A DNA stretch of 64,000 bases from Candidatus Melainabacteria bacterium. Its GTDB lineage: Bacteria; Cyanobacteriota; Vampirovibrionia; Obscuribacterales; Obscuribacteraceae. Both the position numbers and the translations under genes were made by a program. The stretch covers positions 221,240 through 285,239 of the forward strand of contig RXJR01000018.1 in assembly GCA_003963305.1 (NCBI GenBank). The letters are read 5' to 3'. Below are positions 1 through 64,000 of this stretch, piece after piece (positions within the stretch are counted from its first letter, which is position 1; each line of letters opens with the position of its first letter). The notes beneath the pieces are model-generated. The model saw only the letters and a program-made list of their open reading frames with translations. It searched no databases and was not told the origin of the DNA.

Positions 1-240
1 GAAGCACCTGCCGAAGAAAAGAAGGAGGATGAAGCAGAGTCGGAACCGGAAGCAGCAACTGAAGAAAACGCAACAGAAGATTCAGCAGATGAAGTCGAAG
101 CGAGCGATGGTGGCGAAACAACAGAGGAGTCATCAGCTGCTGAGAGTGCCACATCCGAAGATGCAGAACCTCCTTCGGAAAGCACTGACGAGGCTAATTC
201 TGCTGACGGCGAAGGCGCCACTGATGAATCAAAAGATTGA
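1..240 (+). CDS. Acidic C-terminal tail of a truncated gene
   Basis: Reading frame 1 is open from the first base to a TGA at 238-240. It encodes about 79 residues made almost only of Glu, Asp, Ala, Ser and Thr. There is no start codon in view, so this is the 3' end of a gene that begins left of the window. A tail of this composition is disordered and strongly acidic. It does not identify the family. A shorter ORF in another frame (29-253) is lysine-rich and is a shadow of this frame. Function unknown. Confidence 0.7.
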   Translation, partial: EAPAEEKKEDEAESEPEAATEENATEDSADEVEASDGGETTEESSAAESATSEDAEPPSESTDEANSADGEGATDESKD

Positions 241-336
241 ACGAACAGTATGAAGTTCGCACAGTCAGATTGAGCGAATAGCATAAAATTCGCGCAGTCA
301 ATTTGATACGCAGATAAGCGCGTTCACAATGACAAC

Positions 337-372
337 AATAGAGGTATTGGTGACAGTGCCTCTATTTAGTCG
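337..372 (+). terminator. Possible terminator hairpin after the truncated gene
   Basis: The octamer AATAGAGG (337-344) and its exact complement CCTCTATT (359-366) form an 8-bp stem with a 14-nt loop. Flanking ACAAC and GTTGT can extend the stem after a mismatch. A moderately T-rich stretch follows. It lies about 100 nt after the stop at 240. The T tract is weak, so termination is plausible but not certain. Confidence 0.4.
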
Positions 373-1049
373 TTGTTTTCGCAATCACAAAAACTACAGT
401 CTGTTGCCGTAACCAAATAAACAAAAGAAAACCGGCTCCAGATTGTGCGGTGTTTTGCTTGGCCTGGTGCCGGAGAGAACTTCTCTTTTATTTTTTAGTG
501 AAAGAACCACAGTAGAGTTTATTGCAGTTGCGCACCTTGCTTAGCCGTACCGGGGAGAAAGATTTCTCTGTTCTTTGGTTACTGAGACGCAGTGTCTTGC
601 TGAAAGTTCCAGAATTTTATAAATGGCTGGGATAGAAGAAATTTGATTGGATCGGACTGTTAATGGCCGGTCGCTATACTCGCCGTGATACCAAATGAAG
701 TGTCACATTGGTTTTGCCGGCACCGGTGGTTTCTGACCAATTACTCCAACGGATTGAATCTAGCTTTTGGACTCAAGCCAATTCACAAGACCACTTCTAA
801 CTGGTAGCTAATCCTGAACCAACCTCGGTTCGAACAGTCATTGTCAAGGGTCGCGCGCCAGGACTTCCGTGTCTCGAATGAATACTTGTAAGCCGGATTA
901 GTGCGACGACGCTGAGGCGTGCCATTCCAGCCATCCGGCAACAGAAATTATGACTTTCTTGTTAAAAAGCAGGCAATAGCCAGTTGAGAAGATCAACGAA
1001 ACTCAGGATGCGATAGGCTTGTTAGCTCAGGATTGAAGAGGTCTCGTTC
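373..1049 (+). other. Long non-coding leader upstream of gcvT
   Basis: There is no convincing ORF in about 680 bases before gcvT. The first 200 bases hold two copies of a hairpin-bearing motif (listed separately at 432-573). The rest (600-1049) shows no tRNA fold, no RNase P, tmRNA or SRP RNA signature, and no clear promoter. A TATACT at 675-680 could be a -10 box but has no matching -35 at a normal distance. Because gcvT is often under glycine riboswitch control, I looked for the conserved riboswitch core and did not find it. Confidence 0.5.
432..573 (+). repeat. Two imperfect copies of a hairpin motif upstream of gcvT
   Basis: Copy 1 (about 453-489) and copy 2 (about 535-573) share TTGCTTRGCC, then a G-x-CCGG element, then a hairpin of the form GAGA/TCTC. 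In copy 1 the hairpin is AGAGAA-C-TTCTCT (474-486), followed by a T-rich run. In copy 2 it is GAGAAA-GA-TTTCTC. Copy 1 is also enclosed by a longer stem: CCGGC and CCAG (432-441) pair with CTGG and GCCGG (464-473). A tandem structured RNA in front of a glycine cleavage gene is suggestive, but the motif matches no RNA family I know. Confidence 0.4.
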
Positions 1050-2156
1050 ATGGTCACAACAACATTGAAAGAAACTCCGCTTGCCGCTGCGCACCGCAAT
1101 CTGGGCGCTCGAATGGTCGACTTTGCGGGTTGGAACATGCCCGTGCAATACAAGTCAATTGTTCAGGAGCATCAGGCTTGCCGAACGAAAGTTGGATTGT
1201 TCGATGTGTCGCACATGGGTGAGTTTCTCGTAACGGGAGCGAAAGCCGCTGAGTTTGTACAGTTCATGGTCGCTAACGATTGCAACAAGCTGTCTAAGCC
1301 GGACATGGCGCTCTACACGCAATTTGTAAGACCGAACGGCGGCACAGTCGATGACCTGATCGTTTATCGCAGAAAATCTGATTGGTTGCTCGTCGTCAAC
1401 GCGTCCAATATTGAGAAGGATTGGAACTGGTTGAAGCAGCATGTTGGGGATTTTAAGGACGTAAAACTGGAAGACATCTCTGAACAGATGGGCTTACTTG
1501 CATTACAGGGTCCACATGCCGTAGAGCTTTTCGCTGAGATAGTAGGCGCTCATGTCAAAGATATGCCGTCCTTCACGTACGGTGAAGGCACCGCAGATGG
1601 TATCGACGTTTGGTTTGGACGCACTGGATATACAGGTGAAGATGGATTCGAGATCTTCGTCAAGGCTAACAAAGCTGAAGCGTTATGGAATTTGCTCTTG
1701 GAGCGCGGCAAGAAGTACAACATCGAACCATGCGGCTTGGGCGCTAGAGACACCTTGCGACTAGAGGCAGGGCTCCCACTCTATGGACATGAGCTAGACG
1801 ACGAGACGAGTCCGATTGAAGCTGGGCTCGGCTGGAGCGTGAAGGTAGATAAGGGAGAATTCCTCGGACGCGAAGCAATTCTTGCCCAGAAGAAAAATGG
1901 TCTGAAAAAACAATGCGTATGTTTGAGAGCAGATGGCAAAGCTCTGCCTCGCCAGGGCTATGAAGTCTACGCCGGTGAAGAAAAAATCGGTCAAGTGACC
2001 AGTGGTTCCCAGGGGATTTTTGTCGGCTATCCGATTGCATTTGCCTTTGTTCCACCAGGTCACGCGAAAGTGGGCACGCAGCTCAGTATTGCAATTCGCG
2101 ATTCAAAGGTGCCGGCAACCGTTGTCTCCAGACCGTTCTACAAGCGGGGAAGGTAA
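1050..2156 (+). CDS. gcvT: Glycine cleavage system T protein (aminomethyltransferase)
   Basis: 368 residues, a normal GcvT length. GcvT takes the aminomethyl group from lipoylated GcvH, releases ammonia and transfers the methylene group to tetrahydrofolate. Family signatures are clear: an N-terminal segment with FDVSHMGE (about 51-58), GYTGEDGFE (about 193-201), LRLEAGLPLYGHELD in the folate-binding domain, and a C-terminal beta-barrel ending in RPFYK. The ATG at 1050 follows a weak purine-rich site (GAAGAGG). gcvH lies 235 bases downstream on the same strand. No gcvP is in the window, so the glycine decarboxylase subunit must be encoded elsewhere if the system is complete. Confidence 0.97.
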   Translation: MVTTTLKETPLAAAHRNLGARMVDFAGWNMPVQYKSIVQEHQACRTKVGLFDVSHMGEFLVTGAKAAEFVQFMVANDCNKLSKPDMALYTQFVRPNGGTVDDLIVYRRKSDWLLVVNASNIEKDWNWLKQHVGDFKDVKLEDISEQMGLLALQGPHAVELFAEIVGAHVKDMPSFTYGEGTADGIDVWFGRTGYTGEDGFEIFVKANKAEALWNLLLERGKKYNIEPCGLGARDTLRLEAGLPLYGHELDDETSPIEAGLGWSVKVDKGEFLGREAILAQKKNGLKKQCVCLRADGKALPRQGYEVYAGEEKIGQVTSGSQGIFVGYPIAFAFVPPGHAKVGTQLSIAIRDSKVPATVVSRPFYKRGR

Positions 2157-2392
2157 CAGCTGGCAGCCGCTCTGGAATTGTGAACTGGGCGAGAAGCCCG
2201 GCTTGTATTCAGTTTCGTGACTACTTTGGTTAATCGTAGTTTCCAAGCAAAATGCAGGAGGCATTAAACGATATATTTAGTGTGTTCAAATTTACGGAAG
2301 TAAAAGACCCCGTTGCTTAACCAAGCGACAAAAGATACGGTTTAGCGATTGCTAGTTAATCTAGCTAGATGACAACAGACGTTGGAGGCATG

Positions 2393-2776
2393 ATGCTCAC
2401 TTACCCGGCCGAATTGAAGTATGTCAAAAGCCACGAATACGTGCGCTTGGAAGGTGATACAGCAGTGATTGGTATCACGGCATTTGCCGCAGATCAACTT
2501 GGCGACGTCACTTTTGTGGAGTTGCCGAAAGTCGGTCAGAAATTCAAAAACGAGCAGAAGTTCGGTGTTATCGAATCTGTAAAGTCGGTTTCCGACTTGT
2601 TCATGCCCTGTGGCGGCGAAATTACCGCTGTGAATGACCGTCTCGGGTCCGAGCCTGAATTGGTCAATCATGATTGCTACGGTGAAGGTTGGATGATCAA
2701 GGTTAAGGTCGACAATCAAGCCGAGTTGGAAGCCGCAATGTCAGCAGATAAATACAAGGAATTTATCGTCGACTGA
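2393..2776 (+). CDS. gcvH: Glycine cleavage system H protein
   Basis: About 127 residues from this start, the usual GcvH size. The protein is a lipoyl carrier that shuttles the aminomethyl intermediate between GcvP, GcvT and the lipoamide dehydrogenase. The lipoyl attachment motif ESVKSVSD is present, with the target lysine near residue 64, and the N-terminus LKYVKSHEYVR is typical. ATG codons occur at 2369, 2390 and 2393. The GGAGG at 2384-2388 lies inside the longest version and best serves 2393, with 2390 also possible. An inverted repeat (GCTAG, 5-nt loop, CTAGC, 2351-2365) lies just upstream. Confidence 0.96.
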   Translation: MLTYPAELKYVKSHEYVRLEGDTAVIGITAFAADQLGDVTFVELPKVGQKFKNEQKFGVIESVKSVSDLFMPCGGEITAVNDRLGSEPELVNHDCYGEGWMIKVKVDNQAELEAAMSADKYKEFIVD

Positions 2777-2814
2777 GTCGATTTCTGATACTGAGTTAAC
2801 GAATATTACATCAG

Positions 2815-2850
2815 CGTTTCGGGATTTTGTGATTTCCCGAAACGTTTGTG
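2815..2850 (+). terminator. Rho-independent terminator after gcvH
   Basis: CGTTTCGGGA (2815-2824) pairs perfectly with TCCCGAAACG (2835-2844): a 10-bp stem with a 10-nt loop. A short T-containing tail follows. It lies 38 bases after the gcvH stop and ends the gcvT-gcvH unit. Confidence 0.7.
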
Positions 2851-2985
2851 TTGTAAGGCATTGGGGATTCGTCAAAGTCTGCTATTTCGGGTTCGTATAC
2901 ACAGTCATAAAGGAATAAATAAGATACTTCCCCCTCTTACCATGCGGATCTAGAATGAAAGGGCAGTTAAGTGAGGAGGCTCATC

Positions 2986-3273
2986 ATGAACGCCAAAACC
3001 ACTATTTGCACAGCTTTCATGCTTTTCTCTATTGTCGCTGTGCAACCAGGATGGGCACAGCTCATCGACCCAGCCACGCAGCTAAGAGCACCGGTTTCCG
3101 TGCCTGAGCGCCGTCTGTATGACTTGCGCAATCCGGGCATGAATCCAGAAGTGATTCGACCAGGTACGCTCGATTCTGCACGACGAGCTGATGTGCATCG
3201 TGTTAATCCGACCGTCCTTGAACAAATCGGCAAGGTCAAACTATCTATGCCCAGCACCGTTGGAGTCAGATAA
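2986..3273 (+). CDS. Small secreted protein of unknown function
   Basis: 95 residues. The ATG at 2986 has an excellent ribosome site (AGGAGG at 2974-2979), so it is preferred over an in-frame GTG at 2971. Residues 1 to about 25 form a signal peptide: a short basic start, a hydrophobic core CTAFMLFSIVAV, and cleavage probably after GWAQ. The mature part, about 70 residues, is Arg- and Pro-rich with no recognisable domain and no cysteines. It converges with the next gene with only 2 bases between the stops. I do not recognise the family. Confidence 0.7.
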   Translation: MNAKTTICTAFMLFSIVAVQPGWAQLIDPATQLRAPVSVPERRLYDLRNPGMNPEVIRPGTLDSARRADVHRVNPTVLEQIGKVKLSMPSTVGVR

Positions 3274-3275
3274 CG

Positions 3276-3989
3276 CTAAGGCGTTGCATCGGTCTCCGCT
3301 GGCGGCAGAATCGGTTTCTTAGGCGGTTGAGCTTCTTCGGGAGTAGCATCGTGCTCCGCTTTGCCTTCAAGTTGTCGATCAGATGGTTTGAAGTGCTCTT
3401 TCAAGATCTCCTGGGCAATGTCGAAGTAACGAGATCCGGCTTGGATCTTTTCCAAATCTTTCAGGGCGGTCTCGTCTTCGCCATTTGCGTCTAATCGCTC
3501 CATGGCGTCTAAATACAACGCCTGGTTGAGCAGGTCGGCAGGGTCCGCTCCAGGCATGGTAAAGAAGCCCGCCAGAGGTGCTCCCTTGAGCACCGTGATA
3601 GCAGCGCGGTAATTGCGTTGCATAATGCTTTGTTCGGCTTGATGAGTGATATAGATATTTATCAGACCGATCGTGAAGCCGCCCATGGCGACAAGCAAAC
3701 CGGCTGCCAGGATCAGGTCGAGCACCATTGGGTGCTTATAACCGTGTTTATCAGTCCCCAGTTTTGGCTGTTCCAACACTTCGTCTAGTATGTTGGAAAC
3801 ATGGTGCTGCGTCATCTTTTGGGATTTGGCGGCACCGCTCGTGCTGCTGCCACTTGCATCAGCATGGTCTTCGTTGGAAATGTTTGCATTCGCATCGGCA
3901 GGCTTGTTGGAATCGGCAGGCGCGTCTTTTGAATCAGTTGCACCATCGGCGCTCACCGCTTCATCTTCCTTCTTTTCCGAGTCTGCCAT
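3276..3989 (-). CDS. Single-pass membrane protein of unknown function
   Basis: 237 residues. Residues 1 to about 85 are acidic, Ala/Asp/Ser-rich and probably disordered. A single membrane segment (LDLILAAGLLVAMGGFTIGLINIYI) lies near 88-112. Next comes a helical region of about 90 residues whose spacing resembles a tetratricopeptide-like pair (ALYLDAMERLDANGED, DIAQEILKEHF), then a Pro-rich end. No known catalytic motif is visible. It is 123 bases downstream of the HEAT-repeat gene on the same strand and may be co-transcribed with it. Confidence 0.75.
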   Translation of the reverse strand: MADSEKKEDEAVSADGATDSKDAPADSNKPADANANISNEDHADASGSSTSGAAKSQKMTQHHVSNILDEVLEQPKLGTDKHGYKHPMVLDLILAAGLLVAMGGFTIGLINIYITHQAEQSIMQRNYRAAITVLKGAPLAGFFTMPGADPADLLNQALYLDAMERLDANGEDETALKDLEKIQAGSRYFDIAQEILKEHFKPSDRQLEGKAEHDATPEEAQPPKKPILPPAETDATP

Positions 3990-4112
3990 CGCGACCTCTT
4001 TCAGAGCACTTTATCAGGCTGGAATTAATCTACCCTGTACTCATCATACTAAAGCACATGAGAGTCCGCAGTTTGAGAAAATTGTGCGCTCCGGCAATTT
4101 CGAGCGAGTAAA

Positions 4113-5879
4113 TCAGTTGCTCTTTTCGGATGCTAGAAATTCTTCCATTTTTTTGCGTTTGAATTCGTCGTGTTCTTTTTTCAAACGCGTTTGAATTTCT
4201 TTCTCAATGTCGGTGCTTTTTCCAGCAGCCCAGAGCTTCGAGAGAGTTGATTTAGCTTGTTTTGAAACTGAAATCTCTCTTGCATCGAAGGCATCCAAAA
4301 CTTGTTCGAGTAACTCGCCTTTGTTCAAGCGTCCGACGCCGTCTAGTGCCACGACCCTTATTCCCGTTGATGGATCAGACAGTGCTTTCTTGAGCACATC
4401 TTGCACGGCTGTTTTGGACATCAAAGAGCTGTTTTTTTCGTACGCCGAAATCAACGAGGACAGAGCCTGTTCGCGTTTATCTGGTGCAAAGTCGTTGGTG
4501 GCTGTGGTGAGCAAAGTCATAGAATTCGGTGCCGGCAGATTGCCCAGCGCTTTCAGTATTTGCCAGTAGGTTTTTGTCTCTGCCGCATTGTCTTCGAGAA
4601 CCGGTTGTTTGCTTGGCAGTCGATTGACGCGGTCATCTAGATTTACTAATTTGCCAACCATTGCCACGAGTTGTTTTGTTGCTGAGATGTCCCCGAGTTG
4701 CTCGATGGACTCGATAATTGCATCCGTTGGGCCAGCGTTTTTGTCCAACATATTCAAAAGCTCGGGCAGTGCGCTCTGGATCTTTAATTGCCCGATAAGA
4801 TGGATGGCATGTCGTTGATTACAGGCAGCCCAGGCTGCGTTTTGTGTAGCAGTTGGATTTAACCATTTTAAAATCAGGCTCGTGTATTCAGGCGACTTGT
4901 ATTTCCGGATGATCTCGCTTTCGTTTTCTTCTTTTGCAGATTTCGAGTGTTCTTGATTCGCATCAAGCGACTCGGCAAGCAGAATATTTGCCCGAATTCG
5001 TATCGGGTTTGGATCTTGTTGCGCAAGTTCGTTCACTAAAGGAAGCCATTGATCGAGATCTGAGTCGTCGACTAAGTCTGCATTGAAAGTCTGTTTGGAG
5101 GCTTGTAATAACCCGATTATCAGTGCGCATCCACCATCTTGAACCGTTTTCGAAGAGCTGTTCAACAGTTGAAGTGGTGTTCGATGACGAGCAATTGCGA
5201 CTGCTGTGTAGTCTTGCAACGGGTGATCCGAAAACAATGCTTCCGCGAGTAATTCGTAAATGTCTTCACGACTAGATGCTGCCAGGGCACCTGCAACGTC
5301 GACGCGGAACCATGGCTCTTCGGCACTAATCAATGCGCTCAGTGTGTCTCTTGCTTTCTCCGTTGAGATTCTTCCAAGTGCATAGGCGATGTGGCAAAAA
5401 GCGGCAGTGCCATTATCCACGGTGTCATTCAGGGCCCGACTCATTCGTTCGTCGGCGCGCTGGATTTTGAGATGTGTAATGATGTTGGCGGCATTTGCTC
5501 GGACGATCCATTCCGGATGACCAAGCGGATCTGAGTGGTTTGGCCATGATGGGTCTTCGAGCTCAGGAATGAGAAGCTCTGCTGCTTTAGATTTGTTGGG
5601 TAGTTCGTCAAATATGGTTCTGAGCTTGTCTTCCCACCAGAGGGGCTGTACTTTCAGTGCAATTCCAAGCTGCAGGCTGCTGCCGTTATCGAGCGCGTCT
5701 GAAATGTCTTGTTTGACATCGCGGAGCGAACGTTGGTTCTCCGGGCTGGAGCCGACAAGTCCGTGATAGAACAAGAAGTGCTCGAGCACATAATCGTCGA
5801 CCTTTGTCTGTGGCTTCTCGCGAAATGAAAACGCCACCTGGCGCAACCGCTTTGCAATTGTATCTAATAGCCCTGCCAT
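4113..5879 (-). CDS. HEAT-repeat protein
   Basis: About 588 residues with no signal peptide, so probably cytoplasmic. Several segments read as HEAT or Armadillo-like helical pairs: around RANAANIITHLKI, FCHIAYALGRIS, VDVAGALAASS, GIRVVALDGVGRL and SKQAKSTLSKLW. Such solenoids are protein-binding scaffolds. The C-terminus is highly charged (EIQTRLKKEHDEFKRKK). Two ATG codons compete. GGAG immediately precedes the one at 5885 and lies 6 bases before the one at 5879, so 5879 is preferred. No enzymatic motif is seen. The partner is unknown. Confidence 0.85.
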   Translation of the reverse strand: MAGLLDTIAKRLRQVAFSFREKPQTKVDDYVLEHFLFYHGLVGSSPENQRSLRDVKQDISDALDNGSSLQLGIALKVQPLWWEDKLRTIFDELPNKSKAAELLIPELEDPSWPNHSDPLGHPEWIVRANAANIITHLKIQRADERMSRALNDTVDNGTAAFCHIAYALGRISTEKARDTLSALISAEEPWFRVDVAGALAASSREDIYELLAEALFSDHPLQDYTAVAIARHRTPLQLLNSSSKTVQDGGCALIIGLLQASKQTFNADLVDDSDLDQWLPLVNELAQQDPNPIRIRANILLAESLDANQEHSKSAKEENESEIIRKYKSPEYTSLILKWLNPTATQNAAWAACNQRHAIHLIGQLKIQSALPELLNMLDKNAGPTDAIIESIEQLGDISATKQLVAMVGKLVNLDDRVNRLPSKQPVLEDNAAETKTYWQILKALGNLPAPNSMTLLTTATNDFAPDKREQALSSLISAYEKNSSLMSKTAVQDVLKKALSDPSTGIRVVALDGVGRLNKGELLEQVLDAFDAREISVSKQAKSTLSKLWAAGKSTDIEKEIQTRLKKEHDEFKRKKMEEFLASEKSN

Positions 5880-6028
5880 GCTCATCTCCGCCTTTTGTCA
5901 ATGCAAAGCTTAACAGAGTACGGGCTGGATTATTGAGTTGTTGCCGGATTATGACTTGTTGCCTCAATTCTTGAGTTGTTGAAGAGTTCCCGGGTTATTA
6001 TGTTCGTCTCAAAATCAAGCGGCAGAGC

Positions 6029-7090
6029 ATGAACATCGAAAGTCTTCTTAAGCAGAGCAGTGCGTTTGTAGTCTATTTGGCCACGAGCAGCGAGTACGCC
6101 GTCTCGTTCTGGGCGACGATTCTTTGCTTGATCGTGTTACTCAACAAAAAGGCAGTTGTTGAGTACATCTGGCGCAGTCTTCATTTGATCGAAGACCTCG
6201 TACTGCAGAAAGAATATTTCGCCAAAATAGATAAGGCTCTGAGAATTCTGCTCATTACGCTGGCTTGCTCTCCCTTTTTCCATTACCTGCCGCCGTTTGT
6301 AAATAAGGGGCTCAGTGCGTTCGCGCTCTTCGTTGTGCCGTTCGCCACTCTCTACATACTCGTTCAAGCTCTTGATTTGGTGTTCTTTGGTTGGTACCTG
6401 ACCAAATATAAAGATGCGAACGTGCCGTCAGTGATGCGCGCTTTTGTGATTGGTGGCATCTATGTGGTTTTTGGTCTGGTTTTTCTGGAGTGGTCTCTGG
6501 GCGTAAACGTCTTGCCACTGCTTGCAACTTCTACTGTGGTCACGGCTGTTCTCGGTCTGGCGCTGCAAGATACGCTCAAGAATCTTTTTGCCGGTCTGAC
6601 GATGAGCTTTGAAAAGCGCTATCGTCAGGGTGACTGGGTAAATTTCAGGCTCGACGCGAACAACAATACGATTGGGCAGGTTTCTGAAATAGGCTGGAGA
6701 ACGACGCGAATACGCACTCTGGAGGACAATTTCGCTGTCATTCCCAATTCCATGTTTACTACATATCAAGTAGTCAACTACAGTCTGCCGACGCCGTCTT
6801 ATTCGCGCACAATCGACTTTCCCATCAAAGTGCAAAGTGATCTCCAGCCTGTGCTGAAGCGGCTAAAAGATACTGCAATCACCATTGATGGTGTTTTGAG
6901 TTCTCCTGCGCCTGAAGCTCTCTTGTTCAGCGTTAAAGTGGACCATATCGTGGTCAGGTTGCGCTTCTACATCGAGGACTTCTCCAGGGGCGACAACCTC
7001 GCCGGTCAGGTAGGGGGCGCATGTGTAGAGGGGCTTGCAAAGATGGACGTCATTCCCGCCGTTGCCGCCGCCGCTGCCACGGGTAGTTGA
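6029..7090 (+). CDS. MscS-family mechanosensitive channel
   Basis: 353 residues. Several membrane segments occupy roughly 1-170. They are followed by the MscS pore-lining and beta domain: VTAVLGLALQDTLKNLFAGL, then GDWVNF, then GQVSEIGWRTTRIRT and the hallmark VIPNSMF. These features define the small-conductance mechanosensitive channel family, which opens under membrane tension and releases solutes on osmotic downshock. The C-terminal cytoplasmic part is short and ends in an Ala-rich tail. The gene is divergent from the HEAT-repeat gene. The start has no strong ribosome site, so the exact N-terminus is uncertain. Confidence 0.9.
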   Translation: MNIESLLKQSSAFVVYLATSSEYAVSFWATILCLIVLLNKKAVVEYIWRSLHLIEDLVLQKEYFAKIDKALRILLITLACSPFFHYLPPFVNKGLSAFALFVVPFATLYILVQALDLVFFGWYLTKYKDANVPSVMRAFVIGGIYVVFGLVFLEWSLGVNVLPLLATSTVVTAVLGLALQDTLKNLFAGLTMSFEKRYRQGDWVNFRLDANNNTIGQVSEIGWRTTRIRTLEDNFAVIPNSMFTTYQVVNYSLPTPSYSRTIDFPIKVQSDLQPVLKRLKDTAITIDGVLSSPAPEALLFSVKVDHIVVRLRFYIEDFSRGDNLAGQVGGACVEGLAKMDVIPAVAAAAATGS

Positions 7091-7221
7091 ACGGATAAGC
7101 GATTCTCGAAGCTCTAAAAAATTGTTGTTGAATTGCTGAGAAGTGCCGCACCGGTGCTAAGATCAGCTCTCATTCGGATGCACATTTGTGTCGTATCCGC
7201 CCGTCAGCGAGCGAGGATGCC

Positions 7222-8334
7222 GTGAATACTTTCCTGAGCGAATCACAAGAATCTCTAAAAGAAACGTATGCAGCTTTTGCAAAAGAACAAATTTTGCCGG
7301 TGGCTAACAAATTGGAAGACCACAGTCTTAACCTCAAAGAGTTCATACAAAAGCTCGGACAGAACGGCTACCTCGGTATTACTGTGCCAAAAGAGTACGG
7401 CGGAACCGGCGGGAATTTCATTGATCTCATTGTTTTCGTCGAGGCAGTCAGTCAATACGACGCCGGTCTTGGTTTGAGTCTGGCTGCTCACTACGGCGTT
7501 GTCGAGCTCATAAATAAGTTTGGTTCAGACGTTCAAAAGTCGCGCTATTTGCCGTTGCTTGCCCGTGGCGAGTGCGTCGGTGCTCTGGCTATTAACGAGC
7601 ATCAAGCCGGAACAGATGTCATGGCTGTCGCTGCCAGCACTGCCGGTGGTGCATTGAGCGGTGAGAAAACCTGGGTAGTAAATGGCTCAGTCGCCAATTT
7701 GTTTGCCGTCCTCGCCCGCGGAGAGAATGCCGTCGAGTTTCGACTTGTTGATGCTTCTGGTGATAAATCCGTTTCGGTCGGACCTGACAAACCCAAGCTG
7801 GGATTGAGATCTGCCGCCACCAATGACATCAATTTCGATAAGCATCAGCTCGGAAAAGATTCTTTGATTGCTGATGGAAAGGCCGAAGAGGCGCTTCAAT
7901 ACGTGCTGAACGTCGCCAAAGTAATAGCCGGAGCTGCCGCTGTTGGACTCGTTGACGCGGCGCTTGAGCACTCTGCTGAACACGCACGCAATCGCGAGCA
8001 GTTCGGACAGAAGATATCGCAATTCCAGGGTATTCAATGGAAGCTTGCTGATATGTCGACAGAATGCGCTGCGGCACGCTTGCTTACCTATCGTGCGGCC
8101 TGGAGCAAAGAGCTGAAGCCTGAAGAATTTGCGCGCGATGCAGCCATGACTAAGTTGTTCGCTTCGAAGGTTGCGCGCGTGCATAGTTCTGAAGCAGTTC
8201 AAATTTTGGGCTCGCTGGGAATAATGTCTGACAACCCTGTTGAGCGGGCATACAGAGATTCGAAAGTTCTGGAGATCGCCGAAGGAACTTCGGAAGCGCA
8301 AAAGCTCGTTCTGGTTAAGGAATTGGGAATTTAG
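7222..8334 (+). CDS. Acyl-CoA dehydrogenase
   Basis: About 370 residues, typical for the family. These FAD flavoenzymes insert the alpha-beta double bond in acyl-CoA during fatty-acid or branched amino-acid breakdown. Visible hallmarks are GYLGITVPKEYGGTGG (N-terminal domain), a substrate and FAD segment around INEHQAGTD, RNREQFGQKISQFQ, and the C-terminal EGTSEAQ carrying the likely catalytic Glu. The GTG at 7222 has a good ribosome site (GAGG, 5-base spacer). The longer ORF begins with a TTG at 7186. No ETF or enoyl-CoA hydratase genes are nearby, so the substrate cannot be deduced. Confidence 0.93.
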   Translation: MNTFLSESQESLKETYAAFAKEQILPVANKLEDHSLNLKEFIQKLGQNGYLGITVPKEYGGTGGNFIDLIVFVEAVSQYDAGLGLSLAAHYGVVELINKFGSDVQKSRYLPLLARGECVGALAINEHQAGTDVMAVAASTAGGALSGEKTWVVNGSVANLFAVLARGENAVEFRLVDASGDKSVSVGPDKPKLGLRSAATNDINFDKHQLGKDSLIADGKAEEALQYVLNVAKVIAGAAAVGLVDAALEHSAEHARNREQFGQKISQFQGIQWKLADMSTECAAARLLTYRAAWSKELKPEEFARDAAMTKLFASKVARVHSSEAVQILGSLGIMSDNPVERAYRDSKVLEIAEGTSEAQKLVLVKELGI

Positions 8335-8400
8335 ACAGGCGCACTGCTGCTCTCAGCCGATATAATCGAAAGTGCCGATAAGTTTTGGAGTTGTTGGTTA

Positions 8401-9705
8401 ATGACACAACGTTCGTCACTCTTTTCTCTGAGCACTGCTGCTTTATCGATAGTGCTCGTCAGTACTCTGCTTGCGACTTCTGCACCGCAAGCCAGCGCAG
8501 ACGATGCGTACTTCAGAGCCGGTGTGGACTTCTATAAGAAGGGCGATTACAAGAAAGCTTATGGCTACTTCAATATGGCTGGACGGAGTAATCCATACGA
8601 CGCCGACAACATCTATTATCAAGCGCTGACCATGCAGCAACTGCATAACAATAAGGAAGCAGTTAGACTTTACGCATCGCTGGTTTCTAATTTTTCCTAT
8701 TCGAATGCAGGTAAATTGGCTGCAAATGCGCTCAGCAGGCTGGATCCTGAATACTATGCTCAGCTGACTAAAAAAGGTGACAGTTCGGCTCGTACTTCGA
8801 GCGTTACGTCAGTGACTGGCCGGGCTCGCAGCAGCAGCACCACCGGCAGTGGTGTTGGCGGAGAAGGGCTCAGCGCAGACTTCGCCAGCTTGCCCAGTGA
8901 GGCGAGAATTCCTTTTACTAGAGATGGTGGGCTGCTTCTGATCGATGCGTATATCAACAATCGCAGCATGAAGATGTTTTTTGACACAGGGGCAGAAGGT
9001 TGCGTATTTGGTAAAAATCACTTGCGCGAAGCCAGCATTCCTGAGCCGAAAGGGCATTCTACCGGACTTTCAGTAGGCGTCGGTTCGTCTGGCAGTGTTG
9101 AGACGTGGTCGATGCCTGTGACTCTCAAAGTAGGCAACATCGAGCGGCGCAATTTCGATATTCAGGTGCAGGCTAATATGACCGTCAAGCCGCTTCTGGG
9201 GCAGAGTTTTTTCAAAGACTATCAGTACACGATTGATAAGACCTCAGAAGATGCCGGCACAATTCACTTCGTGAAGAAGTCCGCATCTGGCTCAGGTGCT
9301 CGAACAGCTTCGTCGTCATCATCTAGAGATCCTTATGCCGTTCCTTTTCAACGATCCGGTCGAAATTTGATTGTGCAGGTCGAGGTAGAAGGACATCCGA
9401 TGACCATGTTTTTCGATACAGGTGCATCTAACGTCGCATTTTCTGCTGACCAGTTGAAGAAAGCCAACATCCCTATTCCTGAGGATGCTCAAACTGCAAC
9501 CAGCGCCGGAATTGGCGGAGAGACGACCTCGCAAATATTTCCAGTCAAGCGCATTAAAATGGGTCCAATTGAAAAGACAAATTTCCCTGTTTCGTGTGTT
9601 GGTGCTGCTAACATGCCGTATCCATTGCTGGGACAGAGTTTCTTTGGTGATTGGCAATACACGATTGACAATGCTGCCAGCGTAATTCGTTTCGTCAGAC
9701 GGTAA
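8401..9705 (+). CDS. Secreted TPR protein with two retropepsin-like aspartic protease domains
   Basis: 434 residues: a signal peptide (about 1-33, ending near PQASA), then a TPR-like helical region (about 35-125), a Ser/Thr/Gly linker, and two homologous aspartic protease halves. Each half has a hydrophobic-FFDTGA motif (catalytic Asp near 195 and near 339), an Ile-Pro turn about 25 residues later, and a LLGQSFF motif followed by YTID. This is the retropepsin plan (DTG plus the LLG hydrophobic turn). Retropepsins act as dimers, each chain giving one Asp. Here one chain carries both, as in pepsin. It probably acts in the periplasm or on secreted proteins. The stop is one base before the next start. 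Confidence 0.87.
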   Translation: MTQRSSLFSLSTAALSIVLVSTLLATSAPQASADDAYFRAGVDFYKKGDYKKAYGYFNMAGRSNPYDADNIYYQALTMQQLHNNKEAVRLYASLVSNFSYSNAGKLAANALSRLDPEYYAQLTKKGDSSARTSSVTSVTGRARSSSTTGSGVGGEGLSADFASLPSEARIPFTRDGGLLLIDAYINNRSMKMFFDTGAEGCVFGKNHLREASIPEPKGHSTGLSVGVGSSGSVETWSMPVTLKVGNIERRNFDIQVQANMTVKPLLGQSFFKDYQYTIDKTSEDAGTIHFVKKSASGSGARTASSSSSRDPYAVPFQRSGRNLIVQVEVEGHPMTMFFDTGASNVAFSADQLKKANIPIPEDAQTATSAGIGGETTSQIFPVKRIKMGPIEKTNFPVSCVGAANMPYPLLGQSFFGDWQYTIDNAASVIRFVRR

Positions 9706-9706
9706 C

Positions 9707-10462
9707 ATGGCTTCCTTATCCGTAGTCATTGTGGCGCAAGACGAGTCTCGCACTATTGCTCGTGTGCTGCAGGCTGTGCGAGGTCTGGCGGACGAGATTT
9801 TGTTGGTTGATTCTGGATCGACAGATGGAACTCCCGAGATTGCCACCGAGAATGGTGCTCGTGTTGTGCATCAAGATTGGCTTGGATATGCTGCGCAGAA
9901 AAATTTTGCCATAGATATGGCAGTATGTGACTGGATTCTCAGTTTGGATGCCGATGAAATAGTTTCGCCAGAGCTGAGAACCGACATTGCAAGTATGCTT
10001 TCAGATCCACATATAGAGGATTACGATGGTTATCGCATTCCCCGAGTGCTCTACATTGGTGACACTCCTGTGCGTCACGGCGGTTTCTACCCAGACGCCC
10101 AGCTCAGGCTGTTCAAGCGCGGGAAAGGACGTTTCAACGACCGTCTCGTTCATGAAGCGATTAAGGTGAGCGGACCAGTCTGTATGCTCAAGCACGATCT
10201 TCTGCACTATGCTTACCCCGATGTGAGTGGGTTCGCTGCCGCTATGGAAAAGTACGCTCAACTGTCAGCAGCGGAGTACAAGAGATCCGGCAAAGCTAGA
10301 TGGAAAGGGCATCCATTCAACGAGCTGGTTCATCCGGCATGGACATTTTTCTATCGTTACTTTATGCGCTGCGGCTTTCTCGATGGCGATTTGGGCTGGC
10401 GTTTAAATGCAATTTACAGCGATTATGTGCGCAATAAGATTCGGTATACGCGCAGTTCGTAA
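9707..10462 (+). CDS. Family 2 glycosyltransferase (WaaE/KdtX-like)
   Basis: 251 residues of GT-A fold. The N-terminus (SVVIVAQDESRTIARVLQAV), LLVDSGSTDGT and the LSLDADE sugar-nucleotide and metal-binding motif mark a family 2 transferase. Overall the sequence resembles the WaaE/KdtX group that adds sugars to lipopolysaccharide core. AAQKNFAID and the RLVHEAI segment near 145 fit that group. The donor and acceptor cannot be read from sequence. The start follows the previous stop by one base, so the two genes are probably translated from one mRNA, although their functions are not obviously linked. Confidence 0.9.
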   Translation: MASLSVVIVAQDESRTIARVLQAVRGLADEILLVDSGSTDGTPEIATENGARVVHQDWLGYAAQKNFAIDMAVCDWILSLDADEIVSPELRTDIASMLSDPHIEDYDGYRIPRVLYIGDTPVRHGGFYPDAQLRLFKRGKGRFNDRLVHEAIKVSGPVCMLKHDLLHYAYPDVSGFAAAMEKYAQLSAAEYKRSGKARWKGHPFNELVHPAWTFFYRYFMRCGFLDGDLGWRLNAIYSDYVRNKIRYTRSS

Positions 10463-10492
10463 GTCGGCGCATGTCTTAGTACGAACGTGATG

Positions 10493-10524
10493 GAACGCAC
10501 GCGTCCCGCACGCGTTCTGCGTGC
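10493..10524. terminator. Possible bidirectional terminator between convergent genes
   Basis: A GC-rich set of nested inverted repeats: GAACGC with GCGTTC, GCACGC with GCGTGC, and ACGCGT repeated. It sits between two convergent stops (10462 and 10570). There is no clear T run on either strand, so the call rests on position and stem strength. Confidence 0.35.
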
Positions 10525-10569
10525 ATTGATCTGCCCCAACTACGAAGTGCAGGCGGGACTCTGCGCTAG

Positions 10570-10887
10570 TTATTCATCCAAAATTTTGTGCATTAGCTGG
10601 CGGTAGACTTTCAGGTTCTGCTGATAGTCAGAATCGCCACGAACAGCGTCGGGTCGTTGCGGCTCGTTAGAGCTTGTCACCACTGCTGGTGGAACTTGCT
10701 CTTTCAACCACGGCGCAACACGATCGAGTGTTTGTTCGTTTACCCAGCGCCGGGCTAACAAGACTTCGGCGACAGTCATGCCGCTGACTGCGCCGTCGGA
10801 TTTAGCCAGATCAGCCTGGGCGGCCGAAATAAGCTTTTCATTTATCAGAACCTGAAGCAATTTCAGGTCTCTTTCTGTCGATTCTTC
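10570..10887 (-). CDS. Small protein downstream of khpA, unknown
   Basis: About 105 residues from a GTG at 10887. The longest ORF (to 11052) overlaps khpA in another frame, so this later start is preferred. The sequence has two short helical elements, LLQVLINEKLISAAQADLA and TVAEVLLARRWVNEQTLDRVAPWL. They resemble the repeats in the N-terminal domain of GspE/MshE-type ATPases (an LxxxLI..gLIs..q pattern, then a second ..LL..gwv.eq.L helix). The tail is unstructured. The gene is last in the ffh-rpsP-khpA run, where rimM and trmD stand in many bacteria. Function unknown. Confidence 0.6.
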   Translation of the reverse strand, partial: EESTERDLKLLQVLINEKLISAAQADLAKSDGAVSGMTVAEVLLARRWVNEQTLDRVAPWLKEQVPPAVVTSSNEPQRPDAVRGDSDYQQNLKVYRQLMHKILDE

Positions 10888-10910
10888 GCTCACTGCGAAC
10901 GTTCGCTCAC

Positions 10911-11132
10911 TTACGAAACTTCGATATCTACCCGTTTCCCGTGGCGACTGGCAGCCGCGCGAATCAAAGATCTCAAGGCGGAAATAGTCTTTCCGTCTTT
11001 CCCAATCAACCTGCCTGTGATGGAAGGTTCGCATGTGACGGACACACGACAACGTCCTGGATACAACGTTTGACGATCGAACTGCAATGAGTCTGCGTCA
11101 CGAGCCAGTATTTTGAGGATGTATTCCGCCAA
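10911..11132 (-). CDS. khpA: KH-domain RNA-binding protein KhpA
   Basis: About 73 residues if translation begins at the TTG at 11132, which matches the normal KhpA length. A single KH domain is clear: the GxxG loop is in ITGRLIGKDGKTISALR, followed by AAASRHGKRVDIEV. KhpA proteins bind RNA, often paired with KhpB, and affect ribosome and cell-wall functions. An ATG at 11258 would give 115 residues but overlaps rpsP by 103 bases and adds a basic stretch not expected in the family. Position directly after rpsP is the conserved order. Confidence 0.85.
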   Translation of the reverse strand: MAEYILKILARDADSLQFDRQTLYPGRCRVSVTCEPSITGRLIGKDGKTISALRSLIRAAASRHGKRVDIEVS

Positions 11133-11155
11133 ATCTTCAGCAGCGGTCGAGTTGC

Positions 11156-11422
11156 TTAACTCGCCTTGGAAGCGCCTGTTGTAGCCGCCTGACCTGCCTC
11201 TGCCTTTTTGATTAAACTTGCCACCGTCTCGCTTGGCTGGGCGCCGTTTTTCATCCATTTTTCGACCGCTTCTCTGTTTAATTTCAAATCTTTTGACTGT
11301 GGATTGTAATAGCCTAACTCTTCGATCGGCTTACCGTCTCTACGATTGCGGCTATCTACAGCAACGATTCTATAATGCGGTGCTTTTTTGGCTCCAATGC
11401 GCTTAAGCCTGATTTTTACCAC
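11156..11422 (-). CDS. rpsP: 30S ribosomal protein S16
   Basis: 88 residues. The N-terminus [41 protein letters not shown] is the unmistakable S16 sequence (given here only to identify its segments [21 protein letters not shown] and IEELGYYNP). S16 helps assemble the 30S body. The C-terminus is a short Ala/Thr-rich extension. It follows ffh at 160 bases and precedes khpA, the familiar ffh-rpsP-khpA order. Confidence 0.97.
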
Positions 11423-11582
11423 TTGAAATTCCTCGACCTCTTGTTATCTTCTTCTTCGCTCAAACCCTTAGGGGCAGGCGCCTAACCGGATCTTATGCAG
11501 CCGGGCTGCCCGATTCCGCAAGCTACTCGACATGGCGAGCTGCTCTGCTATATGCGTTTGTTATTCTAGCAGGTGCTAATGT

Positions 11583-13118
11583 CTACCGTTTCTTCTTTTT
11601 GCGGTAGTAGCCGCTGGGTGGCCCACCTTTTGGTGGTCCTTTGGGTGGTCTCATGGGTAGCTGAGGCATGCCCTGGGGCATACCTGGTCGACCTCGACCA
11701 GCCCCTTGTCCTCCGCCGAAAAGCCCCGGCAGACCGGCTCCCAGGTCCATATCACCCAGGTCTGGCATGCCCATGCCGAACGGGTTGGCTCCGCCGCCAC
11801 CGAAGGCACCGAACATTTTTCTAACCTGAGCCATCATTTGGCGCATCTGCTCAAACTCGTTTAACATTTGGCCAACTTCGCTGTCTTTCATGCCAGCTCC
11901 CTTGGCGATGCGACGGCGCCGGCTCATGTCGATGATTTGTGGTTTTTGCCTCTCGGCAACCGTCATTGAATTGATTGCCCGCTCGTAAAGGCGGAATTTC
12001 GCCTCACCTTCGACTGCGATCTTGTCTTGCACTTCCGAGTTCAAACCGAGCATGCCGCCGATGCCCATCATCTTCATGACGTCGCCCATCGGTCCCATTT
12101 TTTTCATCATCTTCTGCATCTGCACGAACATCTCTAGATTGAAATCTTCGGTGAGCATGCGTTGAGCTGCTTTTTCAGCTTCTTTTTCGTTGATATTTTC
12201 TTGCGCTCTTTCAACCAGAGTGAGCACGTCACCCATACCTAAAATGCGGCTGGCCATGCGGTCGGGGTAGAACGCTTCTAACTGATCGAGTTTTTCACCT
12301 GTGCTCAGGTACTTGACTGGTTTGCCGACAGCTTCGCGCACTGAAAGTGCCGCGCCACCGCGAGCATCACCATCCACTTTCGTCAGCAAAAGTCCTGTCA
12401 CATCCAGTTGCGTGTTGAATGTCTCGGCGACGTTGACAGCTTCCTGCCCGGTCATCGAGTCGACAATGAGAATTTTCTCTTTTGGTTTTAGAGAACGATC
12501 GAGAATCAGCAACTCCGCCATCAAATCCGTATCTATTTGAAGACGTCCGGCGGTGTCCAGAATGACCGGGTTGTATCCCTTCTGCTCCGCTTCTTCGACA
12601 GCTTTTTCGCCGATGTCTTGCACATCTTTGCTGTCTGGAATTGTGAAAACAGGAACGCCGATTTGCTGTCCTAATGTTTCGAGCTGTTTGATAGCAGCCG
12701 GTCTTTGCACGTCACAGGCGACGAGCAGGGGGTTCTGACCTTCCTTTTTCAATTTCTGCGCCAGCTTGCCGCATGCTGTTGTCTTACCTGAGCCTTGTAA
12801 ACCAAGAAGCATGACGATTGCCGGCTTGCCCTGCAAATCGAGCGGCACATTTTCGCCACCGAGTATGGTGACCATCTCGTCGTAGACTACTTTGACGAAT
12901 TGTTGATCTGGGCTGATTGAATCAAGAACTTCAGTGCCCAGGGCTTTCTGTCGCACTCGGGAGATAAACAGTTTGACGACTTTCAAGCTCACATCTGCTT
13001 CGAGCAGCGCTCTGCGCACGTCGCCTATCGCTTCCTCTATATTGTCTGCAGTTAGCTTGGCGTCACCTCTAATTGTTTTTAGAGCGCCTTGCAAGTGATC
13101 TGTCAGATTGTCGAACAT
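11583..13118 (-). CDS. ffh: Signal recognition particle protein Ffh
   Basis: 511 residues, longer than the usual 440-460. It binds SRP RNA and signal sequences and delivers ribosomes to FtsY. The NG GTPase domain is complete: P-loop GLQGSGKTT (about 107-115), DTAGRLQID, TKVDGDARGG and GEKLDQLEAF. The M domain is methionine-rich (EMFVQMQKMMKKMGPM) and has the RNA-binding SRRRRIAKGAG. After it comes an unusual tail of about 75 residues rich in Gly, Met and Pro that ends in a run of basic residues. The gene follows the HD-domain gene by 34 bases. Confidence 0.97.
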   Translation of the reverse strand: MFDNLTDHLQGALKTIRGDAKLTADNIEEAIGDVRRALLEADVSLKVVKLFISRVRQKALGTEVLDSISPDQQFVKVVYDEMVTILGGENVPLDLQGKPAIVMLLGLQGSGKTTACGKLAQKLKKEGQNPLLVACDVQRPAAIKQLETLGQQIGVPVFTIPDSKDVQDIGEKAVEEAEQKGYNPVILDTAGRLQIDTDLMAELLILDRSLKPKEKILIVDSMTGQEAVNVAETFNTQLDVTGLLLTKVDGDARGGAALSVREAVGKPVKYLSTGEKLDQLEAFYPDRMASRILGMGDVLTLVERAQENINEKEAEKAAQRMLTEDFNLEMFVQMQKMMKKMGPMGDVMKMMGIGGMLGLNSEVQDKIAVEGEAKFRLYERAINSMTVAERQKPQIIDMSRRRRIAKGAGMKDSEVGQMLNEFEQMRQMMAQVRKMFGAFGGGGANPFGMGMPDLGDMDLGAGLPGLFGGGQGAGRGRPGMPQGMPQLPMRPPKGPPKGGPPSGYYRKKKKR

Positions 13119-13152
13119 TTAGTCAGTACCTCTTCTTGATACCAGTCGATTG

Positions 13153-14454
13153 TTATCGAGCTGGAGCCAGCTCCTTGATTAAACCTATTTTGTCGCTTAT
13201 CTCAGCTGGATAAACGAGCCAGTTCGATTCGTAGTTTCCTTTCACGAGTGCATCAACTGTCAGGGAAAGCTGCGATAGTTCGTTCACTTCGCCAAGGTCA
13301 GTGCGCACGACGATATTTGTCTGCGGTAAGGCCGCATCAGGTCGGTAATAGTCGTAGGGGCGAAAACCTGTAGATTCCACGGTGACGTAATATGAGGGGT
13401 CGTATCCTGCGGAGGCGGCAATTTTTCTCGATTCTTTGAGCAATTCATCGATCTGTGTTTGATCGTGAAACGGAATTTTAGTCGCTTTGAACAGGCGTCG
13501 GTGCAAAAATCTCGAAGCCAGGTCAGCGAGCACGGGGTCTGGATCTTTTGTCCACTGCTTGATGTGATAAGTCATCTGCACGTCGTCCAGCGTCAGATAC
13601 TCTTGCACGGTCAATTTCTCTCCACTCAACCATTTTCTTGTTGGTTCGTCGATGAATGACAGTGGACCTTTTTCTGTCATCAATTGTCTGGCTCGGTTGA
13701 CGAGCTGGTTAAGCAAAGCGCGGGCGGCCAGATTTTTGCGGTGATAATAAACTTGAGCGTACATGCTGTAGCGGGCGAAGAGATAGTCTTCAACAGCTGT
13801 CTGTCCTTTTTCACCGACTACGACAATGCGATCTTGTTCTCTGTCTATTTCCAGTGAGCGCAAAATTCTCTGCAGAGCAAACAAACCATATGCGGTGCCT
13901 GTCATGTAGCTGTCTCGCAGCAGGTAGTCGAATCTGTCGACGTCTAACTGGCTGGAAACTATGTGTGACACGTATTTTGGATAATAGCTCTTCTTCAGGA
14001 CTTTGACGATATTGTCAGCAAGGTCGGCATCGAATTTGTCGAGCACTTCACGCACTCTGGTATCACCAGAGATGATTTTGCACGACCAATCTTCATGGTC
14101 GTAATGCAAGATTTTCTCGGTGACGTGACTGTAAGGACCATGACCAATGTCATGCAGAAGCGCAGACGCGAGAATCAGCGGTCGTTGTTCTTCGATGCCG
14201 TCTGTGCGTTCGCTCACCATATTCACGAGCTGCGAGGCTACATGCATGACTCCGACTGAGTGCGTGAAGCGAGAACCTTCGGCGCCCTGGAATGTGAAAT
14301 AGGAAACTCCCAGTTGGTGCACGCGCCGCATGCGCTGAAACTCTTCCGTGTCAATCAAATCCATAATCAATCGCTCAGCCGGTTTGTCGCGATCGAGCAC
14401 GATGTCTTGATGAATCGGATCGAGATAAGTTCGCTTGTGGGCGATACGGCTCAT
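13153..14454 (-). CDS. HD-superfamily phosphohydrolase (dGTPase-like)
   Basis: 433 residues from the ATG at 14454, which has GAGGA six bases upstream; the ORF runs a further 13 codons back without a better site. HD metal-binding motifs are visible: a His in SRFTHSVGVMHVA, the HD pair in ALLHDIGHGPYSHVTE, and a later Asp in SSQLDVDRFDYLLRDS. This is the COG1078 type of HD protein related to dNTP triphosphohydrolases. Substrate unknown; a nucleotide is likely. It is the first gene of the run leading into ffh and rpsP. Confidence 0.92.
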   Translation of the reverse strand: MSRIAHKRTYLDPIHQDIVLDRDKPAERLIMDLIDTEEFQRMRRVHQLGVSYFTFQGAEGSRFTHSVGVMHVASQLVNMVSERTDGIEEQRPLILASALLHDIGHGPYSHVTEKILHYDHEDWSCKIISGDTRVREVLDKFDADLADNIVKVLKKSYYPKYVSHIVSSQLDVDRFDYLLRDSYMTGTAYGLFALQRILRSLEIDREQDRIVVVGEKGQTAVEDYLFARYSMYAQVYYHRKNLAARALLNQLVNRARQLMTEKGPLSFIDEPTRKWLSGEKLTVQEYLTLDDVQMTYHIKQWTKDPDPVLADLASRFLHRRLFKATKIPFHDQTQIDELLKESRKIAASAGYDPSYYVTVESTGFRPYDYYRPDAALPQTNIVVRTDLGEVNELSQLSLTVDALVKGNYESNWLVYPAEISDKIGLIKELAPAR

Positions 14455-14563
14455 GGAATTCCTCGGCTGCGGCGGTGGCGAACGAGCGTGCATAAAAGTC
14501 TGTTTGCACGTCAGATTTGTTAGTGAAGGATATTATACTTGGCAAAGTATTCGGTATGCAGCT

Positions 14564-15493
14564 TTGTATCACGCGCCACCCGACATCCCTCTTAGTCTCG
14601 GCGATCTGATTGGAATAAGTTTTCGCGTTTTTCGTGAACAGTTCCGCTTTATATGGTCGGCAATAGCCTGGCCGACAATCTTGGCTACGCTGGGCGTGGG
14701 GGGTATGAGATGGTCCATCCTGCACTGGCTTTCCACGCATTCATTTGACAGTGCGTCGATAATCTTGCATCTGCTGGGTCTCATCCTGTGTCTGTGCATG
14801 CTGGCTGTGGCGCAATGGGAGCTTTCCATTCGCAGCGTCACGATAGTGCGGGTTGTGCTCGGTCTGGATGATTCCTACAAATCAGCCATACTTTATGCCC
14901 GTCGTCGGCAGTGGGCGGCCATGCTCTTGTACAGCGTTGCCGCGATTGCGCCATTTATCGTGATGATTTTCTGGGGAGTGCTCAGCATTTTTTTTGTGGC
15001 AATTTCTCGATACCTGCCTTTCTCGCAGGTGTTGTCATTTGTCTTTTTTGCCATTGTTGGCCTGGCATTCACCTGCACCTTGAGCTGGTCTTTGCTCAGT
15101 ACTGCTCTCGCGTTTACCATCCTCAGTTGTGAAGACAAGAATCTCAAGTCGATTTGCATCCGCACTTATGACCTGATGAAAAGCTACATGTGGCGCAGCG
15201 GGTCATTTGTAGTTTTGCTTGGTATGACAATGTTTGCCGTGACAGGCGCTCTAGATTTGCCGGTCCTGATCGCGTCTATGTTCGATGCCTGGCGCAACGG
15301 CGTGACGACTTACGATACGCCTCTCTACATGGAAGTGCTGAGCACGTTCGTCGATTCGGTGATCAACATCTTTCTGCTCGGCGTGGCGCCGGTTGCAAAC
15401 GCCCTCTATTACAACGACTTACGCATGCGTGTAGAAGGACGCGACATCCTCTTGCGCCTGGAGCGATTAGAGCACCTGGAATCAGGTGGTTGA
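14564..15493 (+). CDS. Polytopic membrane protein, unknown
   Basis: About 309 residues. The open frame extends back to 14435, but that part overlaps the opposite-strand HD gene and holds a TATACT box (14534-14539). A TTG at 14564 followed by YHAPPDIPLSLGDLIG is therefore the preferred start, with moderate certainty. Five to six hydrophobic segments are seen. The C-terminus LYYNDLRMRVEGRDILLRLE matches a motif common at the end of glycerophosphodiesterase-type or DUF975-like membrane domains, where a cytoplasmic helix follows the last membrane span. No catalytic residues are visible. It overlaps the next gene, which converges, by 12 bases. Confidence 0.8.
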   Translation: MYHAPPDIPLSLGDLIGISFRVFREQFRFIWSAIAWPTILATLGVGGMRWSILHWLSTHSFDSASIILHLLGLILCLCMLAVAQWELSIRSVTIVRVVLGLDDSYKSAILYARRRQWAAMLLYSVAAIAPFIVMIFWGVLSIFFVAISRYLPFSQVLSFVFFAIVGLAFTCTLSWSLLSTALAFTILSCEDKNLKSICIRTYDLMKSYMWRSGSFVVLLGMTMFAVTGALDLPVLIASMFDAWRNGVTTYDTPLYMEVLSTFVDSVINIFLLGVAPVANALYYNDLRMRVEGRDILLRLERLEHLESGG

Positions 15494-15967
15494 CTTAGGT
15501 TTGGCGAAAGCAGGCAGAAGCAGTGATGCCAGGGCAAAGAGAATCATCACGCCAAAAACCTTTTCAGAGCTTTTGTGCATGCCGTCGAATTTCTCGCGTG
15601 CTTCGTTGTTAGTGCGAATTTCAGGCAGCAGCTGCTTCATTGGTGGCACTATACCAAGCGAAAAGGTGGCCGCCGCGGCAACTGTAATCAGGCTGGTTAT
15701 CCAGCGCGCCTTTACGAGTTTGGAGGCGTGTGTTTTGTTTTTGGCAAAGTCAAGCGCTTCCGCGATTAATAAGCCGACACCGCAAGCAAGGGCGATAACG
15801 CTGAAGTTGATGAAGATGGGCGCATTATTCATCGCCGCTTCTGCGACTGGAATACCCTTTTCCTTCGCCGCTCTCACCAGCGTAATGACGGCGAAAACAA
15901 TCATTCCTGATCCGCCGAAAAGTATCGATAACGTAATTGATCTTAGTAATTGACTAATTGTTGACAT
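15482..15967 (-). CDS. Four-helix membrane protein, DUF4149/TMEM205-like
   Basis: 161 residues with four hydrophobic segments: near 10-30, 45-68, 88-108 and 138-155. An early Gly-rich helix, a PPMKQLLPEIR segment after the third helix, and a LHR/MHK-like motif (KFDGMHKSSEKVFGVMI) before the last are the plan of the DUF4149 family. The role of that family is unclear. The 3' end overlaps the convergent gene by 12 bases. The family assignment is tentative; that it is an integral membrane protein is clear. Confidence 0.75.
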   Translation of the reverse strand: MSTISQLLRSITLSILFGGSGMIVFAVITLVRAAKEKGIPVAEAAMNNAPIFINFSVIALACGVGLLIAEALDFAKNKTHASKLVKARWITSLITVAAAATFSLGIVPPMKQLLPEIRTNNEAREKFDGMHKSSEKVFGVMILFALASLLLPAFAKPKSTT

Positions 15968-16289
15968 GAATATCTTTTAGCAGTTATTTGGGGCGTTTGT
16001 CATGTTTGTGAATAACGTGCTTCATGGGCATGAGCTGGCTCATCCGGGACAGTCTGTGCAGCCAGGCAGCCCGGCGTAATCTTAAGTGTAGGACTGTATG
16101 AAATGTTCTTTGAACTATATTTGCGAAACCACTCGTTACATCGCTCCTATCTTGAGATCCCCTTAATCATCTGTCCTGCCTGCATCGTTCCAACCGCGGC
16201 TTGAGCTTGAATGCTTTTCATTACTTACTGCTATTCCTTTTCCGCGGTCTTCGCATGAACACTAGACGTTAAGCGCATCACCTGCGAAA
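15968..16289. other. Intergenic region before glgP
   Basis: About 320 bases without an ORF. It contains a small hairpin (ATGAG, 4-nt loop, CTCAT, near 16027-16040) and CCGCGG twice (near 16195 and 16245). I see no confident promoter. It must hold the control region of glgP on the plus strand and of the small membrane protein on the minus strand. Confidence 0.5.
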
Positions 16290-18887
16290 ATGGCGCGATT
16301 ATCGTGGGCGCCGCTTTTGCAGTTGCATGAGCAGATGGCGCACAAGTTCGAGGTGGCAGTTGTGGAAAAGAACGTCAAGAATCCTACAGTGGTTGTCGAA
16401 GATGACCGTACCGGTACTTCGGTTGAGACGCTGAAGCGTGCAATCGCAGATAACCTCTTCTACATACAGGGCAAGTTCCCAGACGTTGCTACGAGAAACG
16501 ACCAGTACATGGCATTAGCCTATACAGTGCGCGATCGATTGGTGCACAGATGGCTTACCACCACCAAGCAGTTCATCAAGAATGATGTTCGAGCCGTTTG
16601 CTATTTGTCTGCGGAGTTCCTGCTCGGACCGCATCTGGTCAACAATCTAGTCAACATGGGCATTTTGGAAAATGTCAAAAAAGCTGTGGAGGCTTTGAAC
16701 ATTGATTTTGAGATGCTCGTCAATCAGGAAGAGGAGCCAGGTTTAGGGAATGGTGGTCTGGGTCGTCTGGCTGCCTGTTATATGGATTCTCTGGCTACGC
16801 TGAATATCCCTGCCATCGGATACGGTATCAGATACGAATTCGGGATTTTTGAGCAAGTGATCAAAGATGGCTGGCAAGTAGAGATCACAGACAAGTGGTT
16901 GCACTTTGGTAATCCCTGGGAAATTCCTCGCCCTGAGCACACCATGGAAGTGCAGCTCGGCGGTCACACCGAAGGCAATCTCGATCCTGACGGTCGATAT
17001 CGGGTGAGATGGATTCCAGCTCGGGTAATTAACGGTGTTCCTTATGACACGCCGATTTCTGGTTACAGAACCACTAATACGAATACACTGAGACTCTGGA
17101 AAGCAGAAGCGCCTGAGTCTTTCAACTTCAAAGCATTCAATACGGGCGACTACACTGGTTCAGTGCAAGAAAAGATGTTTTCGGAAAACATTTCGAAAGT
17201 TCTTTATCCCAACGACGAACCAATTCAAGGTCGCCAACTGCGTTTAGAGCAACAGTATTTCTTCACTTCATGCTCGCTGCAGGACATGATCCGCATCCAC
17301 TTCGCTAACGGGCAGAAGTTGGAAACGTTCCATGAGAAGTTTGCAGTGCAGCTCAACGATACTCACCCATCGGTTGGAATCGCTGAATTGATGCGACTTC
17401 TGATTGACGTCTATGCGATGGAATGGGATGACGCGTGGGAGATCACGCACAAGACGTTTGGTTACACCAATCACACCTTGATGCCGGAAGCACTGGAAAA
17501 ATGGGAATACGACCTGTTTGCCACAGTCTTGCCGCGTCACATGGAAATCATTCTGGAAATCAATCGTCGTTTTCTAGACGAAGTGCGCGAAAGGTTCCCC
17601 AATGACGAAGCCCGTTTGAAGCGCATGTCTATCATCGACGAGTCGGGTAGAAAGTTCATCAGAATGGCTCATTTAGCCAGTATCGGCAGTCATGCAATCA
17701 ACGGAGTGGCTGAGCTGCACTCACAGCTGGTTACTGTTGATGTTCTTAAAGACTTCTACGAGCTATGGCCGGAGAAATTCGGCAACGTCACCAATGGTGT
17801 AACGCCGCGCCGGTGGATGGTCGTCTCCAATCCAGAGTTGAGTAGTCTTATTTCGGAGACTATCGGAGAAGACTGGGTCACTGATCTTACTCAGCTGAAG
17901 CGTCTCGAGCCATTTGCCAATGATCCGGCTTTCCGCAAAAAATGGGCGGAGATAAAACACCAGAATAAATTGCATCTGGCTACGTATATCAAGATGCATT
18001 CCGGCGTAACTGTTGACAGTCACTCGATTTTTGACGTGCAAGTAAAACGTATGCACGAGTACAAACGACAGTTGCTCAACGTTTTATATGTGATCACTCT
18101 CTACTTGCAGATTAAAGACGGTCACGCGAAGGACGTCAGCCCTCGTACGTTTATCTTCGGCGGTAAAGCCGCACCGGGATATGCCATGGCCAAGTTGAGC
18201 ATCAAACTCATCAATGGTGTAGCAGATGTGATTAACAACGACCCGGATATCAAAAACAAGATAAAAGTGGTCTTCCTGGCTGACTACTGCGTCAAACTCG
18301 GGCAGCAGGTGTATCCAGCCGCCGACCTGTCTGAACAGATTTCAACAGCAGGAAAAGAAGCATCCGGTACCGGTAACATGAAGTTTGCCATGAACGGTGC
18401 GCTCACGATTGGCACTCTGGATGGTGCCAACATCGAAATTAGAGAGGAAGTGGGCGCCGACAATTTCTTCCTCTTCGGTCTCACTGATCCTGAAGTGAAG
18501 GAACTGAAGGCCAACAATTATCGCCCTCTCGACTATTACGAAAGCAATGAGATGCTGCGCCGCGTCATCGACAAGATAGGCGATGGCACGTTCTCAGAAG
18601 GTAGTCGACAGGTCTTCGCACCTATTGTCGATACGCTTCTGAATCGCGACGAGTGGATGTTGCTGGCTGACTACCAGGCGTTCGTAGACGCTCAGGCTCG
18701 TGTCAACGAAGCTTATAAGCACAAAGACGAATGGACCAGGATGTCTATCTTGAACGTGGCGCGTATGGGCAAATTCTCGTCTGACCGTGCCATCAAAGAG
18801 TATTGTGAGAACATCTGGAACGTGAAGCCACTCAAGGTAGTTCTCGAAGACATCGATCCTGTAGCCGCTGTCTGCGCCATTTATTAG
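16290..18887 (+). CDS. glgP: Glycogen/starch phosphorylase
   Basis: 865 residues, somewhat above the usual 800-840. It cleaves alpha-1,4-glucan with phosphate to give glucose-1-phosphate. Family motifs run throughout: VCYLSAEFLLGPHLVNNL, EEEPGLGNGGLGRLAACYMDS, NDTHPSVGIAELMR, NVTNGVTPRRW, VKRMHEYKRQLLN, and the pyridoxal-phosphate site EASGTGNMKFAMNG with its lysine near 698. The start is uncertain: ATG at 16290 or at 16335 (MAHKFEV), neither with a strong ribosome site. It stands alone, with no other glycogen genes nearby. Confidence 0.97.
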   Translation: MARLSWAPLLQLHEQMAHKFEVAVVEKNVKNPTVVVEDDRTGTSVETLKRAIADNLFYIQGKFPDVATRNDQYMALAYTVRDRLVHRWLTTTKQFIKNDVRAVCYLSAEFLLGPHLVNNLVNMGILENVKKAVEALNIDFEMLVNQEEEPGLGNGGLGRLAACYMDSLATLNIPAIGYGIRYEFGIFEQVIKDGWQVEITDKWLHFGNPWEIPRPEHTMEVQLGGHTEGNLDPDGRYRVRWIPARVINGVPYDTPISGYRTTNTNTLRLWKAEAPESFNFKAFNTGDYTGSVQEKMFSENISKVLYPNDEPIQGRQLRLEQQYFFTSCSLQDMIRIHFANGQKLETFHEKFAVQLNDTHPSVGIAELMRLLIDVYAMEWDDAWEITHKTFGYTNHTLMPEALEKWEYDLFATVLPRHMEIILEINRRFLDEVRERFPNDEARLKRMSIIDESGRKFIRMAHLASIGSHAINGVAELHSQLVTVDVLKDFYELWPEKFGNVTNGVTPRRWMVVSNPELSSLISETIGEDWVTDLTQLKRLEPFANDPAFRKKWAEIKHQNKLHLATYIKMHSGVTVDSHSIFDVQVKRMHEYKRQLLNVLYVITLYLQIKDGHAKDVSPRTFIFGGKAAPGYAMAKLSIKLINGVADVINNDPDIKNKIKVVFLADYCVKLGQQVYPAADLSEQISTAGKEASGTGNMKFAMNGALTIGTLDGANIEIREEVGADNFFLFGLTDPEVKELKANNYRPLDYYESNEMLRRVIDKIGDGTFSEGSRQVFAPIVDTLLNRDEWMLLADYQAFVDAQARVNEAYKHKDEWTRMSILNVARMGKFSSDRAIKEYCENIWNVKPLKVVLEDIDPVAAVCAIY

Positions 18888-18918
18888 GTCGCTTTCGGGC
18901 TGGTTGGTTTAGCTTTCA

Positions 18919-18939
18919 TGGAGGTTGATTTCGCCTCCA
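18919..18939 (+). terminator. Weak terminator-like hairpin after glgP
   Basis: TGGAGG (18919-18924) pairs with CCTCCA (18934-18939) around a 9-nt loop, 32 bases after the glgP stop. The following GATGGTTACTTTTG is only partly T-rich. The decamer TGGTTACTTT occurs twice just after it, near 18942 and 18962. Termination is possible but unproven. Confidence 0.35.
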
Positions 18940-19192
18940 GATGGTTACTTTTGTCGGCGGAGTGGTTACTTTCAACGTATTAGAAAGAATATATACAACT
19001 GCCCTTCTTTCCATGGCGGTCCGCTATGTTGCGCAGTATTGCAACCCGGCAAATTTTGTGACTGGCACCTATTGGCATTCTCCTGCTGCTTAACGAAATG
19101 GCCGAGGTCGTAAGCTGCTTTTTGGGCTACCATTGGCACGAGTATGTGGTACGATGATTTCGTAACTACAAATTGCACTCGCGTAACTACAA
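18940..19192. other. Intergenic region before the ribbon-helix-helix gene
   Basis: About 250 bases with no supported ORF. Apart from the direct repeat at its right end (19161-19194), the only structure is GTTGC (19028-19032) facing GCAAC (19041-19045). Confidence 0.45.
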
Positions 19193-19194
19193 AT
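19161..19194 (+). promoter_or_regulatory. 21-bp-spaced direct repeat at the RHH gene start (candidate operator)
   Basis: CGTAACTACAAAT occurs exactly twice, at 19161-19173 and 19182-19194. The period is 21 bp, two turns of DNA. The second copy runs into the ATG of the ribbon-helix-helix gene. Ribbon-helix-helix repressors often bind direct repeats on one face of the helix, so self-repression is a reasonable inference. No Shine-Dalgarno site lies between the repeats and the ATG. Confidence 0.5.
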
Positions 19195-19795
19195 GGGCGA
19201 AGAGAAGCAAAAGACGACCAATATCAGTCTTCGCATTCCGGAGGATTACCGGAAGCGTCTTCAATTGCAGGCCGACAAAAAGAGCATCAGTTTCAATGCT
19301 CATGTATTGCGAGTGCTGGAGATTCACATGATGAGCTCCGGCTTTGGTCCGACGTCAGTTACGTCGACGTCCGGAAGACTCTTTCAGATCAGATGTGAAC
19401 CCTACGTAGATAATGTCGATGAAACCACCTGGGCTTTTTTCATCGATGAGCCGAAGTTCGAAAAAGAGCGCGCCTATTACCTTATCGGCATCGGCAGAAC
19501 GATTTTGAGAGACTGGCAAGTCAAAGATAAATCGACGGTCGCGAAAGAAGTTGGATTAGCTTTGTTGAATTATTACAATCGGCAGGGGCTAGAAATAGAC
19601 AGGCTGGCTTGGACGCAATATCCAGGACCCGATAACGATGGCAGACGTGTGTTGCAAGTTGCCGAAGTACCTGAAACACTTGAGCAGTTTCTCGACCTAT
19701 TGATGACCGATAAATGGACAGACAAATATTTAGAGGCCGCAGACAAAAGTCAGGATATTCGAAGAGGTAGACAGGAATCAGCTTTATACAGATAG
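19193..19795 (+). CDS. Ribbon-helix-helix protein with unknown C-terminal domain
   Basis: 200 residues. Residues about 8-45 fit an Arc/MetJ-type ribbon-helix-helix: a strand NISLRIP, then helices EDYRKRLQLQADKKS and SFNAHVLRVLEIHMM. This is a DNA-binding fold that works as a dimer. The remaining 150 residues are mixed alpha/beta (AYYLIGIGRTILRDW, EVGLALLNYY, LEQFLDLLM) and match nothing I know; they may sense a ligand. The desaturase gene begins 84 bases downstream on the same strand. A 13-bp direct repeat overlaps its start codon. Regulation of itself and perhaps of the desaturase is inferred. Confidence 0.75.
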   Translation: MGEEKQKTTNISLRIPEDYRKRLQLQADKKSISFNAHVLRVLEIHMMSSGFGPTSVTSTSGRLFQIRCEPYVDNVDETTWAFFIDEPKFEKERAYYLIGIGRTILRDWQVKDKSTVAKEVGLALLNYYNRQGLEIDRLAWTQYPGPDNDGRRVLQVAEVPETLEQFLDLLMTDKWTDKYLEAADKSQDIRRGRQESALYR

Positions 19796-19879
19796 CACGT
19801 AGCGGGCCGCGCAGTTGACTGCAAGGCTTTTAAACGGGTCGGGAAATCAGGCAAACTGCCGAAGGTCAAGGAAGAGATA

Positions 19880-20824
19880 GTGGTTGAGTACATCTTACTG
19901 TTTATGCTTTTTTACACGTGGCACGCCATGGGCATTACCATCGGCTACCACCGACTGTTGTCGCATCGCTCATTCTCGTGCTCTAAGCCGGTTGAATATT
20001 TCTGGGTTCTGGCTGGATTTTTAGCTTTCGAAGGTTCACCAATCTGGTGGGCGACGATTCACCGTGCGCACCACAAATATGTTGAAACTCCATTGGACCC
20101 GCACTCACCGAGAGCTCTCGGCATTCAGTATGCGTTCACTGGCTGGTTGGCAGAGAAAGAGTATGCTCCGCATCTCGATCCGTACAAGCAGTGCAAAGAT
20201 CTGGTTGCCGACCCAATTTATCGCTTCCTTGATTTTGATGGCAGATTGCCACTCGGTCACGCCATGGGATTCGCTTGCTGCTTTGCTTTCAGATTGCTGT
20301 TGTGGGCTGTTTTCGGATGGCAGGTTGCTCTCTGTTCATTGCTGGCTGGTGCGTCGGTACTGTCGATTCCCCTCATGCTCAACGTTGTCTGCCACATGCC
20401 AAAACTCGGCTACAAGAACTACGCGCTCTCCGATGACAGCGTAAACGTCTGGTGGGTTGGATTGTTGGCTATGGGCGAAGGCTGGCACAACAATCACCAC
20501 GCTGCTCCTGGTTCGGCTAAGAGCGGTATGTTGGCTCACGAATTTGATGCCACCTGGTTGATGCTCAGATTCATGAAGAGTATCGGTCTGATTCAGCGCA
20601 TGAACGTCGCAGACCACAATGTTTTGTTGGCTCGCACTGCGGCGCAACTGGCGAAGCAAAACGATATGACCCCTGTAGCCGTTCAGGAAGCACCGGCTCT
20701 CGTCACCGTTGGTGGTGGCAAGAACAGCGGTCGCGTTCGTGATTTTGGTGCTAAAAGAGCTGCTGTGCGTAAGCGTCGTGAGCTGCTCACGAAGCGTCTG
20801 ACCAAGCAAGCGACTAACTCCTGA
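19880..20824 (+). CDS. Acyl-CoA/acyl-lipid delta-9 fatty acid desaturase
   Basis: 314 residues, an integral membrane di-iron enzyme that puts a double bond into fatty acyl chains. The three histidine boxes are all present: HRLLSH (from about residue 24), HRAHHK (about 61) and HNNHH (about 203), with two pairs of hydrophobic segments between them. The DPHSP after box 2 is typical of the stearoyl-CoA desaturase type also found in cyanobacteria. The GTG start has GGAAGAG upstream. The C-terminal 60 residues are basic and Ala-rich, beyond the catalytic core. It lies 84 bases after the ribbon-helix-helix gene. Confidence 0.93.
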   Translation: MVEYILLFMLFYTWHAMGITIGYHRLLSHRSFSCSKPVEYFWVLAGFLAFEGSPIWWATIHRAHHKYVETPLDPHSPRALGIQYAFTGWLAEKEYAPHLDPYKQCKDLVADPIYRFLDFDGRLPLGHAMGFACCFAFRLLLWAVFGWQVALCSLLAGASVLSIPLMLNVVCHMPKLGYKNYALSDDSVNVWWVGLLAMGEGWHNNHHAAPGSAKSGMLAHEFDATWLMLRFMKSIGLIQRMNVADHNVLLARTAAQLAKQNDMTPVAVQEAPALVTVGGGKNSGRVRDFGAKRAAVRKRRELLTKRLTKQATNS

Positions 20825-20827
20825 ACG

Positions 20828-20857
20828 AGACGACAGTCTCAAACGAGACTGTCGTCT
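20828..20857 (+). terminator. Strong hairpin after the desaturase
   Basis: AGACGACAGTCTC (20828-20840) and GAGACTGTCGTCT (20845-20857) form a perfect 13-bp stem with loop AAAC, four bases after the stop. No T run follows, so it may stop transcription poorly and instead protect the mRNA 3' end. Confidence 0.6.
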
Positions 20858-20936
20858 AAACTGAGTTCGATGGTAACCCGCGCCCAATGCGTCTTATAGC
20901 AAAACTAATAGTGAATTCTTAGATTCAAGAACAACC

Positions 20937-23069
20937 TTGTTGACAAGCAGCAATTGGTCCAAACTCTTTCTCATTAGTTTTGCTGCGCTCTTTTTTGAAG
21001 TTCTGGTCATTCGTTGGCTCTCAACTGAAATCAGAATTTTTGGGTATTTCAAGAATCTCATTCTGATGGGAGCCTTCGTTGGGCTCGGTCTGGGGTGTGC
21101 CAGCGCCGGCAAAGCTGAGTCAGGCACTGGTACGAAATCAAAAGGCGCAGTCGGAGAGTATTTCCCTTATCTGCTTCTTGTTCTGACCGGTTTAATTGCC
21201 GGGGCGCCTTATATTGGGCTCAATCACATCAACTTTGTCGTGCAAACAGATGTTTTCTTCTGGTTGCAGCAGGCTGACATTGTCACTTCAATCGGGCAAC
21301 TGGTTACTAATATTGCCTGGGTGATTGTTCTGTTTTTGCTTGTTGTGAGCGTCTTCGATTCTCTCGGTCAACGGCTCGGAGAGGAGCTGGCCAAGCAGGA
21401 ATCACTCAATGCCTACTCAGTCAATCTTGGTGGCAGTGCTGCCGGAGTGCTGATTTATAACGTGCTTGCCTTCATGAAGACTTCGCCTGGCGTCTGGCTT
21501 CTGGTGGGAATTGCCTCTGTCTTGCCGTTTTACAAAAAGCCACCGCAGCTGATTGCTCTTCTTGTTTCAGTAATTATTGCTTTCTGGTCTGTGGGAGACA
21601 GTCAGTGGTCTCCGTACTATTGCATAACCACCAAACCGTATACGACTAAATCAAACCTGCCCGGCATTGCTGAGTATCGCATCGGAACAGCGATTGACGT
21701 GAACCACGTCACTTTCCAGCGTACTATCGACATGGCGCCGGCGTTTGTAGAGCAACATCCCGAGTTGAAGTTGCTGCCCGAGTACGCCACTTACAATGTG
21801 CCTTATCAGATTCGCACAGATGCGCAGAATGTGCTCGTGCTTGGTGCCGGTTCGGGCAACGATGTCTCGGCTGCTTTGCGGCATAACGTCAAGCATGTCG
21901 ATGCAGTTGAAATTGATCCGACTATTCTCAGCTTGGGCAAAACAGAACACCCCGAGAAGCCTTACAGTGACCCCCGTGTTTCAGCTTACGTCAATGACGC
22001 GCGCAATTTCCTTTCATCCGACAAAACGAAATACGACCTGATTGTTTTTGGATTCGTCGATTCGACAGTTAGCTTTTCTATGCTTTCGTCGGTGCGGCTG
22101 GACAATTTCCTTTATACGATCGAGAGTCTGAAAATGGCTACCGAGGCGCTTGCTCCAGATGGAGTGGCATCTTTGAGCTTTGCTGCCGGTGCACCCTGGG
22201 TTCGCGACAGGCTTTTCCAGATGGTGCAAAGTGCCTCCGGAATGGAGCCGATTGCCCTCAACAGTGTCTATTCCAACAACAATTCCATCATCATTCTGTG
22301 GGGTCCGGGAGTCAATGCCAGGCGCGCAGAACTCTTGTCTCGATTCAAGAATCTGGTCATTCCGACTGCACAATTAACGTCGCCACTGCCACTGTGCACT
22401 GACGATTGGCCGTTTCTCTACCAGAAAGAGCGGGCTTTGACTTATGCTTACGGCGCGATGCTGGCTTTGTTGCTGCTCATTGCCGGTTCTTTGACTATTT
22501 CTCGTTTTCGCCTGCAACCAAAGAGTTTTTTCAACTATGGGCAGTTCTTTTTGCTCGGTGCCGGTTTCTTGCTTCTGGAGACCAGAGCCATGCTGGCTGT
22601 AGCCGTGTTGTTCGGTTCAACATGGCTGGTCAGTTCGATAGTTATTTTCTTGATTTTGATTATGGCCTGGTTGGCTAACTGGGTTGTGCAGCGTTATCCA
22701 GATCTAAATAAGGCTTTCGCCTGTGGCGGTTTGCTGATTTCGCTCGTGGTGTTGTATATGGTGCCCCTCTCGGCGCTCTCCGGGCTTGATTGGTATGCGC
22801 GTCTGGGCGCTGCCGCACTTGTTATCGGGCTGCCATTCACATTTGCCGGGTTGGTCTTTTCCAAGACTTACGCCAGAGCGCTCGAGCCGGGTAAGGCTCT
22901 CGGTATAAATATCCTGGGGGCTTTATTGGGTGGGTGTTTGGAATATTTTTCAGTCATTATCGGCACCCGCGACCTGGTCATCATCGCTTTTGTTTTGTAC
23001 TCAGGTGCTTTTCTTGCTGATTACTTGTTGACTAAGAACAGCGACGCAGCCCCAGCCACGACCAATTAA
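20937..23069 (+). CDS. Membrane-embedded spermidine-synthase-like methyltransferase-fold protein
   Basis: 710 residues starting at TTG. The N-terminal 220 residues carry about six membrane segments (KLFLISFAALFFEVLVIRW and others). Residues about 280-480 form a Rossmann domain of the polyamine-synthase family: VLVLGAGSGNDVSAAL, HVDAVEIDPTI, VNDARNFLSS. The C-terminal 210 residues hold about six more membrane segments. The classic spermidine synthase motifs are not kept: the GGGDG loop reads GAGSGND, and the catalytic Asp region reads DLIVFGFVDS. Known membrane members of this superfamily exist, with mostly unknown substrates. Aminopropyl transfer is therefore doubtful. Confidence 0.85.
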   Translation: MLTSSNWSKLFLISFAALFFEVLVIRWLSTEIRIFGYFKNLILMGAFVGLGLGCASAGKAESGTGTKSKGAVGEYFPYLLLVLTGLIAGAPYIGLNHINFVVQTDVFFWLQQADIVTSIGQLVTNIAWVIVLFLLVVSVFDSLGQRLGEELAKQESLNAYSVNLGGSAAGVLIYNVLAFMKTSPGVWLLVGIASVLPFYKKPPQLIALLVSVIIAFWSVGDSQWSPYYCITTKPYTTKSNLPGIAEYRIGTAIDVNHVTFQRTIDMAPAFVEQHPELKLLPEYATYNVPYQIRTDAQNVLVLGAGSGNDVSAALRHNVKHVDAVEIDPTILSLGKTEHPEKPYSDPRVSAYVNDARNFLSSDKTKYDLIVFGFVDSTVSFSMLSSVRLDNFLYTIESLKMATEALAPDGVASLSFAAGAPWVRDRLFQMVQSASGMEPIALNSVYSNNNSIIILWGPGVNARRAELLSRFKNLVIPTAQLTSPLPLCTDDWPFLYQKERALTYAYGAMLALLLLIAGSLTISRFRLQPKSFFNYGQFFLLGAGFLLLETRAMLAVAVLFGSTWLVSSIVIFLILIMAWLANWVVQRYPDLNKAFACGGLLISLVVLYMVPLSALSGLDWYARLGAAALVIGLPFTFAGLVFSKTYARALEPGKALGINILGALLGGCLEYFSVIIGTRDLVIIAFVLYSGAFLADYLLTKNSDAAPATTN

Positions 23070-23137
23070 AAGTCACGATCCGGGGCAGACCGGACCTGGT
23101 GTGCATTAACTATACGTGCAGACCCCGACGCCCCTTC

Positions 23138-24790
23138 TTATTCCACTACCTGGACTTTGCCGGCTGCGATTGTATCTTGAGCGGTCAGGTGATCGGGCTT
23201 GAGTGCATCGAGCAGCTGCAGCTTGCGTTTTGTATCCGCATCAATCAGAGATAAATAGACGGAGTATTGACCAGGGCTCAGTTTAGGCATTTTCAGGCTT
23301 TCTTCCCAGGTAACTGGTGTGCCTGCAATCCACTTTTGAGTCGGTACCTGCGGGGTGTGCAGTGACTGCACAACAGGTTTGCCACTACCGTCTCTCAGCT
23401 CCAATTGCACTTTATAGCTGGAGGCGACATCCTTATCGAATTGACGGCTCGGTCTCATCGCCGGTGCACTGCCAAGGTTCAGGAAAGTGAAAGATGCCTT
23501 GAGTGGTTCTCCCGATTTCAAGTCGGAGGGCAGCGTGATGTTCTGCGATACGAGCTGGTATCCCAGTTTTGAGCGCAGTCGTTCAAGTGTGTGAACAACA
23601 GCTTCGTCTTTTGCGGTAAAAAATTGCGACGGTACTTCAATGAAGCTGATGCCGTCATCGAGAGCAAACTTAGCTAATTTATCCAGAGAGTCGCTGGTGA
23701 TTGTTGGTGATAATCGATAACCAGTTATAGTGTCGGGCTTGAATTTAAGAAGGACGCGATACTGGTCGAACCCGTGTTTAGCGTCTGCAATGTTCTGTCT
23801 GGTCAGATAGACGCGCTGTCCGTAGCGATAAATCAAATAGTCGCTAATTTCGTCCAGTGAGTCTTCACCGGCTCTGTTTGCTGTGGGTGGATCGATGTCG
23901 AAGTTGAGGCGACAAGTAGGGAATGCATGCGGGAACAGATCGGCGACATATTTCCAGTGCTGAACAAGCTGGCGCTGATTCATGCCAAACTCTGATTTGA
24001 GTGATGTTTCCAGCTTGGCGTGATCGTCTTTGTTTTCAATGTTCGGTATGACAAGCGTACCGCCGCCAACGCCACCGCCTGTAATGCCAACGCTATGCAG
24101 GTTGGTGTTTTTGTCGTAGCGTGATCCCAGGGCGTTGATAAAGTTGGACCATTTTGCCAGATATGTCGTGTCCCAGAAAACCGGCATGGTAGTTGTTTTT
24201 CCATTCGCTCCGGTGAAGGAAACCGATTTGGCACCGGCGTCGAAAACCCATTTTGGTGTATCTGAGTCGGTTAAACCACATGTGGTGACTCGCAAGATCA
24301 CCGATTTTTTGTTCTGCCCTGCTAAATCCAGTAAGTGATCGATTTGTTTCCATTCGAATTGCCCTTCTACAGGCTCCGCTGATGCCCATGGCACCATGAC
24401 GCTGAGTCCATTGACCGAAGGCTGAGAGAGGATTTCTTTGAGCAAATTATCGTCCGGCAACTGTGACAGGTCGATATTGGCAAATAAGCCCAGTTCTTTA
24501 TTGGGAACGGCTTGTGCACCGGCCAACTCCGTACCTTTGAAGGAGCGCTTTTTGATGATGCGGTCTTGTGAATCGTTTAGATAGGTTTTTTCGTGAACAG
24601 GATTGAAGTACTTCAGAAACTCCCCGGCCTTGTTTTTGGGCCGCATTTTGCCTTCAGGATTGTCATTTGGGGCTGCCGTTTTCTGATCTGCATCTTCCTC
24701 TTTAGCGGTTGGCTCATCGGCATAGGCTGCCGAAGCAATCGAGATGGTGAGCGCAATCGATGCATATGCAAACAAGCGTTTCGTAAACAT
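23138..24790 (-). CDS. Secreted glycoside-hydrolase-like protein
   Basis: About 550 residues from the ATG at 24790, which has GGAG six bases upstream. A signal peptide (MFTKRLFAYASIALTISIA, cleavage near AYADE) follows. The central part looks like a TIM barrel of the beta-galactosidase/DUF4832 type: VNGLSVMVPWASAEPVEGQFEWKQIDHLLDLA, then VILRVTTCGL, then WDTTYLAKWSNFINALGSRY and VGITGGGVGG. The C-terminal 110 residues are a beta-sandwich-like domain (FTFLNLGSAPAMRP). Likely it binds or cleaves a polysaccharide outside the cytoplasm. I cannot name the catalytic acids with confidence. It converges with the membrane protein gene. Confidence 0.75.
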   Translation of the reverse strand: MFTKRLFAYASIALTISIASAAYADEPTAKEEDADQKTAAPNDNPEGKMRPKNKAGEFLKYFNPVHEKTYLNDSQDRIIKKRSFKGTELAGAQAVPNKELGLFANIDLSQLPDDNLLKEILSQPSVNGLSVMVPWASAEPVEGQFEWKQIDHLLDLAGQNKKSVILRVTTCGLTDSDTPKWVFDAGAKSVSFTGANGKTTTMPVFWDTTYLAKWSNFINALGSRYDKNTNLHSVGITGGGVGGGTLVIPNIENKDDHAKLETSLKSEFGMNQRQLVQHWKYVADLFPHAFPTCRLNFDIDPPTANRAGEDSLDEISDYLIYRYGQRVYLTRQNIADAKHGFDQYRVLLKFKPDTITGYRLSPTITSDSLDKLAKFALDDGISFIEVPSQFFTAKDEAVVHTLERLRSKLGYQLVSQNITLPSDLKSGEPLKASFTFLNLGSAPAMRPSRQFDKDVASSYKVQLELRDGSGKPVVQSLHTPQVPTQKWIAGTPVTWEESLKMPKLSPGQYSVYLSLIDADTKRKLQLLDALKPDHLTAQDTIAAGKVQVVE

Positions 24791-25040
24791 TTCTTCTCCG
24801 TTCCGTCCGGTGATCTTGATGTGTTCCTGAGCACAGGCTGATTTCTCAGCTATCGTGCACTTGATTTTACTCGTGATCGACAGACTCTGTCTTAAGCGCA
24901 TCTACTTTGATGGTGAGAATGCCTGCCTTACTTGTTAATGCACGCATCACTTATTTCAGTATGGCTGAGTATTCGGCAGCCAAAAGTGTTAACATGCCGC
25001 TGTTCACAGCAGTTTTACTGCTCTGTACTGGAGAACCGAA

Positions 25041-25814
25041 TTGAGCCTCACATATCTGGGTCACAGCGCCGTTCAGTTTAACGTCCACGACTTGACTATC
25101 TATGTCGACCCTTATTTCAAAGATCCAGTTGATTGGACGACACTGCCTAAGGCTGACCTGGTGATTTTGACGCACGGGCATTTTGACCACGGCGTCCTGT
25201 TTTCCACTCAGCTATATGAAGCATGGAAGTGCAAATTTTTGGCACCGCGAACTCTCACGCAGTGGATGCAACGTAAGTACAAGCGAAAGATTCCGGCAGA
25301 TTCGATAATCTCTATTGCTCACGGTGAAACCGTAGAATTCAAAGGTCTTTCCATTACAGCTATTCCGGCACATCACCCTGTCAACCACATGGGCAAGACG
25401 ATTCTGCGACTTTTTGCTCGCTCGTCTGCTCCTGGTAAACCGGTGAATGGCTATTACTTCGATGGCTACTATCATGCCGGCGACACCATCTACACTGCCG
25501 ACATCCCCGAAGCTCTGGCAAACAAGCCAATACACACCGCCTGTCTGCCAATCGGGGGAAAGTATGGTGTAGCGTCGCCTGCTGAAGCGCTTAAAATCGC
25601 TGAGCAAATCGGTGCCACCCGCATTGTTCCGCTGCACTGGCAGGCGCTTGTCGAGCAGGTGCCGTTTCGTTATCAGTCGTCTGACTTAGTTAAGCTTGCC
25701 AGAGACAGCGCCACGAAGGTGGCAATTTGTCCCCTGGCAATCGGCGAATTGCTGGAGCGATCAGAGTCAAATAACGGCACTGCGCTTGGTTTGGATACTT
25801 CCACGATCCGATAA
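25041..25814 (+). CDS. Metallo-beta-lactamase-fold metal-dependent hydrolase (UPF0173/UlaG-like)
   Basis: 257 residues. The start is TTG with GGAG seven bases upstream. The metallo-beta-lactamase metal site is clear: LTHGHFDH, then a later His in AIPAHHPVNH, an Asp in YYHAGDT, and a final His in VPLHWQ. The short form without an extra domain is like UPF0173 and UlaG proteins, which hydrolyse varied esters and lactones. The substrate is not predictable. A perfect inverted repeat (AGCAGT, TTT, ACTGCT, 25008-25022) sits directly before the ribosome site and could be an operator. Confidence 0.9.
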   Translation: MSLTYLGHSAVQFNVHDLTIYVDPYFKDPVDWTTLPKADLVILTHGHFDHGVLFSTQLYEAWKCKFLAPRTLTQWMQRKYKRKIPADSIISIAHGETVEFKGLSITAIPAHHPVNHMGKTILRLFARSSAPGKPVNGYYFDGYYHAGDTIYTADIPEALANKPIHTACLPIGGKYGVASPAEALKIAEQIGATRIVPLHWQALVEQVPFRYQSSDLVKLARDSATKVAICPLAIGELLERSESNNGTALGLDTSTIR

Positions 25815-25972
25815 TGCGGCGATCGGCTGGAAGAAATTTCTGCCTGGTGCTTGGAATCTGCGCAGTCTTGCACAATTTCGTTGGTTGTGGGTAAAACCTA
25901 AGATAGGGGCCATGGCGGCGTATTTGTCTCTGACGGGATTTTCCCGGATGCAGGGACGCAAAGTGAAACTAG

Positions 25973-27544
25973 ATGATTCAGAATCAGAGGCAGGATAATC
26001 GCCATAACATTCGTTTGCCGAATCAGGCAGAGATTCCTGATTTGAAGCAAATTTACGCTTTGCAGGCTCAGGCTCAATCCAATTCCGGGCGCACCGTTGA
26101 ACTACCTTTTGGTGAAGCTCCCGACGATTACATTCTCACTATTTTTCGCGATAAGACCAAAGGTGATTGGCTCTGGATGCTCTATCACGGGCACGGCGGC
26201 GATTCGATTCTGGAATGGAGCTACGTCACGCCAGATCCCGGTGTCATTTACAACGTCATGGCGGCGCAGTTTCCGGGCGCTTTGCTGAAGCCGATCGTCA
26301 TGGCTGAAGAAGCTGCTCGGGCAGATAGTGCCGCCCAAAACGGTTATGAGGTGCTCAAGAAGAGCCAGGTTACGACAAGCAACTATGACCAGTTATCGGG
26401 GTCTGCTAATCAAGAGCGCCAATCAACTACAAGCGGTATGTCGAAATTGCAGCGGCCGACTCTGGAAGGGGAGATTGAAAATCTCTCGGTGCCGAATCTT
26501 CTGCAATCAATTGCCATGGGCAAAATGACCGGACGCCTTGAGATTGTCTCCAATACAGACGTTGCAAATGTGCATTTCTTTGAGGGGTCACCCTTGCACT
26601 GCTCTATGCGTGGAGTTGAAGGCGATGCAGCTATCATCGAGCTTGTCGGCTGGAGCTCAGGAGCCTTTCGGTTTTATCCCGAGCCGAGAACTCGTGTTGA
26701 GACAGTCAAGAAGCGTCTTGACTGGCTGCTCATGGAAGGTGCAGCTTTTGACGATCAACAGAAATTTTTGAATGCCCGCGGGTTGACGCTGGAGTGCTTT
26801 CTGGTTCGGAAGCATAACAACATCACTGAGTCGATGTTCGAGCAGATGGTTGCCAAAGGCGCGTGCAACGATCTGCGCTTGCTCAAGGGCTTTTATCAGT
26901 CGATCGACAGCAAGAGCACCCTGGTGGAAGTCTTGCGCCGCCGCCCACTGCCAAAGATTGACTGGGTCTTAATCCTTTATACGCTTGTCAGTTGCGACCT
27001 GGTTCATTTCGTGGAGCAATTGCCCGATACTCCAAAGCAACCGGTGAGCGGCGTTCCGCCCGTTGATTGGCAGGTAGTGCGTTCATTTGAAAAGAGTATG
27101 TTGCGTGCAGATACCGAGCTTTACACGTATCCAGCCTATCTTTACTTCCTGGAGAAAGAATTTGCACGCTTTGAAAGATTCAGTCAGCCTTTTTCCATCA
27201 TCATTATTGAAGCGACCGTGCGCAACGCCAAAAATCCCAAGCAGACCGACCCGCTTCCTCTGCCTGCCGTCAAAGAAGTAGCAAAGCGCGTTGATCGTTT
27301 GAAGAGAAAGACTGATTTGCTCGGACACTACGAGACTAACGGATTGGCGCTGCTGCTGCCGCTTACAGACGGTACGTCGGCGCGCAGCTTTGCTTCCCGG
27401 CTTGCCGACGTGATAGTCAGTACGCCGCTTGCAGAGGGGTTTGACATGGCATCTTTAGTGCTTTCTGTTGGCACTGCAAGCATTCCCGAGAGCTGTCAGG
27501 ATCTTGGTGCAATGTTGGCGATGGCAAGACCGACTAAAGCTTGA
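25973..27544 (+). CDS. PATAN (DUF4388) protein with degenerate GGDEF-like domain
   Basis: 523 residues, cytoplasmic. Residues about 163-235 are a PATAN/DUF4388 domain: LEGEIENLSVPNLLQSI, MTGRLEIVS, VHFFEGSPLHC, WSSGAFRFYPEP. This domain is common in cyanobacterial and deltaproteobacterial signalling proteins such as PatA. Residues about 395-523 resemble a GGDEF fold: FSIIIIEA, VDRLKRKTDLLGHYETNGLALLLPLTD, ASLVLSVGTASI. However, the signature GGDEF loop is replaced by ETNG, so cyclic-di-GMP synthesis is unlikely. The N-terminal 110 residues are of unknown fold. Likely a signalling or scaffold protein. Confidence 0.82.
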   Translation: MIQNQRQDNRHNIRLPNQAEIPDLKQIYALQAQAQSNSGRTVELPFGEAPDDYILTIFRDKTKGDWLWMLYHGHGGDSILEWSYVTPDPGVIYNVMAAQFPGALLKPIVMAEEAARADSAAQNGYEVLKKSQVTTSNYDQLSGSANQERQSTTSGMSKLQRPTLEGEIENLSVPNLLQSIAMGKMTGRLEIVSNTDVANVHFFEGSPLHCSMRGVEGDAAIIELVGWSSGAFRFYPEPRTRVETVKKRLDWLLMEGAAFDDQQKFLNARGLTLECFLVRKHNNITESMFEQMVAKGACNDLRLLKGFYQSIDSKSTLVEVLRRRPLPKIDWVLILYTLVSCDLVHFVEQLPDTPKQPVSGVPPVDWQVVRSFEKSMLRADTELYTYPAYLYFLEKEFARFERFSQPFSIIIIEATVRNAKNPKQTDPLPLPAVKEVAKRVDRLKRKTDLLGHYETNGLALLLPLTDGTSARSFASRLADVIVSTPLAEGFDMASLVLSVGTASIPESCQDLGAMLAMARPTKA

Positions 27545-27728
27545 TTTGCAGGGAATAACATCAGAGACCAGATGCTCGACTTAGTATTCATGTTCTCCCC
27601 GACCAAGGAGGGTAATAAAGTTTCACCGCGCATTTATAAAGCTTTGTATAAGTTTATTAATCTTACTAGTTCAGATTGTCATCATTGGAGCAAGGCGGGC
27701 CGCCGTTTAATATAGACGGGTAGAAGTC
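27545..27728. other. Upstream part of the dnaK control region
   Basis: About 180 AT-rich bases with no ORF. Several TATA-like sequences occur (for example near 27630-27660), but none has a partner at a convincing distance. The likely promoter and operator lie just to the right (27729-27780). Confidence 0.4.
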
Positions 27729-27780
27729 TCGGGTCTCACCGTTTACGACGGAGGCCCAAGTATAATTCCGTTGGGTCTCC
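27729..27780 (+). promoter_or_regulatory. dnaK promoter with inverted repeat around the -10 box
   Basis: A perfect TATAAT (27761-27766) sits inside an inverted repeat: GGAGGCCCAA (27750-27759), an 11-bp spacer, and TTGGGTCTCC (27771-27780), with 9 of 10 positions complementary. A third, directly repeated half-site (TCGGGTCTCA) lies at 27729-27738. No good -35 is seen. The layout resembles the CIRCE operator that HrcA uses (9-N9-9), but the sequence is different. If transcription starts upstream of this region, the same repeats could instead form competing hairpins in the leader. Confidence 0.5.
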
Positions 27781-27810
27781 AGCTTTTTAGGAGCATAGGG
27801 AGTTTAAAAG

Positions 27811-29778
27811 ATGGGTAAGTCAGTAGGCATCGATTTGGGAACCACTAACTCAGTGGTAGCCGTAATGGAAGGTGGCCAGCCGACCGTGGTTTCCAATGCT
27901 GAAGGTGGGCGCACTACGCCGTCTGTAGTCGCATTTACTAAATCCGGCGAAAGATTGGTTGGTCAGTTGGCGCGTCGTCAAGCAGTGTTGAACCCGGAAA
28001 ACACTGTGTATTCGATCAAGCGCTTCATCGGACGCCGATTTAGCGAAGTCGAGTCGGAAAAGAAAATCGTCTCTTACAAAGTTAAAGAGGGCGGTGACGG
28101 CGGTTGCAAAGTCGCTATTCAAGGCAAAGATTATTCGCCTGAAGAAATTTCGGCGATGATTTTGCGCAAGTTGAAAGAAGACGCCGAGAAGTATCTCGGT
28201 GAAAAAGTTACCAGCGCTGTAATTACAGTTCCGGCTTATTTCAACGACTCGCAGCGTCAATCGACGAAAAATGCAGGCACTATCGCCGGTCTGGAAGTGT
28301 TGCGTATCATCAACGAGCCTACAGCTGCAGCGCTCGCTTACGGTCTGGACAAGAAAGAAAACGAGACGATTCTCGTATTCGACCTGGGCGGCGGCACGTT
28401 CGACGTATCTGTACTGGAAGTAGGCGACGGTGTTTTCGAAGTAAAAGCAACATCTGGCGACACCCACCTTGGCGGTGACGACTTCGACCACTGTATCGTC
28501 ACCTGGGTCGCCGACGAGTTCATGAACCTTGAAGGCATCGACTTGCGCAAAGACAGGCAAGCTTTGCAACGTCTGACTGAAGCAGCAGAAAAAGCCAAAA
28601 TCGAACTTTCATCGGTTATCGAAACCAACCTTTCATTGCCGTTTATCACAGCCGATGCCACTGGACCAAAGCATCTCGAGATGAAGTTGACCAGAGCTCG
28701 TTTCAACGAACTGACTCGTCACCTCGTTGAGCGTTGTCGCGCACCGATGGAGCAGTCGCTCAGAGATTCCAAGCTTAGCTACGAAGCTCTCGATGAAGTT
28801 GTGTTGGTCGGTGGTTCGACAAGAATTCCTGCCGTTCAGGAACTCGTGAAGAGCTTGACCGGTGGTAAAGAACCCAACCAGAGCGTTAACCCCGACGAAG
28901 TAGTTGCCGTAGGCGCCGCGATTCAAGCAGGCGTGCTCGGTGGTGAAGTCAAAGGTGTTGTACTGCTCGACGTTACTCCGCTTTCACTCGGTATCGAGAC
29001 GATGGGCGGCGTGATGACCAAGTTGGTGGAGCGCAACACGACCATTCCAACTCGTAAATCTGAAGTATTCTCCACAGCCGACGACAACCAGACTGCGGTA
29101 GACATCTATGTCTTCCAGGGTGAGCGTCCGATGGCTCGAGACAACAAACTGCTCGGAAACTTCCGACTCGACGGAATCCCACCTGCATCCAGAGGGCAAC
29201 CGAAAGTTGAAGTTACGTTCGACATCGACGCAAACGGCATCATGAACGTTACCGCGCGCGACCAGTCGACCGGAAAAGAACAAAAAATTACGATTACTGC
29301 CAGTACCAACATGTCAAAAGACGACATCGAGCGCCTGGTCAGAGAATCCGAAGCTCACGCCAGTGACGACCGTCGTCGCAAAGAAGAAGCGGACGTGCGC
29401 AACGAAGCCGACAGCATTTGCTATGCGGTGGAAAGACACATTCGCGAACTTGGCGACAAAGTCACTCAAGGTGAAAAAGCGCGTGCCGAAATGTTGGTCA
29501 ACGATCTGCGTCAGAAACTCAAAGACAACGCCGATCAGGAAACCATCAAGAGCATCATGAACGAATTGCGCGGTGCCCTGGTACTGTTGCAACAGGCTGC
29601 CAACACTCACGGCGGCGGCGCCTCCAACGGTGGAGAAGATATGGGCGGCGATCCAAACGCCGGCTATGACTACGGCACCGGTGGTAGTGCGACGGGTGGT
29701 GATGGCGGATACGGTGCCGGATACGGCGGCGGATCCGACGAAGTTGTGGATGCAGAGTTCCACGCTTCCGAAGAGTAA
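27811..29778 (+). CDS. dnaK: Chaperone protein DnaK (Hsp70)
   Basis: 655 residues. DnaK binds exposed hydrophobic peptides in cycles of ATP hydrolysis with DnaJ and GrpE. The start [13 protein letters not shown], the phosphate loops ([12 protein letters not shown]), [30 protein letters not shown], the substrate domain ([11 protein letters not shown]) and the C-terminal VVDAEF are all in place. The linker before the tail is Gly-rich (about residues 600-640), as is common. GGGAG lies 8 bases before the ATG. No grpE, dnaJ or hrcA is adjacent, so dnaK stands alone here. Confidence 0.98.
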
Positions 29779-29810
29779 TCGTTCGCGAATAACTCGCGTA
29801 ATCAACTGCA

Positions 29811-29843
29811 AAAAAGCGCTTACGAAAGTAGGCGCTTTTTGTT
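29811..29843 (+). terminator. Rho-independent terminator after dnaK
   Basis: AAAAAGCGC (29811-29819) pairs with GCGCTTTTT (29832-29840). An inner TAC/GTA stem is closed by a GAAA tetraloop. The T run is part of the stem, giving a strong intrinsic terminator 33 bases after the stop. Confidence 0.85.
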
Positions 29844-29926
29844 TGGTGGTTATAAACCGCTTTACAATGTATTCTAGAAAAGGACTCGCGGTTTCGTAAT
29901 CTCTAAGCGGAGTGGGAGTTTCGAAG

Positions 29927-30919
29927 TTGAGTATTGGCAAAAGAACTCTGATTTTAATAGTGACGCTATCGCCCTGGTTTGCGGCCGGTTCGTCTGTTGC
30001 CGCTCCTGCCGTTGGCAGTGGGGCTCAGTCTCAGCCTCAGTCGTCCGTACCAGATATCGGCGCTTTAGAACGGCGTTATTTTGGTCGGACCTATGATAAA
30101 GATGCGACTGACAAGCGAATTCAGCGTCTGGAGCTGCTTTTATTCGGTGCCACCCAGGATGGCGGCATGGTCGAGCGCCTGGATCGAGTACAGCAGTCTG
30201 CCGCAGAGCGTGCTAAAGCTTCTCGGGTCAGCTCGGTACCAGGCTCTGATTCAGCCTCGATTGCAGCTCTGGAAAGAAAAATTCTCAAGAAGAGTTTCGA
30301 TGGTGAGCCGCCCACACAGCGCCTTGGGCGTTTGGAGTCTAAAGTTTTTGGTCAGGCTTCGCCGTCTATGAGCGTTGCCGACCGTGTTTTTCGCTTGAAG
30401 AAAATTCTCAATGTCGAAACGCCGTCAGTCAGTCGTCTCCCTTCAGTGCCTGAGTTAAACGGAATGGGCGGTCTGGGCGGCAACGGGGGAATGGGCAGCA
30501 TTGGCGGACTGGGTGGTAATGGACTGGGCGGCAATGGACTGGGCGGCAATGGCGGTCTGGGCGGCAACAACGGCATGGGAAGCATTGGTGGCTTGGGCGG
30601 CAGCGGAGACATGGTTGTTCCGTTTGGCAGTTTTTCGTTCGCGCCTTTTGCTAATGGTCGTCCTGATGAGATGACTCAGCAAATGAATGAGATGATCAAG
30701 CAGTTGAACAAGTCATTGCGTGGTATTCACAAGCTTCCAGACGGAGCGCCTGATGTCGCGCCCTTTTCCGGACCTGGCTCCGTACCGTTTAGCGGGCCGA
30801 ATCTCTCACCGTTTTCCGGACCGAATGGAACGCCCTTTGTGCAGCCTTTTCGTACGCTTCCGCAACAACAGCATCGTGATACCGAACTGCCACCATATTT
30901 AGATCCAAACAGTATTTAG
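29927..30919 (+). CDS. Secreted protein with paired FG-type repeats and a Gly-rich region
   Basis: About 330 residues. A TTG at 29927 with GGAG eight bases upstream is preferred to the GTG at 29912. A signal peptide is followed by two copies of a 30-residue unit of the form ALERxxxxxxxxxxxxxxRxxRLExxxFG (about 45-80 and 118-150). Each holds an acidic-basic helix and ends in a Phe-Gly. Next is a region of about 50 residues made of GGLGGNG-type repeats, then a Phe/Pro/Gly-rich tail with repeated PFSGP. The architecture suggests an extracellular or envelope structural protein. I recognise no enzyme. Confidence 0.75.
   Translation: MSIGKRTLILIVTLSPWFAAGSSVAAPAVGSGAQSQPQSSVPDIGALERRYFGRTYDKDATDKRIQRLELLLFGATQDGGMVERLDRVQQSAAERAKASRVSSVPGSDSASIAALERKILKKSFDGEPPTQRLGRLESKVFGQASPSMSVADRVFRLKKILNVETPSVSRLPSVPELNGMGGLGGNGGMGSIGGLGGNGLGGNGLGGNGGLGGNNGMGSIGGLGGSGDMVVPFGSFSFAPFANGRPDEMTQQMNEMIKQLNKSLRGIHKLPDGAPDVAPFSGPGSVPFSGPNLSPFSGPNGTPFVQPFRTLPQQQHRDTELPPYLDPNSI
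30461..30606 (+). repeat. Glycine-rich coding repeat
   Basis: About 145 bases of imperfect tandem units based on GGACTGGGCGGCAAT, encoding GGLGGNG-like glycine repeats inside the secreted protein gene. Near-identical neighbouring units suggest expansion by slippage. Confidence 0.75.
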
Positions 30920-31131
30920 ACGATACTGTTTTGCGATACCACAGGTGGTGGCGCACGATCGATGCCACAGTAATAGCGTGAGAAATTTTAGAGAATTCAG
31001 CGGGTGGTTCGTGAGTCATATTTAAGCGAATCTCAGCCAGTATTAAGCGGCTTTAGCGTTTCTCCTTTCGGCAACCACTAAAATAGTCAAGTGTTAGCCA
31101 TCAGGGCTGCAATCCATAGCAGAGACTGAGT
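30920..31131. other. Intergenic region between secreted protein genes
   Basis: About 210 bases. A small hairpin (CCAC/GTGG near 30940-30952) follows the first gene and is too short to call a terminator with confidence. No ORF or clear promoter is seen. Confidence 0.35.
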
Positions 31132-32340
31132 TTGCCGAGTACCGTTGAAATCAAGCGTTCGAGTTCTGCCCCGGCAGGGCTTGAGCAAAAACAAAAGCCC
31201 TACGGTAAGAAGAAGGGCTTGCAGACTGCTGCCTGCTGGGCGATTGGCTTGTTTATAGCGGTCAACGGTGTGCTCACGGTGACTAATGTCGAGCACAAGC
31301 CAAAGGGCTCGGCTAACGACTCCACTCGTGATTTGTGGAGCGGCACAGGCTCAATCGATCTGGCTATAAATGGTCTGGCCGAGCTGAAGCAGCGCCCGAC
31401 TGTTATGTTGCTCGGGTCTTCTTTGATCATGCATCCGTTCTGGGCTATGGATGCAGAGAAGAACCCTCATTTGCCTGATATTTTCCATTACCACGGGTCA
31501 AATGCCCTGGAAGAGAAGCTCGCTTCACTCGGAGCGCCAGAGCAACGTGTATACAGTCTGGCCATTTTCGGCGAGATGATTTCAGACGCATATATTTACG
31601 TAAACGACTTTATGAAGGGTGATAAGAAACCTGACGTCTTGATGTTTGGTATTGCACCGCGTGATTTTAGTGATTCAGATTTGCCTGCTCCAATGGCGAC
31701 ATTTACATTCAAACGTCTGGTTGGCATGGATAATTTCCCTCGTTACGCCGAGTCATTTTTGCCAGGCTGGAACGATAAAGCGGATTTTGTCGCCAGCCAT
31801 TCTTGCTTTTTCTACGGAAAGCGCTGGCGTCTGCAACACGAAGTGCAGCGTGTGGTGGATCGCTTTTACAATCTCGTGGGCATTCCCAAAGAGAGCGCTA
31901 TCGCAGCCGCCACGCCCGATCCAGACAAGAATACAGCGGGCTTTATGCTTAACGGATCAGCGCAAGAGCGTTGGACTAACAGCGAAAAGGAGTACCGCCG
32001 GCGGTATCATGGTATCGGCGATAAGGACTTGAGCATTCAGGAAGGATTCTTGAAAAAAGTTCTCGACGTCTGCGCCGAGCGGCACATCAAGGTCGTTCTC
32101 GTTAACATGCCGTTAGCGAAAAAGAATCGTGACTTGATGCCCCCGGACTTTTACAATAAGTTCAGAGCTAAAGTCGCTTCCATTGCGCAAAGACCTGACG
32201 TGAAGTTCGTTGACCTCGGTCAGTCTCCAGATTTCACCGAAGACGATTTCTGGGACACAGCGCATTTGAATCATTTTGGCGGCAGAAAATTAATCGATCG
32301 CATAGCACCGGCGATCACTCAGGAACTGCCTGGGCAGTAG
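31132..32340 (+). CDS. SGNH-hydrolase-like membrane-anchored protein
   Basis: 402 residues starting at TTG. One hydrophobic anchor lies at about 31-52 (TAACWAIGLFIAVNGVLTV), so the bulk is probably periplasmic. The body looks like a divergent SGNH/GDSL fold, as in DUF1574 and AlgJ/AlgX-type proteins: VMLLGSSLIMHPF (the nucleophile-like Ser block), VLMFGIAPRDF, VVLVNMPL, and a terminal DTAHLNHFGGRKLID that supplies an Asp-x-x-His pair. Relatives modify exopolysaccharides by acetyl transfer or removal, or are inactive. Substrate unknown. Confidence 0.75.
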   Translation: MPSTVEIKRSSSAPAGLEQKQKPYGKKKGLQTAACWAIGLFIAVNGVLTVTNVEHKPKGSANDSTRDLWSGTGSIDLAINGLAELKQRPTVMLLGSSLIMHPFWAMDAEKNPHLPDIFHYHGSNALEEKLASLGAPEQRVYSLAIFGEMISDAYIYVNDFMKGDKKPDVLMFGIAPRDFSDSDLPAPMATFTFKRLVGMDNFPRYAESFLPGWNDKADFVASHSCFFYGKRWRLQHEVQRVVDRFYNLVGIPKESAIAAATPDPDKNTAGFMLNGSAQERWTNSEKEYRRRYHGIGDKDLSIQEGFLKKVLDVCAERHIKVVLVNMPLAKKNRDLMPPDFYNKFRAKVASIAQRPDVKFVDLGQSPDFTEDDFWDTAHLNHFGGRKLIDRIAPAITQELPGQ

Positions 32341-32352
32341 ACTCTGCCAGCG

Positions 32353-33213
32353 TCATTGCTGTTCTTGAACGCTTATCGATTTGATATGGTCGCCTTTAGC
32401 GATACGGTTGACTACATCCATGCCGCTTAAAACTCCGCCGAAGACCGCATATTGATTGTCCAGGTTCGGTTTCGGACCAAGCGTAATATAAAACTGGCAG
32501 CTGGCAGTATTTGGACTCGATCCAAATCTTGCCATGGCTACTACTCCGGCGGAGTTGTGACGCAGTTGGGGGCTGATTTCCAGCGGTAAAAAACGCGGCT
32601 GACCGGTTCCGGGGGGAATGTATAGACCTGTCCCGTTTCCCTGCGGGCAGCCACCCTGAATGCAGAAACCAGGCTCAACTCTGTGGAATATCAATCCGTT
32701 GTAGAAGCCTTTTGTGACGAGGTCGATGAAATTTTCTGATGTAATCGGAGCCAACTTCCGGAACAGTCTGATTGTGATGTTGCCTTTGTCTGTCTCGATG
32801 ATTGCAATTGGGTCGGGCTTGTTCGGATCAGGCATGACGGCGGGTCTGAACATCGCTGCGCCCGGGTTTCCCTGACCCCGCGGAACGATTGGATTGCCGG
32901 GATTGCTCGCACCGGTTGGTGGCGGTTGAGGGGTGCCGCTGTTTGCCGGTCGTTGAGCTGCACCAGGCAGCCCTGGTGTTGTGTCAGCGGCTGCACCGCC
33001 AACTCCGGGAGCCTGACTTGAAGCACCGCTCAAGCCGGGTGCTGCGGTCGCGGCGGTAGGAGCCGTAGCGGGCGTGGTCGATGACGGTAGAGTCACGTCA
33101 GGCGGAATCATATCGCTTGAAAGCTGTGCCTGTGCTTCAGTTCCGATGAATTCCAGTCCGGAAAGCAGGGAGATCGCAGATATCAGTGTCAGATATTTTG
33201 TCCGACGAAGCAT
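32353..33213 (-). CDS. Secreted cyclophilin-type peptidyl-prolyl isomerase
   Basis: 286 residues: signal peptide (about 1-30, ending near TEAQAQ), a Pro/Ala/Thr/Gly-rich linker of about 90 residues, and a cyclophilin domain from about 125 to the end. Domain motifs: [65 protein letters not shown]. Cyclophilins speed up proline isomerisation in folding. Export points to the periplasm or cell surface. The long Pro-rich linker is unusual and may span the cell wall. Converges with the SGNH gene, 12 bases apart. Confidence 0.93.
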
Positions 33214-33402
33214 CGTGTTTTAACCGTAGTACCAGATCCCATTTTAAAACTCATATCCATTGTACGGTCAGTAGAAAAAAATTGCCGCATCCCACCTGAC
33301 GCAGTCAGTTGAGCGTTAAATCCGGGTCGGGTCTGGTCGAACTGGTTGCTTCGGTAGACGTCCTTCTCCGCACTGCATGTGGTGCAGGAAGGCTCTTTGA
33401 TT

Positions 33403-34257
33403 CTAAAATTCGAAATCTGTGAGCACCGTCACGTGGGCATGCAAACTGAGATAAGAAGCTGGAATGTTAGGGTCGACAGAACCAAGCAAAGCCTTTTCCA
33501 GGATGCCTTTCTTGTGAGCGCCGCTGGCAATCAAAATAAGTTTTTTGCTGTTCAAAATAGTTCTGATGCCCATGGTGACAGCACGATAAGGCACAGTCGT
33601 GCCGGCTGCAAAATATGACTGATTAGCTTTGCGTGTAGACTCGGTCAGCCAGATGCTGTGAGTCCAGCTTTCAAGCGGTGTTCCGGGCTCATTGAAAGCT
33701 ATATGGCCGTTTGTTCCCAAACCTAATATGGTCAGGTCTAATCCGCCTTTCGACTCGATCAGCGCGTCATAGTCGTCGCAGCCGCCTGGATTGAACTTAT
33801 TTTCGGGTGCGACGTTCGTGTACTGGTACAGGTTGCTTTGCAGGAAGTGCTGAAAGGTAATGCTCTCATCGGCTTCGACGTACTCGTCCAGCTGAAAACA
33901 ACGGGTCTGCGACCAGTCGACTTGGTTGTTTTTGCTCCAGTCCGCCAGAAGTTTGTAGCAACCAAGGGGTGAATTGCCTGTCGGCAAACCAAAGCAGCTG
34001 TTCGGCTTGCTGCGAATCTGAGCAACTACCACCTCAGCGATTTCTGCGCTCAGAGTTTCATATCTTTCTACTATGACTGTCTTCTCTTTCTGCACGTCAG
34101 GTGCCTGTATTATCTGCCATTCGAATTGTCGCGCTGAGGATAGAATCGCTCCTAAGCCGGGTAGCTTACTGCTTAGGATATCCTGGATGCCGGGGCAGTC
34201 TTGACTGCTCAAACATTCTTGGATCTGAAAACATGTTTCTCGCAAAACATGTTTCAA
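33403..34257 (-). CDS. nagB: Glucosamine-6-phosphate deaminase
   Basis: 284 residues in the longest frame; the family normally has about 240-266. It converts glucosamine-6-phosphate to fructose-6-phosphate and ammonia. Key motifs are FGLPTGNSPLGCY, the catalytic LDEYV, and the active-site loop LGLGTNGHIAFNEPG, followed by TMGIRTIL and SGAHK. Homology begins only around residue 45 (FEWQIIQAPD). The first 40 residues overlap two 12-bp repeats, so the true start is probably further in, perhaps at an unusual codon after an AGGAG near 34153. No nagA is adjacent. Confidence 0.9.
   Translation of the reverse strand: MKHVLRETCFQIQECLSSQDCPGIQDILSSKLPGLGAILSSARQFEWQIIQAPDVQKEKTVIVERYETLSAEIAEVVVAQIRSKPNSCFGLPTGNSPLGCYKLLADWSKNNQVDWSQTRCFQLDEYVEADESITFQHFLQSNLYQYTNVAPENKFNPGGCDDYDALIESKGGLDLTILGLGTNGHIAFNEPGTPLESWTHSIWLTESTRKANQSYFAAGTTVPYRAVTMGIRTILNSKKLILIASGAHKKGILEKALLGSVDPNIPASYLSLHAHVTVLTDFEF
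34228..34255. promoter_or_regulatory. Two AAAACATGTTTC repeats between nagB and a divergent protease gene
   Basis: The 12-mer occurs at 34228-34239 and 34244-34255, a 16-bp period. Each copy contains the perfect palindrome AAACATGTTT. They lie between divergent genes, which is where an operator for a shared regulator would be. They do not look like the known GntR-type amino-sugar operators. Confidence 0.45.
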
Positions 34258-34299
34258 TGTTTTCAGTGATCATAAAACGAGTCGGGCGCGGATTTGATA

Positions 34300-35202
34300 A
34301 TGAAATCAAAAGCTCTAACAATTCTCGCAGCCGTTTCTTTCTTTTCGGGCTACTTAGCGATTGATTTTGCCTGTCCGGCTCTTGCTCAGTACGGAAGAAA
34401 GCTTCCCCGTGCCAGTTTTGGCGGTGGAACAAGTCAATATGCAGGCGGGACGACCGCGCTGCCCCGAGTCAATGGTGTCCATCTCATTGACGGGCTTGAC
34501 CAGGGTCCCCAGCCTCCCCAGTCTGTGGGCGGTAATCAAGGCGACAATGGACCTTACAACCCCGGCGAGCAAGCCGTTAACTGGGAGCGGGTGCGTTGGG
34601 AAGCAAAGAAGATGCCATTACTGATCTGGATCAGTCCAGGTTTGAAGCTGCCCGAGTGTCCGTTTTCGCAGATTCAAAGCACGCGCGTCGACCAGGTGAC
34701 GCAGATTCTATTCAGCCCGGACCCTTTCCCTGTGACGCAATGCCCCGGATGGACTCCCGAAGTAAACGATCAGGTTGCCGCAGGCATCGAGCAATGGCGT
34801 GAGTTTGAAAAGGAAGGCTTATTCAGTTTTGCCTTTACGGACGATCCTCGCAACGCTCACATATTGGTTTTCTTTACGGATAATTTCAAAGAGTCTGATT
34901 CGCCCGGGGGAATCTCTGTCGGTGGGATCACCTCTGCTCAGATTTATCCTATTGCTCAGGCCCAGAAGGTGAAGATTCGCCAGAAGCCGGTTGTAATCGA
35001 GCTTTCGACTATGGTCAACAGTACTCCGGTAAAAATGCAGGGGGCTTCTGCTCACGAATTCGGTCATGCGCTGGGCATTAAGGCTCACAGTCAGGGCATG
35101 TGGGACATCATGAATGTGAATCGCGTCACCAACGTGCTTTCACCGGCAGACAAAGCGACAATTCGCTATCTGTATCACAAGCCGGCTCAATGGGTGATGT
35201 GA
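34300..35202 (+). CDS. Secreted matrixin-like zinc metalloprotease
   Basis: About 300 residues from the ATG at 34300. A signal peptide occupies about 1-30 (hydrophobic core LTILAAVSFFSGYLAI, end near ALAQ). The zinc site HEFGHALGIKAH (His near 252, 256 and 262, Glu near 253) is an exact HExxHxxGxxxH. It is followed by MWDIMN, which gives the Met-turn of metzincins. The core matches a matrixin-like peptidase domain placed at the C-terminus, with about 100 residues of unknown, Pro/Gly-rich sequence before it. It probably degrades extracellular or periplasmic protein. Confidence 0.88.
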   Translation: MKSKALTILAAVSFFSGYLAIDFACPALAQYGRKLPRASFGGGTSQYAGGTTALPRVNGVHLIDGLDQGPQPPQSVGGNQGDNGPYNPGEQAVNWERVRWEAKKMPLLIWISPGLKLPECPFSQIQSTRVDQVTQILFSPDPFPVTQCPGWTPEVNDQVAAGIEQWREFEKEGLFSFAFTDDPRNAHILVFFTDNFKESDSPGGISVGGITSAQIYPIAQAQKVKIRQKPVVIELSTMVNSTPVKMQGASAHEFGHALGIKAHSQGMWDIMNVNRVTNVLSPADKATIRYLYHKPAQWVM

Positions 35203-35215
35203 ACTTGCCTTTTTA

Positions 35216-36856
35216 CTAATTGGGCAATCTTGGTACTTTGGGGACGAACTTATAAAGCCGCCAGTGAAAGCCTCGCTGCAGGATGGTAAAAGCGTTTTTT
35301 ACAGCGATCTCTTTGGGTTCAATCTCTTTTACGATTTCGCTGTTATCGAACAGTTCTTTGAAAAACTTGCATTCGCGTGGATACTTTCGGGGTTCTGCAA
35401 GATAAAGAGGACAGTGATTGTCTGTCCAGATGAAGTACTTGTAGCCCTGTTCATAAATGTCGAATGGTGACTGATAGTTGCCACCACATGCGACATCAAA
35501 GTAGCTTGGATCCCAGAGCACATCCAGCACTTTGAAGTTGCTTTTGTGTGCTCCTTCCCACACTCCTACGAAGCAGACTTGTGTGCCATGAGGAAGGTGG
35601 TCATTTATCCACTCATAGAAAATGATGTCTGTGCTGACAAACGCTCGAACGGTATTGTTGCGGCAGACTTGCAAGAAGGGGCTCTCTTCGATGTAGAGCA
35701 TAAAGCAGCCCATAATCACCGTGTAGCAGATGAGCCCGAGTTTGGGATTGAGCCATGATTCTAACTTTCGATGTAGATATCCACCGCAGGTTGCCAGCGT
35801 GCTGGCTGCAAACAGTGCAAACATGGGCATTGCAGGAACGAGCCATTTAACAGCATGGAATACGTGCAAGCTTGTCCCCACTAAAATCGCCAGAGTGTAG
35901 ACAGCTAGTGTGATCGCATAGAATTGTCGTTTCCACAGGGCCAGTGCGGCACCGACTAGTGCCATTGCCCATTGAGGTTGAAACAGTTCTTGCGGTATAC
36001 CGAATGTCATGTACCACATGAAGTTCTCTGGTGGCGTAAGTCCATCGCAGCCCAGCCCGTGTGCCGCTTTTTCTTCGATCAAGTCTTTGTGCAGAGTGGT
36101 GGGATCCAGAAATACATAGGGTGAAGTGATTGCGAAAACAGCAAATGCCAGAAGCAATCCATACGCTGCCAGCAAGCCGGTTCGTCGCAAGGCCTGCATG
36201 TCTTTTCTGTTCTGGTACAACAAATATGCGGTCACGAAGACAAAGACTTGCAGCACCGCCAGTGCCGGCCATCTGCTGGATACTCCCAGACCTAGAGCCA
36301 CTCCGAACACAGTTTGTGTTGCAAATGTAGGTTTGCGGCAAAGCTTAAGGCTGGCAAAGATGGCGACGAGCGTGTAAAAGAGCGCACAAACATCAGAGCG
36401 AAGCAACTGACTCCAGGAAATCACCAGGGGGCTGATTGCGAAGATCCATATTCCTATAGGTGCTGTTGCTTTGTTGAAAGCTAGTTTGCCAATCTGATAA
36501 ATCAAAGGGATGCTGGCAATAAGCAGAAAGACATTCAGATAGCGCGGAATGTAGAAGAGCAGCCAGACATTGTCGTACTCGAATTTTGGAATGTCGAAGT
36601 CAGGGTCCGACATGGTGCCATGAAATAACACAGCATTGAGAAAGTGAAAGTATCCGGCCAGCGGATAGATCAAGGTCGAGCCCGGGTGCGCCAACCAGTG
36701 AGGGTTTAAGTCTCCGGTGTGGACCATGTTCAGTGCGGTTCGCACAGAAAGTACTTCATCGAATTCTGGTCTGTATGGGCAATCGCCTGTCAGCCCCCAG
36801 ACCATAAAGGCAAAGGTAGCCAGCATACACGCAACGATTGCGATTCTTGTTCCCAT
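35216..36856 (-). CDS. GT39/ArnT-like membrane glycosyltransferase
   Basis: 546 residues with about ten membrane segments in the first 400 and a soluble C-terminal domain of about 150. The first periplasmic loop holds PEFDEVLSVRTA, matching the conserved acidic pair (here Asp-Glu) that is catalytic in the ArnT/Pmt family. These enzymes use polyprenyl-phosphate sugars to glycosylate lipids or proteins on the outer side of the inner membrane. The acceptor is unknown. The SGNH-like protein and matrixin nearby fit an envelope-modification theme but are not obviously in one operon. Confidence 0.85.
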   Translation of the reverse strand: MGTRIAIVACMLATFAFMVWGLTGDCPYRPEFDEVLSVRTALNMVHTGDLNPHWLAHPGSTLIYPLAGYFHFLNAVLFHGTMSDPDFDIPKFEYDNVWLLFYIPRYLNVFLLIASIPLIYQIGKLAFNKATAPIGIWIFAISPLVISWSQLLRSDVCALFYTLVAIFASLKLCRKPTFATQTVFGVALGLGVSSRWPALAVLQVFVFVTAYLLYQNRKDMQALRRTGLLAAYGLLLAFAVFAITSPYVFLDPTTLHKDLIEEKAAHGLGCDGLTPPENFMWYMTFGIPQELFQPQWAMALVGAALALWKRQFYAITLAVYTLAILVGTSLHVFHAVKWLVPAMPMFALFAASTLATCGGYLHRKLESWLNPKLGLICYTVIMGCFMLYIEESPFLQVCRNNTVRAFVSTDIIFYEWINDHLPHGTQVCFVGVWEGAHKSNFKVLDVLWDPSYFDVACGGNYQSPFDIYEQGYKYFIWTDNHCPLYLAEPRKYPRECKFFKELFDNSEIVKEIEPKEIAVKNAFTILQRGFHWRLYKFVPKVPRLPN

Positions 36857-36925
36857 TTAGAAATTTGCAGATCTTCTAATCGTCAACGAACGCACCCTGC
36901 TTGTGTTTCGTCACTAATATTCCCG

Positions 36926-38995
36926 CTAAGTGGTTTGTTTACTTGCCGCGCCCGAGGCTTTTTCTTTGCCGGTGCGTTTGGCACCATTTATAGGACCGTC
37001 CACGTTCAGTCCATGCCGTTGCCTGATTGCGGCTATGGCCTCCATTGTCCAGTAGTGATATTGCCTGTCTCCCGTCCAGTAATCACTGAGAGGCAGCAAC
37101 TGAGCCAGATCTTGCGGCGTACCCATGCGAGTCATCGCGTTTAATGCATTTGTTTTAGCGATTGATTTGGAATTGATGATTTTGCGAAGAGTGGGCAGGC
37201 ATTTTTCCTTTTCGATAGAACAGAGCACATCCACTGCGTTGCGGCTTACTTCATCATTGCTGAGCGCAAGCTTCTCGAGCTCATCGCATACATGTCTGCC
37301 ACCGATTGATTGAAGTGCTTCGCCTGCGACATTGTAGTCGTACTGAAACTTCATTTCCTTGAGGTGTTCCAGGATCAAGTCTGCCGCGCCTGTCTCTTTT
37401 AAATCTCCCAGTTCAACGATGATCCAGTCTTTGGCTAGATGAGGTAACCCATTGCTTTTCGCGAGCATGCGGGTCAGCAAAGCTCCTCTGTTGAGGTTTT
37501 TGTCGAGCAGTGGTTTGAGGCTCGACCAGATACTCTGCGCTCCTGAGCCTTTCAGTGCTTCATCGACGGGGTGCAGATCTTGCTGGTCAGCTATCCAGAT
37601 CAGTTCCAGCAAAGTGATCAGCTGACTTTGCTGATCGTTGCTACTTCTGAATTTTTCAGACTTGATTCTCTCGAGCAAATGTGACGCAGCCTTATGTCTG
37701 GCTTGACCGTTCAGTTTGGATATACCGAAAGCCGCCATACGATTGGCTTTTCCGAAAAGTGGTTCGATCCGGTCCAGCAGTGTAATCATGCTGTCGAGGC
37801 AGTCTATGTGCTTAAGCTTTTGCAGAATTTCGGCTGCGTCTGTTGCCTCCAGATAATTTCCCGTGAGAGCGTCTTCGGTAACGAGAGGCAAAATTGAATG
37901 GCGGATTTCATCCTTCTGGCGTGTCGATGCATATGGTATCGCTTTTAGTGCAGACCAGCGGCGCGCATATGGGTCGCTTTTGTTATTGAGGATCTCCTGA
38001 ATATAAAATGGTACGGCTTCATTGAATTTACCGGCAGCGTAAAGCTCTTCACCCTTTTGATAACTCGTCTTCGGACGCGCCTGGGTTGCCGTTTTGGATG
38101 CACCGCCGCGACGTTTGGAAAGATAGTCGAGAGCAACGTTTTTGGTATCGGCAAAACCGTGTTCGTAAGCATCTGAGATGCATTCATCTACGCCGACGTC
38201 ACCCGGGTAGTAATAAATCAATCGGCTCAGTGCCAGGCTTCGCAAGGAACGATCAGGAGAGGGAACAGCTGCTATCAAGTAAGGCAGCGAGCGTCGATCT
38301 CCGCTGCACGCCATCCAATCAAGCAGGGCGTGCCTGGTGTCGATATCCGCCTTCTCATATAGATTGGTGACAATCGAGAAGTTGCTTTTGTCGTGCATAG
38401 TTCCCAGTGCGGCGAGAAACTCCTTTCTGAAAAGCGTTTTTGCATCTTTCTTAAAAGGGCTCTGACAACGGCTGGACGGATCAAGAACCATCTCGCTGAG
38501 TGCTTGCAACGACTGCCTTTCGGACGTTGACTGGAAAATACTGGTCAGACATCTTGTGGCGGAAATTTTGTCAGCATCATCATAAAGTTCAGTTGCGACC
38601 AATACTTTCGATGACGGATCTCTCGAGAAGAGCGCAAGAGAAATCTTCTCGTTGCTGTCATTGGGAAAAATACCGGCTAAATAGCGATCGAGCGGAATCT
38701 CTAAGGTCGTTCCTTTCAGCTTTTGATCGCCTTTCAATACTTCTGTCACTGACAGTGTGGCACCAGTTGCGCCGTCAGCTCTGCGTAGTTTGCCTACGCA
38801 GACTGCATCAGCCTTATGCCAATCTTCCGAAATTGATTGTGCCTGTCTCTTATCGGCGCCGCTGTGCATTTTTATCGTGGAGGTTGTAGCAGCAGCTGAA
38901 AGCGGCTTTACAAGTGAGAGAAGTAGCAATGCAATCAATGTTATACGACCAGGTCTCCCACAACAAGCTATTCTCGATAGTTTTCGATTGTGCAT
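36926..38995 (-). CDS. Secreted HEAT-repeat protein
   Basis: About 689 residues from the ATG at 38995, which has GAGG upstream. The longer ORF adds 31 residues without a ribosome site. A signal peptide or N-terminal anchor (RITLIALLLLSLVKPLSAAA) comes first. HEAT-like helical pairs then run from about 180 to 680, for example DTRHALLDWMACSGDRRSLPYLIAA, LRSLALSRLIYYYP, SRNAVDVLCSIEKEKCLPTLRKI. Middle residues include a TPR-like YAAGKFNEAVPFYIQEIL. The C-terminus is basic and Gly/Lys-rich. It may be a periplasmic scaffold. No catalytic motif. Confidence 0.8.
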   Translation of the reverse strand: MHNRKLSRIACCGRPGRITLIALLLLSLVKPLSAAATTSTIKMHSGADKRQAQSISEDWHKADAVCVGKLRRADGATGATLSVTEVLKGDQKLKGTTLEIPLDRYLAGIFPNDSNEKISLALFSRDPSSKVLVATELYDDADKISATRCLTSIFQSTSERQSLQALSEMVLDPSSRCQSPFKKDAKTLFRKEFLAALGTMHDKSNFSIVTNLYEKADIDTRHALLDWMACSGDRRSLPYLIAAVPSPDRSLRSLALSRLIYYYPGDVGVDECISDAYEHGFADTKNVALDYLSKRRGGASKTATQARPKTSYQKGEELYAAGKFNEAVPFYIQEILNNKSDPYARRWSALKAIPYASTRQKDEIRHSILPLVTEDALTGNYLEATDAAEILQKLKHIDCLDSMITLLDRIEPLFGKANRMAAFGISKLNGQARHKAASHLLERIKSEKFRSSNDQQSQLITLLELIWIADQQDLHPVDEALKGSGAQSIWSSLKPLLDKNLNRGALLTRMLAKSNGLPHLAKDWIIVELGDLKETGAADLILEHLKEMKFQYDYNVAGEALQSIGGRHVCDELEKLALSNDEVSRNAVDVLCSIEKEKCLPTLRKIINSKSIAKTNALNAMTRMGTPQDLAQLLPLSDYWTGDRQYHYWTMEAIAAIRQRHGLNVDGPINGAKRTGKEKASGAASKQTT

Positions 38996-39154
38996 GTGTT
39001 CCTCTTCAAGTCCCGGTCTGAGACGACTAAGAACAGACTCGATCGAGCAGGTTTGATAGTTCGACGTTAGCACTGTCGAATCACTCAAGTAACAGGAAAA
39101 GCCCTGAAAGATTCAGGCGTTATTCCTATCAATGCGGAATTTATACGCGGTTGT

Positions 39155-42151
39155 CTACTTGAGCGAGATTGGTACAGTCAGGTGCAAGTCGCGTTCGCTG
39201 CCCTGACCTGGCAACATGTTCGGTATGTAGAGATCGGCTGAAGGGCTCAAGTTGTGACCGGGCACCTTGATGACGCCGTGTATTTCACCGTTTGGTGGCA
39301 CATTTTTGGATGGGAAGTTGATTTTGACTATGCGTTGAGGTTGACCGGTCATGTTGATTACGGCATTCGCGGGCGAAGGCACTGCCAGAGCGATTTTTTG
39401 ATCGTTGTGGAGGACCACATTAAGCTTGATATCGAGCGGAGATGGTTTTACTCCTTCAAGTTCGAGACGCACAGCACCCGACGATGAACTATGGTTCGTC
39501 GGAATCGGTGGCTTGAGCGCCGCTTGCAGCGCACTCTGTGTTTCCGGTGGCAGATTGGCGGCAAAAGACTGCAGTGCTGCCGCGGAGTTTGGCAGATTCG
39601 CGAGAGCTGACTGGAATCCTTCCGAGCTTGTTAACGAGGCAGGCAGTGATTGCAGAATTGTTTGCATCGATGCGCTAGCACCGTTCGGCGTCAGTGACAG
39701 AGCCTGTGCGGAGGCCTCAGATGCCTGACTGGGAAGTTGACCTGCTGCATTTTGCGGCATCATGGCCGTGAGCTGAGACAAAGGTACCTGCATAGAAGTG
39801 AAACTGGGTGCATACGGACCGGTAGTCGGCGGGGCGGACGAAGCCATCCCAATTGCTGGTGCAATAGACTGCGGGGATGCCATTCCCGTCGTCGGAGACA
39901 TGTAAGGAACCGGGCTGGCGATCGGGGTTTCCGCTTGCAATGTTGGCTGCGACTTAAGGGCGTTAAGCTGTTTCTGCGCTTCTTGCAGTTGCGATTGCAG
40001 CAATTTGTTTTGTTCTGCCAGGCTCTTGCCCTTTGCTATCGTGCCGGTTTTAGTGACTGGTTTTTTGGTTTTCAGAGCGGCCCTGGCTTGCGCCGAAAGG
40101 TTGGCCAGGTTCTCCGATGTGGCTGCCTGCGCGACGAGGGCGCCGGTCGAATCGGGAACGGCTGCTGCTGCAACTGTCTCTGTCACAGATTTTGGTGCCA
40201 CTGCGGCACTGGCGGTGGAGCCGGCCGACTGTGATGAGGTGGTCAGTGCGCCGGAACCTGCGCCGGGCAGACTTTTCGCTCCGATGCTGCCAAGCAGGCT
40301 GTTGACGCTGGCTAGATTAGAACTGGCGGACGCTAAAACCGGGCTCTGCGCGACCATGTCAGCCGGAGCTGGTCCTGACCCTGTTGCCGGTTCGGTCAAG
40401 CCTTTCAGCGCTGCATGCGCAGCATCTTCCATTTGCTGCGATTGTGCTTTTTGCTGCACGCTGTAATTTCTCAGACTGGTAAGGAAGCCCGACATGCTGG
40501 AAACTTGCGTCGTTGTGGATAATGGTGCCGGCTTCGGTATGCCTGGCAGTGACATCGCTGGCGGTGCCTCGGCGACGCCGCCGTTGAAAGCCTGCCCGGC
40601 GGTGACTGTCGTGTTTCTGAATGCTGGTGCCACTTGTGGTGTCAAGCCCGGCAAGAGCATCGCGGGAGCGGCTGCTGCCAATCCTCCTGCTGCCGCTGCT
40701 GCAGCCACGAGCCCGTTGGCACCGCCTGTGCCTGCTCCGGCCATAGCATTCATTTTTTCGCTCAGTTGAGCTTGATAGAGCTTGAAAGAACTGTCGCCAG
40801 GGCAGAGTTTGACGGCCTCTGAGACTTTGGCATGGGCTTCCTGCAGAGCCCCTGCCGCTTCCAGGTTATGCGCCGCATCAACAGCATGATGGGCTTCCTG
40901 CCTGGCTAGTGCCAGTTTAAAGCTCTGTCTTGCCGCGGGAAGATTGGCATTGTTCGGGTCTATCTCCACGACTTTTCTATACTCGGCCTGGGCTGATTGC
41001 AGATCGCCGCTCAACTGATGGGCTCTTGCCAGACCCAGGTGGCTGTTGGCGCTGTGTGGATTAGTTGTAACCTGCTTCTGCCACAAGTCGATCAGATGTT
41101 GTGACGCCACTTTGTCATTCGGGTTAACTACGAGCGCTCGGCTCAAGTCTGAATTTGCCCCGACGATATCGCTTTGACCAAGGCGGATGATGCCCATCTG
41201 CCTGAGCGCTGCGCCAGAATGCGGCTCCAGTTCGAGTGCCTTTTGATATTCGAGCCTGGCCTTCTCTTTATTGTTGTTTTTCATGGCGACGTCGCCCAAC
41301 CCGACATAGGCGTCAGCCGACGGCTTCAGCCTGTTGGCGGCGTTGAATTCCATCTCTGCGTCTGAGGTTTTGCCTTTCGCCAGCAGCGCATGAGCTGTTT
41401 TAAGCCTGTCTGGTGCGCTTTCGGCGCTCATACCCTGCTTCTTCATCACCTCAGCCAGAACCGTATGCGCGGCCTGGTTCTGGGGTTGCACCGACAGAGC
41501 CTCACGTGCCATACGACCCGCGGCGTCGATGTTCTGATCTGAGAGCAGCTGCTGGGCTCGCTGCACCGATACTTTGGCGAATTCGTTTTTCAGAGCGGTG
41601 TCGCGAGGCAGAGATTTGACATAGCTCTTGAGGAGTTCTTGAGCCTGATCCAGCTTGCCTTCTTTGATTAAATTCTGCGCCTTAACCTGTGCTTGATCCA
41701 GAAATGAAGCGACTTTAGGTGATGTTGAAGCACGTTTCAGCGTTTTCTGAACCGAGGTCGACCAGCGCTGTGGTTTCGCTGCGCCTTCTCCGCTCGTCTG
41801 TGCCGACATGTGCAAGAGGCTGGGCGGAAGCAAAGTTGGTGTGAGAGGTGGCGGTGGAGGAACCAGTCCGGTTTTGCCTGAAATTCTGCCCGACTTGTAC
41901 GACGACGGCGTCGTGTAACCAGGATCACCGTATGAGTCACCCTCGGTGCTGGCTGACTCGGCGTCGAAACGTCGGGGAATGCGTGTCGGGGGCACAAAAA
42001 CTTTCTTGGCTCGGGAAAAGTCTGCCGCCCGGCACGGCTGCATCACATGTAGTGGCGCCAGTTGCGACACGAATGCCAATCCAAGCAAAAGCGATAAAGA
42101 TTTCGCCAGGTCAATTTTTGCTGCAGGAGGTGAGATGGGTGCTTTTGCCAC
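39155..42151 (-). CDS. Large secreted TPR-repeat protein
   Basis: 998 residues, GTG start. The N-terminus has a hydrophobic signal-like stretch (LAKSLSLLLGLAFVSQLA). Residues about 130-490 hold eight to ten tetratricopeptide repeats (for instance AKNLIKEGKLDQAQELLKSYV, AYVGLGDVAMKNNNKEKARLEYQKALEL, AHQLSGDLQSAQAEYRKVVEIDPN). After that comes a 400-residue Ala/Ser/Gly/Pro-rich low-complexity region with one coiled coil (AEQNKLLQSQLQEAQKQLNAL). The last 110 residues form a beta-rich domain (SPLDIKLNVVLHNDQKIALAVP, LHLTVPISL). It probably anchors or bridges envelope proteins. Confidence 0.82.
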   Translation of the reverse strand: MAKAPISPPAAKIDLAKSLSLLLGLAFVSQLAPLHVMQPCRAADFSRAKKVFVPPTRIPRRFDAESASTEGDSYGDPGYTTPSSYKSGRISGKTGLVPPPPPLTPTLLPPSLLHMSAQTSGEGAAKPQRWSTSVQKTLKRASTSPKVASFLDQAQVKAQNLIKEGKLDQAQELLKSYVKSLPRDTALKNEFAKVSVQRAQQLLSDQNIDAAGRMAREALSVQPQNQAAHTVLAEVMKKQGMSAESAPDRLKTAHALLAKGKTSDAEMEFNAANRLKPSADAYVGLGDVAMKNNNKEKARLEYQKALELEPHSGAALRQMGIIRLGQSDIVGANSDLSRALVVNPNDKVASQHLIDLWQKQVTTNPHSANSHLGLARAHQLSGDLQSAQAEYRKVVEIDPNNANLPAARQSFKLALARQEAHHAVDAAHNLEAAGALQEAHAKVSEAVKLCPGDSSFKLYQAQLSEKMNAMAGAGTGGANGLVAAAAAAGGLAAAAPAMLLPGLTPQVAPAFRNTTVTAGQAFNGGVAEAPPAMSLPGIPKPAPLSTTTQVSSMSGFLTSLRNYSVQQKAQSQQMEDAAHAALKGLTEPATGSGPAPADMVAQSPVLASASSNLASVNSLLGSIGAKSLPGAGSGALTTSSQSAGSTASAAVAPKSVTETVAAAAVPDSTGALVAQAATSENLANLSAQARAALKTKKPVTKTGTIAKGKSLAEQNKLLQSQLQEAQKQLNALKSQPTLQAETPIASPVPYMSPTTGMASPQSIAPAIGMASSAPPTTGPYAPSFTSMQVPLSQLTAMMPQNAAGQLPSQASEASAQALSLTPNGASASMQTILQSLPASLTSSEGFQSALANLPNSAAALQSFAANLPPETQSALQAALKPPIPTNHSSSSGAVRLELEGVKPSPLDIKLNVVLHNDQKIALAVPSPANAVINMTGQPQRIVKINFPSKNVPPNGEIHGVIKVPGHNLSPSADLYIPNMLPGQGSERDLHLTVPISLK

Positions 42152-42552
42152 GAATTGTTTTCGCCCCGGAGGGGTTACTGGGTTGAACCTTGAAAATCGG
42201 CATCGCCTGAGCTATTTTAGTCACAACTTATTTACATTCCAAGGGGTAAATTACGTGTTCCACCTGGAATGTGGGTGGACTGAATTCATTCCTTGATATT
42301 CTAATAGAAGCCGCGCCAAAAGCCTCTTCAGCTACGCTGGAGTGTCAGGAATTTCGATTTTCCTTCCCGTATAAGAATATTAGGTTTATTCCATATTTGT
42401 AATCGGCCGGCACAAAAAAATGGAATTTCGCCTACACTTGGAAACGGTACGATGTGCAACTGCACGGTTTCTCCGGTGTTTTTTAGTAACCATCCGGTAG
42501 CCAGTTTCCCACTTAGCAGCCGTTGGAATCAGAAAAGACAAGGACTGAGCCT
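42152..42552. other. Intergenic region upstream of adhE
   Basis: About 400 bases between divergent genes. A perfect inverted repeat GTGCA-AC-TGCAC lies at 42454-42465, about 90 bases before the adhE ATG, and could be an operator. A longer one (TCCACC facing GGTGGA, near 42262-42284) is weaker. No Rex-type site (TTGTGAA-TTCACAA) is seen. No clear promoter hexamers were identified. Confidence 0.4.
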
Positions 42553-45174
42553 ATGACATCAACCATTAAAGACCATGACCAAGCCCTCATGGAGCGCGCA
42601 AATCATCTTGTGCGTCAGGCTCGGTTGGCGGCTGCCGTCTGGACTCAGTACACGCAGGAGCAGGTTGATGCCATCGTCAAAGCGATGACTGTAGCCGCTA
42701 TTGAGAACGTGCACAAGCTGGCCATCGCTGCTCACGAAGAGACGCGCATGGGCATGATCGAAGACAAAGTCTTGAAGAACTTTGTCGCATCAGAATTTCA
42801 CTACCATCAGATTCGCGACAAGAAGACTGTTGGCATTATTAACGAGTTTCCCGAAGAAAATATTGTGGAAGTCGCCGAACCTGTTGGCGTCATACTTGCC
42901 ATCACGCCTGTGACCAATCCTACTTCGACAGTTATTTTCAAGAGTCTGGCGGCGGCTAAAACAAGAAACAGTGTTATTTTCAGCCCTCATTTGATGGCGG
43001 CAGATTGCAGCAATCTGGCAGCAAAAATTGTTTACGAGGCTGCTCTGGCGGCAGGTGCACCAAAAGGATTCATCACCTGGGTGGAAAAATCGCCCCGGCT
43101 GCGTCGTGAGACGGAGCTGATGATGGTGCATCCGGAAGTAGATTTGATCTTTGCGACGGGTGGAACGCAGTTGGTACGGGCTGCCGCCAGCTCAGGAAAA
43201 CCTGCTCTGGGTGTAGGCTCTGGCAACACGCCGGTTTACATCCACAAATCCGCTTCATACGATTCGACGGCGATGGATGTAATTATCTCCAAGACTTTCG
43301 ACAATGGCACAGAGTGCCCTTCGGAGCAGACTCTCGTCATTGATGCCGAAGTTGCACCAGCTTTGCTCGCTGAGTTTCAGCGCCTCAACTGTCATGTCTG
43401 CAGTCTCGATGAAGTGAAAAAAGTTGCTGATGCCGTGATCGACCCTCGCACCGGCGGCATGAACTACAAGCTGGTTGGTCAGCCTGCTGATTTAATTGCT
43501 GAAAAGGCCGGCATCACCGTCAATCCTAATACGAAGATATTGTTGTGCCCGCTCGAGGGTGATTTGCGGCATCACAAGCTGGCTGTCGAAAAGCTCATGC
43601 CCGTGCTTGGTTTCGTCATCGTCAACTCAGTCGATGAGGGCATCAATCGAGCCCTGGATATCAATTATGCGGGCGGCACCGGTCACACTGCCGGTGTATT
43701 TAGCGAAGACGACAGCGTCATCGAGCGATTTGCCGATGCGATAAACGCAGGCAGAATCATCGTTAATTCGCCCACTTCAATTGGCGGCTTGGGTGGTGTT
43801 TATAACAATCTCAATACGACATTGAGTTTCGGCTGCGGAACCGGCGGCGGCAACATCACTACAGATAATGTCGGCATCAAAAATCTGCTCAACTACAAGC
43901 GTGTGCCGAGACGCAAAAACTATACCCTCACTTTCCAGACGACCAAGAACATTTACATAAACCCCGGCAGTATCGATCATCTTCGCAGCCTCAAGACTAA
44001 GTCTGCCATTGTTATAACCTCGAGGTCCGCTGCTCGCCGTGGACATCTCTCCATGGTTCTGGAAAGACTGCCTGCTGATTGCAAAGTCGACGTCTTTGGA
44101 GACGTTGGTGTTGAGCCGGATATCTCAATAGTGGAAAAGGCTGTCGCTGTCATGCGCCAGAGTCCTGTTGATACTGTCATCGCCCTTGGTGGCGGATCGG
44201 TTCTGGATGCGGCAAAAATAATTCGTCTCTTCTATGACAATCCCGGTCTCAAGTTACAAGAGTTGGCTGTTAACTTCCTCGACTTCAAGCAGAGAATCTC
44301 TGTTTTTCCTCAGGTGGTTCCAACTCAGCTGGTTGCCATTCCGACTACCTCTGGCACAGGTTCAGAAGTGACTCCTTTCGCTGTTTTGAAAGATAATGAA
44401 TCGAAGCGCAAGCTCTCTCTGGTGGATGAATGTTTGTTGCCGAACATCGCCATTATTGATGCCAATCTGACTAAGAGTTTGCCTAAGGAAATAACTGTTG
44501 ATACCGCATTTGATGCGCTCACTCATGCGCTGGAGGCTCTGGCATCAACATTCTCGTCTGATTACACTGACGGGTTGGCACTGGAGGCGATGCGCCTGAT
44601 CTTCGAAGCCTTGCCTGAAACTTTGAAAAACCCAACTCAGGTATTGTGGCGGCATAAATTGCACAACGCTGCTTGCCTGGCCGGCATGGCTATCGGAAAC
44701 GCATCCGTCGGCATCAACCATGCACTTGCTCACAGCCTGGGCGCCATGTTCGATATTCCGCATGGTAAGGCTAATGGTGTCTTTTTGCTTTCGACGCTGG
44801 AATACAACTCCAAAATTCCGCGCAAGTTCATGCCCACCTCGACTTATCCGCTCTGGGTGGCAGATCAGAAGTACGCCCGGGCTGCACAATTCCTCGGTCT
44901 CACCGATGAAGATGCGAAAAATGGCGAAACTCCATCGCGCGAAAAAATGTGTGTCCTTCTAAGACGTGCTGTTTACGATCTGGCTCGTTTAGCCGGGCAA
45001 CCACTTTCTGTTGCTGAGCTAGGGATCCCTCAGGATCAGTATGAACAGCGAATGGTTGAGCTTGTTAGAGGCAGTTTCGAAGATATGAGCATGCGCACAA
45101 ATCCGGCTCTGCCACTGATTCCTGAGGTGCTCAACTTGCTTATGACTGCATATGCGCCGCGGCAACGTCCTTAG
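42553..45174 (+). CDS. adhE: Bifunctional acetaldehyde-CoA/alcohol dehydrogenase
   Basis: 873 residues from the ATG at 42553, which has AAGGA eight bases upstream; the frame also runs back to a TTG at 42523. AdhE turns acetyl-CoA into acetaldehyde and then ethanol, regenerating NAD. The N-terminal half is an aldehyde dehydrogenase with its nucleophile in GTECPSEQ (Cys near 255). The C-terminal half is an iron alcohol dehydrogenase: ALGGGSVLDAAK, AIPTTSGTGSEVTPF, DTAFDALTHALEA and the metal-binding SVGINHALAHSLG and DIPHGKANG. This indicates mixed-acid or ethanol fermentation under low oxygen. Confidence 0.97.
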   Translation: MTSTIKDHDQALMERANHLVRQARLAAAVWTQYTQEQVDAIVKAMTVAAIENVHKLAIAAHEETRMGMIEDKVLKNFVASEFHYHQIRDKKTVGIINEFPEENIVEVAEPVGVILAITPVTNPTSTVIFKSLAAAKTRNSVIFSPHLMAADCSNLAAKIVYEAALAAGAPKGFITWVEKSPRLRRETELMMVHPEVDLIFATGGTQLVRAAASSGKPALGVGSGNTPVYIHKSASYDSTAMDVIISKTFDNGTECPSEQTLVIDAEVAPALLAEFQRLNCHVCSLDEVKKVADAVIDPRTGGMNYKLVGQPADLIAEKAGITVNPNTKILLCPLEGDLRHHKLAVEKLMPVLGFVIVNSVDEGINRALDINYAGGTGHTAGVFSEDDSVIERFADAINAGRIIVNSPTSIGGLGGVYNNLNTTLSFGCGTGGGNITTDNVGIKNLLNYKRVPRRKNYTLTFQTTKNIYINPGSIDHLRSLKTKSAIVITSRSAARRGHLSMVLERLPADCKVDVFGDVGVEPDISIVEKAVAVMRQSPVDTVIALGGGSVLDAAKIIRLFYDNPGLKLQELAVNFLDFKQRISVFPQVVPTQLVAIPTTSGTGSEVTPFAVLKDNESKRKLSLVDECLLPNIAIIDANLTKSLPKEITVDTAFDALTHALEALASTFSSDYTDGLALEAMRLIFEALPETLKNPTQVLWRHKLHNAACLAGMAIGNASVGINHALAHSLGAMFDIPHGKANGVFLLSTLEYNSKIPRKFMPTSTYPLWVADQKYARAAQFLGLTDEDAKNGETPSREKMCVLLRRAVYDLARLAGQPLSVAELGIPQDQYEQRMVELVRGSFEDMSMRTNPALPLIPEVLNLLMTAYAPRQRP

Positions 45175-45237
45175 CGCGCTAGTAATGTTTTGAGCAGTAT
45201 TGTTGAGTTCGAGTGAGATTAAAGAAGGAGTTTAAAG

Positions 45238-45567
45238 ATGAGTGGCGAGAACGCCGAACAAGCCGTAGAGGCGCGACGCAACGAAGTGCTGCAAATTGAA
45301 GGACCACTCGAGCGCGGCATCGATCATATCGATCGAACTTTAGCAACAGGTGTAAATTTAACCCTCGATTTCGCCAACTGCAAATTCATCACAGTTGACG
45401 GTCTGGAATGGCTTGAAGAGCTGCTTCTGCGTTCCGACTCACTTGGCAGTAAAGTGGTGTTCATCAATCTTGTACCGTCGGTCTACAAAGTGTTCAAAGT
45501 CGCTCACATCGATAGTCTCTTACGAGCCTGCGGCGCGCCGAGTCAGCCGACTCAGCCTTACTGTTAA
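45238..45567 (+). CDS. STAS-domain protein
   Basis: 109 residues. The ATG has a strong AAGGAG site. The single domain fits STAS (anti-sigma factor antagonist or MlaB type): NLTLDFANCKFITVDGLEWLEELLLRSDSLGSKVVFINL. In SpoIIAA-type proteins the conserved DSSGL carries the serine phosphorylated by its kinase. Here the matching segment is TVDGL, so an Asp stands where the phosphoserine would be. Regulation by phosphorylation is therefore unlikely, and a permanently on or non-signalling role is inferred. It precedes an ABC exporter by about 200 bases. Confidence 0.82.
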   Translation: MSGENAEQAVEARRNEVLQIEGPLERGIDHIDRTLATGVNLTLDFANCKFITVDGLEWLEELLLRSDSLGSKVVFINLVPSVYKVFKVAHIDSLLRACGAPSQPTQPYC

Positions 45568-45765
45568 TATGAACTTTCTCGATTGCCGTACGTCATTTCT
45601 TTAGACCAATCGATCAGATGCTGTCCCGGGCAGCGCATAATAGAATCTGCTGCACTTGTGCATTAGATCAGTCGGCAGCATGCTGCTTTATGACCTTGGG
45701 TAGGTCGGGTGGTTTTGCCCAGACTCACTCTCGAATATTGGTAACTTTGGATCTCGGACATCGCA

Positions 45766-46794
45766 TTGAACACAAGTGAAATTCGCCAACCGGCGCTGCA
45801 GACAGTTAACCTCACCAAAAAATTTGGTGATAGAACTTCGGTCAACTCGCTCAATCTAAGTGTTTATCCCGGCGAACTTTATGCGTTGCTGGGGGATAAC
45901 GGTGCAGGTAAGACAACCACCATTAATATGCTCACAACTTTGCTCACACCCACATCTGGTGAGTTTTTTATATGTGGATTGAACGGTGTTAAACAGTCTG
46001 AAAAGACCAAAGGTGCTTTTGGGATTGTGTCGCAAGACGTGGCCATTTACAACGAACTGACTGCCTATGAGAATCTGAGCTTTATCGCGGATCTTTATAA
46101 GATTCCAAAAGTTAAAGCCAGGGAGCGCATCAAAATATTATTGGAAGACGCCGGACTCACCGATCGTGCTAACGATCTGGCTGGCAGTTTTTCTGGTGGC
46201 ATGCAGCGCAAACTCACCATTGCCGGTGCTCTGTTGCATGAGCCGAAGGTGTTGTTTATGGACGAGCCTACGGTGGGTCTGGATCCTGCTTCCAGGCGAC
46301 AGATCTGGACTTCGCTGAAGGCTCTGAAAAATCAAGGTGTGGCAGTTCTTTTGACGACGCATTATCTTGAAGAAGCAGAATTGCTCTCGGATCGTATCGG
46401 CATCATCAGGCGCGGAACGCTTGTGGCAGAAGGGACGATTGACGACTTGCGGCATAAGATTCAGGGGATTCGCAGCATCGCGATTCGATTGACTCGTGAT
46501 ATCGATGAAGATCAATTGCTGTCTAAACTGGAAAAGTTGAAAATGAAGTTTCCGGTAGAAGTTAAGCGGGACGTATTGCGCAACACCATATCATTTGCTC
46601 AGCCGCAAGATGGAAAGCTTGTGCGCAGCCTTTACCAGGTGCTGAGCTGGTTGGAAGAAGAGGAAGTTCCATTCTCCAGATTTGCAACGAGCGAACCTAA
46701 TCTTGAGGAAGTTTTTCTTGCCGTTGCTTCTACAAAAGATGACATTGATACTGAAAAGCTTGGTGAGGAAGAAGCCGATGAAGACTTCAATTAA
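45766..46794 (+). CDS. ABC-2 type transporter, ATP-binding protein
   Basis: 342 residues, TTG start. A complete ABC ATPase: Walker A GDNGAGKTT, signature FSGGMQRKL, Walker B VLFMDEPTVGLDP, and the H-loop TTHYLEEAE. The class (DrrA/CcmA-like with a C-terminal extension of about 90 residues) drives ABC-2 exporters. The permease follows after 100 bases, and an MlaC-family protein follows that. The combination points to export or trafficking of a lipid or hydrophobic compound. Substrate unknown. Confidence 0.93.
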   Translation: MNTSEIRQPALQTVNLTKKFGDRTSVNSLNLSVYPGELYALLGDNGAGKTTTINMLTTLLTPTSGEFFICGLNGVKQSEKTKGAFGIVSQDVAIYNELTAYENLSFIADLYKIPKVKARERIKILLEDAGLTDRANDLAGSFSGGMQRKLTIAGALLHEPKVLFMDEPTVGLDPASRRQIWTSLKALKNQGVAVLLTTHYLEEAELLSDRIGIIRRGTLVAEGTIDDLRHKIQGIRSIAIRLTRDIDEDQLLSKLEKLKMKFPVEVKRDVLRNTISFAQPQDGKLVRSLYQVLSWLEEEEVPFSRFATSEPNLEEVFLAVASTKDDIDTEKLGEEEADEDFN

Positions 46795-46819
46795 GCGAAC
46801 GTTTTGTCGACGCAGGGCA

Positions 46820-46883
46820 CAGAGAGCCACGAGATAAGAGCAAAGAGCAAGAGCAGAGAGCAAAGAGAAAAGAGAAAAGAGAT
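46820..46883 (+). repeat. Purine-rich slippage repeat between ATPase and permease genes
   Basis: About 64 bases almost only of A and G with repeated AGAGCAA, AGAGAAA and AAGAG units, in the gap between the exporter genes. It ends about ten bases before the GTG of the permease and is the only purine-rich stretch that could bind the ribosome there. Confidence 0.65.
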
Positions 46884-46894
46884 TAAAATCAAAC

Positions 46895-47938
46895 GTGCGA
46901 CAGATACTGGCTATCATCAATAAGGATATATTGCAGTGGACGAGGCGTCCGCTCTATTTCATTTCGAGCATCTTGCTTGCCGTCTTGATCATCGCCGTGG
47001 TTGGTAACACGCTGTCGGGTGCTACGAGCATTCCCTTTGGTGTATATGATCCTGCCGGCATCAGTGATTTGAGCAAAGGTCTTGAAGATACCCATCAATT
47101 TATTGTTTCCAATTATGATGACCTGGAAAAGGCCAAACAGGATATCACTACAGGCAAAATCGTCGCCCTGGCAAACGTCTCGCAGGACCCGCTTGAGGAT
47201 TCAGTGCAGATTTTGACGGATGGACACAATCCCTTTGTCGACAACCAGATTTCGATGGGGCTTTTGAAGGTCCTGACACAGAAGAATAAAACTCTCAGCA
47301 TCCCGCTTAGGACGTCTGCCTTGTTTCCTCTGAACATTACTTTGAGAGACTTTGTTACGCCCGGATTGGCTGCTTATCTCTGTTATGTTCTTGCGTCCAT
47401 GAATCTTGGATTTTCATGGATTTATGAATGGATGGAGAAGACTTATCGGCAGATTATTCTGGCGCCAAACGGTCTGCAATCTGCCATTATCGCCAAAAGT
47501 TTGACTGTAACGATTGAAGCTTCTGTTGTTTTATGGATCGCCCTCTGCCTGACCGCTCCATTCAGCGGTTTCACTCTTGGCTCTAATTTCGTCGGGCTTG
47601 TCGCCACAACCCTGGTTTCTGTTTTTTCCTTTACTTGTCTGGGACTGGCGGCAGCCTGTTTGCTCAAAACTATTCGCATCTACACGATGACGGTTTCAAT
47701 CGCTGGTGTGGCGCTTATGTTCGCCAGCGGTATCATTATTCCATTAGAGGCGATGCCAAAATGGGAACAATTTTGTGCGCTAGCTCTTCCAATGTATTAC
47801 TCCGCTGACGCCTTTAAAGGCGTGATGTTGGGTATCCCGGCAGATTATTTACGAGATGTCGGTGTTTTGCTGGGATGGGCAGTAATAGGACTGGTTTTCT
47901 CTTCGATACTTCTGTACCAACGCAAAGCCGCACTCTAA
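46895..47938 (+). CDS. ABC-2 type transporter permease
   Basis: 347 residues, GTG start. Membrane plan of ABC-2 permeases: one segment near 18-40 (FISSILLAVLIIAVVGNTL), a periplasmic loop of about 120 residues, then five segments from about 155 to the end, including a typical LMFASGIIIPLEAMPKW before the last two. It forms the channel with the upstream ATPase. The gene after it starts 19 bases later. Confidence 0.9.
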   Translation: MRQILAIINKDILQWTRRPLYFISSILLAVLIIAVVGNTLSGATSIPFGVYDPAGISDLSKGLEDTHQFIVSNYDDLEKAKQDITTGKIVALANVSQDPLEDSVQILTDGHNPFVDNQISMGLLKVLTQKNKTLSIPLRTSALFPLNITLRDFVTPGLAAYLCYVLASMNLGFSWIYEWMEKTYRQIILAPNGLQSAIIAKSLTVTIEASVVLWIALCLTAPFSGFTLGSNFVGLVATTLVSVFSFTCLGLAAACLLKTIRIYTMTVSIAGVALMFASGIIIPLEAMPKWEQFCALALPMYYSADAFKGVMLGIPADYLRDVGVLLGWAVIGLVFSSILLYQRKAAL

Positions 47939-47957
47939 TCGGAAGGAGCTTCAATAA

Positions 47958-48575
47958 ATGCTGAATCGAACGGGCAAACCGGCAGGAGTGTTGGGAGCTA
48001 TGCTTGCCGCCGCCATTGTTTCTGCAAGCCCCGCATCCGCGCTCGAGCCGGCCTTTTTATCCGTTCAAAATATCGTCAATGTTTTCTCCGCGCCTGCAGC
48101 GAACTCGTTCAAGAAGGCGGAAAATTACATCGATTATGACGCAATGTCCCAGCGCTCTCTTGGTTCCTCGCAGTGGTCTAAATTGACTGCCAAGCAGAAA
48201 CATGATTATGTGGCGGCACTGAAATCCTTAATGGAGCAGCGGTATTACCCGCGATGGCATCGGATCTTCTCCCGAGCGAAAGTGGAGTATCTTTCGAAGT
48301 CGACTGATGGCGGCGATCTGCTTGTTAAGACCAATCTGGTCGTAGGCAAAAAGCGAGACGCTATGACCTGGCGGCTTAATGATCACAACGACAAAGTCGT
48401 CAGTCTGGCAATTGGAGAGAAGGATCTTCTTGATCGGTTAACTCATAGGCTACAACCAAAATTAAAGAAAAACGGATTCCAGGCAATGTTGGCTTGGATG
48501 CAGAACCACGCACAAGGTGAGGAGTCGGCAACCCAGACCAGTTCAGCAGAATCAGTGCTGGGTGAGTCTCGCTGA
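47958..48575 (+). CDS. MlaC/Ttg2D-family periplasmic lipid-binding protein
   Basis: 205 residues. A signal peptide (GVLGAMLAAAIVSASPASA) is followed by the MlaC fold: YIDYDAMSQRSLGSSQW, LTAKQKHDYVAALKSLMEQRYYPRW, VKTNLVVGKKRDAMTWRL. MlaC proteins carry phospholipids (or hopanoids, HpnM) across the periplasm, usually paired with an MlaFED transporter. Here the partner is an ABC-2 exporter with no MCE protein nearby. The ribosome site GGAAGGAG is strong. It probably works with the two genes before it, 19 bases apart. Confidence 0.87.
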   Translation: MLNRTGKPAGVLGAMLAAAIVSASPASALEPAFLSVQNIVNVFSAPAANSFKKAENYIDYDAMSQRSLGSSQWSKLTAKQKHDYVAALKSLMEQRYYPRWHRIFSRAKVEYLSKSTDGGDLLVKTNLVVGKKRDAMTWRLNDHNDKVVSLAIGEKDLLDRLTHRLQPKLKKNGFQAMLAWMQNHAQGEESATQTSSAESVLGESR

Positions 48576-48596
48576 TTGACAGTCGGTGCTTCTGGT

Positions 48597-48632
48597 TTGA
48601 CAAATTTGCACTGTCCGCAAAATTTATATTGT
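48597..48632 (+). promoter_or_regulatory. Possible promoter for the ferritin-like gene
   Basis: TTGACA (48597-48602), a good -35, is followed by TATATT (48625-48630) at a longer spacing than normal. TTTGCA (48605-48610) with TATTGT (48627-48632) gives a 16-bp spacer instead. Either could serve the gene starting at 48712. Low confidence because neither pair is ideal. Confidence 0.3.
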
Positions 48633-48711
48633 AGTAACATAGGCAGCATTAGCAGTAAGTGCCGCGCATCTTTAAGCGCTGAATTCTGCCGCAAATAACG
48701 AAGGAGCAAAA

Positions 48712-49263
48712 ATGACAGCAGTAAATGACACTAACGAGTTTGCCGCGGACATCGCAGAAATCAGACGCCGCGCCCGTGAACACATGGAAGATGGACCGGT
48801 GACCAATGCTTATGGTGCAGACCGCATTAAAGTTGTAAAGCTTTTGAACGAGGCTCTGGCGACTGAGCTTGTCTGCGTGCTTCGCTATAAACGCCACCAC
48901 TTCATGGTTCGCGGTATCAATTCTGAGTCTGTAGCAGAAGAGTTTCTCGAACATGCCAACGAAGAGCAAGAGCATGCTGATCAGATTGCTGAGCGCATCA
49001 CGCAACTCAACGGTGAGCCTGATATGAATCCTGATGTTCTCAGCAAGCGAAGTCATGCGCAATATGTCGAAGGCAAGGATACGCTCGATATGATCAAGGA
49101 AAACCTCGTGGCCGAGCGCATAGCTATTGATTCATACAAGCAGATGATTCTCTACATTGGTGAGAAGGATCCGACAACACGACGCTTGCTCGAGTCGATT
49201 CTGGAGAAGGAAGAGGAGCACGCCGATGACATGGCTAACCTCCTCAGTTCGCACAGCAAGTAA
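48712..49263 (+). CDS. Ferritin-like protein (bacterioferritin type)
   Basis: 183 residues with strong GAAGGAG upstream. A four-helix bundle with the two iron-binding patterns of the ferritin-like family: ATELVCVLRYKRHH, then EHANEEQEHADQIAERI, and later ERIAIDSYKQMI and EKEEEHADDMANLL. Each of the latter gives an Glu-x-x-His pair at a di-iron site. The sequence is like the bacterioferritin/Dps-related stress ferritins. It would store iron or detoxify peroxide in the cytoplasm. It lacks a visible haem-binding Met, so haem binding cannot be claimed. Confidence 0.87.
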   Translation: MTAVNDTNEFAADIAEIRRRAREHMEDGPVTNAYGADRIKVVKLLNEALATELVCVLRYKRHHFMVRGINSESVAEEFLEHANEEQEHADQIAERITQLNGEPDMNPDVLSKRSHAQYVEGKDTLDMIKENLVAERIAIDSYKQMILYIGEKDPTTRRLLESILEKEEEHADDMANLLSSHSK

Positions 49264-49380
49264 GGCGCAACATATAGCGGCTTTCCCTCGTTTTCGGTCG
49301 CGGCACTTGCTCGCTTGCCTTTTTGCAGGTTGGCTCGAGCATTGTGCTTGCCGAGCTTCGTTTTTGGGTATTATGGAAAC

Positions 49381-49719
49381 ATGGATAGCATCGCATCAGA
49401 AGAAACGCAAGTATCCGCTCGAGACAACCTCGTGCAGCATTTGCGTTACTACAAGTCCAAGCATCGCAGCAGGGGCTGCAAGATCACGCACATGATCGGT
49501 ATCCCTATGATAGTGCTTGCCTGGTTGAGCCTTCCGTTCAGTCGCAAAGCATTTTTTCAATTGCACACCGGTGGCTGGATTTTGCAATTTATCGGGCACT
49601 TCGTTTTCGAGCATAATAAGCCTGTAATTCTTGAAGTTCGAGATCCAAAAACGGTGGTGTCTGCTCTTATCTTTGTGTGCGAAGAGTGGCGTCGTCTGCT
49701 CAATGGCGAAGATCTCTAA
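49381..49719 (+). CDS. Mpo1-like (DUF962) membrane protein
   Basis: 112 residues from the ATG at 49381; the longer frame starts at 49315 and adds a sequence not expected in the family. DUF962/Mpo1 features are present: HLRYYKSKHRSRGCKITHMIGIPMIVLAWLSLPF and GWILQFIGHFVFEHNKP, with two or three hydrophobic segments and the conserved His residues. The yeast member Mpo1 is an iron-dependent dioxygenase acting on 2-hydroxy fatty acids. The bacterial function is not established. It lies next to the convergent terminator. Confidence 0.82.
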   Translation: MDSIASEETQVSARDNLVQHLRYYKSKHRSRGCKITHMIGIPMIVLAWLSLPFSRKAFFQLHTGGWILQFIGHFVFEHNKPVILEVRDPKTVVSALIFVCEEWRRLLNGEDL

Positions 49720-49726
49720 TGGTAAA

Positions 49727-49754
49727 AGGGAAGAACGCCTGAGCGCCCTTCCCT
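49727..49754. terminator. Hairpin between convergent genes
   Basis: AGGGAAG (49727-49733) pairs with CTTCCCT (49748-49754), enclosing a small inner GC/GC stem. It sits 8 bases after the Mpo1-like stop and before the stop of the opposite-strand gene. No long T run, so it is probably a weak bidirectional terminator. Confidence 0.45.
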
Positions 49755-49775
49755 GCTATGCGGATTTGTTCTCAC

Positions 49776-50558
49776 TTAAACCCGCGATAACGTTTTTCCT
49801 TCCCTTGGTCGCGTTTCGCCATCTGTCATGTCTTTGAAAAGCTTGTGGCGGTGCTTATAAATCAGTACAGCTGCAATCGGAGTGCCGATAGCCACTGCCA
49901 CAGCGGCGATTACAATGGCGAAGAGAATGGTGGCGAGCAAAGCTTTCAATTCCGTCAACTCTTGATGCAACTGCCGTAGCGGTTGAGCTACGCTTTGTAA
50001 GGGCTCCTGTAACTCGTGAAGCGGTTTTTGCAGTTGACGAATCGGCACTTCCAGTTGCCCGATCTGGCTACGCATTCCGGCAATATCACTGCGCACTCCA
50101 TCCATCTTTGTGCCAACCTTGTCCATGCCTGTGCCTACATCGCCAACTTGTTTGGACATCGAGTTGAGTTGTCCCTGCATTGACCCCATGCGATTGTCGA
50201 CGCTATCCATCTTGTTATGCAGTCCAAGCATGGCTGGCTGCAAATTTGAGATCGGTCCGGTCAGCTTCATAATCTGCTTTTGCAGCTGAACAGAATTTTT
50301 TTCCAGGCGCACGACAGGTGCAAGTGCTTTCTTGATGGGATGAAAGCCCTTAATTGGCGGATCGTCGGCCGGCGGTTGGAGATCGCTTGATTTGAGCTTC
50401 TCTTCCTGTGTCTTATCATTGGCGGGGACAGCCTGGGCGGTCTTTTGCTCCGGAGCATCGGCTGCGACGGGCTCAGCCGCATAGGCTGCCGATAAACCGA
50501 TTGAGCTCGCTACTAAAAACGCCGGAAGCAGCGCCTTAAGGGGTTTGTTCGTTGCCAT
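49776..50558 (-). CDS. Exported coiled-coil protein with C-terminal membrane anchor
   Basis: 260 residues. A signal peptide (LLPAFLVASSIGLSAAYA), a disordered acidic linker, then from about 80 to 210 a long coiled coil with heptad spacing (SVDNRMGSMQGQLNSMSKQV, LEVPIRQLQKPLHELQEPLQ), and a final hydrophobic segment (LLATILFAIVIAAVAVAIG) with a basic end. It resembles periplasmic spacer or tether proteins. No known family recognised. It is the last gene on the minus strand after the YbjQ-like block. Confidence 0.72.
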   Translation of the reverse strand: MATNKPLKALLPAFLVASSIGLSAAYAAEPVAADAPEQKTAQAVPANDKTQEEKLKSSDLQPPADDPPIKGFHPIKKALAPVVRLEKNSVQLQKQIMKLTGPISNLQPAMLGLHNKMDSVDNRMGSMQGQLNSMSKQVGDVGTGMDKVGTKMDGVRSDIAGMRSQIGQLEVPIRQLQKPLHELQEPLQSVAQPLRQLHQELTELKALLATILFAIVIAAVAVAIGTPIAAVLIYKHRHKLFKDMTDGETRPREGKTLSRV

Positions 50559-50634
50559 CGTGCATTTACCTCTTCTCTAACCGTGTTGATGACGCGGCTT
50601 GTCAGATTCGGTTCCGGGCAACAGTAGCTATGTT

Positions 50635-51462
50635 TCAATCACTAACAGAGAGTACGAGGCTGGGAGAAGGAATTTGATGATCAGCGCGAATTGGGATTAT
50701 TGCTGTGCCAACGCAGAAAAACTCAATCACATTTGTGCTCCATCCATATGATCCCTCGTGGATGTCGACGCCTACAATTCCTTCTGCTTTCAGGTTCTCA
50801 GCCTCAGTCTGCATTCGTTCCATGGCCAGCTCGCGAGCATCGTATAGTCCTTGAGTGAAATTTGTCATCTCCACATTCTGCCCGACATTCTTGAACCATT
50901 GTCCAAAGGTTTGATGAGCGATGTGGTAGACGCAGTTACCCATGACCATTCCAACCGGTCTGTAACCTGACTTTAGAAGAGTCCAGAAGTCTTGACCTGA
51001 CAAATCGCTCGTGAAAGGTTTGTCGTCGTGCGTGCGAAACGGGCTTCTGCTACCGTTTTTTGCGCTTTCGCGATGGTAGACTGCGGTTCCAAGCGCGACG
51101 AACTCTGCCAGATCCGAGTTCCAGCTCATGTGTTTGACGCGCAGTCTGACGCCGATGACACCATCTGCACCCAGCTCGTATGCTTCTTCTTCCATTCTCG
51201 TCATAGCCAGCTCGCGGGCATGATAGAGAGCTTGTGTGAGTGTTTGCATCTCTTCATTTTTTGTCCACTTCGCCTGCTGAAAGCCGATGTGATAAATGGA
51301 GCTGCCGACGACGAACCCAGCCGGCTCGAAGCCTGCTTCTTTGACCAGCAAAAATTCATTGACTGAGAGATCGCTTGTGAATAGAGTTCGATTGGCACCG
51401 GTGCCCCGCATCTCTTTCAAGCGTTCCTTGGCGTGCTCAGGAATTTCCGGCAAGTCTGGCAT
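50635..51462 (-). CDS. Protein with two YbjQ-like units (A)
   Basis: 275 residues. Two related units of about 110-120 residues, each beginning F-T-S-D-L-S and ending in a YbjQ/DUF74-like half. Unit 1: LFTSDLSVNEFLLVKEAGFEPAG, then ARELAMTRMEEEAYELGADGVIGVRL and EFVALGTAVYH. Unit 2: PFTSDLSGQDFWTLLKSGYRP, then ARELAMERMQTEAENLKAEGIVGVDI and EFFCVGTAI. YbjQ forms a pentameric pore-like shape and is called a putative heavy-metal-binding protein; its function is poorly known. The ribosome site GGGAG is good. It follows the sister gene by 14 bases in the same operon. Confidence 0.85.
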   Translation of the reverse strand: MPDLPEIPEHAKERLKEMRGTGANRTLFTSDLSVNEFLLVKEAGFEPAGFVVGSSIYHIGFQQAKWTKNEEMQTLTQALYHARELAMTRMEEEAYELGADGVIGVRLRVKHMSWNSDLAEFVALGTAVYHRESAKNGSRSPFRTHDDKPFTSDLSGQDFWTLLKSGYRPVGMVMGNCVYHIAHQTFGQWFKNVGQNVEMTNFTQGLYDARELAMERMQTEAENLKAEGIVGVDIHEGSYGWSTNVIEFFCVGTAIIPIRADHQIPSPSLVLSVSD

Positions 51463-51476
51463 AACATTCTCCCAAA

Positions 51477-52490
51477 TTAGTCATCATCATCATCGTCTTC
51501 AATGTCAAAATCATCGTCGCTGCTCGTCGTGCCACCGTATACGGTGTCGATTTGGACTGAGCTGCGGCTCAAGCTGTTTAAGTCAAGAATCAAATTGGGC
51601 GAAGGTAAACGGTCCAGGCGCTCTTCCTTGCTGCTAATTACTGTGCCCACGACAGTCCAGTGAACAAGCATGTCGTGATAAGTGTAATTGTTTACTTCGT
51701 ATGCGATGTCTTCAATTTCGTAATCTGCCGCCACTCCGATCAGTCCATCGCCACCGTTCTCGTGAATGTGACTCTGGGCACGCGCCATAGCCAGATTCCT
51801 CGATTGGTAGAAACCTTGCGTGTAGGACAAGACCTCCTGGTTGGGGGCGAGATTCAAGCCGAACAACTGTTTGTTGACAATCGACTGTGTGCGAGAGTCT
51901 GAGTAGATGTAGTACGAACAAATGCCAAAGGCCAGGGCCAGCGGTCGATACCCGGCTTGATAGAGCTTCCAGAAATCTTGCCCGTTTAGAGCACTGGTGA
52001 AGGGTAATTCACTTTCCGGGTAGCCTGGAATTTTGACGGCCGTGCCGATTGCCGTGAATTCCGTCTGTCGAGAACTCCAATCGTGACTTTTGATGACCAG
52101 CCTGACACCGATCACGCCTGAGGCGCCGAGCAATTGAGCTTCGTGCTGCATGCGGCTGATTGCCATTTTGCGAGCTTCCAGCTGGGCATGGGTGATATTG
52201 GTCAGCTCTCCGGTGCTGTTCCATCTCGATTTGTAGAAGCCCCAGAAGCTGACGTTAAAAAATGATGTGCCCATTACCTGGCCCAGGGTCTTAAAGCCAG
52301 ATTGTCGGCACAGCAAATACTCTCGCGTGCTCAAATCGCTGGTGAAAAAATTACTGCCGATCGCCTGCTGGCGTTCAATGCGTTCACGCGCCGTCGGCGG
52401 CACTTGCCCGCTGCTGAGAGCCTGTAGCGTAGCCGCTTCTCGCTGCTTGCGGCGTTCATCATCTTTATTGTTTTTGTTCCAAAAGAACAT
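51477..52490 (-). CDS. Protein with two YbjQ-like units (B)
   Basis: 337 residues. The same two-unit plan as its downstream neighbour. Unit 1 (FFTSDLSTREYLLCRQSGFKTLG, ARKMAISRMQHEAQLLGASGVIGVRLVI, EFTAIGTAVKI). Unit 2 is more divergent (PFTSALNGQDFWKLYQAGYRPLA, SRNLAMARAQSHIHENGGDGLIGVAADYEI, HWTVVGTVI) with about 20 inserted residues. The C-terminus is an acidic stretch of aspartates. The N-terminus has a charged lead of about 30 residues. It follows the unknown 136-residue gene by three bases and precedes the sister gene by 14, which indicates one operon. Confidence 0.85.
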   Translation of the reverse strand: MFFWNKNNKDDERRKQREAATLQALSSGQVPPTARERIERQQAIGSNFFTSDLSTREYLLCRQSGFKTLGQVMGTSFFNVSFWGFYKSRWNSTGELTNITHAQLEARKMAISRMQHEAQLLGASGVIGVRLVIKSHDWSSRQTEFTAIGTAVKIPGYPESELPFTSALNGQDFWKLYQAGYRPLALAFGICSYYIYSDSRTQSIVNKQLFGLNLAPNQEVLSYTQGFYQSRNLAMARAQSHIHENGGDGLIGVAADYEIEDIAYEVNNYTYHDMLVHWTVVGTVISSKEERLDRLPSPNLILDLNSLSRSSVQIDTVYGGTTSSDDDFDIEDDDDDD

Positions 52491-52493
52491 CGC

Positions 52494-52904
52494 TTATCCC
52501 AGCACGAACTTGTTCAGGGCTCGTCGCGTTTGAGCATTTTTTTCTGACATATCTTTCAATCCGGCAAGAATTTTTTCGATGCATTCCTCAACTGATATGT
52601 CATTTGTTTTGAGTACTACGCCCTTGACCAGTTTTTTGGCGCTGGCGGTGACAGAGCCGTGCTTCTGTCTGACGATTTGATATTGAAAATCGTCGAATCT
52701 GACATTTAGTTCTTGCAGCGGTCGTTCCTTTGACATGAACCATCCGCCTCGCTCGATTGTCACTGCTTCCGGCACGGCGGCCTGGAGCATTTTGGCCAGT
52801 TGCTCGAGCATGTCAGTCGATTGAGCTGTATCCGAGCGCAGCGACGCGGCAAGAACGTCGAGCTGAAGTGCTTGATCGAAATCATCAAAATCTGGTGCGG
52901 ACAC
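52494..52904 (-). CDS. Small conserved-context protein of unknown function
   Basis: About 136 residues from the GTG at 52904, which has GGAG six bases upstream. The longest frame starts at a GTG at 52916. It holds a mostly helical N-terminus (TDMLEQLAKMLQAAV), a beta segment (ERPLQELNVRFDDFQYQIVR), and a helical end (VEECIEKILAGLKDMSEKNAQTRRALNKFV). No family recognised. It is tightly linked to the two YbjQ-like genes: three bases separate its stop from the next start. It lies 86 bases after the methyltransferase gene. Confidence 0.75.
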   Translation of the reverse strand: MSAPDFDDFDQALQLDVLAASLRSDTAQSTDMLEQLAKMLQAAVPEAVTIERGGWFMSKERPLQELNVRFDDFQYQIVRQKHGSVTASAKKLVKGVVLKTNDISVEECIEKILAGLKDMSEKNAQTRRALNKFVLG

Positions 52905-52990
52905 AATCGACTCCACGATGAAAACAGAACAAAATTAGAACATGCTTGACCAGATTAAGTGTGCAGCTTTTACACAGCCGGGGTTAATTT

Positions 52991-55243
52991 TTAAACTTGC
53001 TGTTTACAAGTGCTGAGAATAGTTTTGCGAAATGAGTCTGCGCCTCGTCTTACCCATGGATCGTTCTGGATCGTCTTTCGGCACGAGGAGCTGATTTCGT
53101 ACATGTTAAAAATGATCTCGTCCAGTTGCTTTTGAATTGCTGCTTCATCATCTGCCCATCGTTGACATTGCTTTTGATGCAAGTCTTGACTGAGTTGGAC
53201 ATCGCGATTATATCGGCCGGCCGCCGCTCCCTCGAAGCTTGGAGAGCCCGGATCAAAGCTTTCCACCTGCCGGGCAATTTCTATTGCCTGCGCGCTCAGT
53301 GATGCGACGATCCGCTCTGTATCCGGGTCTGGAACCAGAAATGGAAGGCGCCTGATGTCACCAATTTGGAAATTAATTGTCGGATTTAGAACGCCGAGAA
53401 TAGAACGCACCAGTGATGAATTTAGATACCCGAGTATAAACAAGATGTCGATTCGAGAACTGAAAATAGCCGAGCTGGCAATGTCGAAAACCGCACCGGG
53501 TGTCAACAGTCGTGCCTTGAAGCCTTTTGTGCCTATATAAGAGTATGTGACGCCTCTCTTGAAATAGAATGGTTCCCCTGGCAGCCTGGCTGATTGTCCA
53601 CGGTTTACTCGATATTCGCGAATTTGCTGCCCGTCTGTTTTCCAGTGCAGCATCAGTGGGCTGGTGTAATACCATTTATGACCGCCGCCTTTGTCATATG
53701 GTACGTATTCATGCCGTACCCGCTCGTCAATTTTGTCGAACCTGGTTACGAATTTTTGGTTGTTGCACGTGAAGAGACCATTTGTACAGGTTATGGCATG
53801 GTCCGGAGCGACGATGGTTGGGTGTCTGTTGAACAAGCGTAGTATCTCAGGTGGTGCCCAGAATGAATATGGTGCTTGTGGCAAATATTGAGCCTGTGCA
53901 TCGGCTTCTGCGCGTGAGACAATGCGGGGAGCGATATTACTGAGCCCGTTCGATTCGGCGAGCGCTTTTTCCTCTCTTGTCAGCAACTGCCAGCAGCGTA
54001 CATCTGAAGCCTGCTGATTGTCTTTCTTTCGAAGCGTGATAATTGCGGTGTTGGTCTTTTCACCACCTTTGGTGGCAAATACACCCGAGCCAAGTTGCGC
54101 GATTGCTTCAACATTCGCTGTTTGCATCATCGTTTCGCGCAGACTCTGGTATCTCTGAATCGTCAGTACGCTCTGCTGGCAAATTGCTGCCAATCGGCCT
54201 CCTGGTTTGAGCAGTCTCAGGCCAAGCTCCAGAAATGCGGCATAAAGGTCGTATTGGCTGTCGGGAAATTCTGCTTTGAGAAAATCTCGGATCATTTGAG
54301 GCATGAGGCGATGCCCAAGATAAGGAGGATTCATGGCGATGGCATCGAACTGTTGTGGAATGCCGGGGAGTTGCACTGAGGCTCCGAGCAAGAGGCTTCC
54401 GATAGTGCAGGCTCGTTCCGAGTCTCCAGCCAGGCTGATTTTAGCTGGGGCTATCTCGATAAAGCTTGCGCAAGAATCTCGAGCTTCCAGATAGAGCGCC
54501 AGTTTGGCCAGGTCTACGAGGCCCGAGTCCACATCCAGCCCGAAGAGCTGTTGTTCAAAAATTCGCTCTAACGCTTCTTCCTGACTGGTTTGGCTTTGTT
54601 TTGCCAGCAGTGAACGCAGAGCCGGCACGAGCAGATGCCCCGCGCCGCAGGCTGGGTCGAGAAACCGGGCCGCTTTGTTGCTGCTGAGCGCCTCTTCGAC
54701 GAGGAAATCTGCAATCCAGTCAGGTGTGAACCATTGTGTCAGAGATGGTATATCGCCAGTCTGAGCCCGTGTGCGGTGACCATCGACGATGTTTTTGCGT
54801 ACGCCTGCAGATTTGATAGCGCATTGCCAGAACCAGCCGGCTGCCAGCGATTCGTCTAGTGCCGCGCTGCTGTGAAAACTGCTGATTGCCTTGACAAGCC
54901 GGTGCAATCGTTTTTCTATAAATGATTGTCCGTAGTCTCTCTGGCAGTGCTGAAATACGCCTGAGCTGGTCACCGAAAAGGCAGTACTATCCAGGTGCAT
55001 TGCCGGTTTGCCTATGGCCGCGCCGTATTCCTTTATAAATTGAGTCATGATGCTGTCGCCAAGCGCCACGGGCAAAATTCCGCGTGCCGCCAGCCCGGCC
55101 GCTGCGACCAGTTCAAGGAAGACACGGTCTGAATGCTTGAGTTCGGGATCCTCTTTGCGCAAAAGGCGCAGCAACTTCATCATGGACGCGTGCCGATCCT
55201 GCTTAGTGCAGTCACGATGGGCATTTACAGTGATGGGACTCAT
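52991..55243 (-). CDS. N6-adenine DNA methyltransferase, PglX/type IIG-like
   Basis: 750 residues. The methyltransferase core is clear: TQWFTPDWIADFLVEEAL, SAM-binding LDPACGAGHLL (about 195-205), LFGLDVDSG, and catalytic NPPYLG (about 305-310). The rest is like BREX PglX and type IIG enzymes: KGGGHKWYYTSPL and W.TDGQQIREY (target recognition region), and NSSLVRSILGVLNPTINFQIGDIRRLPF near the end, which mirrors type IIG/R-M specificity tails. PglX is usually about 1200 residues. Here no N-terminal nuclease motif can be seen. No brxA, brxB, brxC, pglZ or brxL is in the window. An orphan or solo system. Confidence 0.88.
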   Translation of the reverse strand: MSPITVNAHRDCTKQDRHASMMKLLRLLRKEDPELKHSDRVFLELVAAAGLAARGILPVALGDSIMTQFIKEYGAAIGKPAMHLDSTAFSVTSSGVFQHCQRDYGQSFIEKRLHRLVKAISSFHSSAALDESLAAGWFWQCAIKSAGVRKNIVDGHRTRAQTGDIPSLTQWFTPDWIADFLVEEALSSNKAARFLDPACGAGHLLVPALRSLLAKQSQTSQEEALERIFEQQLFGLDVDSGLVDLAKLALYLEARDSCASFIEIAPAKISLAGDSERACTIGSLLLGASVQLPGIPQQFDAIAMNPPYLGHRLMPQMIRDFLKAEFPDSQYDLYAAFLELGLRLLKPGGRLAAICQQSVLTIQRYQSLRETMMQTANVEAIAQLGSGVFATKGGEKTNTAIITLRKKDNQQASDVRCWQLLTREEKALAESNGLSNIAPRIVSRAEADAQAQYLPQAPYSFWAPPEILRLFNRHPTIVAPDHAITCTNGLFTCNNQKFVTRFDKIDERVRHEYVPYDKGGGHKWYYTSPLMLHWKTDGQQIREYRVNRGQSARLPGEPFYFKRGVTYSYIGTKGFKARLLTPGAVFDIASSAIFSSRIDILFILGYLNSSLVRSILGVLNPTINFQIGDIRRLPFLVPDPDTERIVASLSAQAIEIARQVESFDPGSPSFEGAAAGRYNRDVQLSQDLHQKQCQRWADDEAAIQKQLDEIIFNMYEISSSCRKTIQNDPWVRRGADSFRKTILSTCKQQV

Positions 55244-55375
55244 TTATTTGCAATTGACTGGGGAGAAATCGTGTTTTTGATCCATGAAAGAAAGGCTATG
55301 AACGGAAGATTCCAGTTGTCATTTAGTGTATAAATCCAGTTATTCCAATGAATCCAGCGAAATCGGGAGCACCTT

Positions 55376-56494
55376 ATGGTCAAGGCAGGGCTTGAGGACA
55401 TAGTAGCGGCATCTTCATCCATTTGCGATGTGAATGGAAAAGAAGGGCGCCTCGTTTATCAGGGTTACGATATTCACGATCTCGCCGAACATTCAACGTA
55501 CGAAGAGACCGTATTTTTGTTGTGGAATGGCAGATTGCCCCACAAGCAAGAGCTCGAGACGCTGTCGGCAGCATTGCGTAGCAATGCCGCAATTCCCGCT
55601 GAAGTGGTGAAGGCGATGAAGGCATTTCCCAAAGATGCCAACTCGATGGAAGTGCTCCGTACTGCAGTTTCTATGCTGTCTATGTATGATCCCGATGATG
55701 AGCTCAACGATCGCGATGCCAACGTACGCAAAGCCACTCGTCTAACTGCTCAACTGCCGACTATCGTTGCTTACTGGGATAACATTCGCAACGGTAAAGA
55801 GCCCGTCGCTCCCAATCCGAATCTCAGTGTTGCAGCCAATTTCCTTTATCTGCTTCACGGCGGCAAAGAGCCAGATCAGCTGAGCACGAAATCTCTGGAC
55901 ATTGCCCTCATCCTTCACGCCGACCATGAACTCAATGCGTCGACATTCGCCGCTCGTGTGGCCGCTGGAACTTTGACCGACATTCACTCTGCTATTGTCG
56001 CTGCCATCGGCACCTTGAAAGGACCGCTGCATGGTGGTGCCAACCAGGAAGTGATCAAAATGTTGATCAAGATCGACAAGCTGGAGAATGTTCAACCATA
56101 CATCAGCAAGATGTTCGAAGAGCGCAAGAAAGTTATGGGCTTCGGTCACCGTGTTTATAAAACTGAAGATCCAAGAGCTTCTCACCTGCGTAAAATGTCG
56201 GAAGAGCTGGGCAGGACAAACAATGAGTTGAAGTGGTTCCAGATGTCTCGCAAGATCGAAGAGATGGTTCTGAATGACAAAGGTTTCTATGCAAACGTAG
56301 ATTTCTACTCTGCTTCTGTCTATTACATGCTCGGTATACCGACCGATCTGTTTACGCCGATTTTCGCTGTAAGCCGCATGGCTGGCTGGGCTGCTCATGT
56401 ACTCGAGCAGTACGACAACAATCGCTTGATTCGCCCTCGTGCCGATTACACAGGTCCGAAAAACCTGACCTACGTATCGATCGACAAGCGCTGA
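55376..56494 (+). CDS. gltA: Citrate synthase
   Basis: 372 residues, the short (type I, bacterial and archaeal) form. It joins acetyl-CoA to oxaloacetate at the entry to the TCA cycle. GGGAG lies before the ATG. Catalytic motifs: ILHADHELNAS, GPLHGGANQEV (His) and MGFGHRVYKTEDPRA (His), then DFYSASVYYMLGIP and FAVSRMAGWAAH (with the Asp in VDFYS). The gene is divergent from the methyltransferase gene. It may be a 2-methylcitrate synthase, a close relative, but no prp genes lie beside it. Confidence 0.95.
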   Translation: MVKAGLEDIVAASSSICDVNGKEGRLVYQGYDIHDLAEHSTYEETVFLLWNGRLPHKQELETLSAALRSNAAIPAEVVKAMKAFPKDANSMEVLRTAVSMLSMYDPDDELNDRDANVRKATRLTAQLPTIVAYWDNIRNGKEPVAPNPNLSVAANFLYLLHGGKEPDQLSTKSLDIALILHADHELNASTFAARVAAGTLTDIHSAIVAAIGTLKGPLHGGANQEVIKMLIKIDKLENVQPYISKMFEERKKVMGFGHRVYKTEDPRASHLRKMSEELGRTNNELKWFQMSRKIEEMVLNDKGFYANVDFYSASVYYMLGIPTDLFTPIFAVSRMAGWAAHVLEQYDNNRLIRPRADYTGPKNLTYVSIDKR

Positions 56495-56509
56495 GTCTGA
56501 AATCCCGTC

Positions 56510-57271
56510 TTAGCTTTCAGCTCGCGCTTTGTAAGCGCAGTAGACTCGCTCGAGGAATTTTTCGGACGGCTCGGTCGAGCTGTCATCAAGCTTCTTCCTC
56601 ATGTAAGAGGCGAGGTTGCCTGCAATCAGTGGACGCTGCGATTTAGCGAGATTGGCGCGGCGCTTCAGGAAGCTTTTGAGCAAGGCATATTCTTGCGGTG
56701 TGATTCGGCCTGCGTCTATCGATTCGATGTTATACGAATCTGTGAGCATGAAATCTTCGCTCAGCATCTCTGCCTTTCGTTCGCGCACTACGATGGTGCC
56801 GCCGGCATAGTCCCCAAATCGTTTCTCGTTCTTGTCGATGATCATCGGCAGTAAACCGACGAATGCCAACCCTGTATCCAGCGTGCGAATCAAGTTGCGC
56901 AAAACTACGCCAGACCAGCCTACCGGTTGACCGTTTGCTTCAATCACCCTGATTGACACGATTTTCTTGCCTGGTGTCTGACCCTGCCATGTCCCTTCGA
57001 AAAAAATGAAGTAGCCGAAGTTGATGATAAAGATGATGAAGATAGCTGCCATGCCCAGAATGTTGCTTGCCAGTGCTCTGTCGGTCTCGGGCAGATCTGT
57101 AAGCCCGATTACTGTGCTGCCTCCCCAGTAAACAAGCCCAACTATCAGTATCGCTGTGTAGGTAATCGCCGTATCGATAAGAGCGGCCAGCACGCGGTTG
57201 CCGATGCCTGCCAATTCCAGGTGTAGGTCAACGTTTTCCGGGGTAGAGATCGAATAGTTTGGTTGCTGCAT
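56510..57271 (-). CDS. RDD-family membrane protein
   Basis: 253 residues. The RDD pattern is visible: GIGNRVLAALIDTAITYTAILIVGLV in the first helix, with the Arg and Asp that name the family, then a second hydrophobic region near 68-90 (NILGMAAIFIIFIINFGYFIFF), then GQTPGKKIVSIRVI, and the RTLDTGLAFVGLLPMII third segment. A charged C-terminus of about 90 residues is cytoplasmic. RDD proteins have unknown transport-like roles. It is divergent from the SpoIIM-like gene, 17 bases between starts, a pairing commonly seen. Confidence 0.92.
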   Translation of the reverse strand: MQQPNYSISTPENVDLHLELAGIGNRVLAALIDTAITYTAILIVGLVYWGGSTVIGLTDLPETDRALASNILGMAAIFIIFIINFGYFIFFEGTWQGQTPGKKIVSIRVIEANGQPVGWSGVVLRNLIRTLDTGLAFVGLLPMIIDKNEKRFGDYAGGTIVVRERKAEMLSEDFMLTDSYNIESIDAGRITPQEYALLKSFLKRRANLAKSQRPLIAGNLASYMRKKLDDSSTEPSEKFLERVYCAYKARAES

Positions 57272-57288
57272 GAGAACTCTATTCCCCG

Positions 57289-58278
57289 ATGAATGTCGAA
57301 CGCTGGCTGAGAATAAGAAGACCTGTTTGGGAGAAGCTGGAAGAACTTCTGAAAATAGTTGATAGCAAGGGACTTTCGGGGCTCGACCGTCAACAGTTAC
57401 AAGAGTTGGGGCGAATTTATCGGTCGGTATCGGCTGACCTGTCTAGAGCCCGGGTAATGAACCTCAGTTCCGATATTCTGTCTTATCTGAACAATCTTCT
57501 GGTTCGCGCCCACAACCAAGTTTATCAAACCCGAAGAAACCGCTGGGCTGACTTTTTCGATTTCTTCTACAGGCAATTTCCCTGTCTGGTTCGCAAGCAC
57601 ATACTTTACGTCAGTCTGGCCATCGTCATATTCGCCGTCCCCATGTGTATCAGCTATTTCATGACCCTGGAGGATATCCACTTTGCCCAGTTGGAGACGA
57701 CGAGAGGACAACCTATTGTCTCGGACGAAATGTGGAACATGATTGAAAATCGGCAGATGTGGACTGATTCCGTTCAACATTACAGTTCCACCGTCTCCAG
57801 TTTGATCGCCACCAATAACATTCGAGTAGCAATATTAGCCTTCGTACTCGGCATTACCTTCGGCATCGGTACAAGTATTGTTCTGTGCAATAACGGACTC
57901 ATGCTTGGCACCGTGCTTGGTGCTTGCCAGACTTTCGGCATGGCGGGAAGATTGCTCGCCTTCATCGCACCGCATGGGGTGCTCGAGCTGACCGCGATAT
58001 TTATCAGCGGCGGCGCCGGACTTTTGATGGGAAAGGCTCTGCTTTTCCCCGGGCAGCATAAAAGGCTTGATGCCCTGCGGCTTGCCGCTCGCGATGCCGG
58101 CGGCATGTTTGGCGGTTGCGTGCCTCTGCTGCTGGTGGCAGGCATGATTGAAGGATTTATATCTCCACGCACCGATTTGAGCGCTAATTTGAAAGTAGCT
58201 GTCAGCCTGGCTACAGCAATTGGTTTATTGCTATATCTTTTTGTACCGCGAGAAAAAAATCCTTCTCATCAGGCTTAA
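57289..58278 (+). CDS. SpoIIM-like (stage II sporulation M) membrane protein
   Basis: 329 residues. A soluble N-terminal region (about 1-100, helical: WEKLEELLKIVDSKG and LQELGRIYRSVSADLSRAR) precedes six or so membrane segments, ending in LKVAVSLATAIGLLLYLFVPR. This is the SpoIIM-like layout, widespread outside sporulating bacteria. It stands divergent from the RDD gene, and the two occur together in many genomes, often with MoxR and DUF58 genes, which are not in this window. Sporulation is not implied. Confidence 0.9.
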   Translation: MNVERWLRIRRPVWEKLEELLKIVDSKGLSGLDRQQLQELGRIYRSVSADLSRARVMNLSSDILSYLNNLLVRAHNQVYQTRRNRWADFFDFFYRQFPCLVRKHILYVSLAIVIFAVPMCISYFMTLEDIHFAQLETTRGQPIVSDEMWNMIENRQMWTDSVQHYSSTVSSLIATNNIRVAILAFVLGITFGIGTSIVLCNNGLMLGTVLGACQTFGMAGRLLAFIAPHGVLELTAIFISGGAGLLMGKALLFPGQHKRLDALRLAARDAGGMFGGCVPLLLVAGMIEGFISPRTDLSANLKVAVSLATAIGLLLYLFVPREKNPSHQA

Positions 58279-58387
58279 ATCGCGCATCTTTGAGTAGAAT
58301 ATAGTGAGCGTTCGCGAAGGCACCTGTTTTATTTGCTTAGCTCGTGAACTGCGCACTATTTAAAACAGGTGTGGAGTCTGCATCCAT

Positions 58388-59488
58388 ATGACAAACGCTG
58401 TGCTCGATCGAAAGAAAGAAAAAGCTTTTGCTGATAAAGTGATCAGAAAAGCGGTCAAGCGCAACCGTCGTAAACCGCCAGGCCAGCGCCTTTTGATCTA
58501 TACAGGCATTTCTGTGCTGGTGGCTCTGAGTGGCTTGTCGCCTTTCAAGTTCGGCCAGGCCGCTAAACAGCAAGCGGTCACTCCAGCGGTGACAGTGACA
58601 CCACCTATAGCGCTTACATATCCACTGGATGAGTTGCGCAAAAAAATCGAAGTGGTCGCCACCATGAAAGATTTGCGCGCCGGAGTTTTCGCCGCAGATT
58701 TGAAGACGGGCAAGTTTGTTGACTACAATGGTCACGATGAATATGCAGCAGCCAGCATGATCAAGGTGCCTGTATATGTCTCGCTCCTTACTGCTCTTGA
58801 TCGCAAAGAAGTTTCCTTAGACCAGCCTGTGGAAATTCGCCAGGATCTGGTAACAGGCGGCTCCGGCTGGCTGCAATGGCGCCCCGTCGGCACCAAAGTG
58901 CCGCTCAGGGAAGTGGCTGAGCTGATGATTATCATCTCCGACAACACCGCCACCAACATGGTTATCGATTTGCTGGGCGGCAAAGAGAAGTGCAATCGCG
59001 ACTACGTAAGCTGGGGTCTTCAAAAGACGCGCATCAATAATATGTTGGGCGACTTCGAGGGCACCAACAAAACCAGCCCATATGACATGGTTTATTTGCT
59101 CAGCCGCATCGACCGGGGCGAAATTATCAGCCCGGAGAGTCGTAAGTGGATGTATCAGACAATGGAGCGCACGAGAATTCGCACTCTCTTGCCACCCGGT
59201 CTTGCCCCAGGCTCCAGAATTCTCCACAAGACAGGTGACATCGGCACCATGGTTGGTGACGCCGGAATCGTCATCACACCGACAGGTCAAAGATATATCG
59301 TTTCGATGCAGGTCGAGCGTCCGCACAATGACAGGCGGGCTAATCTGCTCATCCGTGCTCTTTCCAAAATGGTCTATCGCTGCTTTTCAGTTCCATCGCT
59401 GACCTGCTCAGATGCGGCAGCTGTACCGCTGGAATCTCTGAGCGGCCCGCCCGTGCACCACAAGCGGCATCATCACAAACACAAATAA
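58388..59488 (+). CDS. Beta-lactamase-fold serine hydrolase with His-rich tail
   Basis: 366 residues. An N-terminal membrane anchor (RLLIYTGISVLVALSGLSPF, about 36-55). Then a class A beta-lactamase-like/PF13354-type domain: the nucleophile S-x-x-K as SMIK (Ser near 123), SDN (near 184) and KTG (near 281). The omega loop, where class A enzymes keep Glu166, is short here (DFEGTNKTSP), and a firm equivalent cannot be assigned, so beta-lactam cleavage is doubtful; a D-Ala-D-Ala carboxypeptidase- or esterase-like role is possible. The last residues (HHKRHHHKHK) are a natural His/Lys-rich, perhaps metal-binding, tail. Confidence 0.85.
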   Translation: MTNAVLDRKKEKAFADKVIRKAVKRNRRKPPGQRLLIYTGISVLVALSGLSPFKFGQAAKQQAVTPAVTVTPPIALTYPLDELRKKIEVVATMKDLRAGVFAADLKTGKFVDYNGHDEYAAASMIKVPVYVSLLTALDRKEVSLDQPVEIRQDLVTGGSGWLQWRPVGTKVPLREVAELMIIISDNTATNMVIDLLGGKEKCNRDYVSWGLQKTRINNMLGDFEGTNKTSPYDMVYLLSRIDRGEIISPESRKWMYQTMERTRIRTLLPPGLAPGSRILHKTGDIGTMVGDAGIVITPTGQRYIVSMQVERPHNDRRANLLIRALSKMVYRCFSVPSLTCSDAAAVPLESLSGPPVHHKRHHHKHK

Positions 59489-59501
59489 ACGCCGGCAGTT
59501 C

Positions 59502-60176
59502 TCACTGTCTTTGTGACGACGCTGTTGATTGCATATCCGATTGTTCGACTTGCTTTATAGCTTGCATAGCCGCACTGTCTGAGTTTACTTCAGACTTTCT
59601 GCCGTGGTCGGTGAGTGAATCGTAGATTTGATTCGCTTTCTCGGCCGGCGTGAAGGTTTGCTCGCGATAGAGTGTCTGCACATCTTTGACTGTGATCGGC
59701 ACGAGCTTCTTCTTGGCCTCTTCGTAATCGGCTGCTTCGATTGTGTATTCCTTGCCGATTACCGAACTGGCTGCCCTTTTGATGGCATTCTCGGCATACT
59801 GCTTGTAAAAGAATTCGTTTATACGCAGGTGCCCCTGCTCATGCTCTTTGAGTTTGTCGTTGGCGTCTTTTGGCAGTGTGATTACTATAGGAAGTGAGAG
59901 ATCGCAGGCTGCAGACTTGATGACGAAGCGGAAAGAGTTGGGTGAATCATAGTGGACCCAGTTGAAGTGGCAGGAAAATTTCCAGCTTGGCTCGGTCAGG
60001 GCCTTCATTCCGATAGGAATCTTCTCGGGCTTGGCTCCCTCGTAATACTGGTAGTCAACGGCGCTTGGCGCCATGTCGACTGTGATGTTCTCAGCCTGGG
60101 CGTGAGTAGACTGAATGCCTGAAAGCAGCGAGGCGCATAACAGCGACAGCAAAAAGTTCGGTTTCATAGCGAACAA
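59502..60176 (-). CDS. Secreted DUF922-like zinc protease-like protein
   Basis: 224 residues. A TTG at 60176 with GGGAG seven bases upstream is preferred (the ATG at 60167 is three codons in). A signal peptide (FLLSLLCASLLSGIQ, ending near STHAQA) follows. An HExxH motif, HEQGH (about 112-116), is followed by LRINEFFYKQYAENAIKRA, which matches the DUF922 family of predicted zinc proteases. The first half has a beta-rich domain (WKFSCHFNWVHY, FRFVIKSAACDLS, IVITLP). The C-terminus is Ser/Gln-rich. Enzyme activity is inferred, not shown. It converges with the beta-lactamase-fold gene. Confidence 0.8.
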   Translation of the reverse strand: MFAMKPNFLLSLLCASLLSGIQSTHAQAENITVDMAPSAVDYQYYEGAKPEKIPIGMKALTEPSWKFSCHFNWVHYDSPNSFRFVIKSAACDLSLPIVITLPKDANDKLKEHEQGHLRINEFFYKQYAENAIKRAASSVIGKEYTIEAADYEEAKKKLVPITVKDVQTLYREQTFTPAEKANQIYDSLTDHGRKSEVNSDSAAMQAIKQVEQSDMQSTASSQRQ

Positions 60177-60226
60177 AAATTGTCTCCCAAGAAAGATTAT
60201 TCTAGGATAACAATTCTTCAGGTGTA

Positions 60227-60254
60227 AAACAAAAGCACGACCCGAAAGTCGTGC
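60227..60254 (-). terminator. Rho-independent terminator (minus strand)
   Basis: On the minus strand GCACGAC, a 6-nt loop and GTCGTGC form a perfect 7-bp stem (60235-60254 in plus coordinates), followed by TTTTGTTTT. It lies 36 bases past the stop of the coiled-coil gene and ends the coaD/coiled-coil transcript. Confidence 0.85.
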
Positions 60255-60289
60255 TCATCCCTAACGCCAGTCAGAGACCTTTATAGTTG

Positions 60290-60961
60290 TTAATCGATGC
60301 GTGGAGCCAGAAGCGGGCTGCTCAGAGGTTGCCCTCCAGGCACTACACCACTGTGTCTTTTGACGCTGCCCAGCAAGCGCTGACCGTTACGAACGATCGA
60401 TTGAGACTCTTGCAGTCTGGTAGCCAGATTTTGCAGATCGGCATCGATTCTTGTCAGCACTGACTCAGCGTAGTGGTCGGCGCCTTCGCGTACGCGTGTA
60501 GCTTCTTCTTCAGCTTCGATTCTGATTCTGTCAGCTTCGGTAATGGCTTCGCGGCGCATCGCTTCTACTTCGGTAACGACTTGCTTTCTGATTCTTTCGA
60601 CTTCAGCCTGCACAGCTTTGAGCAGTTCAGACTCGTGCAACATGCTTTCTGCCTGACGGCGAGCAGTTGAAATTACTTGTTCGGCACGACGTTGCGACTC
60701 GGCGATGATCTCGTCACGCTGCTGCAAAATGTCTGACGCTTCACGCAGCTCTTCCGGCAAACGGGCGCGAGCTTTGTCTAGTACGTCAAGAAATTCGTCG
60801 GCGTTGATAGCCTTGAATTTGTATATACCAACAGCATCATCAATTAAGTGCTCGAGCAAATCGAGATGCTTATAGATGGTCGTCTGCTTGAATGTAGCAG
60901 GCGCCTGCCCTTGTTGTAGGGGCTGCTGTTGAGTGAGTGGCGGTGCGGTTTGAGTAGTCAT
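60290..60961 (-). CDS. Coiled-coil protein, DivIVA/ATP-synthase-b-like
   Basis: 223 residues. A Gln/Pro-rich N-terminus, then a short conserved region (IYKHLDLLEHLIDDAVGIYKFKAINADEFLDVLDKAR), and a long charged coiled coil from about 80 to 180 with alternating Arg/Glu/Ala (EVERIRKQVVTEVEAMRREAITEADRIR). The layout recalls DivIVA or SepF-like scaffold proteins and the F0 b stalk, but identity is not certain. It starts 3 bases after the coaD stop and is surely in the same operon. Confidence 0.75.
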   Translation of the reverse strand: MTTQTAPPLTQQQPLQQGQAPATFKQTTIYKHLDLLEHLIDDAVGIYKFKAINADEFLDVLDKARARLPEELREASDILQQRDEIIAESQRRAEQVISTARRQAESMLHESELLKAVQAEVERIRKQVVTEVEAMRREAITEADRIRIEAEEEATRVREGADHYAESVLTRIDADLQNLATRLQESQSIVRNGQRLLGSVKRHSGVVPGGQPLSSPLLAPRID

Positions 60962-60964
60962 CTA

Positions 60965-61450
60965 CTAGGTGCCTCTGCTGAAATGTTGTTTCAGATATTC
61001 GTTCACTGCTGGTGGAACAAACCTTGAAACGTCTCCCCCGAGCCGGGCGATCTCTTTGACCGTTGAGGAACTGATAAAAGAATACTCGGCTTTAGACATC
61101 AGAAAAATAGTTTCTAGTTCAGGAAACAATTCCTTGTTAGCCTGTGCCATTCCTAATTCTGCTTCAAAATCCGATATAGCTCTTAGCCCTCTGATCAATA
61201 TCGTGACGTTGTTTTCTTTTGCATAATCAACGGTCAAACCCTGAAAACTATCGACGGTGACGCCATTCAGATCTTTGAGCGCGGCTGACATAAGCTCCAT
61301 CCTTTTTTCCATAGGCAATAACGGCGATTTACCGGGATTACCTACAACGGCCATGATCACTTCATCGAAGAGCTTGCTAGACCTCTGGATAATGTCTAGA
61401 TGGCCTTTGGTCATAGGATCGAAGGAACCTGGATAGATGGCGCGTACCAA
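60965..61450 (-). CDS. coaD: Phosphopantetheine adenylyltransferase
   Basis: 161 residues, the typical CoaD length. It joins ATP and 4'-phosphopantetheine to make dephospho-CoA, the fourth step of coenzyme A synthesis. Motifs: the nucleotide-binding YPGSFDPMTKGHLDII (the HxGH motif reads TKGH), VAVVGNPGKSPLLP, NVTILIRGLRAISDFEAELGMAQ and SYSFISSSTVKEIA-like KAEYSFISSSTVKE. The start is TTG, only 1-2 bases after a GGGAGA site, which is unusually close. Downstream it is coupled to the coiled-coil gene. Confidence 0.94.
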   Translation of the reverse strand: MVRAIYPGSFDPMTKGHLDIIQRSSKLFDEVIMAVVGNPGKSPLLPMEKRMELMSAALKDLNGVTVDSFQGLTVDYAKENNVTILIRGLRAISDFEAELGMAQANKELFPELETIFLMSKAEYSFISSSTVKEIARLGGDVSRFVPPAVNEYLKQHFSRGT

Positions 61451-61730
61451 TCTCCCAAAATCCTCCGCTTGCGATCCGGCGCGCCTTCAGTTCTCTTTGG
61501 AATAAGGAATCAGTGGCGCGATTCCAGACCTTGTCAACGTAAGCATAATAACACGGTAGCTCTTGGTAATCGGTTGATTAACGGATGATCAACTGTGCCC
61601 TCGATGGATATCGCAATGGCTCGCGGGTGGATATGCGGCGCTTCTGCGCTTGTATGGCGATTGGATTTTCTGGCTGGAGAGCCATTTATTTTGTAAATTT
61701 ATGGGACTGTAAGGTGCTGCCGGCGGCGGC

Positions 61731-63749
61731 TCAAGATGCGGTCAGGCTTGAGCTTTCAGTGTTTGCCAGATACTCGCTGCCTGCGTTACCTGACTGGCCT
61801 TCGTCCTTTTTTTCGTTCTCATCTAAATCTTCTGCAACAGGCAGGAAGAAGGAGAAGGTCGAGCCCTGCCCCAGTGCCGATGAAACGGATAATCTGCCGT
61901 GATGCTTTTCTACGATTTTTTTAACTATCGTTAATCCCAGCCCGGTGCCTTTGATTGTGTGAACCTTTTTCTCGACCCGGAAGAAGCGGTCGAAGATCTG
62001 TTCCAGGCACTCCTCAGGGATGCCGATGCCGTTGTCTTTGACGTCGACGCGAATTTCTCTTTCATCAGCAAGATGGTTGACGATGACTTCGATTTTGCCG
62101 CCCACTGGTGTGTATTTGATACCATTCGTGAGCAGGTTGATAATCACTCGTTCGATTGATTCCTGGTTGATATTAACCAGCGGAATATCCTCTTCTTCGC
62201 AGACCATAGACAGTTCGATCTGACGATCTTTTGCCATCAGATTCAGTGCGCGCAGAGCATACTCGATGGCGCCGCGAATGTCGCCCGGTTCAAGTTCGAA
62301 ATCGCGATTGGCCTCTTCGACGCGGCTCAATTCAAGCACGTCGTTGACGAGGAACATGAGCCGATCTGCTTCGCTGTCGATGATCTGCAGAAACTCGCGG
62401 TAAATATCGGGGTCGAGCTTTTCACCGTGATTGCATAACGTATCAACATAACTTTTGATTGACGTGATCGGTGTGCGCAACTCGTGACTGACGTTGCTTA
62501 TAAACTCGCTCTTCATGCGCTCCAGCTCGGCTTGCTTGGTGATGTCGTGCATAATCAGAACCGAACCGAGAAATTCTTTGTTCAATATGATCGGTGCCAT
62601 GTTGACCCGCACTACGAGCTCACCCAGATGCACTTGCTGGGCTACGGGCTCGAGGCTTCCTGGCGAGACTGTGTCGGTGAAGGCCTGGACAATCTGACAA
62701 ATCTGCGGCGAATCGGGACCTTCCGTGCAAAAAACCAGAGGCTTGCCGAGCAGGTCTTTGGCTTCTTTGGCAAACAGTTGCGTGGCTGCAGCGTTGACGA
62801 TTTGCACTTTGTTGTCGCGGTCGCAGACGACGACGCCATCTGCAATAGACATGAGCACCAGTTCCAGCTTGTTTCTCTCAGAGATGTATTTGTTGCGTTC
62901 AGACATCAGGGTGTCGACATTCTGTTTGTCATACTGCTGCAAGCGGCTCGACATGTAATTGAAGGCGTTCACCACCTGGTCGATTTCTCGGCCGGCGCGC
63001 TGGCTGCGGATCTGGTGCCCGAAGTGTCCGGTGGCGATTTCGCTTGCGCCCTGAGAGAGGATACGCAACGGACGGTTGATCAGCGCATAGTTCGTCCACA
63101 GACCCATGGCACCGAGCAAGCCCAGCAAACCAAAGATGGAGACGAGAAAGTTTTGCGTTTCTTTAGGGGAGCCGAGGATGGTGAATGATTGGTTGTCCAG
63201 TCCGACCCAGCAAATGCCGAGCTGCTCATTGTTCCGCACCATGGGCACGGCAATGTTGGTGAGCGACTTGTAGCCGGGTGGGCTGTGATAGACGCCTGGT
63301 ATGGCGTAGCTCTTGCTCTGCTCGTAGATAGGGAATACGTCCGGACCCTTGCCGTGCGAATGCAGCATCTGGCTGTCCAGGAGCACTTCACCCTTTTCGT
63401 CGCAGAAGGCGATGTAGGCTATGGCGGGCGTCTGCACTCGCTCTGTGAGAATGTAGTACTTGAGCCCTTCCAGGTTGCCTGTGTTGGAAAGTGCCTCAGC
63501 GCCGCCTCGTGCCAGAGCTTGGGCCAGCGCCATGCCGAACTGCGAGACCGACTGGTCGATGATCGCCTGCGTTCTGGCCACCCACACCCATGCAGTGAAC
63601 GTGACGAGCGCCGATATGGAAAGCAAACCCATCAACAGTAGTTGTTTCTGGGCTGAGATGCGACCCCACGACTGTCTAACCTTAGCCACGGTTCTCGTGA
63701 ATGGCTGAAAGGTCGTCGTTTCCTGATTTGTAGGAGGCGATGAGGTCAC
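61731..63749 (-). CDS. Membrane sensor histidine kinase (HAMP-PAS-HisKA-HATPase)
   Basis: About 672 residues from a GTG at 63749 with GGGAGAG six bases upstream; the frame runs 15 codons further to a TTG at 63794. Two membrane segments, near 38-58 and 202-225, bracket a periplasmic sensor domain of about 140 residues. Next come HAMP (INRPLRILSQGASEIATG), PAS (VLMSIADGVVVCDRDNKVQIVNAAA), HisKA with the phosphorylated His in FISNVSHELRTPI (near 422), and HATPase (LLTNGIKYT, DNGIGIP, GTGLGLTIV). The WalK/VicK arrangement. No response regulator is adjacent in the window. Confidence 0.95.
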   Translation of the reverse strand: MTSSPPTNQETTTFQPFTRTVAKVRQSWGRISAQKQLLLMGLLSISALVTFTAWVWVARTQAIIDQSVSQFGMALAQALARGGAEALSNTGNLEGLKYYILTERVQTPAIAYIAFCDEKGEVLLDSQMLHSHGKGPDVFPIYEQSKSYAIPGVYHSPPGYKSLTNIAVPMVRNNEQLGICWVGLDNQSFTILGSPKETQNFLVSIFGLLGLLGAMGLWTNYALINRPLRILSQGASEIATGHFGHQIRSQRAGREIDQVVNAFNYMSSRLQQYDKQNVDTLMSERNKYISERNKLELVLMSIADGVVVCDRDNKVQIVNAAATQLFAKEAKDLLGKPLVFCTEGPDSPQICQIVQAFTDTVSPGSLEPVAQQVHLGELVVRVNMAPIILNKEFLGSVLIMHDITKQAELERMKSEFISNVSHELRTPITSIKSYVDTLCNHGEKLDPDIYREFLQIIDSEADRLMFLVNDVLELSRVEEANRDFELEPGDIRGAIEYALRALNLMAKDRQIELSMVCEEEDIPLVNINQESIERVIINLLTNGIKYTPVGGKIEVIVNHLADEREIRVDVKDNGIGIPEECLEQIFDRFFRVEKKVHTIKGTGLGLTIVKKIVEKHHGRLSVSSALGQGSTFSFFLPVAEDLDENEKKDEGQSGNAGSEYLANTESSSLTAS

Positions 63750-63798
63750 GGAATACTCTCCCTGCGCTGTGGCCGGAAGGTTTTCGGCGCACAAACCA

Positions 63799-63829
63799 AT
63801 ATTAGCCCAATTACTCTAGATATTTACAA
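63799..63829 (-). promoter_or_regulatory. Candidate promoter of the sensor kinase
   Basis: On the minus strand, TTGTAA (plus 63824-63829) and TAATAT (plus 63799-63804) are 19 bp apart. Transcription from here would begin about 40 bases before the GTG at 63749 and just inside the longer frame, which supports the GTG start. The spacing is slightly long. Confidence 0.4.
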
Positions 63830-63945
63830 GTGAGCTGGCTTTCGGACACAGTTTGACAGTTTAAAGCCGGGTTGCCAAGGGAACAATTGTTTTTGAGGGC
63901 TGGGGCCTGGCGTACGGTGACGAGGCAAGTCTCGAGGAAAGATAA

Positions 63946-64000
63946 GTGGCACAAGTAGATACCGTTGGCTCAAAAGAATCTGCCGGCTCCTCCCCCACAG
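63946..64000 (+). CDS. Start of a gene cut by the window end
   Basis: A GTG at 63946 has a strong ribosome site (GAGGAAA, 63934-63940, 5-base spacer) and an open frame to the window edge. It encodes MAQVDTVGSKESAGSSPT. The polar, Ser/Gly-rich N-terminus says nothing about function. It is divergent from the sensor kinase gene. Confidence 0.6.
   Translation, partial: MAQVDTVGSKESAGSSPT

Follow-up and report, generated by a model that had tools for sequence, protein, structure and literature searches.

MlaC is usually regarded as a shuttle dedicated to the MCE-based Mla system, and as a proteobacterial add-on; HpnM, a protein of hopanoid clusters, belongs to the same Pfam family. As described from E. 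coli and other Proteobacteria, the Mla system comprises MlaA, MlaC and MlaFEDB. A survey of 1083 genomes, made with the same Pfam models as were used here, reports MlaABC as 'totally absent in diderm Terrabacteria', and also describes a Veillonella-type MlaEFD with a long MlaD and without MlaC (PMC10665443). Two further kinds of transporter are relevant for comparison. The first is formed by ABCG, ABCA and the insect ABCH proteins (such as TcABCH-9C), the permease fold of which has a domain between TM1 and TM2; export of lipids is known for all three (for ABCH, PMC12578276). The second is the HlyD-type ABC-2 efflux operon, as on plasmids of Nostoc and Sphingobium, which combines two permeases with an HlyD adaptor. 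We found no description of an MlaC protein with an ABC-2 exporter in the literature searched, which covers few subscription journals.

Here we examine a window of 64,000 nucleotides (the whole stretch of DNA analysed) from an obscuribacteralean genome of 7.48 Mb in 44 contigs. It encodes, side by side, an ABC ATPase, an ABC-2 permease and an MlaC-family carrier, hereafter the trio. With Mla the trio has in common the MlaC family and fold and an ABC ATPase in the cluster, but it has an ABC-2 permease and neither MlaD/MCE nor MlaE, the order to which it belongs is without MlaA, and the neighbouring STAS protein is tied by synteny to AdhE and not to the ATPase. The host resembles the Veillonella type in that it too carries MlaE-MlaF with a long MCE protein, at a separate locus, but differs from it in possessing an MlaC, which lies beside another transporter. 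ABCG, ABCA and ABCH share the permease fold and the domain between TM1 and TM2, whereas the trio differs from them in encoding ATPase and permease by separate genes and in having MlaC as a soluble partner. Finally, an ABC-2 family permease and a periplasmic partner in the same operon are features held in common with the HlyD-type operons, although here the partner is an MlaC carrier and the permease is single. We put at roughly 60% the probability that the trio encodes an MCE-free exporter of lipids or other lipophilic molecules with an ABCG/ABCA/ABCH-like permease, from which the substrate is handed to soluble MlaC.

Gene families and predicted folds

The initial annotation of this DNA had listed, in order, a STAS protein, an ABC ATPase, an ABC-2 permease and MlaC; all four open reading frames were found, and their families were assigned with Pfam in a scan of nine window proteins (Table 1).

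Table 1. Genes of the trio and their upstream neighbours (positions in the window)
Product	Position	Strand	Remarks
AdhE, bifunctional aldehyde-alcohol dehydrogenase, 883 aa	42523..45174	+	Pfam Aldedh and Fe-ADH; constant upstream neighbour, outside the transporter
STAS protein, 109 aa	45238..45567	+	linked to AdhE; C-terminal Cys invariant; usual phospho-acceptor column occupied by Val
ABC ATPase of exporter, DrrA-like, 342 aa	45766..46794	+	ABC_tran 107 bits (cut-off 25)
ABC-2 permease, 347 aa	46895..47938	+	ABC2_membrane_3 82 bits (cut-off 31.6); TM1 and TM2 separated by a periplasmic domain
MlaC-family periplasmic carrier, 205 aa	47958..48575	+	PF05494 50 bits (cut-off 26); about 20 bases past the permease

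The STAS protein of the window scores weakly against the Pfam STAS model (21.2 bits, cut-off 22.6), and all 25 aligned homologues match it at E<=0.01. Judged by sequence and by predicted structure, the assignment of the last gene product to the MlaC family is solid. All 30 aligned homologues match PF05494, the N-terminus looks by eye like a signal peptide (with the mature fold at approximately residues 29-190), and a profile search of the PDB returned three MlaC-type entries below 1e-4 (8dte, 2e-8; 2qgu, 3e-8; 11hy, 1e-5). MlaC and the permease were each modelled as single chains. For the MlaC model (mean pLDDT 81.7), the top twelve structural matches are all of MlaC/Ttg2D type, with Z from 18.2 to 9.7 and the next row at Z 8.2, and several of the twelve are titled as lipid-bound. 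The closest is 8dte (Z 18.2, 2.2 Å over 156 residues), and 2qgu and E. coli MlaC give Z 16.7 and 15.8, respectively.

An ABC2_membrane permease together with an ABC ATPase places the pair among the ABC-2 (type V) exporters. Against the DrrA model TIGR01188 the ATPase scores 294.4 bits, just below the cut-off of 312.45, so that it is not counted as a member of the DrrA subfamily; relatives of DrrA export both drugs and lipids, and drug export likewise occurs among ABCG, ABCH and ABCA relatives. The permease shows a mean column identity of 71% across 24 homologues and has a domain of approximately 110 residues between TM1 and the remaining transmembrane segments, and its best PDB profile matches are KpsM (E 7e-4) and insect ABCH (E 1e-3). 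The permease model, with a mean pLDDT of 70, is moderately confident. Its nearest fold is ABCH-9C, the structure of which was solved with ceramide, at Z 21.9 and with a loose superposition (rmsd 10.9 Å, 332 residues), followed by ABCG5/G8 (Z 20.1, 3.9 Å, 245 residues), ABCG1 (Z 19.5), ABCA4 (Z 19.0) and ABCA1 (Z 17.9). TcABCH-9C has been described as homodimeric, and as moving lipids or lipophilic insecticides outward by squeezing them (PMC12578276). The similarity of the modelled fold to these ABCG/ABCA/ABCH lipid exporters suggests that the substrate of the exporter may be a lipid.

Conservation of the trio and its separation from AdhE-STAS

For comparison we assembled 79 related genomes, 51 from the same order (Obscuribacterales, own genome counted) and 28 from elsewhere in the class. 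MlaC is present in 35 of these, every one within the order (35/51). The permease, called at E<=1e-60, is present in the same 35 and in one more, where the contig ends 8 bases past the permease match. ATPase, permease and MlaC lie in this order on one contig in 33 of the 34 other genomes with MlaC, the exception being a genome where the three genes are split over the ends of two contigs. Conservation of gene order had been named in the initial annotation as a check on its reading, and MlaC is indeed kept beside the exporter in relatives.

Spacing was read from 25 named loci with this MlaC family, mostly labelled as Obscuribacterales or 'Melainabacteria' assemblies, the other labels being 'Cyanobacteria bacterium SZAS-4', a few plain 'bacterium' and one 'Proteobacteria bacterium'. 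The contig scan behind these loci used a single short motif typical of this MlaC family, [YF]Y[PRK]RW[HR][KR][ILV]F, and ordinary MlaC is thus out of its reach. The gap between ATPase and permease is <=15 bases in all 23 measurable loci, often with overlap, and that between permease and MlaC is <=76 bases in 21 of 24. In one genome (G022), permease and MlaC are separated by 2.36 kb that include a TPR gene on the reverse strand; this genome also has a second, solo MlaC paralogue on another contig, so MlaC can stand away from the exporter.

Presence and absence of the trio were mapped on a tree of AdhE with 45 rows, from which genomes lacking a readable AdhE were omitted and in which 44 rows have a state (29 with the trio, 15 without; G031 is stateless). 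The distribution needs 5 changes, against a mean of 12.6 when states are shuffled, and none of 500 shuffles is as low. On these sequences the pattern is readable as a single basal gain in the order followed by four losses. One genome lacking the trio (G018) preserves, after an intact AdhE-STAS, a broken start of the ATPase and a broken end of MlaC in different frames at the trio site, which indicates that absence there is a true deletion. The gene order of the trio is not due to chance, and the view that ATPase, permease and MlaC constitute one transport unit is, as far as joint presence, joint loss and fixed linkage in genome sequences can speak, well supported.

The same cannot be said of STAS, which the initial annotation had counted as a fourth member of the unit and as the equivalent of MlaB. 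STAS does directly precede the ATPase in the window, and it is upstream in 28 of 35 fetched MlaC stretches. However, its partner appears to be AdhE, which occurs in 58 of the 79 genomes, a wider distribution than that of the trio, and also in genomes where the trio is missing. The order contains 15 genomes without the permease, and the AdhE locus was read in 11 of these. In one (G031) the contig stops at AdhE; the remaining 10 have STAS directly after AdhE and then at least 4 kb of further sequence that contains no exporter (G002, G005, G016, G031 and G041, where the AdhE locus is absent, cut off or unread, are left out of this 10/10 count). Outside the order, an AdhE-STAS pair without the trio is found in 5 of 5 genomes of one family (f7), and was not found in seven loci read from two others (f5 and f6). 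Distances point the same way: the gap from AdhE to STAS is <=69 bases in all 20 named loci, whereas that from STAS to the ATPase exceeds 100 bases in 11 of 21 (reaching 4.5 kb) and stays within 100 in the remaining 10.

The motif also argues against an MlaB role. Ser or Thr at the usual STAS column is broadly conserved and includes Thr52 of MlaB, the change of which to Ala was reported as non-functional (PMC7367683). In our reading of the alignment, MlaB Thr52 falls in the column of the DSAG serine of TM1442, and in the family studied here that column holds Val in 25 of 25 sequences. Since STAS stays with AdhE in genomes without the trio, and forms the same pair in f7, we regard it as a neighbour of AdhE and not as MlaB, and an Mla variant of four genes, with STAS acting on the ATPase, is highly improbable. 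What stands of the originally proposed four-gene unit is the conserved order of its last three genes.

The constant place of the trio behind AdhE invites another explanation, namely that the unit exports drugs, solvents or fermentation products in connection with AdhE, with the MlaC-like protein serving in the periplasm as an adaptor, or as a sponge that takes up lipophilic toxicants. The proximity of the ATPase to DrrA would fit this, as would the nearest permeases on plasmids: a tblastn search of plasmids with the permease gave 14 records, and the two that were read, from the nearest permeases, are both HlyD-type efflux operons, which we take to be YbhFSR-like. The corresponding search with MlaC gave one match only, at chance level (E 7). 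Against such a role, no HlyD adaptor, as expected of a tripartite efflux system of HlyD type, is encoded among the nine window proteins scanned, AdhE-STAS persists where the exporter is gone, which disfavours AdhE as a functional partner of the exporter, and in one genome (G010) several kb of the same contig separate AdhE-STAS from the trio. We consider this explanation unlikely, and prefer an MCE-free exporter that passes its substrate to MlaC.

MCE, MlaE, MlaA and hopanoid genes in the same genomes

No MCE (MlaD) protein is encoded among the nine window proteins scanned, and the permease of the trio belongs to ABC2_membrane_3 and not to MlaE. Elsewhere, on contigs other than that of the trio, the host genome encodes two MCE and two MlaE proteins. 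One operon consists of MlaE-MlaF-MCE and is without an MlaC of its own; beside a second MlaE-MCE pair, no ATPase was seen among the open reading frames read. No further MlaC was found in the host genome. The statement in the initial annotation that the pathway lacks MCE thus applies to the cluster but not to the genome, and its suggestion that MlaE and MCE had been replaced by an ABC-2 permease is not supported, both persisting in the genome. Its central proposal, an MlaC carrier tied to an ABC-2 exporter and not to MlaE/MCE, is borne out by the stable linkage in relatives, and the search for an mlaFEDB with its own MlaC, which would have spoken against this, yielded only the operon without one.

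That operon does raise the question of whether MlaC might serve it in trans, as in canonical Mla, with adjacency to the exporter arising from shared regulation or by chance. There is a parallel in Campylobacter jejuni, for which one study indicates that MlaC may lie apart from mlaEFD (PMC6549495). However, MCE does not track MlaC: it is found in 75 of the 79 genomes, including all 15 trio-less genomes of the order, whereas MlaC occurs only alongside the exporter. MlaC is present in each of the four genomes where MCE gave no match, but these genomes are 65-88% complete, so that the absences may be gaps. In addition, the survey notes that a long MlaD of beta-barrel type tends to accompany absence of MlaA and MlaC (PMC10665443), and the host MCE proteins are comparable in being long (436 and 447 aa). 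Service of MCE in trans is therefore disfavoured, as presence of MlaC follows the exporter, and we judge it quite unlikely.

MlaA of the outer membrane is absent from all 51 of the order's genomes. No outer-membrane receptor for the MlaC system was found. Taken together, the lack of MCE and MlaE in the unit and of MlaA in the order means that the trio is not filed as an Mla system. LPS is no covariate of the trio, since LpxC is present in 72 of the 79 genomes, own included. Nor does a hopanoid route, raised in the initial annotation, hold up: the HpnM model matches this MlaC weakly, with 20.5 bits against a cut-off of 160.1, and squalene-hopene cyclase is above the TIGR01507 cut-off in 0 of 79 genomes, the host among them, with two sub-threshold fragments in others.

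Transport by canonical Mla is considered mainly retrograde (PMC10665443), and one could envisage MlaC bringing lipid from the outer membrane for reinsertion by the ABC-2 complex. The permease fold belongs to exporters, however, and MlaA is missing from the order, making an inward route very unlikely.

A putative outward route for an MlaC-type carrier

Our preferred reading remains an MCE-free exporter in partnership with MlaC. Two copies each of ATPase and permease would form a type-V exporter like those of ABCG, ABCA and ABCH, which would extract a lipid, or some other lipophilic molecule, from the inner membrane. The soluble, periplasmic MlaC-fold protein would then take this molecule from the periplasmic domain of the permease, by direct contact and in place of an HlyD adaptor or MCE ring, and ferry it towards the outer membrane; STAS would take no part. 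The arrangement has analogies in LolA, which serves LolCDE, and in apoA-I, which serves ABCA1. Outward direction, like the lipid nature of the substrate, is what the exporter fold suggests. More tentatively, and with less confidence than we attach to the hand-over itself, we suggest that the Obscuribacterales may possess an MCE-free outward lipid shuttle, in which an ABCA1/Lol-like exporter loads MlaC for the outer membrane and the resident MlaEFD bridge performs another job.

In a sample of 386 genomes of the phylum, PF05494 gave two matches, one being our own genome and the other a sub-threshold match inside an 808-aa frame. In the order, MlaC has been gained and lost together with an ABC-2 exporter that resembles lipid exporters in fold, independently of MCE, which shows that the carrier is separable from MCE. 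If the outward MCE-free shuttle is correct, MlaC would have in this exporter an inner-membrane partner of a new kind. The diderm Terrabacteria, from which the survey reported no MlaC (PMC10665443), would then also have their first MlaC system. As a simple three-protein system, the trio may lend itself to in vitro tests of the disputed direction of lipid transport by MlaC. For this lineage of the cyanobacterial phylum, made up of non-photosynthetic relatives of cyanobacteria, the trio hints at a separate outward path for lipids through the envelope.

Remnants of the exporter trio

In one relative (genome G018), the exporter trio of ABC ATPase, ABC-2 permease and MlaC-family carrier survives as a fossil in which fragments of the start of the ATPase and the end of MlaC lie in different frames, and beside it the AdhE and STAS genes are intact. 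A second MlaC-family gene, solo and without an adjoining transporter, is found in another relative (G022, contig C128, locus L061).

Features of the window and of other loci
Feature	Location	Strand	Position relative to neighbours
TPR protein, 998 aa, divergent	window 39155-42151	-	upstream of AdhE
AdhE-STAS pair	window 42523-45567	+	STAS directly 3' of AdhE
Ferritin-like and Mpo1-like genes	window 48712-49719		downstream of MlaC
Trio fossil	G018, L105 5951-6700		beside AdhE-STAS
Second MlaE-MCE pair	own genome (G000), contig C7, 28-31 kb (L072)

Other Mla components

The adjoining ORFs read around the second MlaE-MCE pair of the own genome include no ATPase gene, and this pair may borrow MlaF from the MlaE-MlaF-MCE operon on C8. 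Outside the order, five of the six genomes of family f5 (G053, G063, G068, G073 and G077) have 707-720 aa reading frames that contain an MlaA domain (E about 1e-43), and in four of these five the contig with this frame also carries an MCE match no more than 20 kb away. The MlaA domain here contrasts with the absence of MlaA reported for diderm Terrabacteria in one study (PMC10665443).

The AdhE-STAS pair and its surroundings

The TPR gene also lies upstream of AdhE in most relatives whose fetched stretch extends far enough; the ferritin-like and Mpo1-like genes were detected together, among fetched relatives, in G001 and G015 only. The arrangement of STAS directly after AdhE recurs in relatives within the order and in family f7 (loci L036-L070, L101-L114 and L120-L122). 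Within the STAS family a YKV motif is invariant, as is a Cys at the C-terminal end (25/25 aligned). The STAS protein looks like one dedicated to AdhE, a candidate partner or regulator of that enzyme.
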